Source: Acetobacteraceae bacterium
Lineage (GTDB): Bacteria > Pseudomonadota > Alphaproteobacteria > Acetobacterales > Acetobacteraceae
NCBI GenBank assembly: GCA_003164135.1
Contig: PLSD01000066.1
Location: 1 to 64,000 of the forward strand
Reading direction: 5' to 3'
DNA: 64,000 nucleotides
In this document: piece after piece, positions 1 to 64,000 of the stretch
Numbering within the stretch: position 1 is the first letter of the stretch
How the letters are laid out: each line of letters starts with the position of its first letter
Notes under the pieces: generated by a model
The model's database searches: none
What the model saw: the letters and a program-made list of their open reading frames with translations, nothing else
What the model was told of the DNA's origin: nothing
Translations under genes and position numbers: made by a program

Positions 1-303
1 GTCGTTTTTTTTAGTGATCTTTTTCTTTTTCAGCGCAACCCAGATCGAGTTGATCCGTACACCGAAATGGGCTGCCCGCTCTCGCAACAATGCGTCCGTA
101 AAGTCTCTAACATGAGCAGCAAGTGCTGCCTTATCCAACTTGCGCCGACGTTCTTTGGCAGGTTTCGGGCGCAAATCTGAGGCGCCAAGCCAGCGGTATA
201 AGGTCACTCGGCTGATTTGAAACAATCGCGCAGCTTGCGTCGGGCTGCCGCCCCCACGCACATAGCCGACAACACGCTCACGTAAATCAACACTGTAGCT
301 CAT
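1..303 (-). CDS. IS630-family transposase, N-terminal part, cut by the window edge
   Basis: The frame starts at ATG 303-301 (MSYSVDLRERVVGYV) and stays open to the left edge, giving 101 codons of a longer gene. It contains a helix-turn-helix resembling the N-terminal DNA-binding half of IS630/Tc1-type transposases (PTQAARLFQISRVTLYRWL, about residues 21-39), followed by a basic linker. Near the edge the coding strand carries a run of eight A (8 T at 5-12 on the + strand). IS630 elements often have such a run where the ribosome shifts frame between the DNA-binding and DDE catalytic parts, so the product may need frameshifting. The catalytic part lies outside the window, and whether the element is active cannot be judged. 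Confidence 0.8.
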   Translation of the reverse strand, partial: MSYSVDLRERVVGYVRGGGSPTQAARLFQISRVTLYRWLGASDLRPKPAKERRRKLDKAALAAHVRDFTDALLRERAAHFGVRINSIWVALKKKKITKKND

Positions 304-360
304 CATTCACCCCCACAAGGTGGCAAATATTAACACGTAATATTGTTAATGTGAATCACT
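1..360. mobile_element. Right-hand end of an IS630-type insertion sequence
   Basis: The transposase start at 303 is followed by an AT-rich stretch containing a perfect inverted repeat, ATTAACA (329-335) and TGTTAAT (344-350). This fits a terminal or transposase-binding repeat at the 5' end of the element. The exact boundary is not defined because the other end is outside the window; a TA dinucleotide, the usual IS630 target, occurs at 360-363. Immediately beyond it is what looks like the tail of an interrupted regulator gene. Confidence 0.5.
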
Positions 361-361
361 A

Positions 362-460
362 TACATGACGCTGGCGCGGGTGACTGAGGCTTTGGAAGTG
401 GAACTTGATCCAGCGGAGGGGAGCACAGTTCTCCAATCCGCGCCGCGCAGTAAAAAATAA
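362..460 (+). pseudogene. 3' remnant of an XRE-type helix-turn-helix regulator
   Basis: The frame ending at TAA 458-460 reads TLARVTEALEVELDPAEGS followed by about a dozen residues ending in a basic SKK tail. The first part resembles the last helices of a Cro/CI (XRE) HTH domain, where the pattern TLxRVAEALxVEL is common. Everything upstream, including the recognition helix, is missing and replaced by the IS630 end, so the IS insertion probably beheaded the gene. The fragment is short, so the family call is tentative. Confidence 0.4.
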
Positions 461-486
461 CAACATTTTTGCCAGGAGCCGATGTT

Positions 487-951
487 ATGAACCACGACCT
501 TCCCTGCTTTCCTCAAGGCTTATACTGGCAGGAGCTCCCGCAGGGCTTTAAGGTGCGCACCCACCGCCGGACGGTGACGGAAGCCGACCTAGTGGCCTTT
601 ATCTCGGCGAGCGGGTTGCTGGAGGTGATCTTCATCGACGCCGATCATGGTGGGGCGATGGGCGGCCGGCCGGTCCCGGCGGCGCTCACCCAGTGTTTCA
701 TCGAAGGGATGCAGATGCAGGGCCTGATCCAAGCCACAGGGCTGGCGCTCCTTGAAATAAATACCAAGGTGCTGGCCCCGGTCCGCATCGGCGACAGCGT
801 CTGGGCGACGATTCTGGTCAGCCACGTTCACCCTACATCAAAGGGCAACCGCGCCGTCATCACGTTCGACGCGGCGGTGTTCAACCAGCGCGACGAGCAG
901 GTGATGTCCTACACCGTCAAACGGTTGATCGCGGGGAAGCCCGACGCCTGA
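487..951 (+). CDS. MaoC/hot-dog-fold dehydratase-like protein
   Basis: A protein of about 154 residues that looks like a single hot-dog domain of the MaoC-like dehydratase/thioesterase group, which hydrate or hydrolyse acyl-CoA thioesters. The C-terminal half has the alternating beta pattern of this fold (VLAPVRIGDSVWATILVSHV, then NRAVITFDAAVFNQ). The usual MaoC D-x4-H active-site motif is not obvious, so the catalytic role is uncertain. The start was set at ATG 487 because CCAGGAG sits 9 bases before it; an in-frame TTG at 469 overlaps that site. It is convergent with the flavin reductase, with only 2 bases between the genes. A CoA-linked step in the catabolic pathway is likely but inferred. 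Confidence 0.6.
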   Translation: MNHDLPCFPQGLYWQELPQGFKVRTHRRTVTEADLVAFISASGLLEVIFIDADHGGAMGGRPVPAALTQCFIEGMQMQGLIQATGLALLEINTKVLAPVRIGDSVWATILVSHVHPTSKGNRAVITFDAAVFNQRDEQVMSYTVKRLIAGKPDA

Positions 952-953
952 AT

Positions 954-1463
954 TCAGGCTTTGTCAGTGCTGATCTTGTGATACGCCCGCCCGTGATAGA
1001 TCAGACCTGAGCTTCCGTGGCCAAGATGGATCGCCTGCACGGCACAGAAAAGCACGCTATGCGTGCCGACCTCCACAATCTGGTCGATCTTGCAGTCGAA
1101 TGCGGCAGCCGCACTCTCCAGCACCGGCGCGCCGGTGGCCAGCCGCTGCCATTTCGCCAGGGCAAAACGCTCCGCCATTGGCACATTGCCAACGCTGGCA
1201 AACACCGGCGCAAGCTCCTGGTGCTCGTGCGCCAGTACGTTCACGCAAAGGATGCCGGCGGCCTTGATGGTATCGTGCTGGCTGGCGTTTTTGTTCACAC
1301 AGACTAACAAGGTCGGCGGGTCATCGGTCACGCTGCAAACGGCAGAGGCGGTGAAACCGGTATCGCCATCTGGCCCCTTGGTGGTGATGATGTTCACGGC
1401 AGCCCCCAGGCGGGACATAGCTTCACGGAAACGCTGACGGCTGGCATTGAAATCTTCGGTCAT
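954..1463 (-). CDS. Flavin reductase of a two-component monooxygenase (HpaC/HsaB-like)
   Basis: A 169-residue protein of the flavin-reductase-like domain family. Family hallmarks are visible: FREAMSRLGAAVNIITT near the N terminus, GFTASAVCSVTDDPPTLLVCVN in which the T/S-A-x-SV segment contacts FMN, and the C-terminal GLIYHGRAYHKI. Such enzymes use NAD(P)H to make free FMNH2 or FADH2 for a partner oxygenase. The only flavin-dependent hydroxylase of the matching kind nearby is the HsaA-like protein at 7183-8457, so the two may work together although not adjacent. The start at 1463 was preferred over an upstream in-frame start because the family N terminus (FNASRQRFREAMSRLG) begins just after it. 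Confidence 0.8.
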   Translation of the reverse strand: MTEDFNASRQRFREAMSRLGAAVNIITTKGPDGDTGFTASAVCSVTDDPPTLLVCVNKNASQHDTIKAAGILCVNVLAHEHQELAPVFASVGNVPMAERFALAKWQRLATGAPVLESAAAAFDCKIDQIVEVGTHSVLFCAVQAIHLGHGSSGLIYHGRAYHKISTDKA

Positions 1464-1787
1464 CTCGGTACTTTGCTTGGTTGGCAAGAAATTTTGCTGA
1501 ACGCTGGCCGGCGGCAGATCCCGTAATCCGCCAGGTCGGCCTTGTCTACCGGATACTTCTGCCACCGCGTACATCACGCTTATACCTATCGGGCGGAAGG
1601 ATGCTAAAACCCCCGGTCAGACTGGAATATAGCCAGTCTATCATGCCTCGATTGATATGGGGTCTTGCCAATGCAGGTTCTACTTGGAGCCGATTGGTCC
1701 GCCCGGTTACTTTACGCGCATCAAACGATTTAGCTTTATGCACCTGCCATCTTGGCTAGATGTAAATAGAAAACGAACGATGAAATT
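1464..1787. other. Divergent intergenic region between flavin reductase and SDR
   Basis: This 324-base gap separates two genes transcribed away from each other, so it should hold both promoters. No convincing gene was seen. The one clear structure is the perfect inverted repeat at 1619-1639, listed separately. Confidence 0.5.
1619..1639. promoter_or_regulatory. Inverted repeat, candidate operator
   Basis: AGACTGG (1619-1625) and CCAGTCT (1633-1639) are perfect inverted copies separated by 7 bases. The position in a divergent promoter region and the size of the half-sites fit a dimeric repressor of the TetR type; a TetR gene lies at 2960-3607. Which regulator binds here is not known. Confidence 0.35.
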
Positions 1788-2624
1788 ATGCAAAAACAGG
1801 AGGAAACCATAACACAGACTCTTAAACTCGCCGGCAAGGTCGCACTCGTCACCGGGTCTGGCGCCAATATAGGCGAGGCCTGCGCCAAAGCGCTGGCCAA
1901 GGCCGGCGCGAAGCTCGTGCTGGCGGACATCAACCTAGCCGGCGCTCAGCGCGTAGCCGCGGACATTGCCGCCAGCGGTGGCGAGGCCCTGGCCCATCAT
2001 CTGGACCTGGGCGACGAAAACAGCATCGAGGTCCTCAAAGCCGCCGTCGTCGCCCGCTTTGGCCGGCTGGATGTTCTGCACAACAACGCGGCCGATGTTA
2101 GCACCGCCCAAATGGCCGCCGATGGATCGCTCGTGAACATGGCATCTTCCGTCTGGGATCGCGCCTTCCACATCAACACGCGCGGCACCATGCTGATGAT
2201 CAAACACTTCGTTCCGCTCATGCTCCAGGGCGGCGGCGGCTCGATTATCAACACCAGTTCCGGCGTTTCAATTCTCGGCGATATTTTCACCCCGGCCTAT
2301 TCGGCCTCCAAGGCGGCGGTGAATGCACTGACCCGCAACGCGGCGACGCAATTCGGCAAACAAAATATCCGCTGCAATGCAATCCTTCCCGGGCTTATCC
2401 TCACTTCGCAAGCACGTGAGCAGATGTCGCCGGAGATGCTGCAAATGCTGGAGCGGCATACCCTGCTGCCGCGCCTGGGAACCCCGGATGATATCGCCGG
2501 AACCGTGGCATTCCTGGCCTCGGACGACGCAAGTTTCGTCACCGGTCAGATTTTCGCAGTCGATGGCGGCATTACCATGCACCAGCCTTTCGTGGCCGAT
2601 GTACAGGCATTCATGGCGAAATAG
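1788..2624 (+). CDS. Short-chain dehydrogenase/reductase (SDR)
   Basis: A classical SDR of 278 residues, predicted to oxidise or reduce an alcohol/ketone with NAD(P). The dinucleotide motif is TGSGANIGE, the structural NN-A motif is LHNNAAD, and the catalytic Ser and YxxxK are in INTSSG and AYSASK. The C terminus carries the usual AVDGG segment and then an extra tail ending HQPFVADVQAFMAK. That tail resembles the C terminus of the SDR at 33420-34217 (HQPHYADLAAAMAEA), so the two are probably paralogues acting on related substrates. The start at 1788 has no strong ribosome site in front; an AGGAGGA lies just inside the gene with no good start after it. The DUF1330 gene follows 48 bases downstream. 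Confidence 0.85.
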   Translation: MQKQEETITQTLKLAGKVALVTGSGANIGEACAKALAKAGAKLVLADINLAGAQRVAADIAASGGEALAHHLDLGDENSIEVLKAAVVARFGRLDVLHNNAADVSTAQMAADGSLVNMASSVWDRAFHINTRGTMLMIKHFVPLMLQGGGGSIINTSSGVSILGDIFTPAYSASKAAVNALTRNAATQFGKQNIRCNAILPGLILTSQAREQMSPEMLQMLERHTLLPRLGTPDDIAGTVAFLASDDASFVTGQIFAVDGGITMHQPFVADVQAFMAK

Positions 2625-2672
2625 GCTTTTGCGTCATCCCTTTTTTAACGAACCAGATCGAGGAAACAGATT

Positions 2673-2963
2673 ATGAGTGCTTACGTATTGTCCGTGGTGA
2701 ATAAAACGGATCGCGACGCCTACGAGCGCTATTCCGAGGCCGGCTATTTGTCGATTTTACCGTATATGCCGGAAGTCACAGTGGCCGAATCGCCGGAAGT
2801 GATCGAGGGCAAATTCCCAGGCACCACGACGATCATGATGAAATTCAAGACCATGGAAGACGCCAAGGCCTGGTATCACTCGGATCTCTACCAGAAAGCC
2901 ATCCCGCTGCGTCACGCGGCGAGCGACACGCCCTTCGTTATCATGTTCCCCGGCGCGGATTAA
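2673..2963 (+). CDS. DUF1330-family small protein
   Basis: A 96-residue protein resembling the DUF1330 group of small dimeric alpha/beta-barrel proteins (RDAYERYSEAG near the start, a central FPGTTTIMMKFKTMEDAKAWYHSDLYQ, and a hydrophobic C terminus). Members often lie in catabolic operons, but their chemistry is generally unassigned. AGGAAAC about 8 bases upstream supports the ATG at 2673. It lies 48 bases after the SDR in the same direction, so the two are probably co-transcribed. Its stop codon region overlaps by 4 bases the end of the convergent TetR gene. Confidence 0.75.
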   Translation: MSAYVLSVVNKTDRDAYERYSEAGYLSILPYMPEVTVAESPEVIEGKFPGTTTIMMKFKTMEDAKAWYHSDLYQKAIPLRHAASDTPFVIMFPGAD

Positions 2964-3607
2964 CGCTCTGGCGCGGCGCGCAGTGATGCCAGGATAAAAT
3001 CCACGGCATGGGCGCGCCAACGGGCCACGCCTTCTGGTGAGGCGAAGTCGATCCCGATCGTCCGGGTCATGGCTGGCCCCATCAGGAAGCATCCGGCGGC
3101 AAGGTGAAACACCGTCGCGTAAAACAGGGTGGGGTCGACATCGCCTCGGAAATCGCCGGTGCGCACGCCATGCTGCAGGATCGGCTCGATGACCTTGTTG
3201 ATGAACTCACGCGTCAAAGGGGCAAAGCCGGCCTGTGCGTCGATATGCTGGGCGCGGTGCAGGCCCTGATCGAGAGTGAAGGTTGTCACGCCGGGGTTTT
3301 CCAAGTGAAGATCGACAATCCGGTTGATAAGCCGGGTAATGGCCTCGCGCGGCGGCAATGCCTCGTACGAGGTATGCTCAAGCAACGAAATCACCGCCGC
3401 GGACTGAGAATCGAAAACCACCCGGTAGAGTTCGTCCTTGCTCTGGAAATAATGATGAATCAGCTGCTTCGTCACTTTGGCAGCCCGCGCGACCGTTTCC
3501 AGCCGCGCCGCGTCGAAGCCTTTTTCGGTGAATTCCGTGCGGGCGGCAACCAGAATGCGGTGGAGCGTATCAGTTTTTTTAGGCGGCGGGTGCATTTTTG
3601 AGGGCAT
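2960..3607 (-). CDS. TetR-family transcriptional regulator
   Basis: A 215-residue TetR-type repressor. The N-terminal HTH is clear (ILVAARTEFTEKGFDAARL, then VARAAKVTKQLIHHYFQSK, about residues 18-58). The C-terminal part is mostly helical with a KVIEPILQHGVRTGDFR segment, common in TetR effector domains of the catabolic-gene group. It is divergent from the luciferase-like oxidoreductase at 3722 and convergent with the DUF1330 gene. Likely targets are its own promoter and the 3722 gene, and perhaps the SDR unit at 1788, but no operator was firmly linked to it. The inducer is unknown. Confidence 0.85.
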   Translation of the reverse strand: MPSKMHPPPKKTDTLHRILVAARTEFTEKGFDAARLETVARAAKVTKQLIHHYFQSKDELYRVVFDSQSAAVISLLEHTSYEALPPREAITRLINRIVDLHLENPGVTTFTLDQGLHRAQHIDAQAGFAPLTREFINKVIEPILQHGVRTGDFRGDVDPTLFYATVFHLAAGCFLMGPAMTRTIGIDFASPEGVARWRAHAVDFILASLRAAPER

Positions 3608-3721
3608 TCAAAATAGGGTTTAATTTGCGCGGAACCTGCCGATTGGTTGGTTACATCTGCTGGCCGCGCATAATCTTGGCGGACGGCCGTGAACCAAAAC
3701 AAACATCAGGAAACGTCGCAT

Positions 3722-4615
3722 ATGAAAATCGGTATCAGCAGACCTTACGCAGACCCAGGGCACCCCATTCCAGACGTCGACATGGGAGCAATCTGCCAGA
3801 TCGCCGAGGAGGTGGGGTTTGATTGGGTCACCTATGGCCACCACACCATCCGCCCGCTGGAAGAGCCGGTCAAGCCGCCACATTTCGGCGTCCCGCTATA
3901 CCTGGACCCGCTAATCGGCGCGGCCCGTGGCTTGGCTTTGACCAAAACACTCGAGGTTGCCACCAGCGTGCTGATCATGCCGATGCAGCACCCGGTGGTG
4001 GTTGCCAAGCAGGTCGCCACCATCGACCGCTACAGCGGCGCCGGCCGGTTTTTCCTGGGCCTCGGCACCGGCGGGGCGAGCCGGCTGGAAATCGAGCTGA
4101 CCGGCGGCAGCTTCGAGCGGCGCTGGGCCTATACCATGGAAAGCATCGCCATCATGAAAGGCCTCTGGACTGAGGATCGTTTCACCTTCAAGGGTGAGTT
4201 CTTTGATTTTCCGCCAACTCTGCTGGGGCCGCGCCCGGCGACGCAACCGCACACGCCCATCTGGCTTGGTGGTTTCAGTGATGCCGTGCTCCAGCGCATC
4301 GGTGAACATTGCAACGGGTGGCTACCAGTTTACGCCGGCGCCAAGCTGGCATTCGGGACCGGCCATGCGGGCACCGACTCAGCCTATGATGATCTGAAAG
4401 CCGGGCGCCGCAAGCTACATCGCTTCGCGGAAGAAGCCGGGCGTGAAGTGCCGCATTTTGATATCAACGTCATCTTGACGCCCGAAAGCGCTACGGATGT
4501 AGTCCGGGGCTTTGAAGATGCAGGTGCAGATCGCCTGGCCTTTACGCTGCCGGAGGTGACTTCGGTTGAGGAGGCGCGTGCCGAATTAGAAAAACTCGCC
4601 GGTCGCGTACTCTAA
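3722..4615 (+). CDS. LLM-class (luciferase-like) flavin-dependent oxidoreductase
   Basis: A 297-residue TIM-barrel oxidoreductase of the bacterial-luciferase superfamily, which uses FMN or F420. Family features include the N-terminal MKIGISRP strand, the VGFDWVTYGHHTI segment, MPMQHPVVVAKQVATIDR with the barrel H-P pattern, RFFLGLGTGG, and the late NGWLPVYAG segment. The start was set at ATG 3722, behind a CAGGAAAC site; an upstream in-frame start at 3689 lacks this. It is divergent from the TetR gene, which probably controls it, and is followed by a strong hairpin terminator. Substrate is unknown. It is less similar to the other two LLM enzymes here (34292 and 38222) than those are to each other. 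Confidence 0.8.
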   Translation: MKIGISRPYADPGHPIPDVDMGAICQIAEEVGFDWVTYGHHTIRPLEEPVKPPHFGVPLYLDPLIGAARGLALTKTLEVATSVLIMPMQHPVVVAKQVATIDRYSGAGRFFLGLGTGGASRLEIELTGGSFERRWAYTMESIAIMKGLWTEDRFTFKGEFFDFPPTLLGPRPATQPHTPIWLGGFSDAVLQRIGEHCNGWLPVYAGAKLAFGTGHAGTDSAYDDLKAGRRKLHRFAEEAGREVPHFDINVILTPESATDVVRGFEDAGADRLAFTLPEVTSVEEARAELEKLAGRVL

Positions 4616-4623
4616 CGCGTGAT

Positions 4624-4661
4624 CCGTCTCTATCAAACCGTTGATGGTTCGATAGAGACGG
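4624..4661. terminator. Bidirectional hairpin terminator between convergent genes
   Basis: A 16-base-pair stem with one mismatch: CCGTCTCTATCAAACC at 4624-4639 pairs with 4646-4661 across a 6-base loop. It lies between the stop of the LLM gene (4615) and the stop of the leftward P450 gene (4684), so it can serve both. A short T run is present slightly further right (4679-4683), not directly at the stem. Confidence 0.75.
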
Positions 4662-4683
4662 CGCGTCGCGTCCTAAAACTTTT

Positions 4684-5979
4684 TCAGGCAACATCCCATT
4701 TCACGTGCAACTGGTCCGGGCCGCGCAGCTGGATGCCGCGGATCACCGGCTTGGGGTAATCCGGGTCGAGGCGGAAGTTCGGCAGGTCGAGCATGGCGTT
4801 CAGCGCGATCTCCATCTCCAGCTTGGCCAGATGCATGCCCATGCAGATATGCGGGCCGAAACCAAAGCTCATCACCGGGCGCATCGGGCGGTCGAGAATT
4901 AGCTCGTCCGGGTTCTCATAGACTTCGGGGTCGCGGTTGGCGGACGAGATGCATACGGTCACCGCCTCGTCTTTTTTGATGGTGACACCGCCGATCTCCA
5001 TGTCCCTCGCGGCAAGGCGGCCAAGGTGCCCGGCGACGGTTTCCAGGCGCATGGTCTCGACGACGGCCTTCGGGATTAGGCTGCGGTCCAGGCGCAGGCG
5101 CTCCCATACATCCGGGCGCTCCAGCAGCAGCACGATCATATTCCCGAAGCTGCGGCTGGTGGTCTCGCCGGCGGCCAGCAGAGTCATCCGGATGAAAGTG
5201 GTGATATCTTCATCGGTAAATGTCTTGCCGTCGACGTTCAGCCCCATCAGGAAGCCGATCATGTCGTCGCGCACGATGCCAGATTTGCGACGCTCCTGCA
5301 CGGCCGGAAGAACATATTCATACAGCCGTTGTCCGGCTTCCATGGCCGCCGGGATAGATGTTTTCATCTCTTCCGGATCGAATCGCGGCCCGCCCACGAT
5401 TTGCAAGGCCCAGCCGGCCGACTGCATGGCGGCTACCATGTCGTCAGGAAGGCCGAACATTTTGTAAACCACGCGGACGGGGAAGGCGAGCACGAAATCC
5501 AGCAACAGATCGGCCTTGCCCTTGGGCCGCATCGCGCCGATGAACTCATCCTCGATAATCGGGCAGATTAGGTTGTCTTTCCATTTTTTGATGGCGCTGG
5601 GCATCATCGGCGGCTGCAAAACAGCGCGCCATTTGTGATGCTCCTCGCCATCCATGCCGGTGAGCAGGAAATTATCGACAGCCGAGCCGAAGCCTTCGGC
5701 ATTCTGCTTGCTCAGCCAGTTTTTGTCATCGCGCAGGACCTGGTGCACATCCTTATAGCGGAACACCGTGTAGACCTTGCGGCCGGTACCCATCCAGTCG
5801 GCCTGTGACGGCGCTTTGAAAATACGCAGGATGTCCCCTTCCAGCACTGGCGTTTTCGCGCGCCATTCCTTCATCTGCTCATAGGGGCTGGTTACGTCGG
5901 CGCCATTATAGACACCACTGACGGCGGCGAAGTCCCGCGCCATTTTCTCGAGTGCTTGGGTTTTGGTCACGGCGTTCAT
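4684..5979 (-). CDS. Cytochrome P450 monooxygenase
   Basis: A soluble bacterial-type P450 of 431 residues that should insert one oxygen atom into a substrate C-H bond. The heme loop is SFGFGPHICMG with the cysteine ligand at C379. The I-helix oxygen-activation motif is AAGETTS (269-275), with Glu in place of the more usual Asp. The K-helix E-x-x-R is E308/R311. There is no membrane anchor. It needs a ferredoxin and reductase; the only ferredoxin in the window is at 31927-32241 and no reductase is present. The gene is divergent from the extradiol dioxygenase gene, sharing an intergenic region with two palindromic sites. Substrate unknown; a hydroxylation of a polycyclic or terpenoid compound is inferred from context. 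Confidence 0.92.
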   Translation of the reverse strand: MNAVTKTQALEKMARDFAAVSGVYNGADVTSPYEQMKEWRAKTPVLEGDILRIFKAPSQADWMGTGRKVYTVFRYKDVHQVLRDDKNWLSKQNAEGFGSAVDNFLLTGMDGEEHHKWRAVLQPPMMPSAIKKWKDNLICPIIEDEFIGAMRPKGKADLLLDFVLAFPVRVVYKMFGLPDDMVAAMQSAGWALQIVGGPRFDPEEMKTSIPAAMEAGQRLYEYVLPAVQERRKSGIVRDDMIGFLMGLNVDGKTFTDEDITTFIRMTLLAAGETTSRSFGNMIVLLLERPDVWERLRLDRSLIPKAVVETMRLETVAGHLGRLAARDMEIGGVTIKKDEAVTVCISSANRDPEVYENPDELILDRPMRPVMSFGFGPHICMGMHLAKLEMEIALNAMLDLPNFRLDPDYPKPVIRGIQLRGPDQLHVKWDVA

Positions 5980-6034
5980 GGGTTTGCTCCTCGTGGAGAT
6001 GAATTATTTCTTGTCCCGCCTATAAATGGACAAG

Positions 6035-6050
6035 TGGCAATTTATTGTCA
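6035..6050. promoter_or_regulatory. Imperfect palindrome resembling the TetR-type operator at 36107
   Basis: TGGCAATTTATTGTCA is an inverted repeat with one mismatch (arms TGGCAAT and ATTGTCA). Its right half-site is the same ATTGTCA found in the perfect palindrome in front of the TetR/Rieske pair at 36107-36123, though the spacer here is 2 rather than 3 bases. It lies 56 bases upstream of the P450 start. A shared regulator for the two loci is possible but inferred. Confidence 0.3.
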
Positions 6051-6110
6051 AGCGATTTTGCTTTGCCGCTGGCGGCCGTTTGGCGCCGAAAAATTAAATT
6101 ACTGCGCAAT

Positions 6111-6128
6111 CTTTGATTTAGATCAAAG
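6111..6128. promoter_or_regulatory. FNR/FixK/Anr-type binding site
   Basis: CTTTGATTTAGATCAAAG is a perfect palindrome with 7-base arms and contains TTGAT-N4-ATCAA, the consensus for the FNR/Anr/FixK branch of the CRP family. It sits in the divergent region between the P450 (start 5979) and the extradiol dioxygenase (start 6173), centred about 53 bases upstream of the latter. It suggests that oxygen- or redox-responsive control acts on the oxygenase operon. No FNR-like gene is in the window. Confidence 0.5.
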
Positions 6129-6172
6129 CATCTCCCCAGCGGCCATGTATTTCTGCTGCGCGGAGATACAAA

Positions 6173-7123
6173 ATGAATAAAAACTGTTCAAGTTGTTTAG
6201 ATGGGCCGGAGGGAAGCGAAAAAACCAGGCATCGGCTAGGGGTCTATGCCCTCGACCATTTCGTCAGGGACGTCCCAGATATTGCTGCCGCGGAGCCGTT
6301 TTTCCGCGCGCTCGGGCTACGGACCCGCCGGCAGGAGGGTGCTCTAACCGTCCAGGCCGGCGCCGTTGACCATGACTGGGCCGTGATAACGCAAGGTCCA
6401 CATGCGCGGTTACGGCGGCTGAGTTTTGCCACCTACCCCCCAGACGTCGCCGCCTTGCGGCAGCGCGCGGCGGGCACTGCGTACGAAATCCTCAGCGAGA
6501 CGCCCGACTCCTTCGTTCTGTCCGGTCCCGACGGCATCGAAGTCGAGATCGTCGCGCGTGACCGGCAGATGTTCGACGCGGTGGAGGCAAACAAGCCGCC
6601 ATTGGTTCCGGCCGTGGCGCAGCACAAATCCCAGGTTATCATGCCCGAGGCATTGCGCCTGTCGCATATCGCCATTTTTACATCCGATGTGCCTCGTGCG
6701 CTGGATTTTTACACCAACGTAGTGGGCCTGGCCCTCTCGGACCGCTCGGGCGACACTCTCGCGTTCCTGCATGCGCCCCACGGCAGCGACCACCATGTAC
6801 TGGCATTGGTGAAATCCTTTGGCCCCGGTGTGCATCATTACAGCTTGGACCTGGGTTCGATCGACGCCATCGGCCTCACCGCAGACAATGCTCATGCGCA
6901 GGGTTACACCGCCGGCTGGGGCTTTGGGCGCCACGTGCTCGGCTCCAATTTCTTCCACTACATTCGCGATCCATGGGGCAGCCACGCTGAACTTACCGCC
7001 GGCCTCGAATATATCGCGGCGAATGAAGAGTGGATCGCGGGCGATCACCCGGCCGACGACGCCTTCTACCTCTGGGGCCCAGCACCACCAGCCGATTTTA
7101 TCGAGAATCACCAGACACCTTGA
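6173..7123 (+). CDS. Extradiol ring-cleavage dioxygenase (BphC/HsaC-like, two VOC domains)
   Basis: A 316-residue protein with two vicinal-oxygen-chelate domains, the layout of type I extradiol dioxygenases that open catechols next to the hydroxyl pair. The C-terminal domain carries the expected Fe(II) ligands: H165 in RLSHIAIF, H221 or H222 in GVHHYSLDL, and E273 in GSHAELTAG. The N-terminal domain is degenerate, as in BphC. CGGAGA lies 7 bases before ATG 6173. The N-terminal 22 residues, with two cysteines, extend beyond the usual family start. It leads a rightward run with an HsaA-like monooxygenase and a Rieske dioxygenase, so a catechol made by these is the likely substrate. An FNR-type palindrome lies upstream. 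Confidence 0.85.
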   Translation: MNKNCSSCLDGPEGSEKTRHRLGVYALDHFVRDVPDIAAAEPFFRALGLRTRRQEGALTVQAGAVDHDWAVITQGPHARLRRLSFATYPPDVAALRQRAAGTAYEILSETPDSFVLSGPDGIEVEIVARDRQMFDAVEANKPPLVPAVAQHKSQVIMPEALRLSHIAIFTSDVPRALDFYTNVVGLALSDRSGDTLAFLHAPHGSDHHVLALVKSFGPGVHHYSLDLGSIDAIGLTADNAHAQGYTAGWGFGRHVLGSNFFHYIRDPWGSHAELTAGLEYIAANEEWIAGDHPADDAFYLWGPAPPADFIENHQTP

Positions 7124-7182
7124 AGCAGTCGATAATCCGCCGCCTCAGCGCGGTTGGAATAAACGCATAGGAGAGAGACAAC

Positions 7183-8457
7183 ATGACCGTTATTCGCAAA
7201 GTAGGCATGGCAGCCCACCGTAAGATTGATCCCGCATTGGATGACGGTGGTGGACCAGGTTATAACGTCAAAGCCGAGAAGGAACTGGTCGGCCGCGCGC
7301 GGGAACTGCAGCCGCTACTGCTGAAATATGGTCCGCAGGGTGACAAGGACCGCCGCCTGCCAAATGAAGTGTTTGACGCACTGACCGACGCCGGGTTCTG
7401 GGCAATGGCCGCGCCGCGCCGGTGGGGCGGTTTGGGCACCAGCGCCCGGGCCATGTCGCTCGTCGGCGCGGAACTCGCCAAAGGCGACGGTTCGGTTGGC
7501 TGGGTTTACACCGTGTTGCACGGTAGCACCTGGGTCGCCAGCCTGGGGCCGGACGCTCTGCAAGAGGCGATTTTTGGAGAAGAGGGCGTCGATCATCCGG
7601 TGATCTGCGCCGTCGCCAACCCGCCAGGCACCATAGATGAAGTTGACGGCGGCTATCTCGTCAACGGCCGTTGGCCCTATGCCTCCGGCTCGGCGCATGC
7701 GCGCTGGGCGCAGTTGGGCGTGAACATCCGCAACAAGGACGGCTCTTTGGACCATGGCGGCTTCGCCTATGTCCGCATCAAAGACATCACGATCGAAGAT
7801 ACCTGGCATATGATGGGTATGCGCGGCACCGCCTCGAACACCATCGTCGCCAAGGGCGTCTTCATTCCCTACGCGCAGTTCTACCATGTTGCCAAGCTTG
7901 GCCTCGGTGGTCACACGCCCGGCAAGCGCCATGTCGGTGAACCGTCCGACTATTGGCCGTTCATGCCCTTCCTGCGCGCCACCGCGCATGCGGTTGTCGC
8001 CGGTGCGGCACTGGAGATTCAGGCCCGCGTGACCGAGGCAGCGCAACGCCGGCCGATTGTTTATACCACCTATACCAAACAGTCGGAGGCTGTAATGGCG
8101 CAGGGTCAACTCGGCGAGGCTGCTGCGCGTATTTCCGCGGCTGTGGCAGTAACGCTGAAGAATTGCGATTTGATCGATCAGGTCGGCCTGACCCGCGTGC
8201 CGCTCACGCCGCAACAGCGTGCCCTAAGCAAAGGCGAGGGCTCGCTTGCCGTCGACCTGCTCTCGCAGGCCATCGACCAGTTGATGTTCCTGGCTGGATC
8301 AAGCGCTTTCTCAACATCAAACCCCATCGAGCGTCTGTATCGCGACGCGGTCTTCGGCATGCGCCACACCGCGAACCTGCCGTATGTCGGTTACGAAATT
8401 TTTGGAAAATCACTGCTCGGTATCGAGCCGAACATCTCCCACCCTGACTTTATTTAA
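7183..8457 (+). CDS. Acyl-CoA-dehydrogenase-fold flavin monooxygenase (HsaA/HpaH-C2-like)
   Basis: A 424-residue protein with the acyl-CoA dehydrogenase fold but of the group D flavin monooxygenase type, oxygenase components that use FMNH2 supplied by a separate reductase to hydroxylate phenols. Typical segments are RLPNEVFDALTDAGFWAMAAP, RWGGLGTSARAMSLVGAELA, the GRWPYASGSAHARWAQLGV region, and the late GSSAFSTSNPIERLYRDAVF. HsaA in steroid degradation shares this arrangement and makes the catechol cleaved by HsaC. Adjacent placement after the extradiol dioxygenase fits that pairing. Its reductase could be the flavin reductase at 954-1463. The start at 7183 follows GGAGAGAGACAAC. Actual substrate is unproven. 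Confidence 0.85.
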   Translation: MTVIRKVGMAAHRKIDPALDDGGGPGYNVKAEKELVGRARELQPLLLKYGPQGDKDRRLPNEVFDALTDAGFWAMAAPRRWGGLGTSARAMSLVGAELAKGDGSVGWVYTVLHGSTWVASLGPDALQEAIFGEEGVDHPVICAVANPPGTIDEVDGGYLVNGRWPYASGSAHARWAQLGVNIRNKDGSLDHGGFAYVRIKDITIEDTWHMMGMRGTASNTIVAKGVFIPYAQFYHVAKLGLGGHTPGKRHVGEPSDYWPFMPFLRATAHAVVAGAALEIQARVTEAAQRRPIVYTTYTKQSEAVMAQGQLGEAAARISAAVAVTLKNCDLIDQVGLTRVPLTPQQRALSKGEGSLAVDLLSQAIDQLMFLAGSSAFSTSNPIERLYRDAVFGMRHTANLPYVGYEIFGKSLLGIEPNISHPDFI

Positions 8458-8485
8458 CCAAAAACCAAACTCACAGGAGCCGTCC

Positions 8486-9865
8486 ATGCTTGACAATGTT
8501 CAAAAGGGTATCGCCCAAGACCCCGTTTCCCGCTACATCGATCTCGAAAACCGTGAAGTATCTCTTGCCGTGCTGCACGATGAGGCTCTCTACGAAGAAG
8601 AGCTGAAAAACATTTTTGCGAAGTCGTGGCTGATGCTCGGTCACGATACCGAAATCCCCAATGCCAACGACTATGTCGTGCGCTTCATGGGCGAGGATCA
8701 GGTGATCGTGGCGCGCAGCCCCGATGGCAAGGTAAGCGTCTCGCTCAACGTTTGTCCGCATCGTGGCATGCATGTCTGCATTTCAGATTCCGGAAATACG
8801 CGCGCACATAAATGCATTTATCACGGCTGGGCCTTCCGCCCGGATGGCAGCTTCATCGGTGCACCTGTTGAGCGCGAGCAGATGCACGGCAAGATCAAAA
8901 CCAAAAAGGAACTGGGGCTCAAGCAGGCGCGCGTTCATTTATATGGCGGATTGATCTTCGCGAGCTTCGACCACAATGGTCCGTCGTTCGAGGAATCCCT
9001 GGGCGAGATGAAGTTCTATTACGACATGCTATTCCAGCGCACCGACAATGGGCTGGAAGTGCTCGGACCACCGCAGCGCCTGACGATTGATGCCAACTGG
9101 AAAACCGCTGGCGAGCAATCCGCGAGCGACGGTTATCACATGCTCACGTTGCATCAATCGCTGCTGGAACGCGGCGTTATGGGTGGCGAGCCCGACTCCC
9201 AGCACGAATCCGCACCGGCGATGTATGGCATTAACGTCGCCGGCAATGGCCACACGCTGCGCTGCATCCCCGCCGACACCACATTCACGATGATGGCCGG
9301 CTCCACCACCGAGGACATGACCGATGCGCAGCGCCTGGAGTTGATGCCGCCTCCGGGTATTACCAAGGAACTGCTGCCGCAGCTTGCCAAGCATATGAGC
9401 CCGGAGCAGATGCACGTGCTGGCGAAGGCGCCGCCAGTGGTGGGTAATATTTTCCCGAACGTGGGCATCCTGTTCATCTACGTGCCGCTGCGCGACGGTT
9501 CGCTCGGCTCGGGATTGGTGCTGCACACAATGAATCCGCGTGGCCCGCATCACTTTGAGTGGTCCACCTGGTTCTTTGCGGAAAAAGACACTCCTGAAAA
9601 CGTGAAAGCGATGATGCGCGCGGCTTGCGCACAAGGCGTTGGCACGTCGGGCGTGATCGAGCAGGACGATAGCGACACCTGGCCGCATATGTCCGAATCC
9701 GCGCGCGGCGTGGTGGGGCGGACCCAGACCATGAAGTATCAGGCGATCCTCGGCCAGACCCGCGCTGCCGATTGGCCCGATAAAGCCGAAGTCTATGAAG
9801 GCTTCAGCAAGGACGACTGCCAGTGGAACTGGTGGAAGAACTATCACGCGATCATGACCCGCTGA
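8486..9865 (+). CDS. Rieske ring-hydroxylating dioxygenase, alpha subunit
   Basis: A 459-residue large subunit of a three-component aromatic dioxygenase. The Rieske [2Fe-2S] ligands are C90/H92 (VCPHRG) and C110/H113 (CIYHGW). The mononuclear iron site has D215, H218 and H223 in SDGYHMLTLHQS after a typical NWKTAGEQ segment, and an EQDD motif at 392-395 provides the carboxylate. The start at ATG 8486 follows CAGGAG; an upstream in-frame start at 8384 would overlap the previous gene by 74 bases. The beta subunit follows 28 bases on. Both redox centres look intact, in contrast to the pair at 36155-38168. It would add O2 to a ring to give a cis-dihydrodiol; ferredoxin and reductase are not adjacent. 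Confidence 0.93.
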   Translation: MLDNVQKGIAQDPVSRYIDLENREVSLAVLHDEALYEEELKNIFAKSWLMLGHDTEIPNANDYVVRFMGEDQVIVARSPDGKVSVSLNVCPHRGMHVCISDSGNTRAHKCIYHGWAFRPDGSFIGAPVEREQMHGKIKTKKELGLKQARVHLYGGLIFASFDHNGPSFEESLGEMKFYYDMLFQRTDNGLEVLGPPQRLTIDANWKTAGEQSASDGYHMLTLHQSLLERGVMGGEPDSQHESAPAMYGINVAGNGHTLRCIPADTTFTMMAGSTTEDMTDAQRLELMPPPGITKELLPQLAKHMSPEQMHVLAKAPPVVGNIFPNVGILFIYVPLRDGSLGSGLVLHTMNPRGPHHFEWSTWFFAEKDTPENVKAMMRAACAQGVGTSGVIEQDDSDTWPHMSESARGVVGRTQTMKYQAILGQTRAADWPDKAEVYEGFSKDDCQWNWWKNYHAIMTR

Positions 9866-9893
9866 ACCTCCCGTAATCTGAAAGGTTTTAAAC

Positions 9894-10445
9894 ATGTCCA
9901 CTATTGAGAAGACCGCGAAGAGCGAACGGGCCGAGGTCATCTTCGGCTCCCCCATCTACAATCAAGTCGCGGCATTCCTGATCCGCGAAGCGCATTTGCT
10001 GGATCATCGTTTGCTGAACGACTGGGCCAAGACTCTGGCCGAGGACCTGGTGTATTTTGTGCCGGTCCGCGTGACCCGGCGCGTGCAGGATTTCAACCAT
10101 GAGTTCGCCATCACCGGGCATTTTGACGACGATTATGCCTCGATGCTGGTGCGCGTTGACCGCCTGGTGAACACCACCAGCGCGTGGTCGGAAGACCCGG
10201 CCTCGCGCGTACGCCGTTTCGTCTCCAACATCATGGTGTACGAAACCGACACGCCTGATGAGTATGAAGTTGTAAGCTATCTGCTGCTCACGCGTAACCG
10301 TGCCGACGCCCGAGATTACAAGCACCTGAGCGCCGAGCGCCACGACCGTCTACGCTGGGTTGGCGACCGCTTCCTGCTTACCAACCGCAAGGTTCTGCTC
10401 GACCAGGTCGTGCTGGGCATGCCGAATCTTGCAATCTTCCTGTAA
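9894..10445 (+). CDS. Rieske ring-hydroxylating dioxygenase, beta subunit
   Basis: A 183-residue small subunit of the NTF2/SnoaL fold, which caps alpha3beta3 dioxygenases and has no redox centre. Recognisable segments are the N-terminal helix ending FLIREAHLLDHRLLNDWAKTL, the DLVYFVPVRVTR strand and the C-terminal RWVGDRFLLTNRKVLLDQ. The length matches the family. It follows the alpha subunit by 28 bases with an AAAGG site. A strong hairpin lies immediately after its stop codon, before the second P450. Confidence 0.92.
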   Translation: MSTIEKTAKSERAEVIFGSPIYNQVAAFLIREAHLLDHRLLNDWAKTLAEDLVYFVPVRVTRRVQDFNHEFAITGHFDDDYASMLVRVDRLVNTTSAWSEDPASRVRRFVSNIMVYETDTPDEYEVVSYLLLTRNRADARDYKHLSAERHDRLRWVGDRFLLTNRKVLLDQVVLGMPNLAIFL

Positions 10446-10450
10446 CGCCG

Positions 10451-10492
10451 CAACGCGGGGGTTGTGCCGTTCGCGGTACAACCCCCGCGTTG
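10451..10492. terminator. Strong intercistronic hairpin
   Basis: CAACGCGGGGGTTGT (10451-10465) pairs perfectly with 10478-10492; three more G-C pairs and a G-T wobble extend the stem to a TTCG loop at 10470-10473. No T run follows, so it may act as a weak terminator or as an mRNA-stabilising or processing element that separates expression of the dioxygenase from the downstream P450. Confidence 0.6.
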
Positions 10493-10532
10493 TTCGAGCC
10501 ATGGCAAGAATAAAAAACTAAAGGACACGCCA

Positions 10533-11756
10533 ATGTCAATTTTTTCGGGTTTCCCAAAGACTACGCCTGCCCATGTTCCCCAGAACCTGGTTTTCGAATA
10601 CCCCTTCGTCTTCGGCAAAACCTTAAAAGGCGATCCGTATAACGAAATCGTGCCGCTCATCCATCAGATGCCGCCCGTGTTCTGGGCAACGAACGCCTAC
10701 CCAGGTGAAGGACCGGCCTGGATTGTCCGCCGCGCCCAGGATATGCGGCAGATCTATATGGACACCGAGCATTTCTCCAACCGTGGCTTCGCGCCGTTCG
10801 CCGAACTACTTGAAGAGAACTGGCACCTGGTTCCCGCCGAAATGGACCCGCCGAACCATGCCCCGTATCGCGCCCTGATATTCCCGCTGTTTACTCCGGC
10901 AGCCATACGCAAGCTGGACGGCGTGTTGTTTGACTATGCCAAGGAGTTCCTTGGTAAATTCAAGGATCGTGGCCAGTGCGAGTTCATGCATGAATTTGCT
11001 TTTGAGTTCCCTATTACAGTCGTCCTGCAGCTGCTCGCTCTGCCACGCGAGAATTTGAAGATGTTCCTAGAATGGGAAACCGATATGCTGCATGGCCATG
11101 ATCTGGAAATGATCAAGTCTGCAACACGTAAGGTGGTGGACTATTTGCGTGGTGTGATCGCGGAGCGCAAGAAAAACCCTGGAGACGATGTCATCAGCTT
11201 CGCGCTCGCCGCGGAAGTTCAGGGCCAGAAATTCACCGATGACGAAGTGCTGGGCTTTGCTTTCAACCTCTTCATCGGCGGCCTGGATACGGTTTCCACT
11301 AATCTGGGTGTACAGTTCTGGCATCTTGCCACGCACCCGGAGCATCAGGCGTATCTGCGCGCGCACCCCGAGGCAATCCCGGATGCCATCGAGGAACTGC
11401 TGCGCGCCTACGCGGCGGTTACCACCTTCCGCGTCTGCGTCAAGGAAACTACCGTTAACGGCGTACGCATGCTGCCGGGTGACAAGGTAGCGATGTCGAC
11501 CACGCTCGCCTGCCGCGACCCCGAGGAATTCGACCGCCCGAACGAGGTTATCCTTGACCGTAAGCCCAAACACATGGGCTTTGCGACGGGGCCGCATCTA
11601 TGCCTCGGCATGCACCTCGCCCGCCGCGAACTCGCTCTGGCGATGACGGAGTTCCTGAAAGCGATTCCGCCGTTCCGCCTAGCACCCGGCACGAAGGTGG
11701 AATTCCACCTCGGCATGATCCAGATACTCGATCTGCCCCTGGTCTGGGACGTCTAG
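10533..11756 (+). CDS. Cytochrome P450 monooxygenase
   Basis: A soluble P450 of 407 residues. The heme loop GFATGPHLCLGMH places the cysteine ligand at C357; the first glycine of the usual F-G-x-G pattern is replaced by alanine. The I-helix motif is GGLDTVS (249-255) and the K-helix E-x-x-R is E288/R291. The start at ATG 10533 has AAGGACA upstream; an in-frame start at 10464 falls inside the preceding hairpin and is unlikely. It shares only the general fold with the P450 at 4684. It closes the rightward oxygenase run and is followed by a 12-pair terminator. A ferredoxin and reductase are needed but not adjacent. Substrate unknown. Confidence 0.92.
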   Translation: MSIFSGFPKTTPAHVPQNLVFEYPFVFGKTLKGDPYNEIVPLIHQMPPVFWATNAYPGEGPAWIVRRAQDMRQIYMDTEHFSNRGFAPFAELLEENWHLVPAEMDPPNHAPYRALIFPLFTPAAIRKLDGVLFDYAKEFLGKFKDRGQCEFMHEFAFEFPITVVLQLLALPRENLKMFLEWETDMLHGHDLEMIKSATRKVVDYLRGVIAERKKNPGDDVISFALAAEVQGQKFTDDEVLGFAFNLFIGGLDTVSTNLGVQFWHLATHPEHQAYLRAHPEAIPDAIEELLRAYAAVTTFRVCVKETTVNGVRMLPGDKVAMSTTLACRDPEEFDRPNEVILDRKPKHMGFATGPHLCLGMHLARRELALAMTEFLKAIPPFRLAPGTKVEFHLGMIQILDLPLVWDV

Positions 11757-11773
11757 CAACCCCCTGCAAGAAG

Positions 11774-11810
11774 ACAACGGCCCGTGCAGCGGTACGGGCC
11801 GTTGTTTTGT
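11774..11810. terminator. Bidirectional rho-independent terminator
   Basis: ACAACGGCCCGT (11774-11785) pairs perfectly with 11794-11805 across an 8-base loop, followed by TTTT. It lies between the end of the P450 gene and the convergent enoyl-CoA hydratase gene. Confidence 0.85.
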
Positions 11811-11811
11811 G

Positions 11812-12555
11812 CTATCCTTTGGCCGAGAATTTCTTGAAACTGGCCTGCGCTTCCTCGGTTACCGTGGAGCGCATGAATAAATTATTCGCGGCAAAATCGG
11901 CGGCTTCATCTCCTACCGTCGCATTGGTGGCAAAATATTCCTTCACGAATTTCCCTTGTTGCGCCGGCAGTTTGGCAAGTTCACGGGCAAGTTCCAAAGC
12001 CCGTTCACCAGCATTTTGTTCCACGATGTAATCCACCAGTCCAAGCCGGTAGGCTTCTTCGCCGGAGAGCACATCCACCCCATAGGCCAGACGCTTGGCA
12101 ACAACCCTGCCAACCCGGTGAACAACCGAGGCTAGACCCCAGGCCGGAAAAAGCCCGATCGGCACTTCCGGCAGCGACCACTTCGCTGACCGTTCCGAGA
12201 CGATCAGATCGCACGATGTCGCCAGTGTCATCCCGCCGCCAATGGCAAACCCGTCCACCGCGGCGATAACCGGCGGCGCCAGCGTACCCAGCAAGCGCGC
12301 CAGCCTGCCTGACTCAGCCTCGAAATTCTGCCGCTCCGCCGGGGACATGCCGACGAGGCCGCGAATATCGCTGCCGGCGCAAAACCCGCTCCCGGCACCA
12401 GCCAGCACGATCGCGCGTACCTCGGCATCACCGTTCAACTGGGAGAATGCCTCGATCAGTGCCTGCACCAGCCCGGCCGACATGGCATTGCGCTGCGCCG
12501 GGCGGTTCATGGTCAGTACCGCGACACCATCCGTCTTGCTCAGTTCGATCATCAT
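11812..12555 (-). CDS. Enoyl-CoA hydratase/isomerase family protein
   Basis: A 247-residue crotonase-fold protein. The oxyanion-hole segments GFCAGSDIRGL and DGFAIGGGMTLATSCDLI are present. The position of the second catalytic Glu is kept in WSLPEVPIGLFPAWG, while the first Glu of classical hydratases is replaced in GGGMTLA, so it may be an isomerase or another crotonase activity. It would act on a CoA thioester made downstream of ring opening. It is the last gene of a leftward run beginning near 17272, with 52 bases between it and the SDR upstream. Confidence 0.85.
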   Translation of the reverse strand: MMIELSKTDGVAVLTMNRPAQRNAMSAGLVQALIEAFSQLNGDAEVRAIVLAGAGSGFCAGSDIRGLVGMSPAERQNFEAESGRLARLLGTLAPPVIAAVDGFAIGGGMTLATSCDLIVSERSAKWSLPEVPIGLFPAWGLASVVHRVGRVVAKRLAYGVDVLSGEEAYRLGLVDYIVEQNAGERALELARELAKLPAQQGKFVKEYFATNATVGDEAADFAANNLFMRSTVTEEAQASFKKFSAKG

Positions 12556-12607
12556 GCTTCCTCAATATCCCGGGGGCCGCAACTTTCCTAGACCGGCCCG
12601 TGGGCGT

Positions 12608-13387
12608 TCAGGAGATCGTGCCGACCCGCCCGCCTTCCACAAAAACAGTACTGCCGGTGGTGTAGCTGGAGGCATCACCGGCGAGCAGAATCGCCGCCCC
12701 CACCGCTTCATCCGCGGCGCCAAAGCGCTTAATCGCGTTGCGTTCCGCCAGGCCCAGCCCTTTATGAATATCCGCTTCCTGGCCGTCAGGACTCATCGAC
12801 CCGACGCAGAGCGCATTGACCCGTGTGTGCGGCGCCTGGGTTTTCGCCAGCGAGCGGGTGAGGAATGCGAGCGCCGCCTTGCTCACGCCATATGCAACTG
12901 CCGGCGGAATGGGCGTAAAACCGCCGCAGCTTTGCACGGAAATAATGCTGCCTTTGCCATGCGCTTCCATGTCCTTGGCAGTCATCTCGGTAAGCCGCCA
13001 GGTTGCAAGTACATTCACGTCCATTGCAGTTTTCCACACCTCATCGGTGTTCGCCCATAGCCCGCCGTCCTGCGCATACACCACGCCCGCCGCCGCATTG
13101 TTGAAGACAATATGCACGGGACCAAAATGCTCATGCGCGGTATCCACCAGCCGCTGCAAATCTGCTTTAACCCCCGCATCGGCCGCCACCGCAACCGCGC
13201 GGCCGCCACCAGCCGCGTTAATTTCAGCGGCAATCCGGTCCAGCCGGTCCTGGCTGCGTGCCGAGATCACCACGTTCGCGCCCAGTTCGGCGTAGGCTTT
13301 CGCCACATGTTCGCCAACGCCTGGCCCAACGCCGGTCAGAATTGCGGTGCGTCCATCCAGCCGAAAACGATTGAGTACCGATGTCAT
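12608..13387 (-). CDS. Short-chain dehydrogenase/reductase (SDR)
   Basis: A 259-residue SDR. The nucleotide motif is altered to TGVGPGVGEHV, still a GxxxGxG pattern. NN-A is in FNNAAAG, the serine is in SVQSCGG and the catalytic pair is YGVSK. After the catalytic site NALCVGSMSPDG replaces the more usual N-x-x-x-PG sequence. It sits 12 bases after the VOC gene and 52 bases before the enoyl-CoA hydratase in the leftward operon, consistent with oxidation of a hydroxyacyl or alicyclic alcohol intermediate. Cofactor preference is not clear; an R follows the second strand (ISARSQ), often seen in NADP users. Confidence 0.82.
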   Translation of the reverse strand: MTSVLNRFRLDGRTAILTGVGPGVGEHVAKAYAELGANVVISARSQDRLDRIAAEINAAGGGRAVAVAADAGVKADLQRLVDTAHEHFGPVHIVFNNAAAGVVYAQDGGLWANTDEVWKTAMDVNVLATWRLTEMTAKDMEAHGKGSIISVQSCGGFTPIPPAVAYGVSKAALAFLTRSLAKTQAPHTRVNALCVGSMSPDGQEADIHKGLGLAERNAIKRFGAADEAVGAAILLAGDASSYTTGSTVFVEGGRVGTIS

Positions 13388-13399
13388 GTAAGGATTCTC

Positions 13400-13945
13400 C
13401 TAATGTTTCAGCGTGGCGAACAATGCCGCCAAGGGGCGTTGCGGCTCGGTGCCGTCAAAGGTCTGGTGCGCGGCGGCCATTGCCTCGGTCAGGTGGCCGA
13501 ACGCGATGTGCAGGTCCATCACCTCGATAAACCCGCCATTGACCGCCTGCGTGTCGAACAAGGCGCAACGCTCGCCAAGCGGCGTGGTGCTTTCCAGCGC
13601 CACGGCAAACCCCTGTGCGCTCAGGCGGGCATAGCCGGTGTCGTAATCCTCGCGCAGCATAACATGGTGATACCCCGGGCCACGCGTTTTCAGCACCTCG
13701 GTGAACACCGACTCATCGCCCTCCAGCGGCTCAATCAGCTCAATCAGCAACCCGCCCGAGAAGGCGAACGCTACGCGCATGCTGAGCACCGCGGGCTTAC
13801 CGCGGTAGCGATGCCCATTTTGAAACCTCATCTCGCCAACAAAAAATGGTCCGGCGCCCATTGAACTGATCCAATGAGCAATGGCTTTGTCCATGTCATC
13901 CACGACATGGCAAAGCTCAAAAATTGACCCTGGCGGCTGCATCAT
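13400..13945 (-). CDS. VOC-superfamily (glyoxalase-like) protein
   Basis: A 181-residue protein with one vicinal-oxygen-chelate unit pair: FELCHVVDDMDKAIAHWIS at the N terminus and GYHHVMLREDYDTGYARLSA in the second half. H12 and the HH pair (about residues 93-94) are candidate metal ligands, together with E in FIEVMDL. It resembles the VOC protein at 20225-20734 in layout and may be a lyase, isomerase or epimerase rather than a ring-cleaving enzyme, because it lacks the four-module length. It is translationally close to its neighbours: 15 bases after DUF1214 and 12 before the SDR. Confidence 0.75.
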   Translation of the reverse strand: MMQPPGSIFELCHVVDDMDKAIAHWISSMGAGPFFVGEMRFQNGHRYRGKPAVLSMRVAFAFSGGLLIELIEPLEGDESVFTEVLKTRGPGYHHVMLREDYDTGYARLSAQGFAVALESTTPLGERCALFDTQAVNGGFIEVMDLHIAFGHLTEAMAAAHQTFDGTEPQRPLAALFATLKH

Positions 13946-13960
13946 CGCTTTAGGACTCCT

Positions 13961-15226
13961 TCATTCTTCCACAAACCGGGTGGCAAATTCCGCGATCCGC
14001 CGGGCGATCTGCGCGGACCGGCTGGCCAGCGTGGCTTGCGGCGTGCCCGCCGGCAGTGCCGAGGCCAGATCGTCCAGGTTCACGGTTTTAACCGAACGGA
14101 CCAGCGTTGCCGGGTCAGTCGTGGGCGGCACACCCTGCCAGCGCAGCATCATCCACCCGTCTAGCAGCCCCACCGTGTCGATCCAGTTATGTACGCCGGG
14201 GTCGCGCGCGGCGAGGACATAGGTGATGCTGTCATCTGGGTCTGGCAGCACCTGGGACTTGTTGAGGCTGGCCAGGCGGGTTACCGGATCAGGCGAAATG
14301 GTCCACGGATCGGAAATCTGGCAGCCGGTGTAATTGGCGCCACCGTCCGTAGTCGTAATGACCACGGCCTGGTCGCCGCCGATGTGGAAGCGCCCGCCGG
14401 AGAGAAATCCCCAGCCGCCCGGCCTGTCGTTTGGCCCGACGAGCCGGTTGGGTTCTGGGTAGCCGAGGAAATCATCCTTGAATCCGCGCCAGAATTCCAC
14501 CCACACCGGCATCGATGTCACGATATCGCCGGCGATCTCATCCTCCGTCCGCTCTGGCGGTGCGGGCGGGCCGGCGGTGCGTTCCACGCGCAAGGTGGTG
14601 ATGCTCTGCCCCCAATCAGCCATGCTGTCGCGCATGAACATCCAGTTGAGTTTTCCTGGTTCCGCTTGCAGATGATTAGCCCGGCCATTGGCGGGTTGCG
14701 AATCAATGGTGATAGTGAAGTTGCCATCCCTATCAGAGACAATGCTTTGCGTGGTCAACGCGGAAAGGGTACGGCCAAGCCCCGCATAATGATCGAAATC
14801 CACCAAAATCTCGATCATGAACTGGGTCGCCGGCTTACCGAAGCGGCCGTGAATTTTGTAAGCAGAATCACCATCGACCGAAATTTCGCGGTTGCTATTG
14901 TCGGGGTTGTCGATAGCGACCGCGGCACCGGCGTACACATGCCCGAACCAAAAGCGCGGCGCATTATATACGTTCCACAGCACTTTCGGGCGCCACGGAT
15001 CGGCATTGATGCAACGCATCGTCAGCGCCAGAATCCATTGGTCGAGCGCACGGTCCAGGCCGAGATAACCGTCTGGTAATGCGGCAACCTTGTCGGCGCG
15101 CAACATTGCCCGGGCCTTTTCGCGGGCCGCGCGGATACGTGGATCCGCGATCAGCCGTAGCGCCAGTTTTTCCGCTTTGCGTTGGTCGTCGGTGGCAAGC
15201 GGGCTAGGCAGTGTTGAATGGTTCAT
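13961..15226 (-). CDS. DUF1214-domain protein (DUF1254/1214 group)
   Basis: A 421-residue protein whose C-terminal third matches the DUF1214 pattern: SITYVLAARDPGVHNWIDT then GLLDGWMMLRWQG. The same signature occurs in the protein at 17533-18738, and both start with MNH plus a short variable stretch, so they are paralogues in one operon. No signal peptide is seen. Such proteins recur in steroid and terpenoid catabolic clusters of actinobacteria and sphingomonads, but no activity is assigned to them as far as I know. Spacing to its neighbours is 12 bases upstream (sulfotransferase) and 15 downstream (VOC). The function should be treated as unknown. Confidence 0.75.
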   Translation of the reverse strand: MNHSTLPSPLATDDQRKAEKLALRLIADPRIRAAREKARAMLRADKVAALPDGYLGLDRALDQWILALTMRCINADPWRPKVLWNVYNAPRFWFGHVYAGAAVAIDNPDNSNREISVDGDSAYKIHGRFGKPATQFMIEILVDFDHYAGLGRTLSALTTQSIVSDRDGNFTITIDSQPANGRANHLQAEPGKLNWMFMRDSMADWGQSITTLRVERTAGPPAPPERTEDEIAGDIVTSMPVWVEFWRGFKDDFLGYPEPNRLVGPNDRPGGWGFLSGGRFHIGGDQAVVITTTDGGANYTGCQISDPWTISPDPVTRLASLNKSQVLPDPDDSITYVLAARDPGVHNWIDTVGLLDGWMMLRWQGVPPTTDPATLVRSVKTVNLDDLASALPAGTPQATLASRSAQIARRIAEFATRFVEE

Positions 15227-15238
15227 AGGGCCGTCTTT

Positions 15239-16423
15239 TCAAGGCTTTTGCAGGAGTGAACCGAACCGCTCATAATACCCGGCAAGCCGTGCATGAACTT
15301 CATCGGGGTCGATGCCGAACTGAGAGGGATCGTGCTTATGCTTGCCGAGCCTCGTGGCAGAGGGATTTTCGGTCAGAAATGTTCTGATACGCGCTTCGAA
15401 ATCCGCCGTGAACGGCTGGTCAAACCGGGCATAAATCCGGCGGATCGAACCGATCGGGTCGAGTACGATGTCGCGATGCGCCAGGTCAAGAATTTTAGCC
15501 TCGATTGCGGGATTTTCCGCCCGTACGCGTGTGGCCCGCGCCATGGCGGTACACCACATATCCACGACGGAGCGGCCGACCGCATGCAAATCGCCTCCTT
15601 GCCCGACCGCCGCCTGCAACGCGGCGATCATACTGGAAAGCGAGGACATGGTAGCCACCGGGTCGCGATGCGTCCAGATCATGCCGATATCCGGATAGGT
15701 CTCAACCAAGCCCTCCAAGTCAAACAAATGATGCGGTGATTTAATAACCCAGCGTCCCTTGGGGCCCTTCCACTGAAATTCCTGCAACAAACGCTTATGC
15801 GTCCGGTACAGCCCTTCTGGAATTTCGTCGATCACCCATTTGGTAAAACGCGGCACGCCGAATTCGGCGGGGAAGTTACTGCCGGCAAAATGATAAGTCA
15901 TGCCATGGTTGCATTCCCCCGCCAGGGTGCAATCCAGGCGCTGGATTTCCTTAAGCTGCGGCGCGTGTTTCAGGTAATTGTCGTTCATCGCCTGGATGAT
16001 CGCGATGCGCGGATCGGTCGCGAAGGTTGCCGCATCGGAGGCCGGCCAGGGCAGCAGCATCTCAAACTCGCGCGGCGCGCGCACGGCCGGGTCGAGGGTT
16101 ATCAGGTCGTAGGTAATCGTGGTCCCGGTGCGAGGTAGGCCGATAATCGCAATCGGCCGTTCAATTTTCTGCTGTTCGATTTCAGGATGCTGGTTCGCGT
16201 CATCGACCAAATGCAGTCGCGTTTCAAGAATGCGTTGGATACGTTTGGCGACCGTATCGCGGAATTCCGGGGAAGGGTGCATCTCCTCAACCGACTGGAT
16301 GAAGATTCTCAGGCCAGTCCTAAAGCTAAGGTAGTCGCCCCAATCGTGTAACCCGGTCGAGGCTTCAGCGCGGTCCAGAGCGCGTTGTTCGTCCAGAATT
16401 TCATAATCATTATGGTTGGACAT
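15239..16423 (-). CDS. PAPS-dependent sulfotransferase family protein (Stf3-like)
   Basis: A 394-residue member of the bacterial sulfotransferase family that transfers sulfate from PAPS to a hydroxyl. The 5'-phosphosulfate loop is IAIIGLPRTGTT (about 91-102), the segment WVIKSPHHLFDLEGL (about 225-239) includes the lysine expected near the donor, and WTHRDPVATMSS (250-261) matches the 3'-phosphate region. A long N-terminal helical stretch precedes the P-loop, as in mycobacterial Stf3-type proteins. It lies 12 bases before DUF1214 and 45 after an SDR in the same operon, so the acceptor is probably a hydroxylated intermediate. A sulfating enzyme inside a degradative operon is unusual. The chemistry remains inferred. 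Confidence 0.8.
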   Translation of the reverse strand: MSNHNDYEILDEQRALDRAEASTGLHDWGDYLSFRTGLRIFIQSVEEMHPSPEFRDTVAKRIQRILETRLHLVDDANQHPEIEQQKIERPIAIIGLPRTGTTITYDLITLDPAVRAPREFEMLLPWPASDAATFATDPRIAIIQAMNDNYLKHAPQLKEIQRLDCTLAGECNHGMTYHFAGSNFPAEFGVPRFTKWVIDEIPEGLYRTHKRLLQEFQWKGPKGRWVIKSPHHLFDLEGLVETYPDIGMIWTHRDPVATMSSLSSMIAALQAAVGQGGDLHAVGRSVVDMWCTAMARATRVRAENPAIEAKILDLAHRDIVLDPIGSIRRIYARFDQPFTADFEARIRTFLTENPSATRLGKHKHDPSQFGIDPDEVHARLAGYYERFGSLLQKP

Positions 16424-16468
16424 TTTGCCGTTTTCCCTTTTGTGCTGCCGTATTTGGGGGCGAATAGT

Positions 16469-17272
16469 TCACTGGGCACCAAAAAGATCGTTGACGATTT
16501 TCTCCAGCGCCAGAACACGCTCGCGCCGCACAACGGTCTGCTGTTCGGAGGCTTCCTGCGAACCATCTATTGAATAGATATAACTGCATCCAGAAGGAAG
16601 CCGCACCAGGGCATTGCGCGCAACGTCTCCGGGATCGAAAATATCCGGTATCTGCATGTCGCCAAGCGTAGCGCGCAGCGTCGGCGTCTCCATGATCGGC
16701 GCCGCGATGCCAATCACATCCACGCCGGAGGGGCCCAATTCCGACCACAGGGACTCAGCTAGGTTCAACACAAATGCCTTCACGGCGGAATAGGCAGCTA
16801 CCCTCGGCTGCCCCCCCAGCCCCGCGCCGGAGCTCATCAGCACAATGCCACCCCGCCCCCGCGCGCGCATCAACCCGCCAAAATGGTGGCACGCGGCGGT
16901 AGCTGTCAGCACATTGCGTGCGATCAAGCCCTGGATCGTCTCCCATGGCGTGTCATGAAAATAATGCCCGCCTTTCTCCGCACCGGCGTTGGAAATATAC
17001 AATCCGACTTCCAGGTCCTTCGCCGCTTCCGCCATGCGCCGCGCGGCATCTGGCGCGTTCAAATCTAGCGATAAGGTGCGGACTTCCACGCCATATTTCC
17101 GCCGAAGCTCGGCTGCCAGCGCTTCCAGGGGTTCTGGGCGCCGCGCGACCAGCAACAGGTTAATCCCGGATGCCGCCACCTCATCCGCAAAGCATGCTCC
17201 CGTGCCGTCGGACCCGCCGGCGATCACGCCCCAGGCGCCATAGCGGTTACGGTCGAGCACTGCATCTGTCAT
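16469..17272 (-). CDS. SDR-family protein with atypical nucleotide motif
   Basis: A 267-residue SDR-fold protein. The dinucleotide loop reads AGGSDGTG in place of TGxxxGxG, NAG is in YISNAGA, the serine is in VLMSSGAG and the catalytic pair is in AYSAVKAF. Its C terminus is unlike classical SDRs: after DPGDVARNALVRLPSG it continues through a glutamine/arginine-rich helix to the end. The start at ATG 17272 was chosen because AGGGGAACC lies 6-7 bases upstream; an in-frame start at 17332 has no such site. It is probably the first gene of the leftward operon, given the 260-base gap before it. Substrate unknown. Confidence 0.78.
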   Translation of the reverse strand: MTDAVLDRNRYGAWGVIAGGSDGTGACFADEVAASGINLLLVARRPEPLEALAAELRRKYGVEVRTLSLDLNAPDAARRMAEAAKDLEVGLYISNAGAEKGGHYFHDTPWETIQGLIARNVLTATAACHHFGGLMRARGRGGIVLMSSGAGLGGQPRVAAYSAVKAFVLNLAESLWSELGPSGVDVIGIAAPIMETPTLRATLGDMQIPDIFDPGDVARNALVRLPSGCSYIYSIDGSQEASEQQTVVRRERVLALEKIVNDLFGAQ

Positions 17273-17478
17273 CGGTCGGTTCCCCTGAATATTTTTGCTG
17301 TTTCCAAAACCATGAATGCCGGATTGAGGCACAATGCGCCTATCGAACGGTTGGTACCTTTTCTGATGATCACCTCGGGCTGCGTATTATTTCGGATGGC
17401 GGGTGGTCTTTGGGGTTCGGCAGGGTCAGTCATGAAATTGCTCTCCACGCATGTGCTGCCGACGGTTCAAGCCTGGGA

Positions 17479-17506
17479 TGATACCGCTTTCATATCAGCA
17501 GTATCA
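17479..17506. promoter_or_regulatory. Inverted repeat upstream of the leftward operon
   Basis: In the 260-base gap between the genes at 16469-17272 and 17533-18738, TGATACCGC (17479-17487) and GCAGTATCA (17498-17506) form an inverted repeat with 8 of 9 matching positions and a 10-base spacer. It lies about 210 bases upstream of the 17272 start. It may be an operator; otherwise I see no gene in this gap. Confidence 0.3.
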
Positions 17507-17532
17507 TGAGTTTTTCGAATGACGCACAGCGG

Positions 17533-18738
17533 TTACCAGATTGTCCGCATCTGCGCGTGAATGCGCCTGGCTCTAAGGGCCGCTTCGCGTTCTTCTTTGG
17601 AAATTACCGGCGTCTGTTCAGGAAGTTCCGCTCGTATCCGCGCAAGGGCAACTCGTCGGATTGTCGGCGTCGGCCGCTCATCAGTGCCAAACCATCGCCC
17701 CTGAATGGCCCCGCGGGGATTGCCGGAAGTATCGAGCCAGTTGTGAATCCCCGGATCGCGCGCTGAAATCACGGCGCGGAAATAACCGTCGTCATCAAGC
17801 CGTGCTTGCGCATCGTTAAGGCTGCTTTGGTTATTATACCAATCAATGGTCTCATAAATCTCATTTGTTAAAATCAGCGACCAGTAGGCAACGTCTTGAG
17901 GAATTTTCACTTCGACGAGCAGCGCTTCATCGTCGCCAAGTTCATAGGCGCCCTCGTAATAGGATTGTCGGTTCAACCCGGTCATATTCGCGAAGTCCAC
18001 GACTTTAAGGCTATTGATATGCCCCTGCTGCCGAAGTTCCTCGACGTGATCGGGGAAAAAACATGCTGCATTACCCGCGATCATTGGAATTTCCGCCAGG
18101 CGCTCAGCGAGATCAGCCGCCGGTAGCCGGCCTTTATTAGGCGGCACATCCAACCGGTCGATTCCAAATCGTGGTTCGCGCTCTTCACCCCAGCGGCAAC
18201 TGACGATTCGCACCATGAATTTTTCAGCGCTGGGGTGCAACTCCCACCAGTCGCCGTCATGGCCATCGGGGCACTTCTGGCTGACGATCACATCAAAATT
18301 GTCGTTTTCGTCACGCGTTAACGTATCAAAATCATATTGTAGCAGAGCGGGAGATGGCTTTCCGGTCCGCAGTGTATCCGGCCCTAGCTGGGCGAGCATG
18401 AACATTCGCACCGTGCCGCGGTCGCCCTTGATACGGTAGGTCCCTGAGCCGTCGATCATCGCGGTTTTGTAGATGGTATCGGCATTCGGCTGGAAAATAT
18501 TCTGCGCGATATGCAGTTCCGGTACGAAGATGGGGTGACGGCGATCGCCAATAACGGCATCATTCGTGGCGCGCACCAGCCCGGCGAGTAGCAGTCGCCA
18601 AGCCTCCTGCACCACCTGAGGGTCATTGCGGAGGTTTTTAGGTAACCGGTTAAGCAGCCGCGTTCCCAGGGGTTTGAGCTGATCGACAAACTGCTCCCAG
18701 GACCCGGCATCGGCCGCCGGCGCCAGTGTATGATTCAT
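17533..18738 (-). CDS. DUF1254/DUF1214-domain protein
   Basis: A protein of about 401 residues ending in the same DUF1214 signature as its paralogue at 13961 (FRAVISARDPGIHNWLDT, then GAIQGRWFG). The N-terminal part includes FQPNADTIYKTAMIDGSGTY and YRIKGDRGTVRMFMLAQLG, beta-rich segments of the DUF1254/1214 fold. The start was put at ATG 18738, which follows GGGAG by 7 bases and gives the MNH N terminus shared with the paralogue; in-frame starts at 18762 and 18864 are less supported. No signal peptide is visible. It is divergent from the kinase-like gene at 19005. Function unknown; the repeated presence of this family in the cluster suggests a role in handling the hydrophobic substrate. Confidence 0.72.
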   Translation of the reverse strand: MNHTLAPAADAGSWEQFVDQLKPLGTRLLNRLPKNLRNDPQVVQEAWRLLLAGLVRATNDAVIGDRRHPIFVPELHIAQNIFQPNADTIYKTAMIDGSGTYRIKGDRGTVRMFMLAQLGPDTLRTGKPSPALLQYDFDTLTRDENDNFDVIVSQKCPDGHDGDWWELHPSAEKFMVRIVSCRWGEEREPRFGIDRLDVPPNKGRLPAADLAERLAEIPMIAGNAACFFPDHVEELRQQGHINSLKVVDFANMTGLNRQSYYEGAYELGDDEALLVEVKIPQDVAYWSLILTNEIYETIDWYNNQSSLNDAQARLDDDGYFRAVISARDPGIHNWLDTSGNPRGAIQGRWFGTDERPTPTIRRVALARIRAELPEQTPVISKEEREAALRARRIHAQMRTIW

Positions 18739-19004
18739 AACGCCGCTCCCATCAGATTCCATGACGCAAAAAGATATATCATCCCTTGGCGGGCCAACAA
18801 GGGCGTTGAGTGTGTCCTTAGCGTCAAGACCATTGTTCTGCCGCCATGGCGGCATCCCTCTCACTTTCGATAGGTTAGTCTGCTTAGTCTGGGCGCATAA
18901 GGGGTGGCGTTGAATTTTGCGGACGCTCCAAGACGTTGGCCTGCCGGTCTCCGGGCCTTGAGTTGAATTATAACTGGTTTGAAAGGCTTCAGGTTTTGAC
19001 GCAC

Positions 19005-20090
19005 ATGCACCCTGTTTCCGCCGAAGGAATCACTCCGGCCTATCTGAATGGTCTTATCGCCGAAATATCGCCACAGGTCAGGGTGAAGGATGTGGAGGTC
19101 GTTGAAGCCAAAACCTATGGCGAGGAAATGGTTTCCACGGCCGGGAGGGTATTTTTGAATGTGCGCTATGAATCCGGGGCGGCGGCGGATTGGCCAACCC
19201 GGCTAGTCTTGAAAGTGGCCCGCATCGACGATGCGGTCATGTCGCCATTTTATGCGAACGAGGTTGCTTTTTATCGCAAGATACGCCCCGGCCTGAGCCT
19301 TGAGGCGCCACGTTGTTTTGGCGGCGATTTTGATCCCGCCTCTAACCGGTTTGGTCTGTTGCTGGAGGATCTCTCCACCAGGGGGGCGCGCTTTCCCAAT
19401 GTCACGAAAAAAGTGGAGCTTGAGGAAGTCCGGGCATTGCTGGATACGGTGGCCAGCCTGCACGCCGGTTTCTGGGAGTCGCCACGCTTCTCTGGCGATC
19501 TGGCCTGGGTAGAGACGCATCTCGCGGGTGGTGTTGCCACCATGATGAACGAAATGGCGCCGGCGTATATTCAGCACGAGATCGACACCGAAAATTTCAA
19601 GCGCGAATTGGTTCAGCGTCTGCGCACGACCGGCCCGCAATTGCTTGCGGGCGTGCAGGCCGTGCAGCGGCATCAGGCAACCCTGCCGCAAACGATGCTG
19701 CATGGCGATACGCATATTGGCAACACCTATTTGCTGCCCGGTGTTCGCGGCGGGCTGCTGGATTGGCAGTTGATGGTTCGCGGCCACGCCATGCACGATG
19801 TGAATTACCTCATCACGACATCGCTCTCCATCGCGGACAGGCGCAACAACGAACGTGAGTTGCTATCGTATTATCTCGATCGTCTGGCGGCGAATGGTGT
19901 GCAGACGCCACTGTCTTTCGAGCAGGCTTGGGTGGAATACCGCCGGACGCTCGTGTGGGGCGTTTACATAGGCTGGTTGACAACGCCGGTGGTGAACTAT
20001 GGCTGGGAGATCAACGTGCTTAACCATCTCCGGCTGACGACGGCTTATGAGGACCTTGAGACCGCGAAGCTGGTTGCGGAAGTGCTCTGA
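19005..20090 (+). CDS. Phosphotransferase-fold (APH/choline-kinase-like) enzyme
   Basis: A 361-residue protein with the aminoglycoside-phosphotransferase/EcKinase fold. The catalytic loop MLHGDTHIGNTYL contains the Asp base and Asn metal ligand, and LLDWQLMVRG carries the second metal-binding Asp. LVLKVAR holds the candidate ATP-binding lysine. In catabolic clusters these are usually small-molecule kinases rather than resistance genes; ACAD10/11- and LvaA-type kinases phosphorylate hydroxyacyl-CoAs. The start at ATG 19005 gives a natural N terminus; an upstream in-frame start (18936) is possible. The gene stands alone, divergent from DUF1254, and is related to the kinase at 24430 (HGDxHxGN and DWQLxxxG in both). 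Confidence 0.78.
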   Translation: MHPVSAEGITPAYLNGLIAEISPQVRVKDVEVVEAKTYGEEMVSTAGRVFLNVRYESGAAADWPTRLVLKVARIDDAVMSPFYANEVAFYRKIRPGLSLEAPRCFGGDFDPASNRFGLLLEDLSTRGARFPNVTKKVELEEVRALLDTVASLHAGFWESPRFSGDLAWVETHLAGGVATMMNEMAPAYIQHEIDTENFKRELVQRLRTTGPQLLAGVQAVQRHQATLPQTMLHGDTHIGNTYLLPGVRGGLLDWQLMVRGHAMHDVNYLITTSLSIADRRNNERELLSYYLDRLAANGVQTPLSFEQAWVEYRRTLVWGVYIGWLTTPVVNYGWEINVLNHLRLTTAYEDLETAKLVAEVL

Positions 20091-20224
20091 GGTTAGAGCG
20101 CATTTGGGTTAATCGGCATACAATTTCCGCGCGGGCGAATGCGCCGGCGATACCGGCTGAAATCGGTGAACCAGAAGCTACCATGACCGTCGAATCCCGC
20201 CTCCTTTACTTCTGCGCGCAGCGA

Positions 20225-20734
20225 TTATCCGCGTGGCGGAAACGAGGGCCGGGCAGCAGCAATCTGTTCCAGCACTCGCGATGACATCCACACGTGTTCG
20301 ACATAATGGCCGATACGGGAACGCTCGTCGGTGTAGATATAACGGAGATCCTCGCCGAGCGAGCCCCGATACACGATCGGGTGTTGCGCGGTATCGATGG
20401 ATGCCACATGCGCCTCCCAGTTTTCGATCGGCCCGTCGATGCGGATCGCGACATGGTGGAAACGAATCGTCAGCTCCGGGCCTTGCGGCAAATCGTCGCT
20501 GAACAATGGCGCGGTATTGCCGACCGGCTCGATCAGCTCGATTTCAACGCCGTTGACATGGGAAAGTGCGATCCGCAATTCCGGGTCGCCGGGCTTGGCG
20601 GCCCCGGTGGCGACATTATTGAAGAGGAAAAACCCCGGATTGGCGTAATCCTTCTCAAACAAAGCAATGGCACGGGTAATGTCGTTGGTGACGTAGGCCA
20701 CCTGATGATGGTGCGCATTTTGCCGTGCGAACAT
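20225..20734 (-). CDS. VOC-superfamily (glyoxalase-like) protein
   Basis: A 169-residue VOC-fold protein. The N terminus NAHHHQVAYVTNDITRAIALF and the second module FHHVAIRIDGPIENWEAHVAS each have the beta-alpha-beta start and histidines of this fold; GVEIELIEPVG supplies a Glu in the metal-ligand position of the first module. It is shorter than extradiol dioxygenases and is more likely an isomerase or lyase. It resembles the VOC protein at 13400. It lies 39 bases after the SDR at 20774-21559 on the same strand, so the two are probably an operon, perhaps with the AraC gene. Substrate unknown. Confidence 0.72.
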   Translation of the reverse strand: MFARQNAHHHQVAYVTNDITRAIALFEKDYANPGFFLFNNVATGAAKPGDPELRIALSHVNGVEIELIEPVGNTAPLFSDDLPQGPELTIRFHHVAIRIDGPIENWEAHVASIDTAQHPIVYRGSLGEDLRYIYTDERSRIGHYVEHVWMSSRVLEQIAAARPSFPPRG

Positions 20735-20773
20735 GCTGTTGTCTCGATTCCAAAGTTTACGTTGTAATCCGTG

Positions 20774-21559
20774 TTAGTTTGCGTTGAGCTTGCCGCCGTC
20801 GATCACCAGCGTGTCGCCGGTGTGGTAGCGCGCGGCATCGCTTGCCAGGTAAACCACGGCACCTTCCAGGTCCTCCGGCGTGCCAACGCGGCCCAACGGC
20901 ACTTTCGGAATCACCGCTGCAGCAATCGCAGCACCTATTTCGGGACTGGCGTAAGTCATTTCAGTGGCGATGAAGCCAGGCGCGATGACATTGCAGCGAA
21001 TGCCATGGGGGCCAAGCTCGGCGGCCAGCGTTTTGGAAAGTGCAGCGAGCGCGCCCTTGGCCATGGCATAATGGCCCAGCGCCGGCACACCCTGAAAGAT
21101 CGAGCCACTGCCACAGATAATCAACGACCCGCCAGGATGCCCCGCCTTTGCCTGCGCCACCATATGCCGGGAAACTTCCCGCAGCGTGTACACCGAACCG
21201 TGCAAACTCACATTCAGCAAGCCGTGATAAAGTTCGCTGCTCAACTCCGGGAACGGGACTTGTGTCGCGATGCCGGCATTGGCCACGGCAATATCGATGT
21301 GGCCAAATTCCTCAATCAGCGCATCGACACCTTCCCGCACAGCGTCTTCCGAGCGCACATCCACCTCGCGGGAACGTATCCTTGTGCCAAATGCACTGAG
21401 TTCCTTCACGGCGGCAGCATTACGTTCCGCCCGCCGCCCCCAAATGACCACATCCGCCCCCGCCCGCGCCAAGCCACGCGCGAAGGCAAGGCCGATGCCA
21501 GCGTTGGCGCCGGTTACCAGCGCGACTTTACCCGATAAATCGAATGGATTCGAAGCCAA
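20774..21559 (-). CDS. Short-chain dehydrogenase/reductase (SDR), TTG start
   Basis: A classical SDR of 261 residues: TGANAGIG nucleotide loop, ANAGI, serine in ICGSGS, YAMAK catalytic pair, and PGFIATEMTYASPEIG after it; the C terminus ends LVIDGGKLNAN. The start was placed at TTG 21559-21557 because GGAGAGG lies 8 bases before it and the protein then begins a few residues ahead of the usual [13 protein letters not shown]. An in-frame ATG at 21661 would add about 34 residues unlike the family. VIWGRR has Arg after the second strand, suggesting NADP. It precedes the VOC gene by 39 bases. Confidence 0.82.
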   Translation of the reverse strand: MASNPFDLSGKVALVTGANAGIGLAFARGLARAGADVVIWGRRAERNAAAVKELSAFGTRIRSREVDVRSEDAVREGVDALIEEFGHIDIAVANAGIATQVPFPELSSELYHGLLNVSLHGSVYTLREVSRHMVAQAKAGHPGGSLIICGSGSIFQGVPALGHYAMAKGALAALSKTLAAELGPHGIRCNVIAPGFIATEMTYASPEIGAAIAAAVIPKVPLGRVGTPEDLEGAVVYLASDAARYHTGDTLVIDGGKLNAN

Positions 21560-21670
21560 TATTTGATCCTCTCCCGGCTTTCTAAAACCTGCGCCGGCAA
21601 AACCCGCCAGGCAATCGATAAAACTTGCGCCCCCGCGCCACCAGCGTTGCCGGGCCGCCAAGGGAAGGGC

Positions 21671-22546
21671 TCAGCCTATCCTGGCAGCTCGGTAGGCGCG
21701 CGGCGTGAGGCTGGTGGCCCGGCGGAAAGCCGCAGAGAATGCGGCGGCGGTTTCAAAGCCGCAACGCCAAGCAATTTCCTTGATCGCCGGCTTGCGGGCG
21801 CTGAGTAACGCCTTCGCCCGCTCGATCTTCCGGCTGGCCGCGAACTCAGACAATGTCATGCCGGTGGTGGCGCGGAAAACCCTGAAAAAATGCCGCGAGC
21901 TGAAGCCGCATTCCGCCGCCAGTTCGGAAATGCTGGCCGGCTTGCCAGGCCTTTCCAGTATTTCCTCGATCTTGCGCAGTTCAGCCGGCCGCAGGCGGCA
22001 TTGTGTCTCATTGAACCTCGCTTTGGGGCCGCGAAAATAACGCGCCAGTTCCACGGATATTTGTAGGCAAAGTGCCTCGGCCATTAACTCAGAGGCAAAT
22101 CCCGGGGTTTCAAGTTCAGTCGCCAGGCGGAGCATGGCATCGCGGACAAACGGGCTGCGGACGTCCAGGCTTGCATCCAGCCAGTCCGGCGTCCAGTCAT
22201 CGGGCTCGCCAGGGGCCAGATCACCAAATGCACAGCACACCGAACTTTGCCTCCCGGCCCCCCATTCGCTTTGCAGGCCATGATTCGCCGGAATGAAGAT
22301 GACATCCCCCAGCGGCCGCGCGCCTCGGCCGGGCGCGCCGGCGTAGCTGCCGCGGGGTGTGCCAGGCCGGTGAGACAGCGCCAGATCAAGAAAGCTGTTG
22401 GCGGACTCGAACCTCGCCCGCTGCGGCCGGCCAAAATTATAGTCGTGCAGTTCAATAGTCGCCTGGGGTAATTCCATATGCCCCCGCACGTTGACCTCGA
22501 AAGCGTCGGGCAGTTCCCCCCCGGCCAGCAAAAACGTTCCCGGCAT
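21671..22546 (-). CDS. AraC-family transcriptional regulator
   Basis: A 291-residue regulator with the double HTH of the AraC family at the C terminus: ISELAAECGFSSRHFFRVFR (first HTH) and IKEIAWRCGFETAAAFSAAF (second HTH), followed by TSLTPRAYRAARIG. The N-terminal two thirds would be an effector or dimerisation domain; ARPLGDVIFIPANH resembles the cupin-like strand of such domains. It is divergent from the sulfotransferase at 22746 with about 200 bases between, and its stop lies 111 bases upstream of the SDR at 21559, so it could control either side. The inducer is unknown. Confidence 0.88.
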   Translation of the reverse strand: MPGTFLLAGGELPDAFEVNVRGHMELPQATIELHDYNFGRPQRARFESANSFLDLALSHRPGTPRGSYAGAPGRGARPLGDVIFIPANHGLQSEWGAGRQSSVCCAFGDLAPGEPDDWTPDWLDASLDVRSPFVRDAMLRLATELETPGFASELMAEALCLQISVELARYFRGPKARFNETQCRLRPAELRKIEEILERPGKPASISELAAECGFSSRHFFRVFRATTGMTLSEFAASRKIERAKALLSARKPAIKEIAWRCGFETAAAFSAAFRRATSLTPRAYRAARIG

Positions 22547-22745
22547 TTCCAGTTTCCCTTTTTGGTCTACGCGGTTTTATGGCTTTCCGCATGGCGAGGA
22601 CACGTCATTACAATGTCTCGCTTACAATCATGATTATCCGGATGTCGCACGCTACTATCTTTTGGCGGGTGGAAGATAGAGTTCCCCGTTGCCGTGGGCG
22701 CGGCCCGTATGCTTGCTAAAGCCTGCGTCATAAATAAGGACCGTC

Positions 22746-24017
22746 ATGGGAAGCGCCGCCACGAACCCGCCGATCATCAAACTTACCGACCTTAAAAACC
22801 CGGTTCTCACCCCGCTCCAGCAAGGCGCGCTAGCAATGGCGGCTGCCCACCCGGTCACGTTCAGCGTGGAAGCGGTGCTGGCGGCGGCCCGCGCCGAGAC
22901 CGGGCTGACTGATTTTGGCGCGGATGACTTCCTGCCGCGCCTGGCTGTCTGGCTGCAATCCATCGACGAAGACGACAACGCGTCGGCAATCACCAGGGCG
23001 AATTTGTTTCAGATGACCGTGCGCTACGCCGCCACCAGGCTGCGCATGGAGGACATCATCCGCCGGCACCCGGAAATTCTCGACATAAACATTGATCGCC
23101 CGATTATCGTGGCCGGTCTGCCGCGCTCGGGCACCACACATCTTCTGGGCCTGCTCAGCGCGGACAAACGCCTGCGTTCCCTGCCATGGTGGGAGGCGAT
23201 TGCCCCCGTTCCTGCCCCCGGCGACGAACCCACGCAGGCCGATCCCAACCCCCGCCACACCCGCGCGGCGCAAGGCTGGCAGGCCTATGAATCCGTGCTG
23301 CCCTATATGGCGATCATGCACGAGTTCTCCGCCGATCATATCAGTGAGGACATCGAACTCCAGGCGCTGGATTTCTCCTCCTACCTCATCGAATGGCTGG
23401 CCCATGTGCCGCGCTGGCGGGATTTCTACCTCTCGCAGGACCAACGCGGCCCCTACGCCTACATGAAAAAAGCCATGCAGGTTCTCACCTTCCTGCGCGG
23501 CCCGAACCGCTGGGTCATCAAATGCCCGCAGCACATGGAACAACTCCCCGCGCTGTACGACACGTTCCCGGACGCCACCTTCGTCCTCACTCACCGCGAC
23601 CCGGTCGGCTCCATCCGCTCGGCGATGACCATGGCCCTCTACGCGGCGCGCATCCTGCGCAAAAAAGTCGACCCCGCGGAGCCCGCATCCTATTGGCCGG
23701 ATCGCTATGAGCGCCTGCTGCGCGCCTGCGTGCGCGACCGCGACATATTGCCGGCGGCGCAAACCATCGATGTCTATTTCCACGAGTGGATCAAAAACCC
23801 CGACGCCATTCTACGCGAAGTCTATGCCCGCGCCGGCCTGCCGCTTACCGATGCCGCGCTGGCCGAGCTTCACGCGTATCTCGAATCACACGGGGAACAG
23901 GAAAAGGGGCGGCTGGAATATGACCTGGAAGGCGACTTCGGCCTCACCGCCGAGGCCATCCGTAAACCTTTCGGCTTCTATTTCGCGCGGTTTCCCGTGA
24001 AAGCGGAAGTCGCATGA
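22746..24017 (+). CDS. PAPS-dependent sulfotransferase family protein
   Basis: A 423-residue sulfotransferase-family protein. The phosphosulfate loop is VAGLPRSGTTHLLGLLS (about 122-138), WVIKCPQHMEQLPAL follows, and FVLTHRDPVGSIRSAM matches the 3'-phosphate site. Compared with the Stf at 15239, the lysine-proline segment is KCP rather than KSP and the two are only distantly similar. It overlaps the next gene by 4 bases (ATGA), implying translational coupling with the NTF2-like protein. The divergent AraC gene probably regulates it. It would sulfate a hydroxyl on a catabolic intermediate; the acceptor is unknown. Confidence 0.8.
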   Translation: MGSAATNPPIIKLTDLKNPVLTPLQQGALAMAAAHPVTFSVEAVLAAARAETGLTDFGADDFLPRLAVWLQSIDEDDNASAITRANLFQMTVRYAATRLRMEDIIRRHPEILDINIDRPIIVAGLPRSGTTHLLGLLSADKRLRSLPWWEAIAPVPAPGDEPTQADPNPRHTRAAQGWQAYESVLPYMAIMHEFSADHISEDIELQALDFSSYLIEWLAHVPRWRDFYLSQDQRGPYAYMKKAMQVLTFLRGPNRWVIKCPQHMEQLPALYDTFPDATFVLTHRDPVGSIRSAMTMALYAARILRKKVDPAEPASYWPDRYERLLRACVRDRDILPAAQTIDVYFHEWIKNPDAILREVYARAGLPLTDAALAELHAYLESHGEQEKGRLEYDLEGDFGLTAEAIRKPFGFYFARFPVKAEVA

Positions 24018-24415
24018 TCAGCGCCCCGGATGAACGCGAAATCATCGCCGTGCTGACGCGCTACGCCACTGGCATAGACCGCCGCGACTGGCCGCTGTTG
24101 CGCGCCTGTTTTGCCGAGGATTTTATCGGCGACTACGGCAGCTTTGGTAGTTGGCGCGGGCCAGATGAAATCACCAAATTCATGGAAGAAGTCCATGCCT
24201 CGGTCGGCCCCACGCTGCACCGCATGAGCAACTTCGTGATCGAAGGGGAGGGTGATCACGCCACCGCCCGCAGCTATGTCGACGCTCTGCTCATGCCCAG
24301 CACCCCGGATGGCGAAGTTCATCAGGCAGCCGGCTGGTACGAGGACGAGTTCATACGCACCAGCGACGGCTGGAAAATCCGCCGCCGCCGCTTTGTCGCC
24401 GTTCGCATGACGTAA
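24014..24415 (+). CDS. NTF2/SnoaL-like protein
   Basis: A 133-residue protein of the cone-shaped NTF2-like fold: EIIAVLTRYATGIDRRDWPLL at the N terminus, CFAEDFIGDYGSFGSW in the middle, and VHQAAGWYEDEFIRTSDGWK then IRRRRFVAVR at the end. D and H residues lining the pocket are typical of SnoaL-like cyclases, isomerases and hydratases, but no catalytic dyad can be named with confidence. It overlaps the sulfotransferase stop (ATGA), so the two proteins are made together. It is similar in plan to the proteins at 56523 and 63166. It is convergent with the kinase-like gene at 24430. Confidence 0.75.
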   Translation: MISAPDEREIIAVLTRYATGIDRRDWPLLRACFAEDFIGDYGSFGSWRGPDEITKFMEEVHASVGPTLHRMSNFVIEGEGDHATARSYVDALLMPSTPDGEVHQAAGWYEDEFIRTSDGWKIRRRRFVAVRMT

Positions 24416-24429
24416 TCCGAACGAGTCTG

Positions 24430-25575
24430 CTATTCAGACTTCAGCAGTTGGACAGTATCCAGCTCCTCCAACGCCGCAAAAAACCGCTTATTCATCGGCA
24501 GGCCGTCCTGGCCCCATTCATCCATATTGGCGATCCACGCCTGGCACCCGTAAAGCGGCCAGCGGCGGTAGTTTTCCCAGATCGTATTCATATCCGGCAC
24601 ATCCTGCGCCCCCATGGCGACAAGGTGGTCCCGGTAATGCGCGATCAGCGCGCGGTCATTGGCACGGCGCTCCTCGATGGTGAGGGCAGCGATCAGAAAA
24701 TACGTCAAGTCCCGCCATGGCCGACCCTTACGTACCAGTTGCCAGTCTATCCATATACGTTCGCCGTCAGGGCGCAGGTAGCTGTTACCCTGGTGAGAAT
24801 CACCGTGCACGATGCAATAAGGTCCCGGCTGGCGCTGCTCGAACCTGCTCAGCGCCGCGAACACGCCGTGGAAACTTTGCGGGTCGTCCAGCAGCCAGCG
24901 CGGCAGAAAGGCGCGGTACTCCTCCTTCGCCAGGTTTATCTCGATGAAGCGCCACATGATGTTGAGCTGGTCGCAATCCACGGGCGTATCCATGGAGCGC
25001 GGCAGCCAGGTGAATTCCTCCAGCCTTTTGTCGCCCCAGCTGCCGCCGTGCAGCTTCGCCAAGCTTTCCATCGCCTTGGCGACATTATCCACCCCGATAT
25101 GGTCCGTGCTGTGCCCGAACCTGCCGCCCGCGGCGACCAGATCTTCCATTACCACCAAACCCTGGTCATGCCCGCCGATATCCCAATCGACAAAATAAAA
25201 TGCCGGCGCTGGAACCTTCATCGCATCGCGGGCAAAATGGTAAAATCGGGCCTCCAGCGCGTGAATATCCACATCGGTGAAGCCGCCGGACCAGTTGGAC
25301 TTCAGGCAGACATTTTCGGGAATGCCCGCGGCTTTACCAACGTCATTGAGCTGTAGTTTCACCCGCATCTTCGTGGTGTGGCTGTTGCGCAGTTCCACCA
25401 CCTCCATATCCTCCACCACCAGGCCAGGATATTTGTTGCGCATCACGCTGGTGAGCCATTGCGGCGTTACCTCTGCCAGATCGCTCGCCAGCGGCACGGT
25501 GCGTTGTGGATACGGGCGATCATCGAGTGCCGGGCCGCTTTGAACATCTGCCAATTTGGTTTCTCCCTGGAGCAT
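24430..25575 (-). CDS. Phosphotransferase-fold (APH-like) enzyme
   Basis: About 381 residues of the aminoglycoside-phosphotransferase fold. The catalytic loop is CIVHGDSHQGNSYL and the second metal site is WIDWQLVRKGRPWRDL. NVCLKSNW may hold the ATP-binding lysine. The start is given as ATG 25575; an in-frame TTG at 25554 has a better placed GGGAG site and would shorten the protein by 7 residues. It is related to the kinase at 19005. It sits beside the GntR/acyl-CoA dehydrogenase operon, divergent from it. A kinase that phosphorylates a hydroxyacyl-CoA before elimination by an acyl-CoA dehydrogenase-type enzyme (LvaA/ACAD10 logic) is an attractive but unproven role. Confidence 0.76.
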   Translation of the reverse strand: MLQGETKLADVQSGPALDDRPYPQRTVPLASDLAEVTPQWLTSVMRNKYPGLVVEDMEVVELRNSHTTKMRVKLQLNDVGKAAGIPENVCLKSNWSGGFTDVDIHALEARFYHFARDAMKVPAPAFYFVDWDIGGHDQGLVVMEDLVAAGGRFGHSTDHIGVDNVAKAMESLAKLHGGSWGDKRLEEFTWLPRSMDTPVDCDQLNIMWRFIEINLAKEEYRAFLPRWLLDDPQSFHGVFAALSRFEQRQPGPYCIVHGDSHQGNSYLRPDGERIWIDWQLVRKGRPWRDLTYFLIAALTIEERRANDRALIAHYRDHLVAMGAQDVPDMNTIWENYRRWPLYGCQAWIANMDEWGQDGLPMNKRFFAALEELDTVQLLKSE

Positions 25576-25612
25576 ATTTTCGTTCAACCGGCATATTGAA
25601 CCACTTTATATG

Positions 25613-25644
25613 CCCTCTCTCCTGTCCGCAGGCAGGGGAGAGGG
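25613..25644. repeat. GC-rich hairpin, possibly an interspersed repeat
   Basis: CCCTCTCTCCTG (25613-25624) pairs with CAGGGGAGAGGG (25633-25644) with one G-T wobble and an 8-base loop. It lies between divergent genes, so it is not an obvious terminator. It resembles the purine/pyrimidine hairpins dispersed between genes in many alphaproteobacteria, but no second copy was found in this window. Confidence 0.4.
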
Positions 25645-25688
25645 CTCTGGTCCCGGCCTAGCCTCCCTAACAATGGGGAGAAAATCCA

Positions 25689-25751
25689 ATGGCGGACGAC
25701 TACGATGTCATTATTTCCGGGGCAGGTTATGCCGGTCCGGGCAGTGAATAA
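25689..25751 (+). pseudogene. Truncated 5' end of an FAD-dependent oxidoreductase gene
   Basis: An ATG at 25689 opens a 20-codon frame, MADDYDVIISGAGYAGPGSE, that stops at TAA 25749-25751. It matches the first strand and GxGxxG turn (GAGYAG) of an FAD-binding Rossmann domain exactly where such proteins begin. The reading then breaks off into AT-rich sequence carrying a palindrome. This looks like the remains of a flavoprotein gene whose rest was deleted before or when the GntR operon settled here. It may be silent. Confidence 0.6.
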
Positions 25752-25767
25752 ATATTCTATAGAATAT
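25752..25767. promoter_or_regulatory. Perfect 16-bp palindrome, candidate GntR operator
   Basis: ATATTCTATAGAATAT is a perfect palindrome starting one base after the stop of the truncated flavoprotein frame. It lies about 50 bases upstream of the GntR gene start. Symmetric AT-rich sites of this kind are common for FadR/GntR-type regulators that control themselves and the operon downstream. Confidence 0.55.
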
Positions 25768-25816
25768 ATTTACGCTCGTTGCAGGCCCGGCTAAGGTGAG
25801 CCTTGGAGAGCAAATC

Positions 25817-26512
25817 ATGACCCTGCCCAGCCTGAAACTTACGGCCCCTTCCACATTGCGCGAAGCCGTGGCTGAGCAACTACGCACCGCCATCGTGGCG
25901 GGTGAACTCGCACCCGGTACGCTGCTGAAGGAAACCGAACTGGCGCTGCGCCTGGGCGTAAGCGCGACCCCGCTGCGGGAGGCGTTCGTCGATCTGGCGT
26001 CGGAAGGCCTGGTTGAGATCGAGACCCACCGGCGCAAGCGGGTGACACCGATTCATCTCGCCGAGACGCTGGATTTGTTCCGCGTGCAGAGTGCGCTCTG
26101 GCGCCTGGGCTACATCTGGGGCTTCCCAAAAATTGGGCCGGCCGAATTGGGGCAGTTGGACGAGGCGATTCTCGCCTATAAATCATGCTTGGCGGAGCGG
26201 GACACGCTGGGGGCCATCCGTGCGGGGCACCGCTTTCACACCATATTCATCGAGGCGTCCGGCAACAGTGAGCTGCTGCGCGTAACGCTCGACCGTCGCT
26301 CCCTGATTGCCCGGTTCATTCTACTGCACGGCAGGTCAACAATTTCCCGCGCCGGGCTGCAACAGCATATTGCCATGCTGGACTCATTCCGCCGGGGCGA
26401 CACCGCTGACGTTCTCGCACGTCTCGACCAGTTGGCGGCGCGCATGATCGCCCTCGCGCAACCCGATAATCACCACGATTTCAATGAACACAAAGAGTTA
26501 AAGGAAATATAA
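25817..26512 (+). CDS. GntR-family transcriptional regulator (FadR/FCD type)
   Basis: A 231-residue regulator. The N-terminal winged helix is clear: LREAVAEQLRTAIVAGELAPGTLLKE, ELALRLGVSATPLREAFVDLASEGLV, then IETHRRKRVTP. The C-terminal part is all-helical like an FCD effector domain (RAGHRFHTIFIEASGNSELL holds a candidate metal-binding His). The start at ATG 25817 follows GGAGAG; a GTG 21 bases upstream is also in frame. Its stop is 2 bases before the acyl-CoA dehydrogenase start, so it leads that operon and probably regulates it through the palindrome at 25752-25767. The effector is likely an acyl-CoA or organic acid, by family. Confidence 0.88.
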   Translation: MTLPSLKLTAPSTLREAVAEQLRTAIVAGELAPGTLLKETELALRLGVSATPLREAFVDLASEGLVEIETHRRKRVTPIHLAETLDLFRVQSALWRLGYIWGFPKIGPAELGQLDEAILAYKSCLAERDTLGAIRAGHRFHTIFIEASGNSELLRVTLDRRSLIARFILLHGRSTISRAGLQQHIAMLDSFRRGDTADVLARLDQLAARMIALAQPDNHHDFNEHKELKEI

Positions 26513-26514
26513 TA

Positions 26515-27678
26515 TTGGACTTTTCATTGCCGGAGGAATACCGCGCATTCCGTGATACGGTGCACCGCTGGGTGGACGCGGAGGCGCCGAAGAAATGGGC
26601 GCGCGACCTGGAGCGCGACGAGCATAATTACCCGTTCGAATTATGGGACAAGTTCACCGCCGCCGGCTTCCACGGCGTCGGCATTTCCGAGGAATATGAC
26701 GGCCAGGGCGGCGATGTTATCATGCAGATGCTGCTGGCCCGCGAACTGGCCCGCTCGCTCGGCGGTCTCGCCTGGATCTGGGGCATTACCTCTTTCGCCG
26801 GTTCCAAATCCATCGGGCTCTATGGCACCGAGGCACAGAAGAAAAAATATCTGCCACTGATCTCAACCGGTCAACTCAAAGCCGCTATCGCCTTTACCGA
26901 ACCCTCCGGCGGTACCGACTTGCTGGGCTCCATGCGCACCACGGCGGAACGCGTCGAGGGCGGCTGGAAGCTCAACGGCGAGAAAATCTGGAGCTCTTCC
27001 GCGCATGTTGCGGATTACCTGCTCGTTATCGCCCGCAGCGACAAGAATGCCGAGAAGAAGCACCAGGGCCTCACGCTGTTCTGGGTGCCGACCACCACGC
27101 CGGGCCTGACCATCACGCCGCTCGCCAAACTCGGCATGCGCTCCATGGGCTCCTGCTCGGTGCATCTGCAGGACGTGTTCGTCGCCGATGAGAACGTGCT
27201 CGGTGAACCCGACCGCGCCTGGTACATGCTGCTGCCCACGCTCAACAACGAGCGGATCATGGTCGGCGCCTTCTGCCTCGGCGTGATCGACGGGATTCTC
27301 GAAGACGCGCTGGATTACATGAAACAGCGCCATGCCTTCGGAAAACCCATCGGCCAGTTCCAAGCATTGCAGCATTACGTGGCCGACATCGCGACGATGC
27401 AGACCACGACGGAACTGATGCTGCATTATTGCGCCTGGAAGCAGAGCAAGGGCGAAAACGTCGGCAACGACGCCAACATGCTCAAACTGATAGCCTCCGA
27501 GAATGCCAACAAAGCGGCCGACCTTGGCATTCAGATATTGGGTGGCATGGGCTATTCGGCAGACACCGACATGCAGCGCTACTGGCGGGACTCGCGGCTG
27601 TGGCGCATCGGGCCCATCACCAATGAAATGGTCCGCAACGGCATCGCCGAAAATCTCGGCCTGCCGCGCTCGTTTTAA
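26515..27678 (+). CDS. Acyl-CoA dehydrogenase (TTG start)
   Basis: A 387-residue FAD-dependent acyl-CoA dehydrogenase that would introduce a double bond alpha,beta to the thioester. Signature segments are LKAAIAFTEPSGGTDLLGSM, GWKLNGEKIWSSSAHVADY, the NNERIM segment with a Glu in the position used as base by long-chain and isovaleryl types, and ILGGMGYSADTDMQRYWRD. The usual late GTSE motif is replaced by RIGPITNEM. The start is TTG 26515 behind AAAGGAAA, 2 bases after the GntR stop. It is the first enzyme of the GntR-ACAD-SDR-hydrolase operon. The substrate is an unidentified CoA ester, perhaps a branched or cyclic acid. Confidence 0.87.
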   Translation: MDFSLPEEYRAFRDTVHRWVDAEAPKKWARDLERDEHNYPFELWDKFTAAGFHGVGISEEYDGQGGDVIMQMLLARELARSLGGLAWIWGITSFAGSKSIGLYGTEAQKKKYLPLISTGQLKAAIAFTEPSGGTDLLGSMRTTAERVEGGWKLNGEKIWSSSAHVADYLLVIARSDKNAEKKHQGLTLFWVPTTTPGLTITPLAKLGMRSMGSCSVHLQDVFVADENVLGEPDRAWYMLLPTLNNERIMVGAFCLGVIDGILEDALDYMKQRHAFGKPIGQFQALQHYVADIATMQTTTELMLHYCAWKQSKGENVGNDANMLKLIASENANKAADLGIQILGGMGYSADTDMQRYWRDSRLWRIGPITNEMVRNGIAENLGLPRSF

Positions 27679-27703
27679 ATATTATTAATCAGAGGAAATA
27701 TCC

Positions 27704-28486
27704 ATGACAAAAAATGAAGCACACGATCTCTCGGACAAAGTCGTCATCGTCACCGGCGCCGGCTCGGGCATCGGCCGGGCCATGGCGCTGCGCTTTGCCG
27801 GCGCGGGCGCAAAAGTCCTGGTCGCCGATGTCGGCGCCAAAACTGCGGAGGAAACCCATGAGCTGATAAAGGCCAATGGCGGCACCTCAATTGTTTCCAT
27901 CACCGATGTGGGCGACGAGGCCAGCGTGAATACAATGGTGGCCCTCGCCGCATCCACCTGGGGCCGGATCGACGTGCTGTGCAACAACGCCGGCGTCATG
28001 GACCGCATGGAACCGGTCGGCGACGTCACAACCGCGCAGTGGGACCGCATTCTCCGCATTAATCTCAGCAGTGTCATGTACGGCACCCGTGCGGTGCTCC
28101 CGCATATGCTGGAGCGCGGCGCGGGCGCTATTATCAACACTGCCTCCATCGCCGGGCTTCGTGGCGGTTCCGCCGGGGCGGCCTATACCGCCTCCAAGCA
28201 TGCAATCGTCGGGCTGACCAAAAACACAGCCTGGTCCTACGCAAAACGCGGCATCCGCTGCAACGCGATCTGCCCCGGCGCGGTTGACACCAACGTCTCC
28301 GGCGGCCTGGGGCTGGCCGCGTTCGACCCCGCCGGTCTGGCGCTGTATGGGCCAATTATGGCCGTGAACGACCGCATCGCGGCGCCAGACCAGATCGCGA
28401 CCGTTGCGCTCTTCCTGGCCTCCGACGCCGCATCGTTTGTGAATGGTGCGATTTTACCGGCCGATGGTGGCTGGGCCGCCGGCTAG
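27704..28486 (+). CDS. Short-chain dehydrogenase/reductase (SDR)
   Basis: A classical SDR of 260 residues: TGAGSGIGR nucleotide loop, VADVG with Asp after the second strand (NAD preference), NNAGVM, serine in INTASI, AYTASK catalytic pair, and a C-terminal PADGGWAAG. AGAGGAAA lies 7-8 bases upstream of ATG 27704. It follows the acyl-CoA dehydrogenase by 25 bases and precedes the hydrolase by 3 bases, so it is within the same operon. It probably oxidises a hydroxyl group of the acid or ester handled there. Confidence 0.88.
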   Translation: MTKNEAHDLSDKVVIVTGAGSGIGRAMALRFAGAGAKVLVADVGAKTAEETHELIKANGGTSIVSITDVGDEASVNTMVALAASTWGRIDVLCNNAGVMDRMEPVGDVTTAQWDRILRINLSSVMYGTRAVLPHMLERGAGAIINTASIAGLRGGSAGAAYTASKHAIVGLTKNTAWSYAKRGIRCNAICPGAVDTNVSGGLGLAAFDPAGLALYGPIMAVNDRIAAPDQIATVALFLASDAASFVNGAILPADGGWAAG

Positions 28487-28489
28487 CCG

Positions 28490-29911
28490 ATGACCCCTGG
28501 CACAAAATACTCCGGTCCCATCCCTGGCCGTATAACCCTCGGCCAGGGCGCGTTCGATACGCCGCCGCCGGGCTACGTCATCGAGGAGTTTTTTATCTCA
28601 GGCCAAGCCAAGCGGTACGAAATTACCGCGTCACCTGCCGACGCGGACTTAGCCGAAGCCGGCACCGCGCCGTTTAAAACCCGTTTGCTCGCCGTGCGGC
28701 CGTCCACACCCGCAGCCTTCAACGGCATCGTCCTGGTCGAATGGCTCAACGTCAGCGGCGGCACGGATGCAGCGCCGGATTGGAGCTATCTCCACCGCGA
28801 GATCGTGCGCGGCGGCTATGCCTATATCGGCGTCTCGGCGCAAAAAATCGGCCTGGACGGCAGCACCACCGGCATCCCCGGTATTCTCCCCGTCAAACAA
28901 GCCGATCCAGACCGTTACGGCAGCCTGGAACACCCCGGCGACGCCTACGCATTCGACATTTTCAGCCAGGCGGCGCGGCTGGCTCAGGCAACGGGGCCGG
29001 GGGGTATTCTCGGCGGCCTTTCGCCCCGGCACGTCATCGCCATGGGTGAATCCCAGTCAGCCTCGTTCCTCACCACCTATGTGAATATCATCGACCCGCT
29101 GGACAAAATTTTCGACGGCTATTTGATCCATTCCCGCTTCAGGGGCGCCGCGCCCATCAACGGCAACTATGTGCTGAGCGTCCAGAACCGCGACCCCACC
29201 TACGCTGAGCCGAACGTGACAATTAGCCCCTGCGTGCGCGTACCGGTGCTGATGTTTATCTCGGAAACGGATCTTATGGCGCCGCTGATCGGCTATCTAC
29301 CGGCACGCCAGGCCGACACCGCGCGCATCCGCACCTGGGAAGTAGCCGGCACCGCGCATGCCGATACCTACGTGATGCTCGGCGCCACGATAGATACTGG
29401 AACAGCCCCCATCGAGGCACTCGCAACCGCCTTTACGCCCATCAGCACGTTCTTCGGGCAGGTTCTGGACAGCCCGATCAATGCCGCGCCCCAGCACCAC
29501 TACGTCTTGCAAGCCGCGCTGGGCGCCCTGGCGAAATGGGTCAGCACCGGGCAGGCGCCCGCCAGCGCACCCCGCCTCGCGGCCAATGACGGCCTGCGGC
29601 CTTCGCTGATGACCGATGCTCAGGGCAACGCTCTGGGTGGGATCAGGTCGCCCTGGGTGGACGTTCCAATGGCCAGATTATCCGGCCTCGGGCAGCCTCC
29701 CGGCGGCTTTGCCATGCTGTTCGGCTCCACCGCGCCGTTCGACCCACCCACGCTTGCCCGGCTTTATCCCGGCGGATGGCAGGACTACAGTGGCAAGTTC
29801 AGCGCCGCCCTGTCGGATGCCATCTCCGCCGGCCATATCCTGGCCGCCGATCAGGCTGAAATCCTCGCCCTCGCCGCGGCGCTATGGCCGCGGCAGCTTC
29901 TGGAAAATTAA
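28490..29911 (+). CDS. Alpha/beta-hydrolase domain protein (Abhydrolase_10-like)
   Basis: A 473-residue protein of the long alpha/beta-hydrolase group. The nucleophile elbow is [11 protein letters not shown] (Ser in G-E-S-Q-S), an acid candidate lies in [11 protein letters not shown] and a histidine in [11 protein letters not shown]. No signal peptide is seen, so it is probably cytoplasmic. It may hydrolyse an ester or lactone. The start is 3 bases after the SDR stop, at the end of the GntR operon. Its TAA overlaps the stop of the convergent CoA-transferase gene within a shared TTAA. Confidence 0.78.
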
Positions 29912-31005
29912 CATCCCGTACGCCAATGCGCGAGCGCCGTCGCAAGGTCGAGCGTCACCGGCGCCGCGCCGGGCAAGGTCTCACCGGAACGGCTGAACCG
30001 CGGGGCGGGCGCTGCCTGCGTGATATGCTCCTGCACCACAAAGGTACCTCGCGCCTGGTTATGCGCATGGGTGGGCGCTTCATGCATCGACAGCACCGGG
30101 CTGACACAAGCATCCTCGGGGTCGAACAAAGCGGCCCATTCATCGCGCGTTTTGCTTTTGAACGCCGCTCCCAGTTGCGCGCTAAGTTCCGGCCACAGGC
30201 TGGCGTCGTTCTGGTCCTCGGGTTTCGCCGCAATGCCGGTAATCCGCAGCAGGCTCGCATAGAATTGCGGCTCCAGCGCACCCACTGCAACATGCTTGCC
30301 ATCGGCGCATTCATAGCAGCGGTAGAACGGCCGCCCGCCATCCAGCAAATTGGCGTGTCGCTCCTCGCTCCAGTGGCCGGCCTGTGAGAGCGCCTGAAAC
30401 AGGCTCATCAGCAAGGCAGTCCCATCAGTCATCGCTACATCGACAACCTGGCCCTGGCCGGAGCGTTGCGCCTCCAGTAAGGCGGCAAGCACGCCGGTCG
30501 CCAAAAACATTGCGCCGCCACCATAATCGCCAACCAGATTCAGCGGCACGGTCGGTGGTTCGCCAGGGTTGCCAATGGCATGCAACGCGCCAGTAATGGC
30601 AATGTAGTTAATGTCATGCCCCGCGCGCGAGCTAAGCGGGCCTTCCTGCCCCCAGCCTGTCATACGGGCGTAAACCAGGCGCGGATTGGCTGCGAGCGCC
30701 GGTGCAGGGCCAAGCCCAAGGCGCTCCAGCACGCCGGGCCGGTAGCCTTCCAACAGGGCGTCCGCACTGGCGATCAGTTGCAAAATCGCATCCCGGTCGG
30801 CGGGGGATTTCAGGTTGGCCGTCACCGCCGCCCGCCCTCGGAACAAGATGGCGCCGCCGACATCCGCATAGGCCGAATCGGCGCCATCTCGCACAATGCG
30901 CACTACCTCGGCACCTAGCCCCGCCAGCAGCATGCCGCAGAACGGCACCGGCCCCAGCCCTTCGAATTCGACGATACGAAAACCGTGCAGCGGTCCCTTA
31001 CCCAT
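29908..31005 (-). CDS. CaiB/BaiF (family III) CoA transferase or alpha-methylacyl-CoA racemase
   Basis: A 365-residue protein of the CaiB/BaiF group. Typical features are [30 protein letters not shown] at the start (quoted in part: [17 protein letters not shown]), [34 protein letters not shown], and the catalytic Asp region in GHDIN. Alpha-methylacyl-CoA racemases share the HDINY motif, in which His and Asp exchange the alpha proton, so racemisation of a 2-methylacyl side chain, as in sterol and isoprenoid breakdown, is the most likely reaction. It is the last gene of the leftward operon, 4 bases after the SDR at 31010. Confidence 0.83.
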
Positions 31006-31009
31006 GGGC

Positions 31010-31852
31010 TTAAGTCGACATGCCGCCGGTGACCGGAATCACCTGGCCGGAGATGTAATCAGCCTCCGGCAGGCAAAGCAGGAAGATCGCCCCCGCCGCT
31101 TCCTCCGGCGTACCGGCGCGGCCAAACGGAATCGCGGAGCGCATTGCCTGCACGCTTTCCGCGGGCATGCCAACGCCAACTTCATGGCCATCAACCTCGA
31201 TCATGGTTTTCTGCTGCACCACGGCGGTGAGCCGCGTTTCGATCAACCCGAACGCGACGGCGTTGACGTTGACCAGGAAGCGGCCCCATTCCTTGGCAAG
31301 CGTTTTGGTCATACCGACAATCCCGGCCTTGGCCGTGGAATAGTTGATCTGCCCGACATTGCCGCCTAGGCCGACGATCGACGACACGTTAACGACCTTG
31401 CGATGCCGCGATGTCCCGGCGGCGGCCTCGCGGGCCGCTGCTTCCCGGAAATAGCGTCCAGCCGCGCGCAAAATGCGAAACGGCGCCTTCACATGCACAT
31501 CCAGAATGGCGTCGAACTGTTCATCGCTCATTCTCACAGCCATGCCGTCCCAGGTAAAGCCGGCATTGTTCACGATGATATCGACATCTCCGAACTCTTC
31601 CAACGCGGTGGCGATGAAGCGGTCGCCAAAATCCGGCGCGGTGACGCTACCGCCACAAATCACGGCCTGACCGCCATCGGCTTTGATGACGCCGGCAATC
31701 TCATTGGCAACCTCGGCGTCAAGGTCATTAATCACCAGCCGGGCACCTTCGCCTGCAAGCTTAAGGCACACGGCGCGGCCAATACCCCGCCCACCGCCGG
31801 TAACCAGAGCGACCTTGCCGCGCAGCCGGTTGCCGGTTTGCTTTTGTTCCAT
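31010..31852 (-). CDS. Short-chain dehydrogenase/reductase (3-hydroxyacyl-type SDR)
   Basis: A 280-residue [14 protein letters not shown] loop, INDLDAEV with Asp (NAD), NNAGFTWDG, serine in [14 protein letters not shown] catalytic pair, and the C-terminal [10 protein letters not shown]. Long insertions occur around [20 protein letters not shown] and before the C terminus ([14 protein letters not shown]), a feature of SDRs that take bulky acyl-CoA or steroid-like substrates. The start at ATG 31852 follows CAGGAT; an open frame further upstream overlaps the ferredoxin gene and is not used. It is sandwiched between the ferredoxin and the CaiB-like gene, and may oxidise a 3-hydroxyacyl-CoA side-chain intermediate. 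Confidence 0.83.
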
Positions 31853-31926
31853 GGTAAAATCCTGGCTCGATAGATGATTCACTGAAATTCGCCGCTTTCG
31901 TTCAGTTGGCAGAAAGTTGCCATAAG

Positions 31927-32241
31927 TTAAAGAGCCGTGACCTCGACAACCAGGCCGTCGAGTTCCTCGGTCACCTTGACCTGACACGACAGGCGCAGCT
32001 GCGCATATTTCGCGTCGTCGTGGTCGAGCATGGAGTCTTCCAGCGCTTGGCGAGGCGGCAAGCGGGAGACCCAGTCCGGCGCCACATACACAAGGCAGGT
32101 CGCGCAGGCCGCGGCGCCACCGCACTCTGCGGGAACACCGGCAACGTTGTTGTTTACTGCCCCTTGCATGACAGAGTTCCCGACGGGAACCTCGAAAGTT
32201 TCGGAACTGCCACTGGGCTGGACGTAGGTGATCTTCGGCAT
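31927..32241 (-). CDS. [2Fe-2S] ferredoxin (adrenodoxin/ThcC type)
   Basis: A 104-residue plant/adrenodoxin-type ferredoxin. Cluster ligands are C40, C46, C49 and C86 (ECGGAAACATCLVY and LSCQVKV), the C-x5-C-x2-C spacing of the P450-associated branch. It is the only electron carrier of this sort in the window and no ferredoxin reductase accompanies it. It could therefore serve the two P450s at 4684 and 10533, the Rieske dioxygenase at 8486, or the split Rieske pair at 36155, with a reductase encoded elsewhere. It sits 23 bases after the kinase gene in the leftward operon. Confidence 0.92.
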   Translation of the reverse strand: MPKITYVQPSGSSETFEVPVGNSVMQGAVNNNVAGVPAECGGAAACATCLVYVAPDWVSRLPPRQALEDSMLDHDDAKYAQLRLSCQVKVTEELDGLVVEVTAL

Positions 32242-32264
32242 CTTAAATCCTTGTCTCGGTTCTA

Positions 32265-33410
32265 TTAATCAGGGTTTTTTTCGACTGGCGTCAGATTGCT
32301 CATGAAGGCTGTAAAATCTGCGCCGAACACCGGTAACGGCAGATTGAGCTTCTCGGCAAGGTAGAGCGTCATCAGGTTGGCGTTCAGGGATTCGTTAGCG
32401 GCGGAAATGTTGCCGATGGAAACCTGCCGGTCGAACGCGCCCACTACCACAAGGGCTATGCGCAAAGCCGCGACGATATCGTAATATTCCATGTCGCGCG
32501 TTTTGCGGCCGGAAGCCGCTTCGTAAATCGCGATGGTCTCCTCGCGCGTCGGCAGGCCCGGCAAGCGCTTGGCGCCGAACCGGCGGCTGAACAGGTCATC
32601 GAAATACAGCCACCAGGAGAGGTCGAGTTCTGGTGGCCCAAGCGCTGCGAGTTCCCAATCGATCAGCGCGGCGATACTGCCGTCAGGCATAAACATGGTG
32701 TTGGAGGGTGTCGGGTCACCCCAGAGCACGCAGGTATCCGCCTCCGCCGGCTTGTTTTTCAGCACATACTCCATGGCCGCGTCGGCGATCGGCATGGCAC
32801 GGCCCTTGCCAGCAAAGGCATGCCATTCCTTTATGTAGCCGATATACTGGTCCAACCCTGTTGTGCCACGGTCCGGCCGCGCGAGGAAGGTGAAGCCGTC
32901 CCGCCAGTCCAGCGCATGCAGTTTCGCGAAGGCTTCAATCGCGTTGGACCACGCTTTCAAGCGCAGTTCCGGCGAAAAGCCAACCAGAAAGCCCTCAACA
33001 TTGTAATTCGGCCGCTGCGTGGCGGATTGGCCTTCAACGCGGCCCATTACCAGAAACGGCGCGCCGAGCAGTTCGGTATCTTCCTCCAGCCCGATCCAAT
33101 CCGGCACGGGAACACCGCCCTTTTCGTTCAGCGCCTTCATCATGTTGGCCTGAATCTTCAGATCGCTGCCGAACACGACTTCATAGGATTGCGGCTGCAC
33201 GCGCACCACCAGCGTGCGGGCATGCGCGCCGGCAGCATCATTATAGGTCACATCAACAAAAAATATTTCCGCCGAAAACCCAGACCCCAACTGAACATTC
33301 AGCGGTGCCAGCGTAAGGTTAAGCCATTCCGGCTTTTTGCGCGCCAGCCAGCTGCTCAGCCGCAGCGTGATTGTCTCAGAGTCCAACACGATATTTTCTC
33401 CGCTGTTCAC
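32265..33410 (-). CDS. ACAD10-like phosphotransferase-fold enzyme
   Basis: A 381-residue APH-fold protein closest in pattern to the kinase domain of ACAD10/ACAD11. FLVMGRVEGQSATQR, CVLWGDPTPSNTMF (catalytic loop) and ALIDWELAALGPPELDLSWWL are typical. In the catalytic loop the histidine of HGD is replaced by tryptophan (WGD), while the Asp and Asn are kept. The start is a GTG at 33410; another GTG at 33389 with GGAGA before it is equally plausible. It lies 9 bases after the SDR at 33420 and 23 before the ferredoxin. In the ACAD10/LvaA logic it would phosphorylate a 4-hydroxyacyl-CoA, letting an acyl-CoA dehydrogenase-type enzyme remove phosphate. Confidence 0.8.
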   Translation of the reverse strand: MNSGENIVLDSETITLRLSSWLARKKPEWLNLTLAPLNVQLGSGFSAEIFFVDVTYNDAAGAHARTLVVRVQPQSYEVVFGSDLKIQANMMKALNEKGGVPVPDWIGLEEDTELLGAPFLVMGRVEGQSATQRPNYNVEGFLVGFSPELRLKAWSNAIEAFAKLHALDWRDGFTFLARPDRGTTGLDQYIGYIKEWHAFAGKGRAMPIADAAMEYVLKNKPAEADTCVLWGDPTPSNTMFMPDGSIAALIDWELAALGPPELDLSWWLYFDDLFSRRFGAKRLPGLPTREETIAIYEAASGRKTRDMEYYDIVAALRIALVVVGAFDRQVSIGNISAANESLNANLMTLYLAEKLNLPLPVFGADFTAFMSNLTPVEKNPD

Positions 33411-33419
33411 GTGGTTCTC

Positions 33420-34217
33420 TCATGCCTCGGCCATTGCCGCGGCAAGGTCCGCGTAATGCGGCTGATGCGCCAGCGACCCACCGTTGATACCGATTGATTC
33501 ACCAGTGATGTAACCGGATTCGTCGCTAGCGAGGAACGCCACCAGCGCGGCAACATCGTCGGGCGTGCCGAAGCGCTTGGTCAGCACATGCCGCTTGATG
33601 AGCTCCTTCAGGCCCGGCGCGGTGGCTTCCAGCGCCGGGGTCAATATCACGCCGGGGGCAATCGCGTTACAGCGGATACCCTGCTGGCCATATTGCGTGG
33701 CTACATACTTGGTCAGCGCAATGATCGCCCCCTTCGAGGAACCGTAGGCGATCCGCGCCAAGTCGCCCATTACACCCGAACCGGACGCGGTATTGATGAT
33801 GGAGCCAGCCCCGGCGCTAATCATATACGGCAGCGCATATTTACAGCCGAGCAGGTAGCCGGTGACATTAATCGACATGGTCGTGTTCCAGACCTCGATC
33901 GGAATGTCGATCGCCGTGGTGTCCTGAGCCTGCAACACAGGGTCGGTCATCGCGGCGTTATTATGCAGAATGTCCAACCGGCCGAAATGCGCAACGGTCT
34001 GCTCCACCAAAGCTTTCACCGACTCCGGCGCGGCTGCGTCAAACTGCACCGCGAGCGCCATGTCCCCCAGCGGCTCGGCCGCGCGGCGGGCGCTGTCCTC
34101 AAACAGATCAGCGATCGCCACGCGCGCACCCTCGGCCACCAGCCGGCGCGCCACGGCGGCGCCAATGCCGCCGCCGCCGCCGGTGACAATGGCAACTCTA
34201 CCTTCAAGCCGACGCAT
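33420..34217 (-). CDS. Short-chain dehydrogenase/reductase (SDR)
   Basis: A 265-residue SDR: TGGGGGIGAAV loop, IADLFED with Asp (NAD), HNNAAMTD, serine in INTASGS, AYGSSK catalytic pair, and GINGGS near the end followed by LAHQPHYADLAAAMAEA. The same kind of tail and the HNNAA motif occur in the SDR at 1788-2624, so the two are paralogues in different operons. AGGAGAT lies just upstream of ATG 34217. It heads the five-gene leftward run SDR-kinase-ferredoxin-SDR-CaiB, with gaps of 9, 23, 74 and 4 bases. Confidence 0.86.
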   Translation of the reverse strand: MRRLEGRVAIVTGGGGGIGAAVARRLVAEGARVAIADLFEDSARRAAEPLGDMALAVQFDAAAPESVKALVEQTVAHFGRLDILHNNAAMTDPVLQAQDTTAIDIPIEVWNTTMSINVTGYLLGCKYALPYMISAGAGSIINTASGSGVMGDLARIAYGSSKGAIIALTKYVATQYGQQGIRCNAIAPGVILTPALEATAPGLKELIKRHVLTKRFGTPDDVAALVAFLASDESGYITGESIGINGGSLAHQPHYADLAAAMAEA

Positions 34218-34291
34218 CAGACATCTCCTTTTTTATAATCCGGCACGGCAGCCGCCGCGGCGCACGTAAACGCTTGACCGCCATGCCCATC

Positions 34292-35311
34292 TTAATAGAA
34301 CAGGTCCGCAATACCCCTGGCATAGAACGCAAGTTTCTCATCGGCCAAGGCATAATGCGGAACCACTGGGGTAATCGCGTCGGCATGTTGCATCCGCTTG
34401 GCGACCCGCGCGCGCACCTCCGAGGCAGGCCCGACCAAAGCAATGCTTTCCACCATTTCATCGGGGCAGGCAGCGATCATGCCCGCAATATCACCCGCGG
34501 CAAAGGCGGCTTGCAAAGCGCGCGCCGCATCGCCAAAGCCAATGGTCTCAAAGTAGCGCAGATATTGCGGCGATTGGCTGTAATAGGCGACCGTCGGCCG
34601 TGCATCCTCAATTGCGGCGTTGCGGTCATCGTTCACTGCCACCCACATTTGCAGGTTCACCGTTATGGCACCGCGCGCCCGCCCGGATTTCGTCAGGCCG
34701 TTTTGCAGCGCCGGGGCGGCTTGCTCGGCAACCCAGGCCTCGTTCCACAGCGGATGCCCAAGCAATCCGTCGGCAATCTCCCCCGCCATGGTGCAGGCAT
34801 TCTGGAACACCGCAGGCATGAAAATCGGAATCTCCGTGCGCACCGGCGGGGCCAGGGTACGGAAATGGCGCAGGTCCAGCCGATGATATTCGCCTTCAAG
34901 AATTTCCAGCTCACCGGTGTGCCCCTTGGCGACAATCTGGCGCACCATGGAAATAACTTCCCGCATATGTGCGAGGGGCTTGCCGTAGGTGGCCCCAAAC
35001 GCCCCTTCGGTCAGGCTTTGCGCACTGGAGCCCAGCCCCAGCACGGCGCGCCCATCGCTCAAACGGTCCAGGTCCAGAATGTTGCAGGCGGTCTCCAGCG
35101 GGCTACGCACAAAGGCCAGGGCGATGCCGGTGCCAAGCTTCAAAGTCTTGCTCACGGCACCAGCCGCCGAGAGCGTGCCAAACGGCGCGCCGAACGTCTG
35201 CGACGCCCACAGGCCGCTCAGTCCAAGGGACTCATAGCGTTCTACGGTGGCGACGAGTTCCTCACGCGGCAAAGGCGGCAACTGCGCCCAGATTTCAGGG
35301 TCGGTTTTCAT
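34292..35311 (-). CDS. LLM-class (luciferase-like) flavin or F420 oxidoreductase
   Basis: A 339-residue luciferase-like TIM-barrel enzyme. SLGLSGLWASQTFGAPFGTL, LKLGTGIALAFVRSPLETA and LDRLSDGRAVLGLGSSAQS are typical of the F420/FMN-dependent group. The start at ATG 35311 follows GGGAAACC; an in-frame start at 35338 lacks a site. It is a clear paralogue of the LLM enzyme at 38222-39271: both contain RSPLETA, DLDRxSxGR and LGLGSS at matching places. The two flank the TetR gene and the split Rieske pair on opposite strands. Substrate unknown; Baeyer-Villiger-like or reductive steps are seen in this superfamily. Confidence 0.83.
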   Translation of the reverse strand: MKTDPEIWAQLPPLPREELVATVERYESLGLSGLWASQTFGAPFGTLSAAGAVSKTLKLGTGIALAFVRSPLETACNILDLDRLSDGRAVLGLGSSAQSLTEGAFGATYGKPLAHMREVISMVRQIVAKGHTGELEILEGEYHRLDLRHFRTLAPPVRTEIPIFMPAVFQNACTMAGEIADGLLGHPLWNEAWVAEQAAPALQNGLTKSGRARGAITVNLQMWVAVNDDRNAAIEDARPTVAYYSQSPQYLRYFETIGFGDAARALQAAFAAGDIAGMIAACPDEMVESIALVGPASEVRARVAKRMQHADAITPVVPHYALADEKLAFYARGIADLFY

Positions 35312-35399
35312 GGTTTCCCGTTTCGTGATTCCACACAAAAGCGGTCCTGCCGGGCGGTAGGGTCTCGTCGTGGATCGCCCTCGGGCACATTTTTAGCTT

Positions 35400-36080
35400 C
35401 TAAGGCAGCAGTCCGGCGAGAATGAACTCCGCGAAAATGTCGATCTGGCCGCCCAATTTGCCCGGACTGATTTCGTCGGCGTCGCCCATGCGGTCGAGCA
35501 GTGGGCCGGAGGCAAAATAGAATCCGACACCTTCCACCAGGACGGCCATGAGGGCGCTGGCTGAAATATCACGCACCGGCCGTTGGCTGGCTATGCTGGC
35601 GAGCAGCGCGCTGAGCTTTTCCTTGAAAGGCATGGCGTAAGCGTTCGCCAGATAGTCGAGGCGCCAAGTCGCGCGCCGGCCCTCCGCGTGCATGAGGCCC
35701 ACGAAATCGGGATTTTCGGCGGTCCAGCGGCAGAGGCGGTGGATCAGTTCCGCCAGCCGCGTTTTATCATCCAGGCCGGGTTCGTCGAACGCTGCCATCA
35801 CCGGCGGCGCGACGCGGGCGATGTGGGCATCCACGGCCCGGCGCCACAAATCCGCTTTTGAGCCAAACCGGACATTGATAAGGTTGTGACTGACACCAAG
35901 TTCCTTAGCGAGTTCACGTAATGTCGTGCCCTCATAGCCACGCTGGGCAAAGGTGTTAAAGGCGAGGTCCAGAACCATATCCTCGCGCACCACCCCAGCC
36001 GCGTCGTTCGACGGCCGGCCCCTGGGCCGTGAAATTCTTGCCGTGGCAGGCGCCGGATCATCTAGGTCGGTATTTTGCAT
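35400..36080 (-). CDS. TetR-family transcriptional regulator
   Basis: A 226-residue TetR-type repressor. After a basic, proline-rich leader (RISRPRGRPSND), the HTH reads LDLAFNTFAQRGYEGTTLRE then LAKELGVSHNLINVRFGSK (about residues 36-74), and SKADLWRRAVDAH follows as usual. The C-terminal part is helical. It is divergent from the first Rieske-like gene, with 74 bases between starts, and a perfect palindrome at 36107-36123 lies in that gap. It most likely represses itself and the 36155-39271 genes. The effector is unknown. Confidence 0.88.
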   Translation of the reverse strand: MQNTDLDDPAPATARISRPRGRPSNDAAGVVREDMVLDLAFNTFAQRGYEGTTLRELAKELGVSHNLINVRFGSKADLWRRAVDAHIARVAPPVMAAFDEPGLDDKTRLAELIHRLCRWTAENPDFVGLMHAEGRRATWRLDYLANAYAMPFKEKLSALLASIASQRPVRDISASALMAVLVEGVGFYFASGPLLDRMGDADEISPGKLGGQIDIFAEFILAGLLP

Positions 36081-36106
36081 CTTGCTCTATGTATATTCAT
36101 TTCTCT

Positions 36107-36123
36107 TGACAATAAAATTGTCA
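36107..36123. promoter_or_regulatory. Perfect palindrome, candidate TetR operator
   Basis: TGACAATAAAATTGTCA has 7-base perfect arms and a 3-base centre. It overlaps TTGACA (36106-36111), a possible -35 element for the rightward gene, though no good -10 lies at the standard distance. Its position in the 74-base divergent gap makes it the natural target of the TetR protein at 35400. A related half-site occurs at 6035-6050. Confidence 0.6.
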
Positions 36124-36154
36124 TCCGTCAATTTAATAATGGAGAGAAAAAAGC

Positions 36155-37099
36155 ATGCCAAATCAAAAGCAAAAAGCCCACTCGAACTCAGCCTCGTGGT
36201 GGACGGTGGCACGTAGCGAAGAAGTTACCAGTAAAAAGCCGTTGTCATCGGACATCGGCAATCAGGAGCTTGTGCTCTGGCGTGATGCCGCCGGTATTGC
36301 CCGCGCCATGGAAGACCGTTGCCCGCATCGCCGCGCACCGCTGTCGCGCGGTTGCGTGCGGGAAAACGGGCTGATTCAGTGCGGCTACCACGGCTGGAGC
36401 TATGATGGCGAGACCGGCCGCCTCCGGGAAATTCCCAACATGAAAAGCGAACAGCGGTTCCCCCCCCTGTATAAGGCACAAAGCTTTGCCGTCGCGGAAA
36501 GCGGCGGGTTGGTGCGGGTTTGCCTCATCCCCGGCGCCGTGGCGCCAGTCACGAACGCAGTGGCCCTACCGCTGCACGGGACCGCGCATGTGGCACTCGC
36601 GCACGAGCATTATCTCTCTGCATTTTTTGACGATCCAGGCATGTTGTTCGGCATGAGCGGGGTAGAATTCACGCCTTATCTCGCGTCCGAATTAAAGGTA
36701 GAAGCCGGCCGGCTGGTCATGGAGCGCAACTGCCAATGGCGCGGGCTGCATTGGCCGTCCTCGTTCAGCTCCGAGTTCCCGATCACCCTGCTATCCAAAA
36801 CCGACCCGGTAACGGGTGAGACGGAGCTCACCCTGCGTGACGACGCCTTACACGAGCTGCTCACCGCGGTGATCGCCCCGGTTCCAGCCGCTCGTGGCAT
36901 TACCGCCATACGCTGGCGGGCACGGCTTGCCAGTAGGCTCGACGGTCTGCGCGCGAAGCGGCTTTTAATCGGCGCGCCCTTCCGTGTGTTCGAGACCGTC
37001 GATGCCACTGCGCTGAGAAGACTGACGCCCTCCGCCTCGGTGCAAGGGCAGGATCTGCGCGCGGCGATCATTCAAACCAGCCAGGCAAGCGCTGCCTGA
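36155..37099 (+). CDS. Rieske-oxygenase-like protein with cluster motif but no recognisable iron triad
   Basis: A 314-residue protein starting with a Rieske domain: C56/H58 in RCPHRRAPLSRG and C76/H79 in QCGYHGWSYDGETG, followed by REIP, the standard phthalate-type order. In the catalytic domain, where oxygenases have (E)N-x2-D-x2-H-x4-H, this protein reads HEHYLSAFFDDPGMLFGMSG, and no D-x2-H-x4-H is found elsewhere. It should therefore carry electrons but not activate O2 itself. GGAGAG lies upstream of ATG 36155. The next gene, 19 bases on, has the reverse defect. The pair probably forms one mixed oxygenase. Alternatively it is a decayed enzyme, but the intact frame and strict Rieske motif argue against decay. 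Confidence 0.8.
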   Translation: MPNQKQKAHSNSASWWTVARSEEVTSKKPLSSDIGNQELVLWRDAAGIARAMEDRCPHRRAPLSRGCVRENGLIQCGYHGWSYDGETGRLREIPNMKSEQRFPPLYKAQSFAVAESGGLVRVCLIPGAVAPVTNAVALPLHGTAHVALAHEHYLSAFFDDPGMLFGMSGVEFTPYLASELKVEAGRLVMERNCQWRGLHWPSSFSSEFPITLLSKTDPVTGETELTLRDDALHELLTAVIAPVPAARGITAIRWRARLASRLDGLRAKRLLIGAPFRVFETVDATALRRLTPSASVQGQDLRAAIIQTSQASAA

Positions 37100-37118
37100 C
37101 GCAACGGGAGACATCACC

Positions 37119-38168
37119 ATGCTCGATAATATAGCTGGGCCAGACGACAGCGCATTCAATAATCCGGCAGCGTTGAACGATATCAACAACTGGGTGCCGC
37201 ATGATATCGTGATGCGCGACGCGTGGTTCCCACTGGCTCATTCGGCCGCGGTCGGCAAGAAGCCCGTCCGGCGCTCGGTATATTCGGCGCCGTATTTCCT
37301 CTGGCGGGAAGACGGCAACGCCGTTGCCGCTTCATTCCTGCCGGGAGTCAGCTCGCCGCCCGAAACCGGCCTGACCGACGCCGCCGGGCGCTACCCGGTT
37401 ATGGAGCACTACGGCTACGTCTGGTGCTGGTACGGCAATCCGCTTGCGGCAGACCCACTGCATCTGCCGAGCATCCCCTACCTGCCGCCCAACGGCGGCT
37501 TGCCCGGTTACCTGACCGGCACGGTACGGTTCGATTGCGCGGCGCCGGTCTCTCTTGAAAATCTGATCGACCTGACGCATGCGGATTTCCTGCACGCGAA
37601 CGTGGTCGGCGATGAGAAGTCCGAAAGCGAGACGGTTGAGGTGTTTTCGGACTCCGAGACCGTGACGATGGTGCGGACCTGCACCGGCAAGTCGGTGGCC
37701 CCGATTATGAAGTTCTTCAGCGGCATCCGTCAGCCGACCCAGCATGTTCGTCAGGTGATCCGCATCTACCTGCGCAGCCACGCGGCCATTGCCTATGGCA
37801 GGTTCACGCCGGGCGATGACGTGCCGTTATTCCACCCATGTGTGCCGGAAACGCGCGACCGCACGCGGTTGGACTATACCATGAATACATCGAACGCCGG
37901 CCTGTTATTCCGCCATGTCATGCCGAAAGCCAGCTATCTCGTTTCGCGGCAGGACAGCTCCATGACCTCGCCGCAAAGCCCGCGTTACATGCACGAATCC
38001 AAACGCCGCGACCTGCATTCGAAGTTCGACGTGGCCGGCCAGCGTTACCGTCTGCTGATGAAAAATCTCGTCGAGCGCCAGGCAGCGGGGGATTTTGCCT
38101 ATCGGGACAACGTCAGCGCCGACTGCAGTGATCTGATTGGCCTGCGCAAGGAACTTTTTCGCTACTAA
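37119..38168 (+). CDS. Rieske-oxygenase-like catalytic protein with iron triad but no Rieske cluster ligands
   Basis: A 349-residue protein related to phthalate-type oxygenase alpha subunits. The mononuclear iron motif is complete: N148, D151, H154 and H159 in ENLIDLTHADFLHA, with D279 in VSRQDSS as candidate third ligand. The N-terminal region keeps the Rieske-domain frame (RDAWFPLAHSAAVGKKPVRR, and YPVMEHYGYVWCWYGNP where the domain ends), but the stretch between them is shortened and has no C-x-H or C-x2-H. It could not receive electrons through its own Rieske centre. GGGAG lies upstream of ATG 37119, and the Rieske-bearing protein is 19 bases upstream, so electrons would come from that partner. 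The LLM enzyme follows 53 bases on. Confidence 0.8.
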   Translation: MLDNIAGPDDSAFNNPAALNDINNWVPHDIVMRDAWFPLAHSAAVGKKPVRRSVYSAPYFLWREDGNAVAASFLPGVSSPPETGLTDAAGRYPVMEHYGYVWCWYGNPLAADPLHLPSIPYLPPNGGLPGYLTGTVRFDCAAPVSLENLIDLTHADFLHANVVGDEKSESETVEVFSDSETVTMVRTCTGKSVAPIMKFFSGIRQPTQHVRQVIRIYLRSHAAIAYGRFTPGDDVPLFHPCVPETRDRTRLDYTMNTSNAGLLFRHVMPKASYLVSRQDSSMTSPQSPRYMHESKRRDLHSKFDVAGQRYRLLMKNLVERQAAGDFAYRDNVSADCSDLIGLRKELFRY

Positions 38169-38221
38169 TCGCTTTATAATAATCAACAGGGACCGCCGGT
38201 AACGGCTGAGGGTGAAAAATC

Positions 38222-39271
38222 ATGACTAAACTGAACGCGGTCGGTGGTGAACGCCGGTTTTGGGGAACGATGCCGGTGCTGCCTGGGCCAGCACTTACGG
38301 CGAACGTGCAGCACATGGAGGCCGTCGGTTATGAGGGCGTGTTCGTGCTGCAAATCTATGGGCCGCCGTTCGTGCCGCTCGCCGCCGCCTCCACGGTGAC
38401 AACCAAGCTGAAGCTGGCAACCGGCATCGCCATCGCCGGCACCCGCAGCCCGCTGGAAACCGCACACGCAGCAATCGACCTCGACCGCATCAGCGAGGGC
38501 CGTTTTATCCTCGGCCTCGGCAGCAGCATTCCCTCCTGCACCACCGGCATGTACGGCATGCCGCCGGTCAAGCCGTTGGGATTTCTGCGTGAGACGGTGG
38601 ACGCGGTGCGCTACCTCATTGCCAACTCGCACAAGGGCCTGAACCCGTATAACGGCACTTATTATAAGGCGGATTTCGAGGAAATGATGCTGACCGCGCC
38701 GCCGCTGCGCGAGCGCATTCCCATATGGATTGCCGCATTGCAGGAAAAAATGACCGACCTCGCCATCGAGATCGGCGACGGCCTGCTGGTGCACGCACTG
38801 TGGTCAGCCCGCTACACGGCAGACGTCCAGGCGCCGGTCATCGCCGCCGCAATCGCCAAGCATGGGCGCAAGCGCGAGGATATCGAAATCAACGCCTGGC
38901 CGTGGATTGCCATCAACGACGACAAGCAGCAGGCGATCAATGATGCGCGCGCCACGGTGGCGGCCTATTCGGGCTATAAGCAATACGAGCCGTTTTTCGA
39001 GAAACAGGGCTTTGGCGACCAGGCCCGCGCGTGTCAGCTGGCGCTAGGACAGCACGGCGAGGTCTCCTCGGTCGTGCATAACATCCCAGACGAGATGGTG
39101 CTGGCGTTCTGCGCGTGCGGCAGCGTCGCTGATGTGCTGGAGCAGATCGAACCCTATTGGAGCGTGGTCGATTCGCTGACACTGATGACGCCGTATCGCG
39201 ACCTTTCCATGGAAAAACTCTACTTCTACCATAATGGTCTGTCCCAGCTGGTGGCCGCCGCCAAAGCCTGA
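38222..39271 (+). CDS. LLM-class (luciferase-like) flavin or F420 oxidoreductase
   Basis: A 349-residue luciferase-like enzyme: AVGYEGVFVLQIYGPPFVPL, LKLATGIAIAGTRSPLETA, LDRISEGRFILGLGSSIPS and, late, IGDGLLVHALWSARY. It is a paralogue of the enzyme at 34292-35311. GAGGGTGAAAA lies upstream of ATG 38222. It follows the split Rieske pair in the same direction and is probably co-regulated by the TetR protein at 35400. It might act on the product of the oxygenase; whether it could also pass electrons to it is speculation. A 470-base gap separates it from the envelope cassette. Confidence 0.83.
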   Translation: MTKLNAVGGERRFWGTMPVLPGPALTANVQHMEAVGYEGVFVLQIYGPPFVPLAAASTVTTKLKLATGIAIAGTRSPLETAHAAIDLDRISEGRFILGLGSSIPSCTTGMYGMPPVKPLGFLRETVDAVRYLIANSHKGLNPYNGTYYKADFEEMMLTAPPLRERIPIWIAALQEKMTDLAIEIGDGLLVHALWSARYTADVQAPVIAAAIAKHGRKREDIEINAWPWIAINDDKQQAINDARATVAAYSGYKQYEPFFEKQGFGDQARACQLALGQHGEVSSVVHNIPDEMVLAFCACGSVADVLEQIEPYWSVVDSLTLMTPYRDLSMEKLYFYHNGLSQLVAAAKA

Positions 39272-39742
39272 ACCGCCCGGCATCCGCCGTACCCTGGGAG
39301 CGTAGCGGCATGACTTGGCGCCGCCCCGCTTCCCGGCAGGGTTTGGGATTGAGCAAGGAAACTCGGGTCGCGGCGGGCCCGCTTGTATCCAGTTACCGCA
39401 ACGCTACCACATCCTGGTCCGCGCGCTCCTTTCGCGGTTCCCAAGGGAGCGGCCCATCTGATCTGAAGCAAAAAAAGCATCAGTCGGCTGGTTGACACTC
39501 CCTACCTTCCTGCCATCGCCCTACCTGAAGACAGGTTTGCAAAACTTGTCGCTTGCCCAGAACGTGGTCATAAGGAAATGCACTCAAGTTACCGCGGTAG
39601 TCGTGGATTAGTAAGCGTGATTACAAAAACAGGCATGAAGCCACAGCCCGGCGGAAAGAGCATTTTCTTTGGTGGGTTAAAAATGAAAAGGCTTGACGCC
39701 TAAGTTTCGGGTGTGGAGCAATTCTGGGAAAGGGAGGCAAAA
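39272..39742 (+). promoter_or_regulatory. Intergenic region before the envelope cassette
   Basis: About 470 bases without a convincing gene lie between the LLM enzyme and the DUF1302 porin. It should contain the promoter of the porin operon. A TTGACA occurs at 39492-39497 but no matching -10 element was found at standard spacing. No riboswitch or strong palindrome was recognised. Confidence 0.3.
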
Positions 39743-41470
39743 ATGACTGAAAGATATAGTCGTCGGAAGTTAAATCTACTTGGTTCAACGGTTTTTGGGA
39801 AAACCGGTGGCCGTGGGCAATTTGGCGTTGGTTTGATGCTTGCGGGAACTATGGGCGCGCTGCTGGCAGCCGCCCCGCATCAGGCGCACGCGTTCAACCT
39901 TTATAATGGTGTGAATTACGGCAATAATCTTGAAATTGACCTGAGCACGACGCTTTCATACACGCCGATCTGGCGCGTACAGAATCCGTCGCAGAGACTG
40001 ATCGGGTATGCAAATGCCAACGGTAGTGAAGGCGATCTCGCTTTCCAGCATGGTCTGGTTTCAAATCAATTTGAAATTCTGCCGGTTTTGGACGTCAAGG
40101 ACGGCAACTACGGAGCCCATTTCAGCGCTGAGGGATATCTCAATACGAGCTATCTCACCACGAATCAGAACGATCAGCCCCAAACGCTCAACCCAATCTC
40201 GCTGGGCAAGAGCACGGATTTCACCAGCGCGACGCGCAACGTTGATGGCTTGAACGCGCGTGTTCTCGATGCGTTTGTCTACGGCACGGAACGCTTTGGT
40301 GCAGGCGATCAACAGTCGTTCACGCTGAAAGTCGGCCGCCAGACATTGCTATGGGGCCAGTCTCTCTTCTTGAGCAATAACGGCATCGCCGCCGGCATGG
40401 CGCCGATTGATATCATTACGGCTAACGACAACCCCAACGCGCAGACCCAGCAGATCATCGAGCCGGTTGGCCAGGTGGTCGCGACCTACCAGCCGAACCC
40501 GATCGTAACTCTGCAGGCCTATTACCAGTTCGAGTGGGCGCACGATTATTTCCAGGGCGTCGGCGCTTATTTCAGTACCGCGGACATTCTGGACAAAGGC
40601 GGCCAAAGCTTGCTGCTGCCGGATCCGTATTACACGCCCGGTGGGCCGTATCCGCTCTTTGCGCAGGCTCTGCGTACGAAGGATCTGTCCCCCGAGCATC
40701 AGAATGGCCAGTTCGGTGCATCTCTGCAGTTGACCCTGGGTAATTACGACGTTGGCTTCTTCGGCCTGCGCTACGACTCCAAGGCGCCCACCGTCTATCT
40801 GCACTTCCCGACACCCTACTCCGTGACCTATAATCTTGTTTATCCGCGCGATATCTGGATGGAAGGTGCGTCTGTATCGACGACAGTCGGACCTGCCAAC
40901 GTCGCGGCCGAGACTTCGTTCCGCCAGCACATGAACCTGACGACGGGTGCGAATCCTGCAGGGCCTGCGAACAATGCGAACTCCAATCCGGCCTATCCGA
41001 CGGGCGATACATGGGCGGCACAGGCATCAGCCCTCTACGTGTCGCCGCCAATTCCGTTTGATCCGGGCGGAGTCTCGGTGGACGGCGAAGTTGGTATGAA
41101 CCACGTGCTGAAGGTGACGGCCAATAATGCCGCCATCGATTCATACGCCAACCATTCGGTGACACGTTCCTCCACCGCAGCGCAGCTCCAGGTGGTCGTG
41201 ACGCCTAGCTATTATGACGTTATTCCCAACCTGCAGCTTACCTTCCCAATCGGCCTGGGGTACGATTTCTACGGCCGTTCGATGGTTGATCCCACCGAAA
41301 ACAACGGTACTGGCTCGGTGAACGTTGGCGTTACCGCAACCTATCGGGTGACCTGGATCGCCTCGGTTACCTATAACGACTACATCGGAGCAGCCAACCC
41401 ACTCATCCAAGGTGAGCCTTCGACGGCAGATCGGAGCTATGTCATGCTCAACTTCCAGCATACCTTCTAA
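39743..41470 (+). CDS. DUF1302-family outer-membrane protein
   Basis: A 575-residue predicted beta-barrel. The N terminus is a long signal sequence: a basic stretch (TERYSRRK), a hydrophobic core (FGVGLMLAGTMGALLAAAP) and a cleavage-type HQAHAFN. The mature part alternates short beta segments rich in Tyr, Gln and Asn (QSFTLKVGRQTLLWGQSLFL is a typical DUF1302 strand pair) and ends LNFQHTF with the terminal Phe of outer-membrane barrels. The start at ATG 39743 follows GGGAGG; an in-frame start 30 bases upstream would include that site. DUF1302 next to DUF1329, YCF48-like and RND genes is a recurrent cassette in degradation of steroids and other hydrophobic compounds, thought to aid passage across the envelope. 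Confidence 0.85.
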   Translation: MTERYSRRKLNLLGSTVFGKTGGRGQFGVGLMLAGTMGALLAAAPHQAHAFNLYNGVNYGNNLEIDLSTTLSYTPIWRVQNPSQRLIGYANANGSEGDLAFQHGLVSNQFEILPVLDVKDGNYGAHFSAEGYLNTSYLTTNQNDQPQTLNPISLGKSTDFTSATRNVDGLNARVLDAFVYGTERFGAGDQQSFTLKVGRQTLLWGQSLFLSNNGIAAGMAPIDIITANDNPNAQTQQIIEPVGQVVATYQPNPIVTLQAYYQFEWAHDYFQGVGAYFSTADILDKGGQSLLLPDPYYTPGGPYPLFAQALRTKDLSPEHQNGQFGASLQLTLGNYDVGFFGLRYDSKAPTVYLHFPTPYSVTYNLVYPRDIWMEGASVSTTVGPANVAAETSFRQHMNLTTGANPAGPANNANSNPAYPTGDTWAAQASALYVSPPIPFDPGGVSVDGEVGMNHVLKVTANNAAIDSYANHSVTRSSTAAQLQVVVTPSYYDVIPNLQLTFPIGLGYDFYGRSMVDPTENNGTGSVNVGVTATYRVTWIASVTYNDYIGAANPLIQGEPSTADRSYVMLNFQHTF

Positions 41471-41490
41471 GTCACGGGAGAGAGATAAAA

Positions 41491-42885
41491 ATGAAAAGAC
41501 GTACATTTAGTTTGCTCGCCGGCACCAGCATGCTGGCGTTGGCGGGAGCGAAGAAGAACGCATTTGCACAATCGGCATCTGATTTTGCAACGCTCAGCAC
41601 AACAACATTGACACCGTTTGGTTCTGAGCGCGCCGGCAATGCGGCGGGAACCATCCCTGCGTGGACCGGTGGCTTCACCACCGTTCCGGCTGATTGGGAT
41701 GCCGCCACCCAGATGACACCGGATTTTTGGGCGGACGAAAGCCCGCTCTACACGGTTGATGCGTCCAACATGGCGCAATATGCCAGCCTTCTGACCGACG
41801 GCGTTAAGCATATGATCCAGAACCAAGGGTTTTCGCTACAAGTCTATGCCACGCACCGTACCCAGGCCTCACCGCAATGGGTGTATGATAATATCGTTAA
41901 AAACTCTACGAACGCGAAGCTGAATGAAGCAGACGGCCGGACTGGCTTTACCGGTGCCTTCGGCGGCGTCCCGTTCCCGGTGCCGGATACCAGTAACCCA
42001 CTTTCCGCCGGTGCGCAGGTCATCTGGAATCACCGCTGCCGCTGGATGGGCGTAGCCAACACTGAGGTTGGTTGCTCCATGGTTTCCAACGGCGGCCACA
42101 TTGTTTTTGCCGGCGGGGGTAAAACGGAAAATGCTTTCCCGTTCTACGATCCCAATGGTAGCGTTGCGACCTATAAAGGCTACGTGTACCGCAACCATGA
42201 GGTGCTGTTTGGCCCGGGCACTTTCGTTGGCGAGCAGATTACCGACCAGTTCGCGACCAATTCCTTACAAAACCCTGATATTTTGTGGGAGCTTTTGCCC
42301 GGTCAGGGGCGCGTTCGTAAGGCGCCGGAACTCAAATACGATACACCGTCGGGATTCACGGACGGTATCGCCAACTTTGATGAATACTACTGTTTCGATG
42401 GCGCGCTGGACCGTTATGACTGGAAGCTTCTCGGCAAACAGGAAATGCTGGTCCCCTACAACAACAACAAACTGCGCCGTACGCCGGTTGATGTCGCCCA
42501 TCTTCCCAAGTTCGTGAATCCCGACGCCGTGCGGTGGGAGTTGCATCGGGTCTGGGTTGTTGATGCCACCCTGCATGCCGGTGAGCGCCATGTAATTCCT
42601 CATCGCCGCTTTTTTGTGGACGAAGACACCTGGACGATTACCATTGCCGATGAATGGGATGCCAACGGGGATCTCGAAAAATGCGGCATGAACTACAATA
42701 TCGCCTTCCCGAATCTTCCGGGTACGATTTTGTTGAACACGGTTTGCTATAATCTGCAAACGGGTGACTACGTGACCATCTCTGGTCCATGGGGTAACTC
42801 GCCGTACAACGCGCCCATAACCTTCGGGCCAATCCCGCCTAGCGACCTTGAGCCGCAAGCCATGGCGGCGGCAGCGTCGTACTAA
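41491..42885 (+). CDS. DUF1329-family exported protein
   Basis: A 464-residue protein of the DUF1329 family (LolA/LolB-like fold by family knowledge). The N terminus KRRTFSLLAGTSMLALAG with a later AFAQS looks like a Tat-type or Sec signal with twin arginines. Family hallmarks include GNAAGTIPAWTGG near the start, the repeated N-P and W-patterns, KLLGKQEMLVPYNNNK, HVIPHRRFFVDEDTW and DEWDANGDL. GGGAGAGAG precedes ATG 41491, 20 bases after the porin. DUF1302 and DUF1329 proteins nearly always occur together, suggesting a periplasmic partner that carries a lipophilic substrate to or from the porin. A perfect terminator hairpin follows. Confidence 0.85.
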   Translation: MKRRTFSLLAGTSMLALAGAKKNAFAQSASDFATLSTTTLTPFGSERAGNAAGTIPAWTGGFTTVPADWDAATQMTPDFWADESPLYTVDASNMAQYASLLTDGVKHMIQNQGFSLQVYATHRTQASPQWVYDNIVKNSTNAKLNEADGRTGFTGAFGGVPFPVPDTSNPLSAGAQVIWNHRCRWMGVANTEVGCSMVSNGGHIVFAGGGKTENAFPFYDPNGSVATYKGYVYRNHEVLFGPGTFVGEQITDQFATNSLQNPDILWELLPGQGRVRKAPELKYDTPSGFTDGIANFDEYYCFDGALDRYDWKLLGKQEMLVPYNNNKLRRTPVDVAHLPKFVNPDAVRWELHRVWVVDATLHAGERHVIPHRRFFVDEDTWTITIADEWDANGDLEKCGMNYNIAFPNLPGTILLNTVCYNLQTGDYVTISGPWGNSPYNAPITFGPIPPSDLEPQAMAAAASY

Positions 42886-42950
42886 GTACACGTCAAGTTA
42901 AATTTTACGTTGCTTTATAACAACGGACGAAAGTCTAAAGACGTTGACGA

Positions 42951-42983
42951 AAATTTCCCTTGGTCCTCGGCCAAGGGAAATTT
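42951..42983 (+). terminator. Rho-independent-type hairpin after DUF1329
   Basis: AAATTTCCCTTGG (42951-42963) pairs perfectly with 42971-42983 across a 7-base loop; the descending arm ends in TTT and is followed by G-TT. It lies 65 bases after the DUF1329 stop and before the YCF48-like gene start at 43012. It probably reduces transcription into the distal exporter genes relative to the porin pair. Confidence 0.75.
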
Positions 42984-43011
42984 GTTCTCAAGCCTAAGTG
43001 GAGAAACCTGC

Positions 43012-44145
43012 GTGCTCTGGCAAAAGACAATATTTGTGATTGATTGTTTGTTCGTGCCAGCGCGCAGAAACTTTGGCAAACTGCTTTTGCCCCTCCTGTT
43101 TCTGCTCACGGCCGGCCCCGGCTTGGCCGTGGCCGATACAAATTATAGCGTACTAAATGAGAATGCCATCACGGTCGCGGCTCCGAACCGTGTTCTGCTG
43201 ATCAGTATAACCCATGCAGGCAACCGGCTGGTCGCGGTGGGTGAGCATGGCGTTATTGTTTACTCCGATGACAATGGGCAAACTTGGCGCCAGGCCGTGG
43301 TGCCGGTTAGCGTCACAATTACAACCGTCGCGTTCGCAACGCCGCTACTTGGTTGGGCGGGGGCGGGCTATGGTTTGGTCCTGCGCACAACTGATGGCGG
43401 TTTGACCTGGACGAAGCAGATTATGGGCGTGGAAATCAATCAATTGATGACAGCAAACGCAGCTCAGTTTCTGGCACAGAGTCCAAACGATTCTAAAGCC
43501 CAGGTGGCCGTGCGGAGAGCCAACATTCTCATGAGTGCCGGTCCGGATAAGCCCATTCTATCGCTTGTGGCGATAAGTCCGCAGGTTGCGATGGCATTTG
43601 GGGCATACCGCCTGGCCATTGCGACGAACGATGGCGGCAAGACCTGGACCGATCTAAGTCTTCAGATCGCGGATCCCATCAGCCATAATCTGTATGCTAC
43701 GGCCTGGGTTGGCACATCCCTCTACATAGCCGGTGAGGCTGGTACGGTCCTGCGTTCGGATGACCAAGGAAAAATATTTTCCCTGCTGCCAGCGCCGTCG
43801 GAGAACACGCTTTTTGGCATATTCGACGCGGGCAACAACATTATCATGGCGTACGGTGTCGCTGGTGCGGCGTTCGAGAGTACCAATCAGGGGCAAAGCT
43901 GGAGCCAGGTAAACGTTCCCGGTCAAGGTAACTTAACCGCCGGGATGACACTTAAATCTGGGACCATTCTTCTTGCCAACGAAGCCGGTATTGTCTTGCT
44001 TAGTTCAGATCATGGCGCGAATTTTCACATGATCCCCGGAAATCAGGGCATGGGAATTTTCGGAGTGGCACAAGCGGCGAATGGTAACGTCGTGCTAGTT
44101 GGCACCGGCGGTGTACGCGTGGTGCCGCTGTCTTCCTTGAACTAG
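43012..44145 (+). CDS. YCF48/BNR-repeat exported protein
   Basis: A 377-residue beta-propeller-type protein with repeated S-x-D-x-G-x-T-W Asp-box motifs: YSDDNGQTWRQAV, RTTDGGLTWTKQI, ATNDGGKTWTDLS, FESTNQGQSWSQV and a weaker LSSDHGANF. It begins with a hydrophobic signal segment (LLLPLLFLLTAGPGLAVADT). Such YCF48-like proteins accompany DUF1329 and RND genes in the envelope cassette; their precise job is unknown. The start was set at GTG 43012 because GTGGAGAAA lies before it; an in-frame ATG at 42910 would place a terminator hairpin inside the gene and is rejected. The RND gene follows 42 bases downstream. Confidence 0.8.
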   Translation: MLWQKTIFVIDCLFVPARRNFGKLLLPLLFLLTAGPGLAVADTNYSVLNENAITVAAPNRVLLISITHAGNRLVAVGEHGVIVYSDDNGQTWRQAVVPVSVTITTVAFATPLLGWAGAGYGLVLRTTDGGLTWTKQIMGVEINQLMTANAAQFLAQSPNDSKAQVAVRRANILMSAGPDKPILSLVAISPQVAMAFGAYRLAIATNDGGKTWTDLSLQIADPISHNLYATAWVGTSLYIAGEAGTVLRSDDQGKIFSLLPAPSENTLFGIFDAGNNIIMAYGVAGAAFESTNQGQSWSQVNVPGQGNLTAGMTLKSGTILLANEAGIVLLSSDHGANFHMIPGNQGMGIFGVAQAANGNVVLVGTGGVRVVPLSSLN

Positions 44146-44187
44146 CGCGTTTGACGTTTAAAGAGCCGTAACTCAAAGGATCGAACG

Positions 44188-46599
44188 GTGCTTGATTACA
44201 AGAAGAGCAGCAATATGAAAGTTCACGCTAAGATTGAGAGCTTCGATAAGAAGAGCGGCTCTTGGTTTGAAGGGATTTTATTCAATAACAGGATTGTGTT
44301 CCTGTCGATATGTATTGCTATAACAATATTTTTGGGCATAAAATCTTTGGACGTGCGGATCAACGCCGATTTCAACGATACGATTCCAACACAGCAATCC
44401 TTCATCGTAAACTACCTGAAGCATTATGCCGATCTGCAATCTCAGGCGAACGCGGTGGAAATTTCAGTTACCGCCAAGGCCGGAACGATCATTGATCAGA
44501 ATTATCTGGATACGCTAAAAGGGATCAGTGATAAGATCTATCTGCTTCCGGGTGTTGATCGTCCCTTCATGACATCACTATGGACGCCAAACACCCGGTG
44601 GATTGCGGTTACGGCTGATGGCCTGGATAGCGGTCCGGTGATCGGCGACACGTACGACGCATCCCCCAAGCAGCTTGAAATTGTGCGGCAGAATATCCTC
44701 AAGACCGGCGAAGTCGGCAAGCTCGTGTCTGACGATTTCAAATCAAGCATGATCTATGTGCCGTTGCTTGAAATAAATAATATGACTGGCAAACCGCTTG
44801 ACTACGGCGACCTCTCGCGGCGGCTGAATGTGATCAGAGACCAGTACGATTCTCAGGGCGTGACATTGCATATCATCGGCTTCACGATGGTGGTGGGTGA
44901 CATGATCAATGGAATCAACGAAGTACTGATGTTCTTCGGCGTTTCTATTTTGATCGCTACGGCGTTTTTGTATTGGTACACGCGCTGTGTCCGCAGTACC
45001 TTGCTGGTGGTCTTCGCCTCTCTGACGGCCGTGGTTTGGCAGATGGGCATTTTGTCCCTTCTCGGTTACGATCTGACGCCATATTCAGTTCTGGTGCCAT
45101 TTCTCGTTTTTGCGATTGGCATGAGCCATGGCGCCCAAAAAATGAACGGCGTCATGCAGGATATTGGCCGCGGAACGCATCCACTTGTCGCGGCACGCTA
45201 CACGTTTCGGCGCTTGTTCCTTGCAGGTTTTGCGGCACTTGTTTGCGATGTCACAAGCTTTGCGGTGCTGATGACGATCCAGATCGTCGCCATCCGGCAG
45301 TTGGCGACCATCGCCAGCATAGGCGTTGGCATCTTGGTCATTACGAATCTGATGATGCTGCCCACCATGCTAAGCTACACTGGGGTAGACAAAAAGGCGG
45401 CCTTGCGGTCCTTGGCGAGCACGCCGGAACCGGGTGCGCCGCGTTCCAATAACCTTCTGTGGAATTTTTTAGACCTGTTTACAAGGCGCAACTATGCGAT
45501 CGGCGCCATCGTATTCATGCTCGCTTTGGGGGCTTTTGGCTGGTACGTTGGCCGTGGGGTGCAGGTAGGGGACCTGGATAATGGTGCCCCGGAATTACGG
45601 CAAAACTCGCAATACAACCAAGATAACGCATTCATCGTGAAGAATTTCACGACGGGAAGTGATACGTTTATCGTTCTGACAGACACCCCGGAACAGGGCT
45701 GCTTGAATTACGATGCGATGATCGCTTTGGGTGAGTTGCAGTGGCAACTCGATCAGCTTCCGGTGGTGCAATCGACAAATTCGCTCGCATCATTTGCCGA
45801 ATACGGTTCGATGCTAATGACGGAAAATGCGCCCAAATGGTTTGGTGTTGAGCCCAATCAGCCGATGCTCGATAGTCTCAATGGCGGTTTGCCAGCGAAC
45901 CTGAGTAATTTCACCTGCTCCTTTGCTCCTCTGTATATTTCCTTACGCGATCACAAAGCGAAAACGCTTGATACAGTTGTTAACGTGGTTCAGAAATTCA
46001 TCGACAATCCGAAGAACCATAGTCCTAATTTCACGATGTCCCTCGCCGGCGGTAATGCTGGTATCGCGGCGGCGACCAATATCGTCATCAAGGAAGCCAA
46101 CCAGAGCATGCTGTTCTTGGTCTACTTCGTGGTCATCCTCTTCTGCCTGATCACGTTCCGTTCCTGGCGCGCCGTGATCTGCGCAGTGGTGCCGCTAACC
46201 ATTACCTCGTTGCTGGCGCAGGCACTAATGGTCTGGCTCGGCATCGGCATCAAGGTTGCCACTCTGCCGGTGGTGGCGCTGGGTGTCGGTATCGGCGTTG
46301 ATTATGCCTTGTATGTCCTCAGCATCATGCTGAAAAACCTGCGCGAAGGGGCGACATTATCCGATGCCTATCACCAGACACTGCTGTTCACCGGCCGCGT
46401 GGTGATCCTTACCGGCATTACACTGGCCACCGGCGTTGTCACCTGGATTTTTGCACCGATCAAATTCCAGGCCGACATGGGCTTGCTTCTCTCGTTCATG
46501 TTCTTGTGGAACATGTTCGGCGCCATGGTGCTGTTGCCATCACTGGCCTATTTCTTGCTGCCGCCACGTTTGTTCCGGAAAAAGATAACATCAGGCTAA
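44188..46599 (+). CDS. RND/MMPL-superfamily transporter
   Basis: An 803-residue inner-membrane protein with the MmpL/HAE3 plan: a first transmembrane helix (IVFLSICIAITIFLGIKSL), a large periplasmic loop, a helix bundle (MFFGVSILIATAFLYW, LLVVFASLTAVVWQMGILSLL, LVPFLVFAIGMSHGAQKM), a second single helix (YAIGAIVFMLALGAFGWYVG), a second loop and a second bundle (LFLVYFVVILFCLITF onward, with VVALGVGIGVDYALYVLSIM containing the G-x-x-x-D-Y motif for proton relay). The start is GTG 44188 with AAAGGA upstream; ATG 44215 is an alternative. Together with DUF1302/1329 and YCF48 it forms the envelope cassette. It may move the hydrophobic growth substrate or a product; direction is not deducible. Confidence 0.88.
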   Translation: MLDYKKSSNMKVHAKIESFDKKSGSWFEGILFNNRIVFLSICIAITIFLGIKSLDVRINADFNDTIPTQQSFIVNYLKHYADLQSQANAVEISVTAKAGTIIDQNYLDTLKGISDKIYLLPGVDRPFMTSLWTPNTRWIAVTADGLDSGPVIGDTYDASPKQLEIVRQNILKTGEVGKLVSDDFKSSMIYVPLLEINNMTGKPLDYGDLSRRLNVIRDQYDSQGVTLHIIGFTMVVGDMINGINEVLMFFGVSILIATAFLYWYTRCVRSTLLVVFASLTAVVWQMGILSLLGYDLTPYSVLVPFLVFAIGMSHGAQKMNGVMQDIGRGTHPLVAARYTFRRLFLAGFAALVCDVTSFAVLMTIQIVAIRQLATIASIGVGILVITNLMMLPTMLSYTGVDKKAALRSLASTPEPGAPRSNNLLWNFLDLFTRRNYAIGAIVFMLALGAFGWYVGRGVQVGDLDNGAPELRQNSQYNQDNAFIVKNFTTGSDTFIVLTDTPEQGCLNYDAMIALGELQWQLDQLPVVQSTNSLASFAEYGSMLMTENAPKWFGVEPNQPMLDSLNGGLPANLSNFTCSFAPLYISLRDHKAKTLDTVVNVVQKFIDNPKNHSPNFTMSLAGGNAGIAAATNIVIKEANQSMLFLVYFVVILFCLITFRSWRAVICAVVPLTITSLLAQALMVWLGIGIKVATLPVVALGVGIGVDYALYVLSIMLKNLREGATLSDAYHQTLLFTGRVVILTGITLATGVVTWIFAPIKFQADMGLLLSFMFLWNMFGAMVLLPSLAYFLLPPRLFRKKITSG

Positions 46600-46659
46600 A
46601 TCCGCCATCTTGGCTTGTGTGAGATGATTCATGCTGAACAATTAGGAGATTAGAACACC

Positions 46660-48330
46660 ATGGGGAATGAAGCCGGCGCCTGGGATGTCATTGTGGTTGG
46701 TTCGGGGGCGGCAGGATTATCCGCGGCGCTTTCCGCGGCGAAGCGTGGCTTAAAAGTTCTTGTCGTGGAAAAAACCCATTGGTTCGGTGGAACAACCGCG
46801 CTTTCAGGCGGTGGAATCTGGGTTCCTGGTAATCATCACGCCACCGCCGCCGGCATCACGGATACGGTGGCGGCGGGTCGGCAATATATCCAATCCCTCG
46901 TGGGAGAAAAACTGCGCGGTGAGGTGCTGGATGCTTATCTGCAAGCAGGTCCGGAAATGCTGCAGTTTTACGAAGCCAACACCGAGGTTCGGTTCACCAT
47001 CGCGGAGCATTCGCCCGATTGGCACCAGGACTTACCTGGCGCTTCCATGGATGGCCGGTTGTTACGCCCACTTGAATACGACGCTAAAAAACTGAACGGG
47101 CTTTTCGCGCAACTGCGCATCCCCCGCGCGGAATTCAACGCGCCGGGTGGTTTCATGATCGACCTGCCCGATTTGCCCCATCTGACCAACGCCAAATCCT
47201 CATTCAAATCCTTCCTCTACATGGCTAAACTCGGCGCCCGCTTCGGCTGGGACAAACTGCGCGGCCAGCCGCGTGGCACGCGCCTGACCATGGGCAACGC
47301 CCTGGCCGCCCGGCTGTTGAAATCCGCGCAGGACGCTGGTGTTACCTTGTGGCGCGATACTTCCGTGTCACAGCTCATCGTTGGGGCGGACGGCGTCACA
47401 GGCATCCGCGTTGAGCGCAATGGCATTTCCGAGACGCTGGCCGCCCACCGTGGCGTGGTCCTGGCCTCCGGCGGCTTCTCCGCCAACCAGCAACTTCGCC
47501 GCGCCTACATGCCATTTGCGGATCAACATGTGTCCACCACCGTGGAAAGTGCCACCGGCGATGGCATGAACATGGGTCTCGAAGCCGGCGCATCGCTGGA
47601 TGATGAGAACTACGCCAACGGCGTCTGGTGCGTTGTCTCCACCGCGAAAAAAGAGGACGGCACAACAGCGCTCTATGCGCATCTCATCGACATGTCCAAA
47701 CCAGGCTGCATCGCGGTTGACCGTCAGGGCAAACGCTTCGGCAACGAAGCCTCGCAGACATTTGTTGACGACATGCACCGCACCGGGAACGTACCGTCAC
47801 ACATCATTGCCGACTCGCGGTTCGTTAAAGCGTATGGCTTGGGTCTGGTGTATCCCGGCGCCATGGGCCTGCAAAAGCTGCTCAAGTCCGGCTACATCGT
47901 AGAGGCGCCCACCCTTGAGGAACTCGCCACCAAAATCGGCGTCGATCCCGTGGGGCTCGCCGCAACTGCGGCGCGCATGAACGAGTTCGCCAAAACCGGG
48001 AAAGATCTGGATTTCAACAAGGGAGAGTCGGTGCTCGACCGCGATCTAGGCGACCCGGCGCATGGGCCCAATCCCTGCCTTGGCACCGTGGAAAAGGGGC
48101 CGTTCTACGCCGTGCAGATCACCTCTGGTGACGGCTCCACAACGGTCGGCCTGCGGATCAACGGTAAGGCCCAAGTCCTCGGCCAGAACGGTGAGCCGGT
48201 CAAAGGCCTGTACGCGGCGGGGCTGGACGCCAACTCCATTTGGCGTGGCAAGGCGCCAGCCCATGGCTGCAACGTCGGACCGGCGATCACCCTGGGCTAC
48301 ATCGCAGGGCGCAGTCTGAGCGCGGGTTAG
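46660..48330 (+). CDS. FAD-dependent 3-ketosteroid-dehydrogenase-like flavoprotein (KstD/fumarate reductase family)
   Basis: A 556-residue flavoprotein. The FAD site is VIVVGSGAAGLSAALSAAKR with VVEK closing the ADP motif, then THWFGGTTALSGGGIWVPGN, a KstD-type signature. The C-terminal cap and FAD contact read GPFYAVQITSGDGSTTVGLR and GLYAAGLDANSIWRGKAPAHG. The Tyr of FYAV aligns with a residue that is catalytic in KstD enzymes. It lies 60 bases after the RND gene with a TTAGGAGATT site, and a perfect 18-pair terminator follows. It probably introduces a double bond next to a ring ketone in a steroid- or terpenoid-like substrate. Whether it acts at C1-C2 or C4-C5 cannot be read from sequence. 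Confidence 0.85.
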   Translation: MGNEAGAWDVIVVGSGAAGLSAALSAAKRGLKVLVVEKTHWFGGTTALSGGGIWVPGNHHATAAGITDTVAAGRQYIQSLVGEKLRGEVLDAYLQAGPEMLQFYEANTEVRFTIAEHSPDWHQDLPGASMDGRLLRPLEYDAKKLNGLFAQLRIPRAEFNAPGGFMIDLPDLPHLTNAKSSFKSFLYMAKLGARFGWDKLRGQPRGTRLTMGNALAARLLKSAQDAGVTLWRDTSVSQLIVGADGVTGIRVERNGISETLAAHRGVVLASGGFSANQQLRRAYMPFADQHVSTTVESATGDGMNMGLEAGASLDDENYANGVWCVVSTAKKEDGTTALYAHLIDMSKPGCIAVDRQGKRFGNEASQTFVDDMHRTGNVPSHIIADSRFVKAYGLGLVYPGAMGLQKLLKSGYIVEAPTLEELATKIGVDPVGLAATAARMNEFAKTGKDLDFNKGESVLDRDLGDPAHGPNPCLGTVEKGPFYAVQITSGDGSTTVGLRINGKAQVLGQNGEPVKGLYAAGLDANSIWRGKAPAHGCNVGPAITLGYIAGRSLSAG

Positions 48331-48342
48331 TCCGCACCAAAC

Positions 48343-48382
48343 AAAAAGGCCGGAGCGGTTACCAAACCGCTCCGGCCTTTTT
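48343..48382 (+). terminator. Strong rho-independent terminator
   Basis: AAAAAGGCCGGAGCGGTT (48343-48360) pairs perfectly with 48365-48382 around the loop ACCA. The right arm ends in TTTTT. It closes the unit that began upstream with the Rieske pair or the porin, right after the KstD-like gene. Confidence 0.92.
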
Positions 48383-48551
48383 GCGTCTGGTTTCCTTGGC
48401 CATTTTCAGCGTACTGGCGAGTGGTTGTGACGTCCTGTCGCCCGATAGGTTAAGGTTTGGCGGGCCGGAATAGTTTGCCCGGCATACAGGCGGGATACCG
48501 TGCAACCCGATTTCGGGGGTACGGGTGTGCCGTGTTCATCTGGAGATCGAT

Positions 48552-49760
48552 GTGGCAGAAGCTTTTATTTACGATCATGTTCGCACGCCGCGCGGTAAAG
48601 GGCGCTCCGACGGGTCGTTGCATGAGATTCCGGCAATTGAGTTGGCAACGCAGGTACTCGCAGCCCTGCGCGACCGCAACGGGCTGGACACGAGCTTGCT
48701 TGATGACGTGATTCTGGGCTGCGCACAGCCCGTGGGCGAGCAGGGTGGCAATATCGCCCGCGGCGCCGTGGTCAACGCCGGCTACGCGCATGTCGTACCC
48801 GGCCAGCAAATTCACCGCTTCTGCGCCTCTGGGCTGGAGGCGGTGAATACCGCCGCCGCCCTGGTCATGTCCGGCCAGGCAAACGCCGTCATCGGCGGCG
48901 GTATCGAGTGCATGTCACGCACCTTCATGGGCGCGGACAGCGGCGGCTGGTGTGCCGACCCCGGCGTTGCCTACCGCAACTACTACGCGCCGCAGGGCAT
49001 AGGCGCGGATATGATCGCCACGCTAGATGGCTTCAGCCGCACGGATGTCGACGCCTACGCGGTGCAGAGCCAGCAACGCGCCGCGGAGGCCTGGAAGGCC
49101 GGGCGCTTCAAGAAGTCGATCCTTCCCGTCCACGACGTACTGGGCGAAATCCTGCTGGACCATGACGAACACATGCGCCCCGGCACCACGCTGGAGACCC
49201 TGAGCGCGCTAAAAGCCTCGTTCGAGGGCATGGGCGTGAAAGGTGGTTTTGACGCCGTCGCGCTGGAACGCTACCCGGAAATGGAAGCCGTCCACCACGT
49301 CCACCACGGCGGCAATTCCAGCGGCATCGTCGATGGCTCAGCCGGCGTGTTGGTTGGCAGCGCCGAATTCGGCAAGGCTGCGGGCCTCAAGCCGCGCGGG
49401 CGCATCAAGGGCTTTGCCTCTATCGGCAGCGAGCCGACGATCATGCTCACCGCTCCGGCGGACGTGACCAACAAGCTGTTCAAGCGCCTTGGCATGACCA
49501 AAAAGGACATCGACCTGTTCGAAATCAACGAAGCCTTCGCGGCAGTGGTCATGCGCTTCATGCGCGCCATCGGCCTCGACCCCGCGATCGTGAACGTGAA
49601 CGGCGGGGCGATCGCCATGGGCCACCCGCTGGGTGCCACGGGCGCAATGATCCTGGGAACCGTGCTCGACGAGCTGGAGCGCCGCGATCTCGAAACCGGC
49701 CTGATCACGCTTTGCGTGGGCAACGGCATGGGGACGGCAACAATCATCGAGCGCATCTAA
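48552..49760 (+). CDS. Acetyl-CoA acyltransferase (thiolase)
   Basis: A 402-residue thiolase that cleaves a 3-ketoacyl-CoA with CoA. The acyl-accepting cysteine is C91 (HRFCASGLEAV), the second set is H358 (AMGHPLGATG) and C388 (TLCVGNGMG), and N326-EAF is also present, so the active site is complete. The start is GTG 48552, preceded by GGAG, giving the usual AEAFIYDHVRTPRG beginning; an in-frame GTG at 48525 is less well placed. It heads a rightward beta-oxidation run (thiolase, bifunctional hydratase/dehydrogenase, acyl-CoA dehydrogenase), with the next gene 31 bases on. Confidence 0.93.
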   Translation: MAEAFIYDHVRTPRGKGRSDGSLHEIPAIELATQVLAALRDRNGLDTSLLDDVILGCAQPVGEQGGNIARGAVVNAGYAHVVPGQQIHRFCASGLEAVNTAAALVMSGQANAVIGGGIECMSRTFMGADSGGWCADPGVAYRNYYAPQGIGADMIATLDGFSRTDVDAYAVQSQQRAAEAWKAGRFKKSILPVHDVLGEILLDHDEHMRPGTTLETLSALKASFEGMGVKGGFDAVALERYPEMEAVHHVHHGGNSSGIVDGSAGVLVGSAEFGKAAGLKPRGRIKGFASIGSEPTIMLTAPADVTNKLFKRLGMTKKDIDLFEINEAFAAVVMRFMRAIGLDPAIVNVNGGAIAMGHPLGATGAMILGTVLDELERRDLETGLITLCVGNGMGTATIIERI

Positions 49761-49791
49761 GCAAGCGCGACCAGACTGGGACGAAGCAGTT

Positions 49792-51954
49792 ATGAAGCAC
49801 ATCCGGATTGACATCGACGCCGACGGCGTTGCTACCCTCACGCTCGACAATGCCGATGAATCGGTAAACCTGGTCTCGCCGGTTTTCGTCGAGGAATTCA
49901 CGGAAGCGGTGGAACAGCTAGCGCAGGATGCCAGCGTGACCGGCGTCATCGTCACCTCGGCGAAAAAGCTGTTCATGGCCGGCGCCGACCTCAAATTCCT
50001 GGTCGGCTGCTACGACAATGGCATGACCAAGGCCGAGGCGTATGCGTTCAGCCAGAAGGCGACCGCCATGCACCGCCGCATGGAAACCAGTGGCAAACCC
50101 TGGGTGGCGGCAATCAACGGCGCGGCGCTCGGCGGTGGGTATGAGCTTTGTCTCGCCTGCCATGGCCGCGTGATTGTCGATGACCCCAAGGCCGTGGTCG
50201 GCCTGCCAGAAGTGAAAGTCGGTCTGCTCCCCGGTTCCGGCGGCACGCAGCGCCTGGTGCGGCTGGTTGGTGTGGAACGCGGGCTGGACCTGCTGCTCGA
50301 AGGCACCAACATGGCTCCGGCGCAGGCGCTCGCGGCTGGTCTGGTGGATAAGGTCGTGCCCGCCGCCGAGCTGCTGAGTGCGGCAAAGCAATGGCTGGTG
50401 GAACACCCCGACCCGGTCCGGGTCTGGGACAAAAAGGGCTTTTCGCTGCCTGAAACAGTCGGCCTGCTCAACCCGGCGGCGGCGGGATTCTTCTCCTTCA
50501 AGGCGGCAAAGGCGACCACCATGGGCCGCAACTACCCGGCACCCATAGCCATCACCTCTGCGGTGTTCGAAGGCGTGCAACTGCCGTTCGACCGCGCACT
50601 GAAAATTGAGTCCAAATATTTCGCACAGCTGCTCACCAGCCCCGTGGCCCGCAACATCATCCGCACCAATTTCATCAACAAGGGCGCGGCTGAACGTTTG
50701 GCCTACCGCCCGGCCAACGTGCCCAAGCTTACCGTGAAGAAGCTTGGCATTCTCGGCGCCGGCCTCATGGGCGCTGGCATCGCCAACGTGGCGGCGGGTG
50801 TCGGCATCGAGGTTGTGCTGCTCGATGGCACGGCCGAGCGCGCGGCGGCCGGCAAGGCGGCCATCGCGGCCAACCTTGCCAAGGATGTCGAGCGCAAGCG
50901 CCGCACCCAGGCATCGGTGGATGCCCTGCTCGCGCGCATCACCACCACGGATGACTACGCCCTGCTGGCGGGTGCCGATCTGGTGGTGGAAGCCGTGTTC
51001 GAGGACGTGAAAGTCAAAGCGGATGTAACCGCCAAGGCCGAGGCCGTGCTCCCCGCCACCGCGGTATTCGCCACCAATACCTCAACACTGCCGATCACGA
51101 TCCTCTCCAAAGCCTCGATCCGGCCGGACAGTTTCATCGGCCTGCACTTCTTCTCGCCGGTTGAGCGCATGGCGCTGGTCGAAGTCATCATGGGCAAATC
51201 CACCAGCCCGGAAACCCTGGCGCACGGCCTGGATTTCGTAGCCCAACTGCGCAAGACACCGATTGTAGTGAACGACAACCGCGGCTTTTACACCAGCCGC
51301 GTGTTCGCCACCTTCACCCATGAAGGCATGGCAATGCTGGAGGAAGGCATCAGCCCGGCGCGCATTGAAAACGGCGCCCGTCAGGCCGGCATGGCCATCG
51401 GCCCGCTGGCGTTGCTCGACGAAGTGACGCTGGATCTGCCCCTGAAAATCGTCGACCAGGCCATTGCCGACCTGGGCAGCAGCTACGAGCCACCGGTCGG
51501 CACCGACGTCCTGCGCCGGATGATCCACGAGGCAAAGCGCTCCAGCCGCAAGGCCGGCGGCGGCTTCTACGAATACCCTGCCGGCGGCAAGAAGCACATC
51601 TGGCCCGGGTTGGAAAAAATCTTCCCGCTCGCCGCCGAGCAACCCTCGATCGAGGAGATCAAAAACCGCTTCCTCTGCGTGCAGGCGATCGAGACGGCCC
51701 GCTGCCTGGAGGAAAACGTATTGATGCGTGCCGAGGATGGTGACATCGGCTCGGTCCTTGGCTGGAACTTCCCGATCTGGACTGGTGGCACCCTGTCCTA
51801 CATCGACACCGTTGGCCTGGAGAGCTTTGTGAAGACCTGCGACGATCTGGCTGACAAGCACGGCAAGCGCTTCCGCCCCTCCGCCTGGCTGCGCCAGCGC
51901 GCGGCGGCGGGCCAGCAGTTTCTCACCGAAACCAAAAACCCGGCGGCGGCATAA
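49792..51954 (+). CDS. Bifunctional enoyl-CoA hydratase/3-hydroxyacyl-CoA dehydrogenase (FadB/FadJ-like)
   Basis: A 720-residue multifunctional protein. The N-terminal hydratase domain has both catalytic glutamates: E118 in LGGGYELCLACH and E140 in GLPEVKVGLLPGSGG. The NAD-binding domain starts at KLGILGAGLMGAGIAN (about 317-332), the dehydrogenase His lies in GLHFFSPVERMALVEVI, and two C-terminal domains follow. It would carry out hydration and oxidation in side-chain or ring-remnant beta-oxidation. It sits between the thiolase (31 bases) and the acyl-CoA dehydrogenase (2 bases). The shortened N terminus and GxMGxG order match FadB/FadJ alpha chains; the thiolase upstream would be its partner. 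Confidence 0.93.
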   Translation: MKHIRIDIDADGVATLTLDNADESVNLVSPVFVEEFTEAVEQLAQDASVTGVIVTSAKKLFMAGADLKFLVGCYDNGMTKAEAYAFSQKATAMHRRMETSGKPWVAAINGAALGGGYELCLACHGRVIVDDPKAVVGLPEVKVGLLPGSGGTQRLVRLVGVERGLDLLLEGTNMAPAQALAAGLVDKVVPAAELLSAAKQWLVEHPDPVRVWDKKGFSLPETVGLLNPAAAGFFSFKAAKATTMGRNYPAPIAITSAVFEGVQLPFDRALKIESKYFAQLLTSPVARNIIRTNFINKGAAERLAYRPANVPKLTVKKLGILGAGLMGAGIANVAAGVGIEVVLLDGTAERAAAGKAAIAANLAKDVERKRRTQASVDALLARITTTDDYALLAGADLVVEAVFEDVKVKADVTAKAEAVLPATAVFATNTSTLPITILSKASIRPDSFIGLHFFSPVERMALVEVIMGKSTSPETLAHGLDFVAQLRKTPIVVNDNRGFYTSRVFATFTHEGMAMLEEGISPARIENGARQAGMAIGPLALLDEVTLDLPLKIVDQAIADLGSSYEPPVGTDVLRRMIHEAKRSSRKAGGGFYEYPAGGKKHIWPGLEKIFPLAAEQPSIEEIKNRFLCVQAIETARCLEENVLMRAEDGDIGSVLGWNFPIWTGGTLSYIDTVGLESFVKTCDDLADKHGKRFRPSAWLRQRAAAGQQFLTETKNPAAA

Positions 51955-51956
51955 CC

Positions 51957-53117
51957 ATGGCCATGCAACGGCTCATTTTCGACTCGGATCACGACATGTT
52001 CCGCGACCAGGTCCGGCGCTTCTTCCAGAAGGAAATCGCCCCGCACGGCGAGGCATGGCGCGAGCGCGGCTATGTCGACCGCGAGGCATTCCTCAAAGCT
52101 GGCGAGCAGGGCTACTTGCTGATGTACGCCGACCCAGAATACGGCGGGGCAGGGGTTGCGGATTTCCGCTACGAGCAGATCGTCTACGAGGAAAACGTCC
52201 GCCACGGTGAAATCGGTTTCTACATCAACCTGCATTCCGGCCTGGTCGGGCCCTACCTGAACAAGCTCGGCACACCCGAGCAGAAGGCGCGCTTCCTCCC
52301 CGGCTGTATTTCGGGCGAAACCATCCTGGCCGTCGCCATGACGGAACCGGGCACGGGCAGCGATCTGGCGGGCATGAAAACCCGCGCCGAGGACAAAGGC
52401 GACCACTGGGTTCTCAACGGCTCCAAAACCTACATCTCGAACGGCTACCTCGCAGACCTCGTCGTGGTCGCCGCCCGCACCTCGGCGGAAAAGCACGGCA
52501 TCGGCCTGTTCCTGGTCGAGCGCGGCATGAAGGGCTTTGAGCGCGGCCGCCGCCTCTCCAAAATGGGGCTCTCGGCGCAGGACACCTCGGAACTGTTTTT
52601 CGAGGACGTGATCATCCCCAAGGAAAACGTGCTGGGCGACCCCACGTCAGGCTTCCGCAATCTGGCGCAGTTCCTGGCCGGTGAGCGCCTGATCGCCGGC
52701 ATCGGCGCCATCGCGGCGGCGCAGGAGGCGTTCGACATCACGCTCGACTACGTGATGCAGCGCAAAGCCTTCGGCAAACCCATCGGCACCTTCCAGAACA
52801 GCCGCTTCGTGATGGCGCAGCTGCGCTCGGAACTCGATGCCGTGCAGACTTTTATCGACCAGTGTGCGCTGCTTTATAATGACGCACGCCTGCCGTCAGA
52901 AGTCGCCGCTTCGGTGAAACTGCTGGCGACCGAACTTGAAGGCAAGGTCATGGACGCCTGCGTGCAGCTGCACGGCGGCGCCGGCTATATGGATGAATAC
53001 CGGATTTCGCGCATGTACACTGACGCGCGCGTCTCGCGCATTTTCGCGGGCACTTCGGAAATCATGAAAGAAATCATCGGACGCGGCCTCGGCCTCGACG
53101 AACGCAAGGTCAAATAA
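51957..53117 (+). CDS. Acyl-CoA dehydrogenase
   Basis: A 386-residue FAD enzyme with the complete set of family motifs: AMTEPGTGSDLAGMKTRA, LNGSKTYISNGYLADLVVV, FLAGERLIAGIGAIA with a Glu at the base position of the long-chain/isovaleryl group, RKAFGKPIGTFQNSRF and RIFAGTSEIMKEIIGRGL. It starts at ATG 51957, 2 bases after the hydratase/dehydrogenase stop, so it belongs to the same beta-oxidation operon. It would make the 2-enoyl-CoA consumed by the preceding gene. Unlike the enzyme at 26515 it has the normal C-terminal GTSE segment. Confidence 0.93.
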   Translation: MAMQRLIFDSDHDMFRDQVRRFFQKEIAPHGEAWRERGYVDREAFLKAGEQGYLLMYADPEYGGAGVADFRYEQIVYEENVRHGEIGFYINLHSGLVGPYLNKLGTPEQKARFLPGCISGETILAVAMTEPGTGSDLAGMKTRAEDKGDHWVLNGSKTYISNGYLADLVVVAARTSAEKHGIGLFLVERGMKGFERGRRLSKMGLSAQDTSELFFEDVIIPKENVLGDPTSGFRNLAQFLAGERLIAGIGAIAAAQEAFDITLDYVMQRKAFGKPIGTFQNSRFVMAQLRSELDAVQTFIDQCALLYNDARLPSEVAASVKLLATELEGKVMDACVQLHGGAGYMDEYRISRMYTDARVSRIFAGTSEIMKEIIGRGLGLDERKVK

Positions 53118-53161
53118 TACCGGTTGTTTGCAACAACTGCGATAATAGGAAGGATAAACAC

Positions 53162-54019
53162 ATGCGGTTCCTGCGATTTTCACAAAACGGGCGGCTCGGT
53201 CTGGCGGTTGCGCATAACGGCGCTTTCCACGGCCTGTTCGCGGGCGATGCCGGCTACCCGGGCGATCTGCCGGACCTGCTCGATGGCGGGCTGGAAGGCC
53301 TGAAGACCGCCGGCGCCGCGCTGGCGCAAGGCTCAAAAATCGATGAGGGCGCCATCACCTATCTGCCGCCGCTGCCCAACCCCGGCAAAATCATCTGCCT
53401 CGGACTCAACTACAAGGACCACGCCGCCGAAGGCGGGTTCGAGGTGCCGCCGTTCCCCACCGTGTTCGCCCGCTTCGCCTCGGGCCTGATCGGCCATGAA
53501 GCGCCGATCTTGCGCCCGAAAGTCTCCGACGCGCTGGATTTCGAAGGCGAAATGGTCGCCGTGATCGGCAAAAAGGGCCGCCATGTCTCCAAGGCAGACG
53601 CGCTCAGCCATGTCATCGGCTACTCCATTTTCAACGACGGCTCGGTGCGGGACTACCAGCTGAAAACCCCGCAATGGACCGTCGGCAAGAACTTTGACGA
53701 CACCGGCGCCTTCGGCCCGTATTTTGTCACCGCCGACGAACTGCCGCCCGGCGCTTCGGGCCTGAAGATCGAGACCCGCCTGAACGGCGAAGTCGTGCAG
53801 CACGCCTCCACCGCTGACATGGTGTTCGACGTGGAAAACACCATCGCGCTGCTCAGCACCGCCTTCGCCCTGTTGCCCGGCGATATTCTGGTCATGGGCA
53901 CGCCCTCTGGCATCGGTGCCGCGCGTAAGCCGCCGCTGTGGATGAAGCCGGGCGATTTGTGCGAAATCGAAATTGAAAAGATCGGCATTCTGCGCAACAA
54001 GATCGTGCAAGAAGTCTAA
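53162..54019 (+). CDS. Fumarylacetoacetate hydrolase (FAH) family protein
   Basis: A 285-residue FAH-family enzyme, which hydrolyses or isomerises diketo acids made by ring cleavage. Core motifs are PNPGKIICLGLNYKDHAAEGG, DFEGEMVAVIGKKGRHVSK with metal-binding Glu residues, GYSIFNDGSVRDYQLKTPQW, and LLPGDILVMGTPSGIGAAR. The N terminus MRFLRFSQNGRLGLAVAHNG is the usual leader of the family. It follows the acyl-CoA dehydrogenase by 44 bases with an AGGAAGG ribosome site, and may act downstream of the extradiol dioxygenase at 6173. An unusual long hairpin follows its stop. Confidence 0.9.
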   Translation: MRFLRFSQNGRLGLAVAHNGAFHGLFAGDAGYPGDLPDLLDGGLEGLKTAGAALAQGSKIDEGAITYLPPLPNPGKIICLGLNYKDHAAEGGFEVPPFPTVFARFASGLIGHEAPILRPKVSDALDFEGEMVAVIGKKGRHVSKADALSHVIGYSIFNDGSVRDYQLKTPQWTVGKNFDDTGAFGPYFVTADELPPGASGLKIETRLNGEVVQHASTADMVFDVENTIALLSTAFALLPGDILVMGTPSGIGAARKPPLWMKPGDLCEIEIEKIGILRNKIVQEV

Positions 54020-54035
54020 AGCTTTATATTTAAGC

Positions 54036-54092
54036 GATCAATTTCATGCGATTAGGTTGAACCTTCCGGTTCAAGCTAATCGCATATTGATC
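54036..54092. repeat. Long two-part hairpin between FAH and hydrolase genes
   Basis: An inner 18-pair stem with one mismatch (54046-54063 with 54068-54085, tetraloop TTCC) is extended outward by GATCAAT (54036-54042) pairing with ATTGATC (54086-54092), with a 3-base bulge on the left arm. No T run follows. It may be a terminator, a stability element, or a small palindromic repeat; no second copy was found in the window. Confidence 0.6.
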
Positions 54093-54111
54093 TAGAACGG
54101 GAGACACTGAG

Positions 54112-54834
54112 ATGGCGACTTATGTGCTTTGTCACGGCGGCGGCATGGGCGGCTGGGTGTGGCGCTTCCTCACGCCCCTGCTCACCCAGGCCGGCCACAC
54201 CGTCTACACGCCGACCTACACCGGCTTTGGTGAACGCAGCCATCTCATCAGCCGCGACATCACTTCCGCGACACATGCGAAGGACATCGCCAATGTTCTC
54301 AAATACGAGGACATCACTGATTGCATCCTGGTCGGCCACAGCTATTCCGGCGTGGTGCTCCCGGCGGTGAAGCAGGCCGAGCCGGATCGGATCAAGCGCA
54401 TCGTCTACATCGACGCCATGGTCGCCCACGCCGGTCAGGCGCCTGGGGTTGCCATAGGTTTCATGCCGCCCGAACAAGCCGCCGGCATCGCCGCGGTGCT
54501 GGCGAAAGGCGAAGGGCCTATCGGTTCCGGCGTTGACCAGCAGCAACGCGAACAGGCCAAAACGGAACCGCATCTCATGACGCCCGAGCGCCAGGAGTGG
54601 CTGCTGGCACATTTGAGCGACATGCCCCTGGCCTGCCTGGTCAACCCGGTTCCCGCCGGGGCTGAGACCCTGGGCGCGGATGTCGATTACCTCGCCGTCA
54701 CGCACACCATCATGAAGCCGATGCACGAACGCGCGCGTGCGCTGGGCTGGCGAGTGCATGAGTTCGAAGGCGATCACGCGATCATCGTCGGCAATCCCGG
54801 CCCCATCGCGAACTTCCTCCTCGGTTTGGCTTAA
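54112..54834 (+). CDS. Alpha/beta hydrolase (SABP2/esterase-like)
   Basis: A 240-residue alpha/beta hydrolase of the plant-esterase-like type: VLCHGGGMGGWVWRFLTPLL (oxyanion hole), the nucleophile elbow LVGHSYSGVVLPA, the late histidine in EGDHAIIVGNPG, and Asp candidates in VYIDAM. It probably hydrolyses an ester, lactone or C-C bond in a ring-cleavage product. CGGGAGA precedes ATG 54112. It lies after the long hairpin at 54036, so transcription from FAH may be attenuated. The SDR follows 10 bases on, making an operon. Confidence 0.85.
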   Translation: MATYVLCHGGGMGGWVWRFLTPLLTQAGHTVYTPTYTGFGERSHLISRDITSATHAKDIANVLKYEDITDCILVGHSYSGVVLPAVKQAEPDRIKRIVYIDAMVAHAGQAPGVAIGFMPPEQAAGIAAVLAKGEGPIGSGVDQQQREQAKTEPHLMTPERQEWLLAHLSDMPLACLVNPVPAGAETLGADVDYLAVTHTIMKPMHERARALGWRVHEFEGDHAIIVGNPGPIANFLLGLA

Positions 54835-54844
54835 GGCTGTACCC

Positions 54845-55636
54845 ATGAGACTCGTCATCACCGGCGCCGCCAGCGGTATCGGCCGCGCCACCGCGATATT
54901 GGCAACCCGGTTCAAGCTTTTCGAATCGCCCGCGCAACTGGTGCTGGTGGACCGCGACCCCGAAGGTCTCAAGGCGATCGTGGAAACGCTGCAAGCCAGC
55001 GGCACAAATGCCGTTCCCTGCGTGGCGGACCTCTCCAGCGCCGACGCTGCGAATCAGATCGTCGAGGTCGCGCGGCAAAGCTTCGGCGGCATCGACGCGC
55101 TTATCAGCAACGCCGGCGCCATCCATAGCTTCAAATTGCAGGACGTCTCGCTGGAAGAATACGACCGCATCTTCGCGATCAACTCCCGTGCCACCTTCCT
55201 GCTGGCAAAAGCCGCCTATCCGCTGCTGAAGGAATCGCGCGGCGCGATTGTGGTGACCGCCTCCATGGCCTCTCAGCACCCGGCCCCCGCCCTGGGTGCC
55301 TACAGCGCGAGCAAAGCGGCGGCAGCCATGCTGGTGCAGCAAATGGCCCTGGAATGGGGGCCCGATGGCATCCGCGCCAACTGCATCTCCCCCGGCCCGA
55401 CCATGACGGCGATGACGGCGAAATCCTACTCCGACCCCGCGAAGCGCGACGCCCGCGCCGGCGACATTCCGTTGCGCCGCATCGGCCTGCCGGAAGACCT
55501 CGCCAACGCCGCGCTGTTCCTGGCCAGCCCGGCGGCGGCGTTCATCACCGGCGTCAATCTCGTGGTGGACGGCGGGCTCAGCCTCACCACCATGGTCTCC
55601 AACGCCAGCGCGGCCACCAACATGGACAACCGCTGA
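54845..55636 (+). CDS. Short-chain dehydrogenase/reductase (SDR)
   Basis: A 263-residue SDR: MRLVITGAASGIGRATAILA start, LVDRDPEG with Asp (NAD), ISNAGAIHS, serine in VTASMASQ, AYSASK catalytic pair, PGPTMTAMTA after it, and VVDGGLS near the end. The start at ATG 54845, 10 bases after the hydrolase stop, gives the standard N terminus; open sequence further upstream lies inside the hydrolase gene. It ends the rightward run from 48552. It is convergent with the SDR at 55662. Confidence 0.87.
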   Translation: MRLVITGAASGIGRATAILATRFKLFESPAQLVLVDRDPEGLKAIVETLQASGTNAVPCVADLSSADAANQIVEVARQSFGGIDALISNAGAIHSFKLQDVSLEEYDRIFAINSRATFLLAKAAYPLLKESRGAIVVTASMASQHPAPALGAYSASKAAAAMLVQQMALEWGPDGIRANCISPGPTMTAMTAKSYSDPAKRDARAGDIPLRRIGLPEDLANAALFLASPAAAFITGVNLVVDGGLSLTTMVSNASAATNMDNR

Positions 55637-55661
55637 ATATTTTCCGCCTGACGCGTTAAAA

Positions 55662-56429
55662 CTACAGCGACGAACCGCCATCCATCGGCAGCACGGCGCC
55701 ATTGGTGAAGCCGCCCGCGCGGCTGGCCAGATAGATCACCGACCCGGCCACATCTTCCGGCTCACCCACGCGCCGCACCGGGATCATGCCGATGACCATT
55801 TTAAGCATTTCCTCGGAAAGCACGGTCATTCGCGAGGGGAAAATCCCCGGCGCGATCGCGTTTACCGTAATGTTCTCCGGCCCCAGGCGCTTGGCGAGCG
55901 ATCCGGTCATATGGTGCAGCCCGGCCTTGGCGGCGGCATAGGCGTAATTCTCCTTCGGCCCAACCCGGCGCCCGCCGATCGAACCGGTGTTGATAACGCT
56001 GGCATGCGGGCCTTTGGCCGCGGCTTTGCGCAGCAGCGGCAGCGCCGCCTGCACCATGAAGAACGCTGATTTCAGGTTGAGATCCACCACGCTGTCCCAG
56101 TCAGATTCCGAGAAGCTGTCGATCGGCGCTTCGCTCATGGCACCAGCGTTATTCACCAGAATGTCAAGCTGCGTCTCACGTTCACCGAGCGCGTGCAGCA
56201 GCGCCTGAATGCCTTCATTCGTGGAAATATCGCCCTGCAAACCGTGGCAGGTGCCATGGGCCGAGAGGGAGGCCGCAACCTCCTGGCAGGCCGTCCCGTT
56301 CCGCCCCACGATGTAGGTAATGGCGCCGTTTTCAACCAGGCCCTGGGCAATCATCAGGCCGATCCCGCTGGTGCCGCCGGTCACGAGCGCCACCTTGCCG
56401 TCGACCGAAAACAGGTTTTTCATCGTCAT
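55662..56429 (-). CDS. Short-chain dehydrogenase/reductase (SDR)
   Basis: A 255-residue SDR: TGGTSGIGLMIA loop, VGRNGTA with Arg (NADP tendency), NNAGAMS, serine in INTGSIGG, YAYAAAKAG catalytic segment and VLPMDGGSSL at the end. The start is given as ATG 56429 with GGGAG 10 bases upstream; an in-frame GTG at 56435 and an ATG at 56423 are alternatives. It is transcribed leftward alone; the NTF2-like gene at 56523 lies upstream in the same direction with about 90 bases between. Reaction unknown. Confidence 0.85.
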   Translation of the reverse strand: MTMKNLFSVDGKVALVTGGTSGIGLMIAQGLVENGAITYIVGRNGTACQEVAASLSAHGTCHGLQGDISTNEGIQALLHALGERETQLDILVNNAGAMSEAPIDSFSESDWDSVVDLNLKSAFFMVQAALPLLRKAAAKGPHASVINTGSIGGRRVGPKENYAYAAAKAGLHHMTGSLAKRLGPENITVNAIAPGIFPSRMTVLSEEMLKMVIGMIPVRRVGEPEDVAGSVIYLASRAGGFTNGAVLPMDGGSSL

Positions 56430-56522
56430 TGCCACGTATCTCCCGCTTACCTTAAACGCATATGCCCCACGCTACTGCCATGAGCGCGCGCGCAACTATA
56501 CCTGCCCGATGGCGGGAGCGCA

Positions 56523-56966
56523 TCAGGCCTGAAATTCACTCATCAGGCGTGTGAGCCTCAGGCTGGCGATGAACCACGCCTCGCCCTCGCGCACATAATG
56601 TTCGTGGTAATGCCCGTAGCCTGTAAGCGCGCCGGCCCCTGGCACCGGGGATTTACCTGTCTCCCAGACCACCCGGTCCTGCATCGCCCACACAACATCG
56701 GCGGCGTCAGGGCCGTCAAAAATGATCTCAGGGCTGTGCACATGGTGTGCGGTCTTGGCGTGCTGCACGGCATGCAGCACGGCCCGTACAATTGCGCCCC
56801 GTCCGTGGTAAGGCTCGGTGCCGGTATCCTCCCGCACATCGAGAATGGCATCCGGCGTGAACAGTGCGGCAAAACCTTCCCAGTTCTTGGTATCGAGAAA
56901 CCGGCAATAGCGTGCCTTTACGTTCTTGATCCGCTGGCTCGCGGCCAATTCTTCGAGCGCGTCCAC
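56523..56966 (-). CDS. NTF2/SnoaL-like protein (GTG start)
   Basis: A 147-residue NTF2-like protein: SQRIKNVKARYCRFLDTKNW (N-terminal helices), LFTPDAILDVREDTG, PYHGRGAIVRAV, and a C-terminal strand YHEHYVREGEAWFIASLRLTR. The start is the GTG at 56966, preceded at 7 bases by AGAAGGAGG, an excellent ribosome site; an upstream in-frame start at 57200 would run into the divergent reductase gene. The same D-x-R and H-bearing pattern is seen at 63166, so the two are probably paralogues. A hydratase, isomerase or binding role is possible. It is divergent from the OYE-like gene at 57091. Confidence 0.8.
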   Translation of the reverse strand: MDALEELAASQRIKNVKARYCRFLDTKNWEGFAALFTPDAILDVREDTGTEPYHGRGAIVRAVLHAVQHAKTAHHVHSPEIIFDGPDAADVVWAMQDRVVWETGKSPVPGAGALTGYGHYHEHYVREGEAWFIASLRLTRLMSEFQA

Positions 56967-57090
56967 TTTGTTTCCTCCTTCTGGCTTTCCCCGAAGCTGC
57001 GCCGCCATTTTGCTGCGGGCAACCTTCATAGCGATAGGTGGCGCCTGGCCGTTCCGCAGGGATGGAAAGACAAACTCACAAGGGGGCCGC

Positions 57091-58239
57091 ATGACGTCGC
57101 CGATCGATATCCTATTCCAGCCGTTCGGGTTGAAAAACCTGAAGCTGCGCAATCGCTTCGTGATGTCGCCGATGACGCGGAATTTTTCGCCGGGTGGCAT
57201 CCCAGGTGAGAACGTCGCCGCCTATTACCGCCGCCGGGCCGCCGCGGATGTGGGGCTGATTATCACCGAGGGAATCGGCGTCGATCATCCCTCCGCCCTG
57301 GGTTCCGGGAACATGGGTGAGCGCGACGTACCGGTGCTGCACGGCGATGCAGTGGCTGCCTGGGCCAAGGTGACGGCCGGCGTGCACGCGCAAGGCGGCG
57401 CCATTATCCCGCAACTCTGGCACATGGGCGGCATCCGCCGCTCCGGTACGGGTCCGTTCCCGCAATGCCTCTCGATGCGGCCGTCGGGCATCTGGGGCCC
57501 CACGGAAAAAGCCATGTTGCCGCCGGACTATCTGCGCGAGGTTTCAATCCCCACCGCACCGATGAGCGAGAACGACATTGCCGATGTCATCGCTGCCTAT
57601 GCGCGCAGCGCCGCCAATGCCAAGGCGGCGGGTTTCGACGGCGTGGCGATCCATGCCGCGCACGGCTACCTGATCGACAGTTTCTTCTGGCCGGCCACCA
57701 ATCTGCGCCACGACGCCTGGGGCGGCGATATCACCCGCCGCGGCCGCTTCGGCGTGGAGGTGGTGAAAGCCGTTCGCGCGGCCATCGGGCCGGACCTGCC
57801 GGTCATTCTGCGTTTCTCGCAATGGAAACTGCAGGATTACGACGCCCGCAACGCGCAAACGCCCGAGGAACTGGCGGCACTGCTGGTGCCGCTGGCCGAG
57901 GCGGGGGTCGATCTGTTCGACGCCAGTACACGCAAATTCGCAACCCCGGCCTTTGCAGGTTCAGACATGGGGCTGGCCGGCTGGGCGAAAAAACTCACAG
58001 GCAAGCCAACCATGGCGGTTGGCGGCATTGGCCTGGACAAAGACCTGCAAACCTCGTTCGTGGAGGAAACCCACATGGTGAATAACCTCGATGTGGTCGC
58101 GGCGCGGATGGCGCGTGGCGAGTTTGATCTTGCCGGGATCGGCCGGGCACTGATCATGGACCCTGAATGGGTCGTAAAAGCTCGCGGCGGCGAATCGTTT
58201 CAGCCGTTTCGCCTGCAAGCCTATGGCGCGCTGGACTGA
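57091..58239 (+). CDS. Old-yellow-enzyme family NADH:flavin oxidoreductase
   Basis: A 382-residue FMN-binding TIM-barrel enzyme: ILFQPFGLKNLKLRNRFVM and SPMTRNF at the start, IIPQLWHMGGIRR, the active-site AIHAAHGYLIDSFFWP with two histidines, then NLRHDAWGGDITRRGRF, and LAGIGRALIMDPEWV near the end. Family members reduce activated C=C bonds of enones, which fits a pathway with ketosteroid-like intermediates. The start at ATG 57091 follows AAGGGGG; an upstream open frame overlaps the divergent NTF2-like gene. No iron-sulfur extension is present, so it is the short OYE type. Confidence 0.9.
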   Translation: MTSPIDILFQPFGLKNLKLRNRFVMSPMTRNFSPGGIPGENVAAYYRRRAAADVGLIITEGIGVDHPSALGSGNMGERDVPVLHGDAVAAWAKVTAGVHAQGGAIIPQLWHMGGIRRSGTGPFPQCLSMRPSGIWGPTEKAMLPPDYLREVSIPTAPMSENDIADVIAAYARSAANAKAAGFDGVAIHAAHGYLIDSFFWPATNLRHDAWGGDITRRGRFGVEVVKAVRAAIGPDLPVILRFSQWKLQDYDARNAQTPEELAALLVPLAEAGVDLFDASTRKFATPAFAGSDMGLAGWAKKLTGKPTMAVGGIGLDKDLQTSFVEETHMVNNLDVVAARMARGEFDLAGIGRALIMDPEWVVKARGGESFQPFRLQAYGALD

Positions 58240-58403
58240 GAGCGTGCTCTCCTTCACACGGCCCGTCCTCTGGTAGGGTTGCACCAGCGGCTGACGAATT
58301 ATCGTTATGTGGAAGGGGAAGAAGTTGCCATGGCGATCCGCAGCAGATTGCGTTCATCTCGGATGGAGACGCATTCATATCCAAACGATGCTCTAAAATC
58401 CGC

Positions 58404-59174
58404 ATGACAGTGGCACTGTCCAGGCTTAATTTTCGTGACCTTGGCGGCATGCGGGCGGCTGACGGGCGCTTTGTGCGGCACGGGGCAATTTACCGTTCCG
58501 AGGGACCAGCGAGCTTTCTCGAACAGCATCGGGCGGAGCTGGCGGAACTTGATATCAGGCTGATCTGCGATCTGCGGGCGGACGTGGAACGGGCTCCCGC
58601 CCCCAACGATTGGAGTGCGTCCGGCCGCTTGCTGAATATGGAGATATCGAACGATCTGCGCGTCGCGACCAATGAGGGTTGGGCCGCCTTGCGCCATGAC
58701 CCCTCCGAGGCGGGGGCGATCCGGGCGATGACGGCCAATTACGAGGCAATGCCGGGGGCGTTGCAGCCGCATATGGGCGGACTGATACAGGCGATTGTGG
58801 ATGGTGAAATCCCGGCGCTGATCCATTGCACCGCCGGCAAAGACAGAACCGGCGTGCTCATAGGGCTGCTGTTGGCGCTGCTCGGCGTGGCGCAGCAGGA
58901 CATTGTTGAAGACTACCTGCGCTCGGACATCTTCGCGAAAAACCTGCGGCTGGGCGGCTCCATTTCCCATGCGTTCGAGGAAACGTTCGGCTTTGTACCG
59001 AGCGAAGCAACCATCGACGCAATGATTGGGGTTTATCCGGCCTATCTGGCGGCGGCTTTTGCATCCGTGCGGCAGGGGTGGGGAAATGTTGAAAATTACT
59101 TTACCGGCGCCGGCGTGAACGCGGCGCAGCAGCAGCGGTTCCGGGATTGTTTGCTCACGGGCAAACTAAAATGA
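58404..59174 (+). CDS. Tyrosine-phosphatase-like protein (MptpB type)
   Basis: A 256-residue protein with the Cys-based phosphatase signature HCTAGKDRTG (C142, R148) and the N-terminal NFRDLGGMRAADGR typical of the Y_phosphatase3/MptpB group. CDLRADVERAP may hold the general acid region. No signal peptide is seen. The start at ATG 58404 lacks a clear ribosome site, and a start further left is possible. It follows the OYE gene by about 165 bases. Its place in a catabolic cluster is odd; it could dephosphorylate a small phosphorylated intermediate made by one of the kinase-fold proteins rather than a protein, but this is only inference. Confidence 0.83.
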   Translation: MTVALSRLNFRDLGGMRAADGRFVRHGAIYRSEGPASFLEQHRAELAELDIRLICDLRADVERAPAPNDWSASGRLLNMEISNDLRVATNEGWAALRHDPSEAGAIRAMTANYEAMPGALQPHMGGLIQAIVDGEIPALIHCTAGKDRTGVLIGLLLALLGVAQQDIVEDYLRSDIFAKNLRLGGSISHAFEETFGFVPSEATIDAMIGVYPAYLAAAFASVRQGWGNVENYFTGAGVNAAQQQRFRDCLLTGKLK

Positions 59175-59205
59175 ATTTCGTGGTATCTGAATAAAGGACA
59201 AGAAG

Positions 59206-60036
59206 ATGGCAAAAGCAGGGGTAATTGGGCTTGGCGTGATTGGGAGCGGCGTAGCCTTGTGCTTGGCGCGGGCAGGGATGCTCGCGGCGGTTTACGATGT
59301 GCGCAAAAACGCCGCGGATGAGCTGGAAGGTGTCCCGCCGGTAATATCCTCGCCGCGCGAGCTCGCTGAAAAATCCGATGTTGTCATCATAGCCGTGGTC
59401 AGCGCCGAACAGACCCTCGACGTGCTGAACGGGCCTGATGGCGTTCTCGCCGCCGCGCGGCCGGATTTGAACATCGTTCTGGTGGCGACGGTTTCGCTGG
59501 AAGCGTTGCAGAAAATCCGTGCGCTGACGGATGCCGCGGGTGTTGGCCTGGTCGACTGCGGCGTCACCGGCGGGCAGGCCGCCCGCACCAACGGTTTGGT
59601 CTGCCTGGTCGGCGCCACGCCGGAGCGTCTGGCGGCGGTGAAGCCTGTGCTCGATGGGTTTGCCAAATCCGTCGCGCATATGGGCGGGCCCAATGCCGGC
59701 ATGGCTGCGAAAATTGCGCGCAATGTCGTGGTGTATGGTTGCTTGCGTGCCGGTTATGAAGGTGCGTCCCTGGCCCGCGCGGCGGGTGTGGATGTACACC
59801 AGCTGGCGCAGGTCATCGAGGATAGTTCCGACGGCGTGGGTGGCCCGATGATGCTGATGGGCCGTCCGGGCGACCCGCTCACCAACCCCGACGAAGCGAA
59901 GGTGCGTGAGTACGTGTTGGGCCTTATGCACAAGGACCTTGATGCCGCGCTGGATTTGGGCAAAGCGCTCCATGTGTCATTGCCTCTGGTTGAATTGACG
60001 CAGGCAACGGGACGGGAAACCGCCGGGCTGAAATAA
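59206..60036 (+). CDS. 3-hydroxyisobutyrate-dehydrogenase-like NAD(P) enzyme
   Basis: A 276-residue beta-hydroxyacid dehydrogenase: VIGLGVIGSGVALCLARAG (Rossmann loop), VVIIAVVSAEQTLDVL, DCGVTGGQAARTNGL as substrate segment, and the catalytic lysine K169 in GMAAKIARNVV. A small all-helical C-terminal domain follows. It would oxidise a 3-hydroxy acid or reduce the matching semialdehyde. ATG 59206 follows AAAGGACAAGA. The carboxymuconolactone-decarboxylase-like gene is 21 bases downstream. Confidence 0.88.
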   Translation: MAKAGVIGLGVIGSGVALCLARAGMLAAVYDVRKNAADELEGVPPVISSPRELAEKSDVVIIAVVSAEQTLDVLNGPDGVLAAARPDLNIVLVATVSLEALQKIRALTDAAGVGLVDCGVTGGQAARTNGLVCLVGATPERLAAVKPVLDGFAKSVAHMGGPNAGMAAKIARNVVVYGCLRAGYEGASLARAAGVDVHQLAQVIEDSSDGVGGPMMLMGRPGDPLTNPDEAKVREYVLGLMHKDLDAALDLGKALHVSLPLVELTQATGRETAGLK

Positions 60037-60057
60037 TTGTAAAGGGAGCGCCGGAAA

Positions 60058-60444
60058 ATGAGTGAAGATGCACGCTGGAAAAACGGTCTTGCCGTAGTTG
60101 AGCAGGTTTATGGTGCGGGCTCGTCTGCCCTGATGCAGGGGCAGGACGGCAACCCCTTTGTCAGCGAGACGGTCAGCCACCTGTTTGGCGAAATCTGGTC
60201 GCGGCCGGGCTTGTCGATGCGCGACAAGCGGCTGCTGGTGATCGGCGCGACGGCGATGCTCGGCCGTTCCGACCTCGTGGCCATCCAGGTTGCGGGTGCC
60301 ATTGTGAATGGCGAGCTGACCGATGAGCAGCTTGCGGAAATTCCTTTGCTCATGCTGTTTTATGCCGGTGCGGGCAATTCCACCGCGCTGCATCAGGGCA
60401 TCGTGACGGCCAAGGCGCGAGCCAAGGATATGAAGCCGGTGTGA
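60058..60444 (+). CDS. Carboxymuconolactone decarboxylase family protein
   Basis: A 128-residue all-helical protein matching the CMD/AhpD-like fold: FGEIWSRPGLSMRDKRLLVIGATAMLGR is the family core, followed by VAGAIVNGELTDEQLAEIPL and a C-terminal helix. There is no C-x-x-C, so it is not an AhpD-type peroxidase. In aromatic pathways this family decarboxylates gamma-carboxymuconolactone, and many homologues act on other lactones. AAAGGGAG precedes ATG 60058, 21 bases after the HIBADH-like gene, so they form a pair. Confidence 0.87.
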   Translation: MSEDARWKNGLAVVEQVYGAGSSALMQGQDGNPFVSETVSHLFGEIWSRPGLSMRDKRLLVIGATAMLGRSDLVAIQVAGAIVNGELTDEQLAEIPLLMLFYAGAGNSTALHQGIVTAKARAKDMKPV

Positions 60445-60523
60445 TCCGCCGGTGTGTGCGGTGGTTGTCCCGCTGTGCTGCTTCAGGCCAGCACCGTAGC
60501 TTGGCGGTAAAGAGGAGGCGCTC

Positions 60524-60637
60524 ATGGCGGCGTTGATAAAAAATCCAACCATGGTGAAGCGGGTCACTGTTTCAAAAAAGAACAGCTTTTCGGGCCAGCC
60601 TGCAATCACCACACTGCACAGGAAACCAAAAAGATGA
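60524..60637 (+). CDS. Possible small basic protein translationally coupled to the SDR
   Basis: ATG 60524 is preceded by AGAGGAGG at a standard distance. The 37-codon frame runs MAALIKNPTMVKRVTVSKKN and then 17 more residues with a basic end. It stops at TGA 60635-60637, overlapping the ATG of the SDR (60634) as ATGA. No known family is recognised. It could be a real small protein or a leader that couples translation. The SDR also has its own AGGAAACC site, so it is not required as a coupler. Confidence 0.35.
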   Translation: MAALIKNPTMVKRVTVSKKNSFSGQPAITTLHRKPKR

Positions 60638-61482
60638 GCAGTAAAAATCTAGTCGCCGTTGTCACCGGCGCTAGCCGGGGGCTGGGGCGTGGTATCGCCC
60701 GCGCCCTTGGTTCAAAAAAGGCTACCGTCTACATCACCGGGCGCGACCTGCATAACGGCCTGCAAGCCGCCGCCGGGGAAATCACCGCCGCAGGTGGCAC
60801 CGGCATCGCGGTGCAATGCGACCATCGTGATGACTCCCAGGTAGCGGCCTTCTTCGCCCAGGTGGCAAAAAATTCCGGCCGGCTAGACATCCTCGTCAAC
60901 AACGCCGCCGCGGTCTATCCGGATGCTCTGCGCGCGCCCGGCGGCTTCTGGGAAAAGCCACTGGCGCTGGTGGATATGATCGATGTCGGCCTGCGCTCGG
61001 CCTATGTCGCCAGCTACCATGCCGCCCCGCTGATGGTGGCGGCAAAAAAAGGCCTGATCGCCAACATCTCATTCTATGGCGCGGTTTCATATTTCCACGG
61101 CCCTGCCTACGGCGCCACCAAAGCCGCCACCGATAAAATGAGCTTTGACATGGCCATCGACCTCAAACCCCATGGCGTCAGCGCCGTCTCGATCTGGCCC
61201 GGCTTTATCCGCACCGAAATTATCGCAGCAATTCCCGCGGACAAGGTGCCGCCAGAGCTCGCTCAGCTCTGGCCCTTGTTTGAACATCCCGAATTCACAG
61301 GCTTGGTCATCGAGGCTCTGTCGCTCGACCCAGCGCTTGCCGAACTTTCCGGCCAGGCCTTGATCGGCGCTGAACTTGGTGAACGCTACGGAATTCTCGA
61401 TCTCGACGGCAAACGTCCCGTCAGCTTCCGCCAAAGCATGGGCGCCCCGCGCTCATTTCCAATTCCCGAGGTGCTGCAATGA
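60634..61482 (+). CDS. Short-chain dehydrogenase/reductase (SDR)
   Basis: A 282-residue SDR: TGASRGLGRGIARAL loop, YITGRDL with Arg after the second strand (NADP tendency), VNNAAAVYPD, serine in NISFYG, PAYGATKAA catalytic segment, and a long C-terminal part ending RSFPIPEVLQ instead of the usual DGG end. It resembles the DHRS1-like group. It starts at ATG 60634, with the possible small gene overlapping in front, and overlaps the EthD-like gene by 4 bases (ATGA), so translation is coupled. Reaction unknown. Confidence 0.85.
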   Translation: MSSKNLVAVVTGASRGLGRGIARALGSKKATVYITGRDLHNGLQAAAGEITAAGGTGIAVQCDHRDDSQVAAFFAQVAKNSGRLDILVNNAAAVYPDALRAPGGFWEKPLALVDMIDVGLRSAYVASYHAAPLMVAAKKGLIANISFYGAVSYFHGPAYGATKAATDKMSFDMAIDLKPHGVSAVSIWPGFIRTEIIAAIPADKVPPELAQLWPLFEHPEFTGLVIEALSLDPALAELSGQALIGAELGERYGILDLDGKRPVSFRQSMGAPRSFPIPEVLQ

Positions 61483-62255
61483 TCGAAGCCATACTCGTTG
61501 TGCTCAGCAAGTCCCGGCCCGGCCGGGACGAGGATTTTAACGACTGGTACACCAACATCCATCTGCGTGACGCGCTGCGCTTTCGCGGTGCTATCGCCGC
61601 GCAGCGCTTCCAGCGGAGCGTGGTACAACCACACGCACTGTCACCAAAATTCGACTGGCGTTACCTAGCATTTTACGATGTGTTCAACGCCGCTCTGTTC
61701 TCCCGCGAGCATTGGGACAACGCGCTGACCACGCGCATGAAAGTCACCGATGCCTTCGACGACACGGTGTTGGAGGATTATCACTACTATCCGCTGCAAT
61801 TCCGCGACAATGACCCACAAATCCCGCATCGCGGCGGCGTCATCCTCGAACAGCTCAACCCAGCGCCGGGCCGGGAGCAGGAATTCCACGACTGGTACAA
61901 CAACGAATACTTCCCCGCTGCTGTTGCGCGCCCTGGCGTGCACTCGGGCGCTTTCCTCACCTTCCGCCCGCATGGCCAGATCATGCCAACCACCCCCGTC
62001 CACAACTACGCCGCCTTTTACCGGACGAACGACGCCACCGCCGCACAAGCCTGGCAAAACGATCAAACCCTGCGCGGTTCGGCGCTGGTGGATCAGTCAA
62101 GCCTGGTGGTCTCGAACTGGGATCATCTGACGCCCCGCCTGACCACTGATGACGTGTGCCATACCACCGCGGCCGCGCTGGCTGCGGAGGAACGGGCACG
62201 CGAGCGCATGGGCGATAAGATTGTTACAGGGGGACGCGAGAAACTTGGCCACTGA
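61479..62255 (+). CDS. EthD/dimeric alpha-beta-barrel tandem protein
   Basis: A 258-residue protein made of two related ferredoxin-like halves. Each half has a D-F/H-x-x-W-Y motif: RPGRDEDFNDWYTNIHLRD in the first and APGREQEFHDWYNNEYFPA in the second. This is the EthD/DUF1330-like dimeric barrel pattern, here fused as a pseudo-dimer. Members assist oxidation or isomerisation in catabolic operons, but their role is mostly unassigned. It overlaps the SDR by 4 bases and the SMP-30-like gene by 11, so all three are coupled. The C-terminal 30 residues, rich in Arg and Glu, look unstructured. Confidence 0.72.
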   Translation: MIEAILVVLSKSRPGRDEDFNDWYTNIHLRDALRFRGAIAAQRFQRSVVQPHALSPKFDWRYLAFYDVFNAALFSREHWDNALTTRMKVTDAFDDTVLEDYHYYPLQFRDNDPQIPHRGGVILEQLNPAPGREQEFHDWYNNEYFPAAVARPGVHSGAFLTFRPHGQIMPTTPVHNYAAFYRTNDATAAQAWQNDQTLRGSALVDQSSLVVSNWDHLTPRLTTDDVCHTTAAALAAEERARERMGDKIVTGGREKLGH

Positions 62256-63165
62256 ACCTACAATCATCGCCACCGGTCTGGCGTTTCCCGAAGGACCGGT
62301 CGTGCTCGCGGACGGCAGCATTCTAGTCGTCGAAGTAATGGGCGGGCACCTCACGCGCATCAGCCCGGACGGTGCGCGCACGGTGGTCGCGCAAACCGGC
62401 GGCGGTCCGAATGGCGCCGCCATCGGCCCAGGCGGACTCTGCTACATCTGCAACAACGGCGGCATGGGGCCGTCCCAGGTGCCCGGTATCTGGCTCCCCA
62501 GCGAGGCCCCGCACGATACGCCGCCGGGCAGCATCCAGACCGTCGATCTCTCCTCCGGCAACGTGCGCACACTTTACGCCCACACACCGGAGACACCGTT
62601 CTGGGGACCAAACGACCTGGTATTCGACGCGCATGGCGGCTTCTGGTTCACTGATTTCGGGCGTGATCGCGGCCGCATGCGCCAGCGCGGCGGGGTGTAC
62701 TACGCCAAAGCTGATGGCAGCGCGATCACCGAGGCCATCACCCCGCTCGACGGCGCCAACGGCATCGGCCTTTCACCTGACGGCACCACGCTCTATGTCG
62801 CCGAGACCTACTCCTCGCACCTCTGGCAATTCCGCCTTTCCGCCCCAGGCACGGTGGACCGCGCGGCAGGCCACTTCCCGCATGGCGGCAGCATCCTCGG
62901 CCGCGCCGGCCCCGGCCAGTTTCTGGACAGTCTGGCGGTGGATAGCGCCGGCAACATCTGCTGCGCCTCGCCGGGCCTCGGCCACATCCTGGTATTTTCC
63001 CCAGCAGGCGGGCCGCCGCAGGCCATTGCCATGCCGGATTTCCTCACCACCAACATCGCCTTCGGCGGGCCGGACCGGCAAACCGCCTTCATCACCCTGG
63101 GCAGCTCGGGCCGCCTCGTCTCGCTACCGTGGCCGCGCCCAGGGCTAAGGTTGCACCATGGCTAA
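62245..63165 (+). CDS. SMP-30/gluconolactonase-like protein (TTG start)
   Basis: A 306-residue six-bladed beta-propeller of the SMP-30/gluconolactonase group. FPEGPVVLADGSILVVEV (first metal-binding Glu in PEGP), GPNDLVFDAHGGFWFTDFG (Asn/Asp ligands), GANGIGLSPDGTTLYVAETY and LDSLAVDSAGNICCAS are typical. It would hydrolyse a lactone. The start is TTG 62245 after GACGCGAGAAAC, giving ATEPTIIATGLAF; this overlaps the EthD-like gene by 11 bases. The open frame further upstream lies wholly inside that gene. It ends next to the stop of the convergent NTF2-like gene at 63166. Confidence 0.83.
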   Translation: MATEPTIIATGLAFPEGPVVLADGSILVVEVMGGHLTRISPDGARTVVAQTGGGPNGAAIGPGGLCYICNNGGMGPSQVPGIWLPSEAPHDTPPGSIQTVDLSSGNVRTLYAHTPETPFWGPNDLVFDAHGGFWFTDFGRDRGRMRQRGGVYYAKADGSAITEAITPLDGANGIGLSPDGTTLYVAETYSSHLWQFRLSAPGTVDRAAGHFPHGGSILGRAGPGQFLDSLAVDSAGNICCASPGLGHILVFSPAGGPPQAIAMPDFLTTNIAFGGPDRQTAFITLGSSGRLVSLPWPRPGLRLHHG

Positions 63166-63603
63166 TCAACCCTCCGGCAACAGACCAGCCGGCACATTAT
63201 ACCGCCAGCAGTTTTCCTCGTAACGCGAACTTATCCGCCAGCCTTTCGGTGTCCGGACAAATTCATCCCGGTACCACAGGCCGACCACCATCACATGGCC
63301 GTCCGGCTGCAACACCATCGGGTTGGTGCAGATGGTCTTGCCATAAGCGCGGTCGCCTTCGATTTTAAGTTTGGTGGTGGAAATGATGTGCTGGGTGGCG
63401 CGCAGCACCTGCATGCTTTGCGCGAGAAACGCTTTGATCTCCGGCAAAGTGCCTTTCACGCCGACCATTTCGGTATAGTCGATCACCGCATCGGGCGTGA
63501 ACACCTCATCAAGCGCGTCCCAGTCCCGAGTGTCTATCGCGTAGCAATATTCCACCATCAATTCCTGAATTTCCAGGCGGTCGGATATTTCGTCCAGTGT
63601 CAT
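63166..63603 (-). CDS. NTF2/SnoaL-like protein
   Basis: A 145-residue NTF2-like protein: RLEIQELMVEYCYAIDTRDW, VFTPDAVIDYTEMVG with a D-Y pair in the pocket, STTKLKIEGDRAYGKTICTN and WYRDEFVRTPKGWRISSRYE. The layout and D-x-R-D-W motif match the proteins at 24014 and 56523. The family includes scytalone-dehydratase and ketosteroid-isomerase-like enzymes, and the H-I-I-STT segment fits, but the catalytic Asp/Tyr set cannot be verified. It is convergent with the SMP-30-like gene, the two stops abutting at 63165/63166. Confidence 0.8.
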   Translation of the reverse strand: MTLDEISDRLEIQELMVEYCYAIDTRDWDALDEVFTPDAVIDYTEMVGVKGTLPEIKAFLAQSMQVLRATQHIISTTKLKIEGDRAYGKTICTNPMVLQPDGHVMVVGLWYRDEFVRTPKGWRISSRYEENCWRYNVPAGLLPEG

Positions 63604-63611
63604 GGCTGGTT

Positions 63612-63638
63612 CCCCCTATTTGCGACGACAGTAGGGGG
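63612..63638. promoter_or_regulatory. Inverted repeat in front of the NTF2-like gene
   Basis: CCCCCTA (63612-63618) and TAGGGGG (63632-63638) form a perfect 7-base inverted repeat with a 13-base spacer. It begins 9 bases upstream of the start codon at 63603, where it could bind a regulator or fold in the mRNA leader. Otherwise the region 63604-63853 shows no gene. Confidence 0.35.
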
Positions 63639-63853
63639 GCTTGAACCACTGATCGGTCCCGCCGGATGGTAGGTGGGATACCGAGGCAGGCGGCCTGGAG
63701 CTTAAAAAATTTCTGGAAAAAATACGCAAACGATGACTGCTTTCGTCTTACGCGCCGTTTCCGGTCGCGTGCATTATCCGCTGGCGCGGCCGTGGAAAAA
63801 ATGGCGCCGCGAGACGATCGTCCAACATGCGGCCCCTCGCACAACTAAAAAAT

Positions 63854-64000
63854 CTAACCTTGCGGATCAGGTTTAATGAATTTCAAGGTCCAGCGGTCGC
63901 TTTCCCCAATAGCCAGATATTTCGCGCGGTCGGTCTCACCCATAGCCAGCACCGGCGGCAACGTCCACACCCCTTTCGGATAGGTCTTGGTATCGCGAGG
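63854..64000 (-). CDS. C-terminal end of a predicted SAM-dependent methyltransferase (partial)
   Basis: A 48-codon reading frame enters from the right edge and ends at TAG 63856-63854. It includes KGVWTLPPVLAMGETDR and KYLAIGESDRWTLKFIKP. This pattern matches my memory of the C terminus of a group of predicted class I methyltransferases (COG4798-like). The catalytic part is outside the window, so the family call is tentative. It would be transcribed towards the NTF2-like gene. Confidence 0.55.
   Translation of the reverse strand, partial: PRDTKTYPKGVWTLPPVLAMGETDRAKYLAIGESDRWTLKFIKPDPQG

Follow-up and report, generated by a model that had tools for sequence, protein, structure and literature searches.

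The stretch of DNA analysed here, which we call the window, comprises the first 64,000 nucleotides of contig PLSD01000066.1 from an Acetobacteraceae bacterium. Two of its genes, encoding the proteins that we call A and B, follow one another on the same strand with a gap of 19 bases between them (Table 1). The initial annotation of this DNA gave open reading frames and translations for both that match the window sequence, and it described the genes as adjacent and in frame. The adjacency stands but the shared frame does not: the two starts lie 964 bases apart and, since this is no multiple of three, A and B are read in different frames and are two separate genes rather than a single interrupted one. 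A purine-rich stretch can be read upstream of each start. In eight of the 82 A-B pairs with a measured gap the genes overlap by four bases when the starts are set by script (L041, L108, L109, L110, L112, L113, L118 and L119; L numbers denote loci of our comparison set).

Table 1. Genes and ligand positions at the A-B locus and elsewhere in the window.
Feature	Position	Strand	Remark
Ring-hydroxylating oxygenase alpha/beta pair	8384-10445		HcaE/HcaF-like, below equivalog cut-offs
[2Fe-2S] ferredoxin-like gene	31927..32241	-	104 aa; below family cut-offs
TetR-type regulator gene, divergent from A	35400..36080	-	Homologue in the same place in 35/84 loci, window included
Protein A gene	36155..37099	+	314 aa; Rieske-bearing subunit; catalytic-type domain without both iron-binding His
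Rieske [2Fe-2S] ligands of A	36320..36391	+	Kept in 83/83 homologues
A C56 codon	36320-36322	+
A H58 codon	36326-36328	+
A C76 codon	36380-36382	+
A H79 codon	36389-36391	+
A D159, bridging-Asp position	36629..36631	+	Invariant, 83/83
A D283, third-ligand position	37001..37003	+	Asp in 78/83
Protein B gene	37119..38168	+	349 aa; iron-bearing catalytic subunit; remnant Rieske-type domain without cluster loops
B bridging Asp and first two iron ligands	37569..37595	+	D151 (37569-37571), H154 (37578-37580), H159 (37593-37595)
B D279, third iron ligand	37953..37955	+	Column is Asp in 37/37 complete oxygenases
F420-type LLM oxidoreductase gene, directly 3' of B	38222..39271	+	TIGR03617-like, below cut-off

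The translation of A contains the Rieske ligands C56, H58, C76 and H79, and Pfam assigns it a Rieske domain (8e-24, residues 14-102) together with a weaker Rieske_2 match that lies below its cut-off; these Rieske matches are all that Pfam finds in A, with neither a catalytic-domain match nor a reductase domain. The translation of B contains the iron ligands H154, H159 and D279 and the bridging aspartate D151, and its Pfam match is to VanA_C (9.8e-34, residues 138-320), with no Rieske match in that database. Ligands were counted in 83 A and 84 B sequences, 75 of them distinct for each protein, which come from 80 loci of a genome scan, three plasmid loci and the window. The Rieske motif is present in 83 of 83 A and in 0 of 84 B, and neither C-x-H nor C-x2-H occurs in any of the 84 B, that of the window included. 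The D-x2-H-x4-H iron motif with its bridging Asp is found in all 83 full-length B. At the level of single residues, N148, D151, H154 and H159 are kept in 83/84 B (the exception is the broken gene of L104) and D279 in 84/84, although the conservation of D151 and H154 in the scan set is partly built in, since the scan pattern ENLIDLTH includes both and only 12 of the 80 scan loci also match a second pattern. The plasmid records, and nine further A-B pairs that a profile search recovered, were chosen independently of ENLIDLTH, and the ligand pattern is kept in all nine of those pairs. When B is aligned with 37 complete oxygenases it has the canonical residue at D151, H154, H159 and D279, as do 83 of 83 B in an 83-row alignment; the comparators were picked for having both motifs, so that the alignment is an independent check only at the Asp column of D279.

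Neither protein has both metal sites on one polypeptide, and only the A-B pair as a whole could qualify as a Rieske non-heme iron oxygenase alpha subunit. The initial annotation had read A as having canonical Rieske ligands and no D-x2-H-x4-H site in the catalytic half, and B as having kept D151, H154, H159 and D279 while losing both loops of the cluster; the homologues bear out both descriptions. It had also named cluster ligands in B and a complete but displaced iron triad in A as signs that would speak against it. We looked for the former and found none in 84 B, and there is no such triad in A, where no histidine of the catalytic half is conserved beyond 67 of 83 sequences. The sequences give strong support to a division of the two metal sites between two subunits that each resemble a Rieske oxygenase.

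Protein A has lost both iron-binding histidines, yet it has probably kept the two carboxylates of the old site, D159 and D283. A profile alignment with complete oxygenases puts a glycine and a gap at the two histidine positions, and beyond residue 125 the sole column of A with histidine in at least 60% of sequences is H150 (67/83). The position of A's catalytic half varies with the alignment used. D159 falls at the bridging column in the profile alignment and in 17-row alignments (17/17 rows with MAFFT); in the 83-row MAFFT alignments another stretch lies there. D283 falls at the third-ligand column in the profile alignment and in one of two 83-row alignments. A predicted helix ends at D159 in A (150-159) and at D151 in B (142-151), which favours placing D159 at the bridging column. 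Three A sequences contain D-x2-H-x4-H strings, starting at residue 142 in L048 and L062 and at 183 in L113; they are chance occurrences that other A do not share, and a displaced iron triad was rejected. Given D159, D283 and the histidine at 150, some A might conceivably still bind a metal in a non-canonical way.

AlphaFold2 was used to predict A and B as single chains. The model of A has a mean pLDDT of 90.3 and a pTM of 0.87; that of B has values of 83.2 and 0.86, with low confidence at residues 153-157 and 159-165, which adjoin the iron site in the H154-H159 loop. In a Foldseek search of the PDB the top match for both models was to chains of dicamba monooxygenase, spanning some 350 columns (the leading row has TMq 0.65 and rmsd 7.2 Å for A, and TMq 0.68 and rmsd 5.1 Å for B), and with a TM of about 0.6-0.7 and an rmsd of 5-8 Å against this enzyme, DdmC, both models have the two-domain fold of an alpha subunit. 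DdmC (3gke, 3gb4) is also the closest solved relative of both proteins by sequence, matching A at 2.9e-13 over the Rieske part and B at 4.1e-11 mainly over the catalytic part, and in the sequence alignment the segment ENLIDLTHADFLH of B aligns with DNLMDLGHAQYVH of DdmC. Profile-profile comparison with complete oxygenases covers 303 columns of A (probability 100) and 301 columns of B (probability 99.9). Judged by the predicted models, A and B each look like a whole two-domain subunit minus one metal site, and not like a detached domain. In DdmC, unlike A and B, both metal sites are present in each subunit. DdmC is given as an alpha3 enzyme in a 2025 review (PMC12445004). The top NCBIfam match for both proteins is the 4beta-methylsterol monooxygenase SdmA (NF052579), but at 58.8 bits for A and 24.3 bits for B both are far under the family cut-off of 600 bits. 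Annotation of the orthologues goes no further than Rieske (2Fe-2S) protein or Rieske domain-containing protein for A, and oxygenase or aromatic ring-hydroxylating dioxygenase subunit alpha for B.

Relatives of B were sought with a four-sequence B alignment in one genome from each of 84,980 species, and the best 80 of 94 were used. They span the alpha-, beta- and gammaproteobacteria and include Acidocella aquatica (96% identical), sphingomonads, Hirschia, Porticoccaceae, Pseudomonas, Stutzerimonas, Halopseudomonas, Paraburkholderia, Thauera, Aromatoleum, Zoogloea, Massilia and further taxa, with some metagenome-assembled genomes among them. An A gene lies directly upstream of B on the same strand in 79 of the 80 scan loci, and at the single unpaired locus, L071, the contig starts 102 bases before B. 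Among the genomes that supplied the 80 loci, at least three carry two A-B pairs (Croceicoccus hydrothermalis, L067/L073; Sphingobium fontiphilum, L075/L080; Pseudomonas fluorescens PS662, L094/L095). Profiles of both proteins were also run, at E <= 1e-40, against 198 genomes of one family, sampled separately: nine contain B, the same nine contain full-length A, adjacent to B in all of them, and the other 189 contain neither. B was found in 0 of 198 genomes of another family, and in 398 genomes taken across the phylum it was found at E <= 1e-20 only in the window's own genome. Matches to A occur in 97 of those 398; among the matches listed, only the window's own extends past position 196 of 307, the rest covering the Rieske end alone. 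In the window's own family 37 of 249 genomes match B, and among the matches listed all but the window's own gene are at most 38% identical. Thirty-one plasmid records match B. Four of them, from Novosphingobium resinovorum, Croceicoccus marinus and Massilia putida, hold orthologues with identities of 73, 67 (two records) and 47%, and the other 27 are weaker (21-39% identity among the matches listed). A match covering at least 80% of A is present in four of 497 plasmid records, the same four that have B at 46% identity or more. The initial annotation had counted it against its reading if homologues of either protein usually occurred alone; at the thresholds used they do not. Such strict joint inheritance in many bacteria makes it very probable that A and B work as one enzyme. 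At L104 (8175-11017), in a Paraburkholderia metagenome-assembled genome, A, TetR and LLM genes stand in the layout of the N. resinovorum plasmid pSA2 with equal offsets (L039 18175-21014) and B is broken in two pieces; this locus reflects a recent transfer or a binning error.

We estimated dN/dS for 17 hand-chosen A-B pairs, with A and B each split into two halves; one pair yields no defined ratio in any half, another lacks it in two halves, and in some pairs dS is saturated. Wherever it is defined it is at most 0.27 in all four halves, except for the C half of A in two pairs. That half gives 0.05-0.27 in 14 of 16 defined pairs, the exceptions being two Thauera/Aromatoleum pairs with 0.56 and 0.63 at a dS of 0.05-0.07, and the N half of B gives 0.04-0.17 in all 15 defined pairs. 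All four halves, those that lack a working metal site among them, are thus under selection. Constraint is stronger in the half that carries the metal than in the other half in 14 of 15 pairs for A (the exception is L073/L072) and in 15 of 15 for B. Across 42 non-redundant pairs mean identity is 0.60 in the Rieske half of A versus 0.44 in its C half, and 0.63 in the catalytic half of B versus 0.57 in its N half. The distance matrices of A and B correlate with r = 0.969 (0.90 and 0.91 within the two main groups), a correlation that linkage alone could produce. When 37 complete oxygenases are included in a quick tree, A forms one clade and B another, each with an SH-aLRT of 100, so the partition looks old and single. 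The branches are long, and the AU test (p = 0.338) neither shows nor rejects A and B as sister clades, which is what the initial annotation's word paralogues would mean in its strict sense.

Complementary ligands, pairing and selection on all four halves uphold the proposal, made in the initial annotation, that functions are partitioned between the two proteins. We propose, with a probability of about 0.84, that A and B are the two obligate subunits of a single Rieske non-heme iron oxygenase of the DdmC/VanA type, in which A would hold only the Rieske [2Fe-2S] cluster and B only the mononuclear iron. We infer a physical complex of the two proteins and an electron path through it that would run from a reductase to a [2Fe-2S] ferredoxin, for which the ferredoxin-like protein of the window is a candidate as donor to A, then to A's cluster at H58/H79, across the A-B interface to the bridging D151 of B, and on to the iron held by H154, H159 and D279. 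B would bind the substrate, which that iron would oxygenate after activating O2. In A as in B, the half that has no working metal site has probably been kept for contacts within the ring.

Geometry in a known enzyme suggests why a mixed assembly is to be expected. In CntA the metals are 44 Å apart within a subunit and 12.2 Å apart across the interface, and a bridging glutamate is required for the cross-subunit electron transfer (PMC7948474). By analogy, the cluster of A could serve only a neighbour's iron and the iron of B could draw only on a neighbour's cluster, so that an ordinary ring built from A alone (A3) or from B alone (B3) would be inactive. A three-membered ring cannot be made by strict alternation of A and B, and A2B and AB2 would have one productive junction each; the stoichiometries AB, A2B, AB2, ABAB and A3B3 are all possible. 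One tentative version, to which we give rather less than even odds, is a mixed ring off C3 symmetry (A2B, AB2, AB or ABAB) with a single type of productive A-to-B junction, in which D159, and in most sequences D283, of A hold the non-catalytic junction. If so, any three-membered ring would have a single active site.

The alternative that survives best, although we consider it improbable, casts A as an oversized Rieske ferredoxin, dedicated to carrying electrons, that would dock only briefly on a homo-oligomer of B, with no mixed ring. It would account for the canonical Rieske domain of A and for its matches to NCBIfam ferredoxin-subunit models, which fall far below their cut-offs (AndAb, 31.8 versus 150 bits). 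A carrier of this kind is harder to reconcile with a catalytic-type domain that has a confidently predicted fold (mean pLDDT 90.3), with the alignment of A along its length to complete oxygenases, with the low dN/dS of its C half (0.05-0.27 in 14/16 pairs), or with the separate ferredoxin-like gene that lies close to the pair in the window and at 38 of 84 loci. Still less credible is a reading in which just one of the two proteins is catalytic, the other being a pseudo-subunit, decaying or regulatory, with the missing part coming from a different Rieske oxygenase of the same cell. Seven further places in the window's genome match A's Rieske domain and might provide it, one of them the alpha/beta pair within the window, and the two carboxylates retained by A take slightly from the weight of a two-subunit oxygenase and add slightly to this one; against it, A and B occur together in 79/80 loci, the family sample has nine genomes with both and 189 with neither (E <= 1e-40), and both halves of both proteins are under selection. 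That an ordinary single gene was split by a sequencing error or a recent frameshift, for which the adjacency of the two reading frames is the sole support, is already refuted, since A and B are each a full-length two-domain homologue and the two-gene layout recurs in 79/80 loci, with both genes intact in 78 (the B of L104 is broken).

A two-subunit oxygenase formed by A and B has precedents of several kinds. Kunugi et al. in 2013 are said to have found that the chlorophyllide a oxygenase (CAO) of Micromonas has its cluster on one chain and its iron on the other. The Micromonas pusilla enzyme is described as a Rieske oxygenase in two polypeptide chains, which had been suggested to form a heterodimer and for which the authors of PMC9615114 consider an architecture like a trimer of dimers more likely. 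A and B likewise place cluster and iron on separate chains; they differ in that CAO is eukaryotic and serves chlorophyll b synthesis, whereas A and B lie in bacterial clusters of catabolic appearance and have DdmC as their best solved relative. The two-chain CAO is a closer precedent than NdmC, the example given in the initial annotation. NdmC is described as a catalytic subunit without a Rieske cluster that works with the Rieske domain of NdmD and with NdmE (PMC4408171). In this caffeine N7-demethylase a Rieske domain on another protein serves a cluster-less subunit, as A would for B, but the Rieske domain of NdmD is fused to a reductase, whereas A is free of one by Pfam and has a catalytic-type domain of its own and an oxygenase-like predicted fold; the NdmC/NdmD system also requires a GST-like protein, NdmE. 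In heterohexamers such as NdmA/NdmB each subunit type is complete. These alpha3alpha'3 oxygenases, with two kinds of alpha subunit in one assembly (PMC12445004), thus resemble A and B in having two alpha-type subunits but differ in the completeness of each. The principle of a split is already known, from Micromonas CAO and in part from NdmC/NdmD. Among the matches listed from the open-licence literature, outside which most subscription journals lie, we found no description of a bacterial pair of the A/B type, and within that literature the bacterial, widespread and strictly paired form appears to be undescribed.

In ordinary Rieske oxygenases each subunit both gives and receives electrons, and the path across the interface cannot be taken apart without upsetting both sites. 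With donor and acceptor on different proteins, the cluster and the iron of A and B could be loaded, mutated or measured singly. Structurally characterized oxygenases are described in the 2025 review as consistently C3-symmetric oligomers (PMC12445004), a rule that A and B would test because strict alternation of the two cannot close a ring of three.

The genes that surround the pair offer some indication of its setting. The TetR name was taken from annotated orthologues, with no NCBIfam match at 1e-10. The LLM oxidoreductase gene has a homologue at the corresponding position in 35 of 84 loci, the window included, and a gene similar to the window's ferredoxin lies near the pair in 38 of 84; at L077, L083, L097, L103, L110 and L113 other genes flank A and B, an SDR gene among them in some. 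The window also contains the oxygenase alpha/beta pair, two P450s, an extradiol-dioxygenase-like gene, a ketosteroid-dehydrogenase-like flavoprotein, a CoA-transferase, two acyl-CoA dehydrogenases, a thiolase, two sulfotransferases and an ecdysteroid-kinase-like gene. Homologues of the alpha gene of that oxygenase pair lie beside A-B pairs in L078, L110 and L113, and of the beta gene in L078 and L113, and the alpha/beta pair and A-B possibly belong to one pathway. These surroundings allow a weak and doubtful guess, that the genes serve the catabolism of a polycyclic terpenoid- or steroid-like compound; the diterpenoid and bile-salt literature and the neighbouring genes gave no firm answer as to the substrate. 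One pair (L099) comes from Pseudomonas vancouverensis Dha-51, which we take to be a resin-acid degrader.

Further along the window, at 39713-46599, is a row of four genes whose Massilia counterparts are annotated as DUF1302, DUF1329, YCF48-related and MMPL transporter; the third is Ycf48-like by NCBIfam, below the cut-off, and genes like the last three lie near beta-proteobacterial A-B pairs. The F420 biosynthesis genes cofC, cofH and npdG are found beside orthologous pairs (L039 24424-29048; L040 27642-33869), with cofD and cofE also beside the Croceicoccus pair, and the window's genome has a CofH match above the family cut-off in an 803-aa frame (G000:C100:18783-21032). These alphaproteobacteria may therefore make F420 for the LLM enzymes of the cluster.
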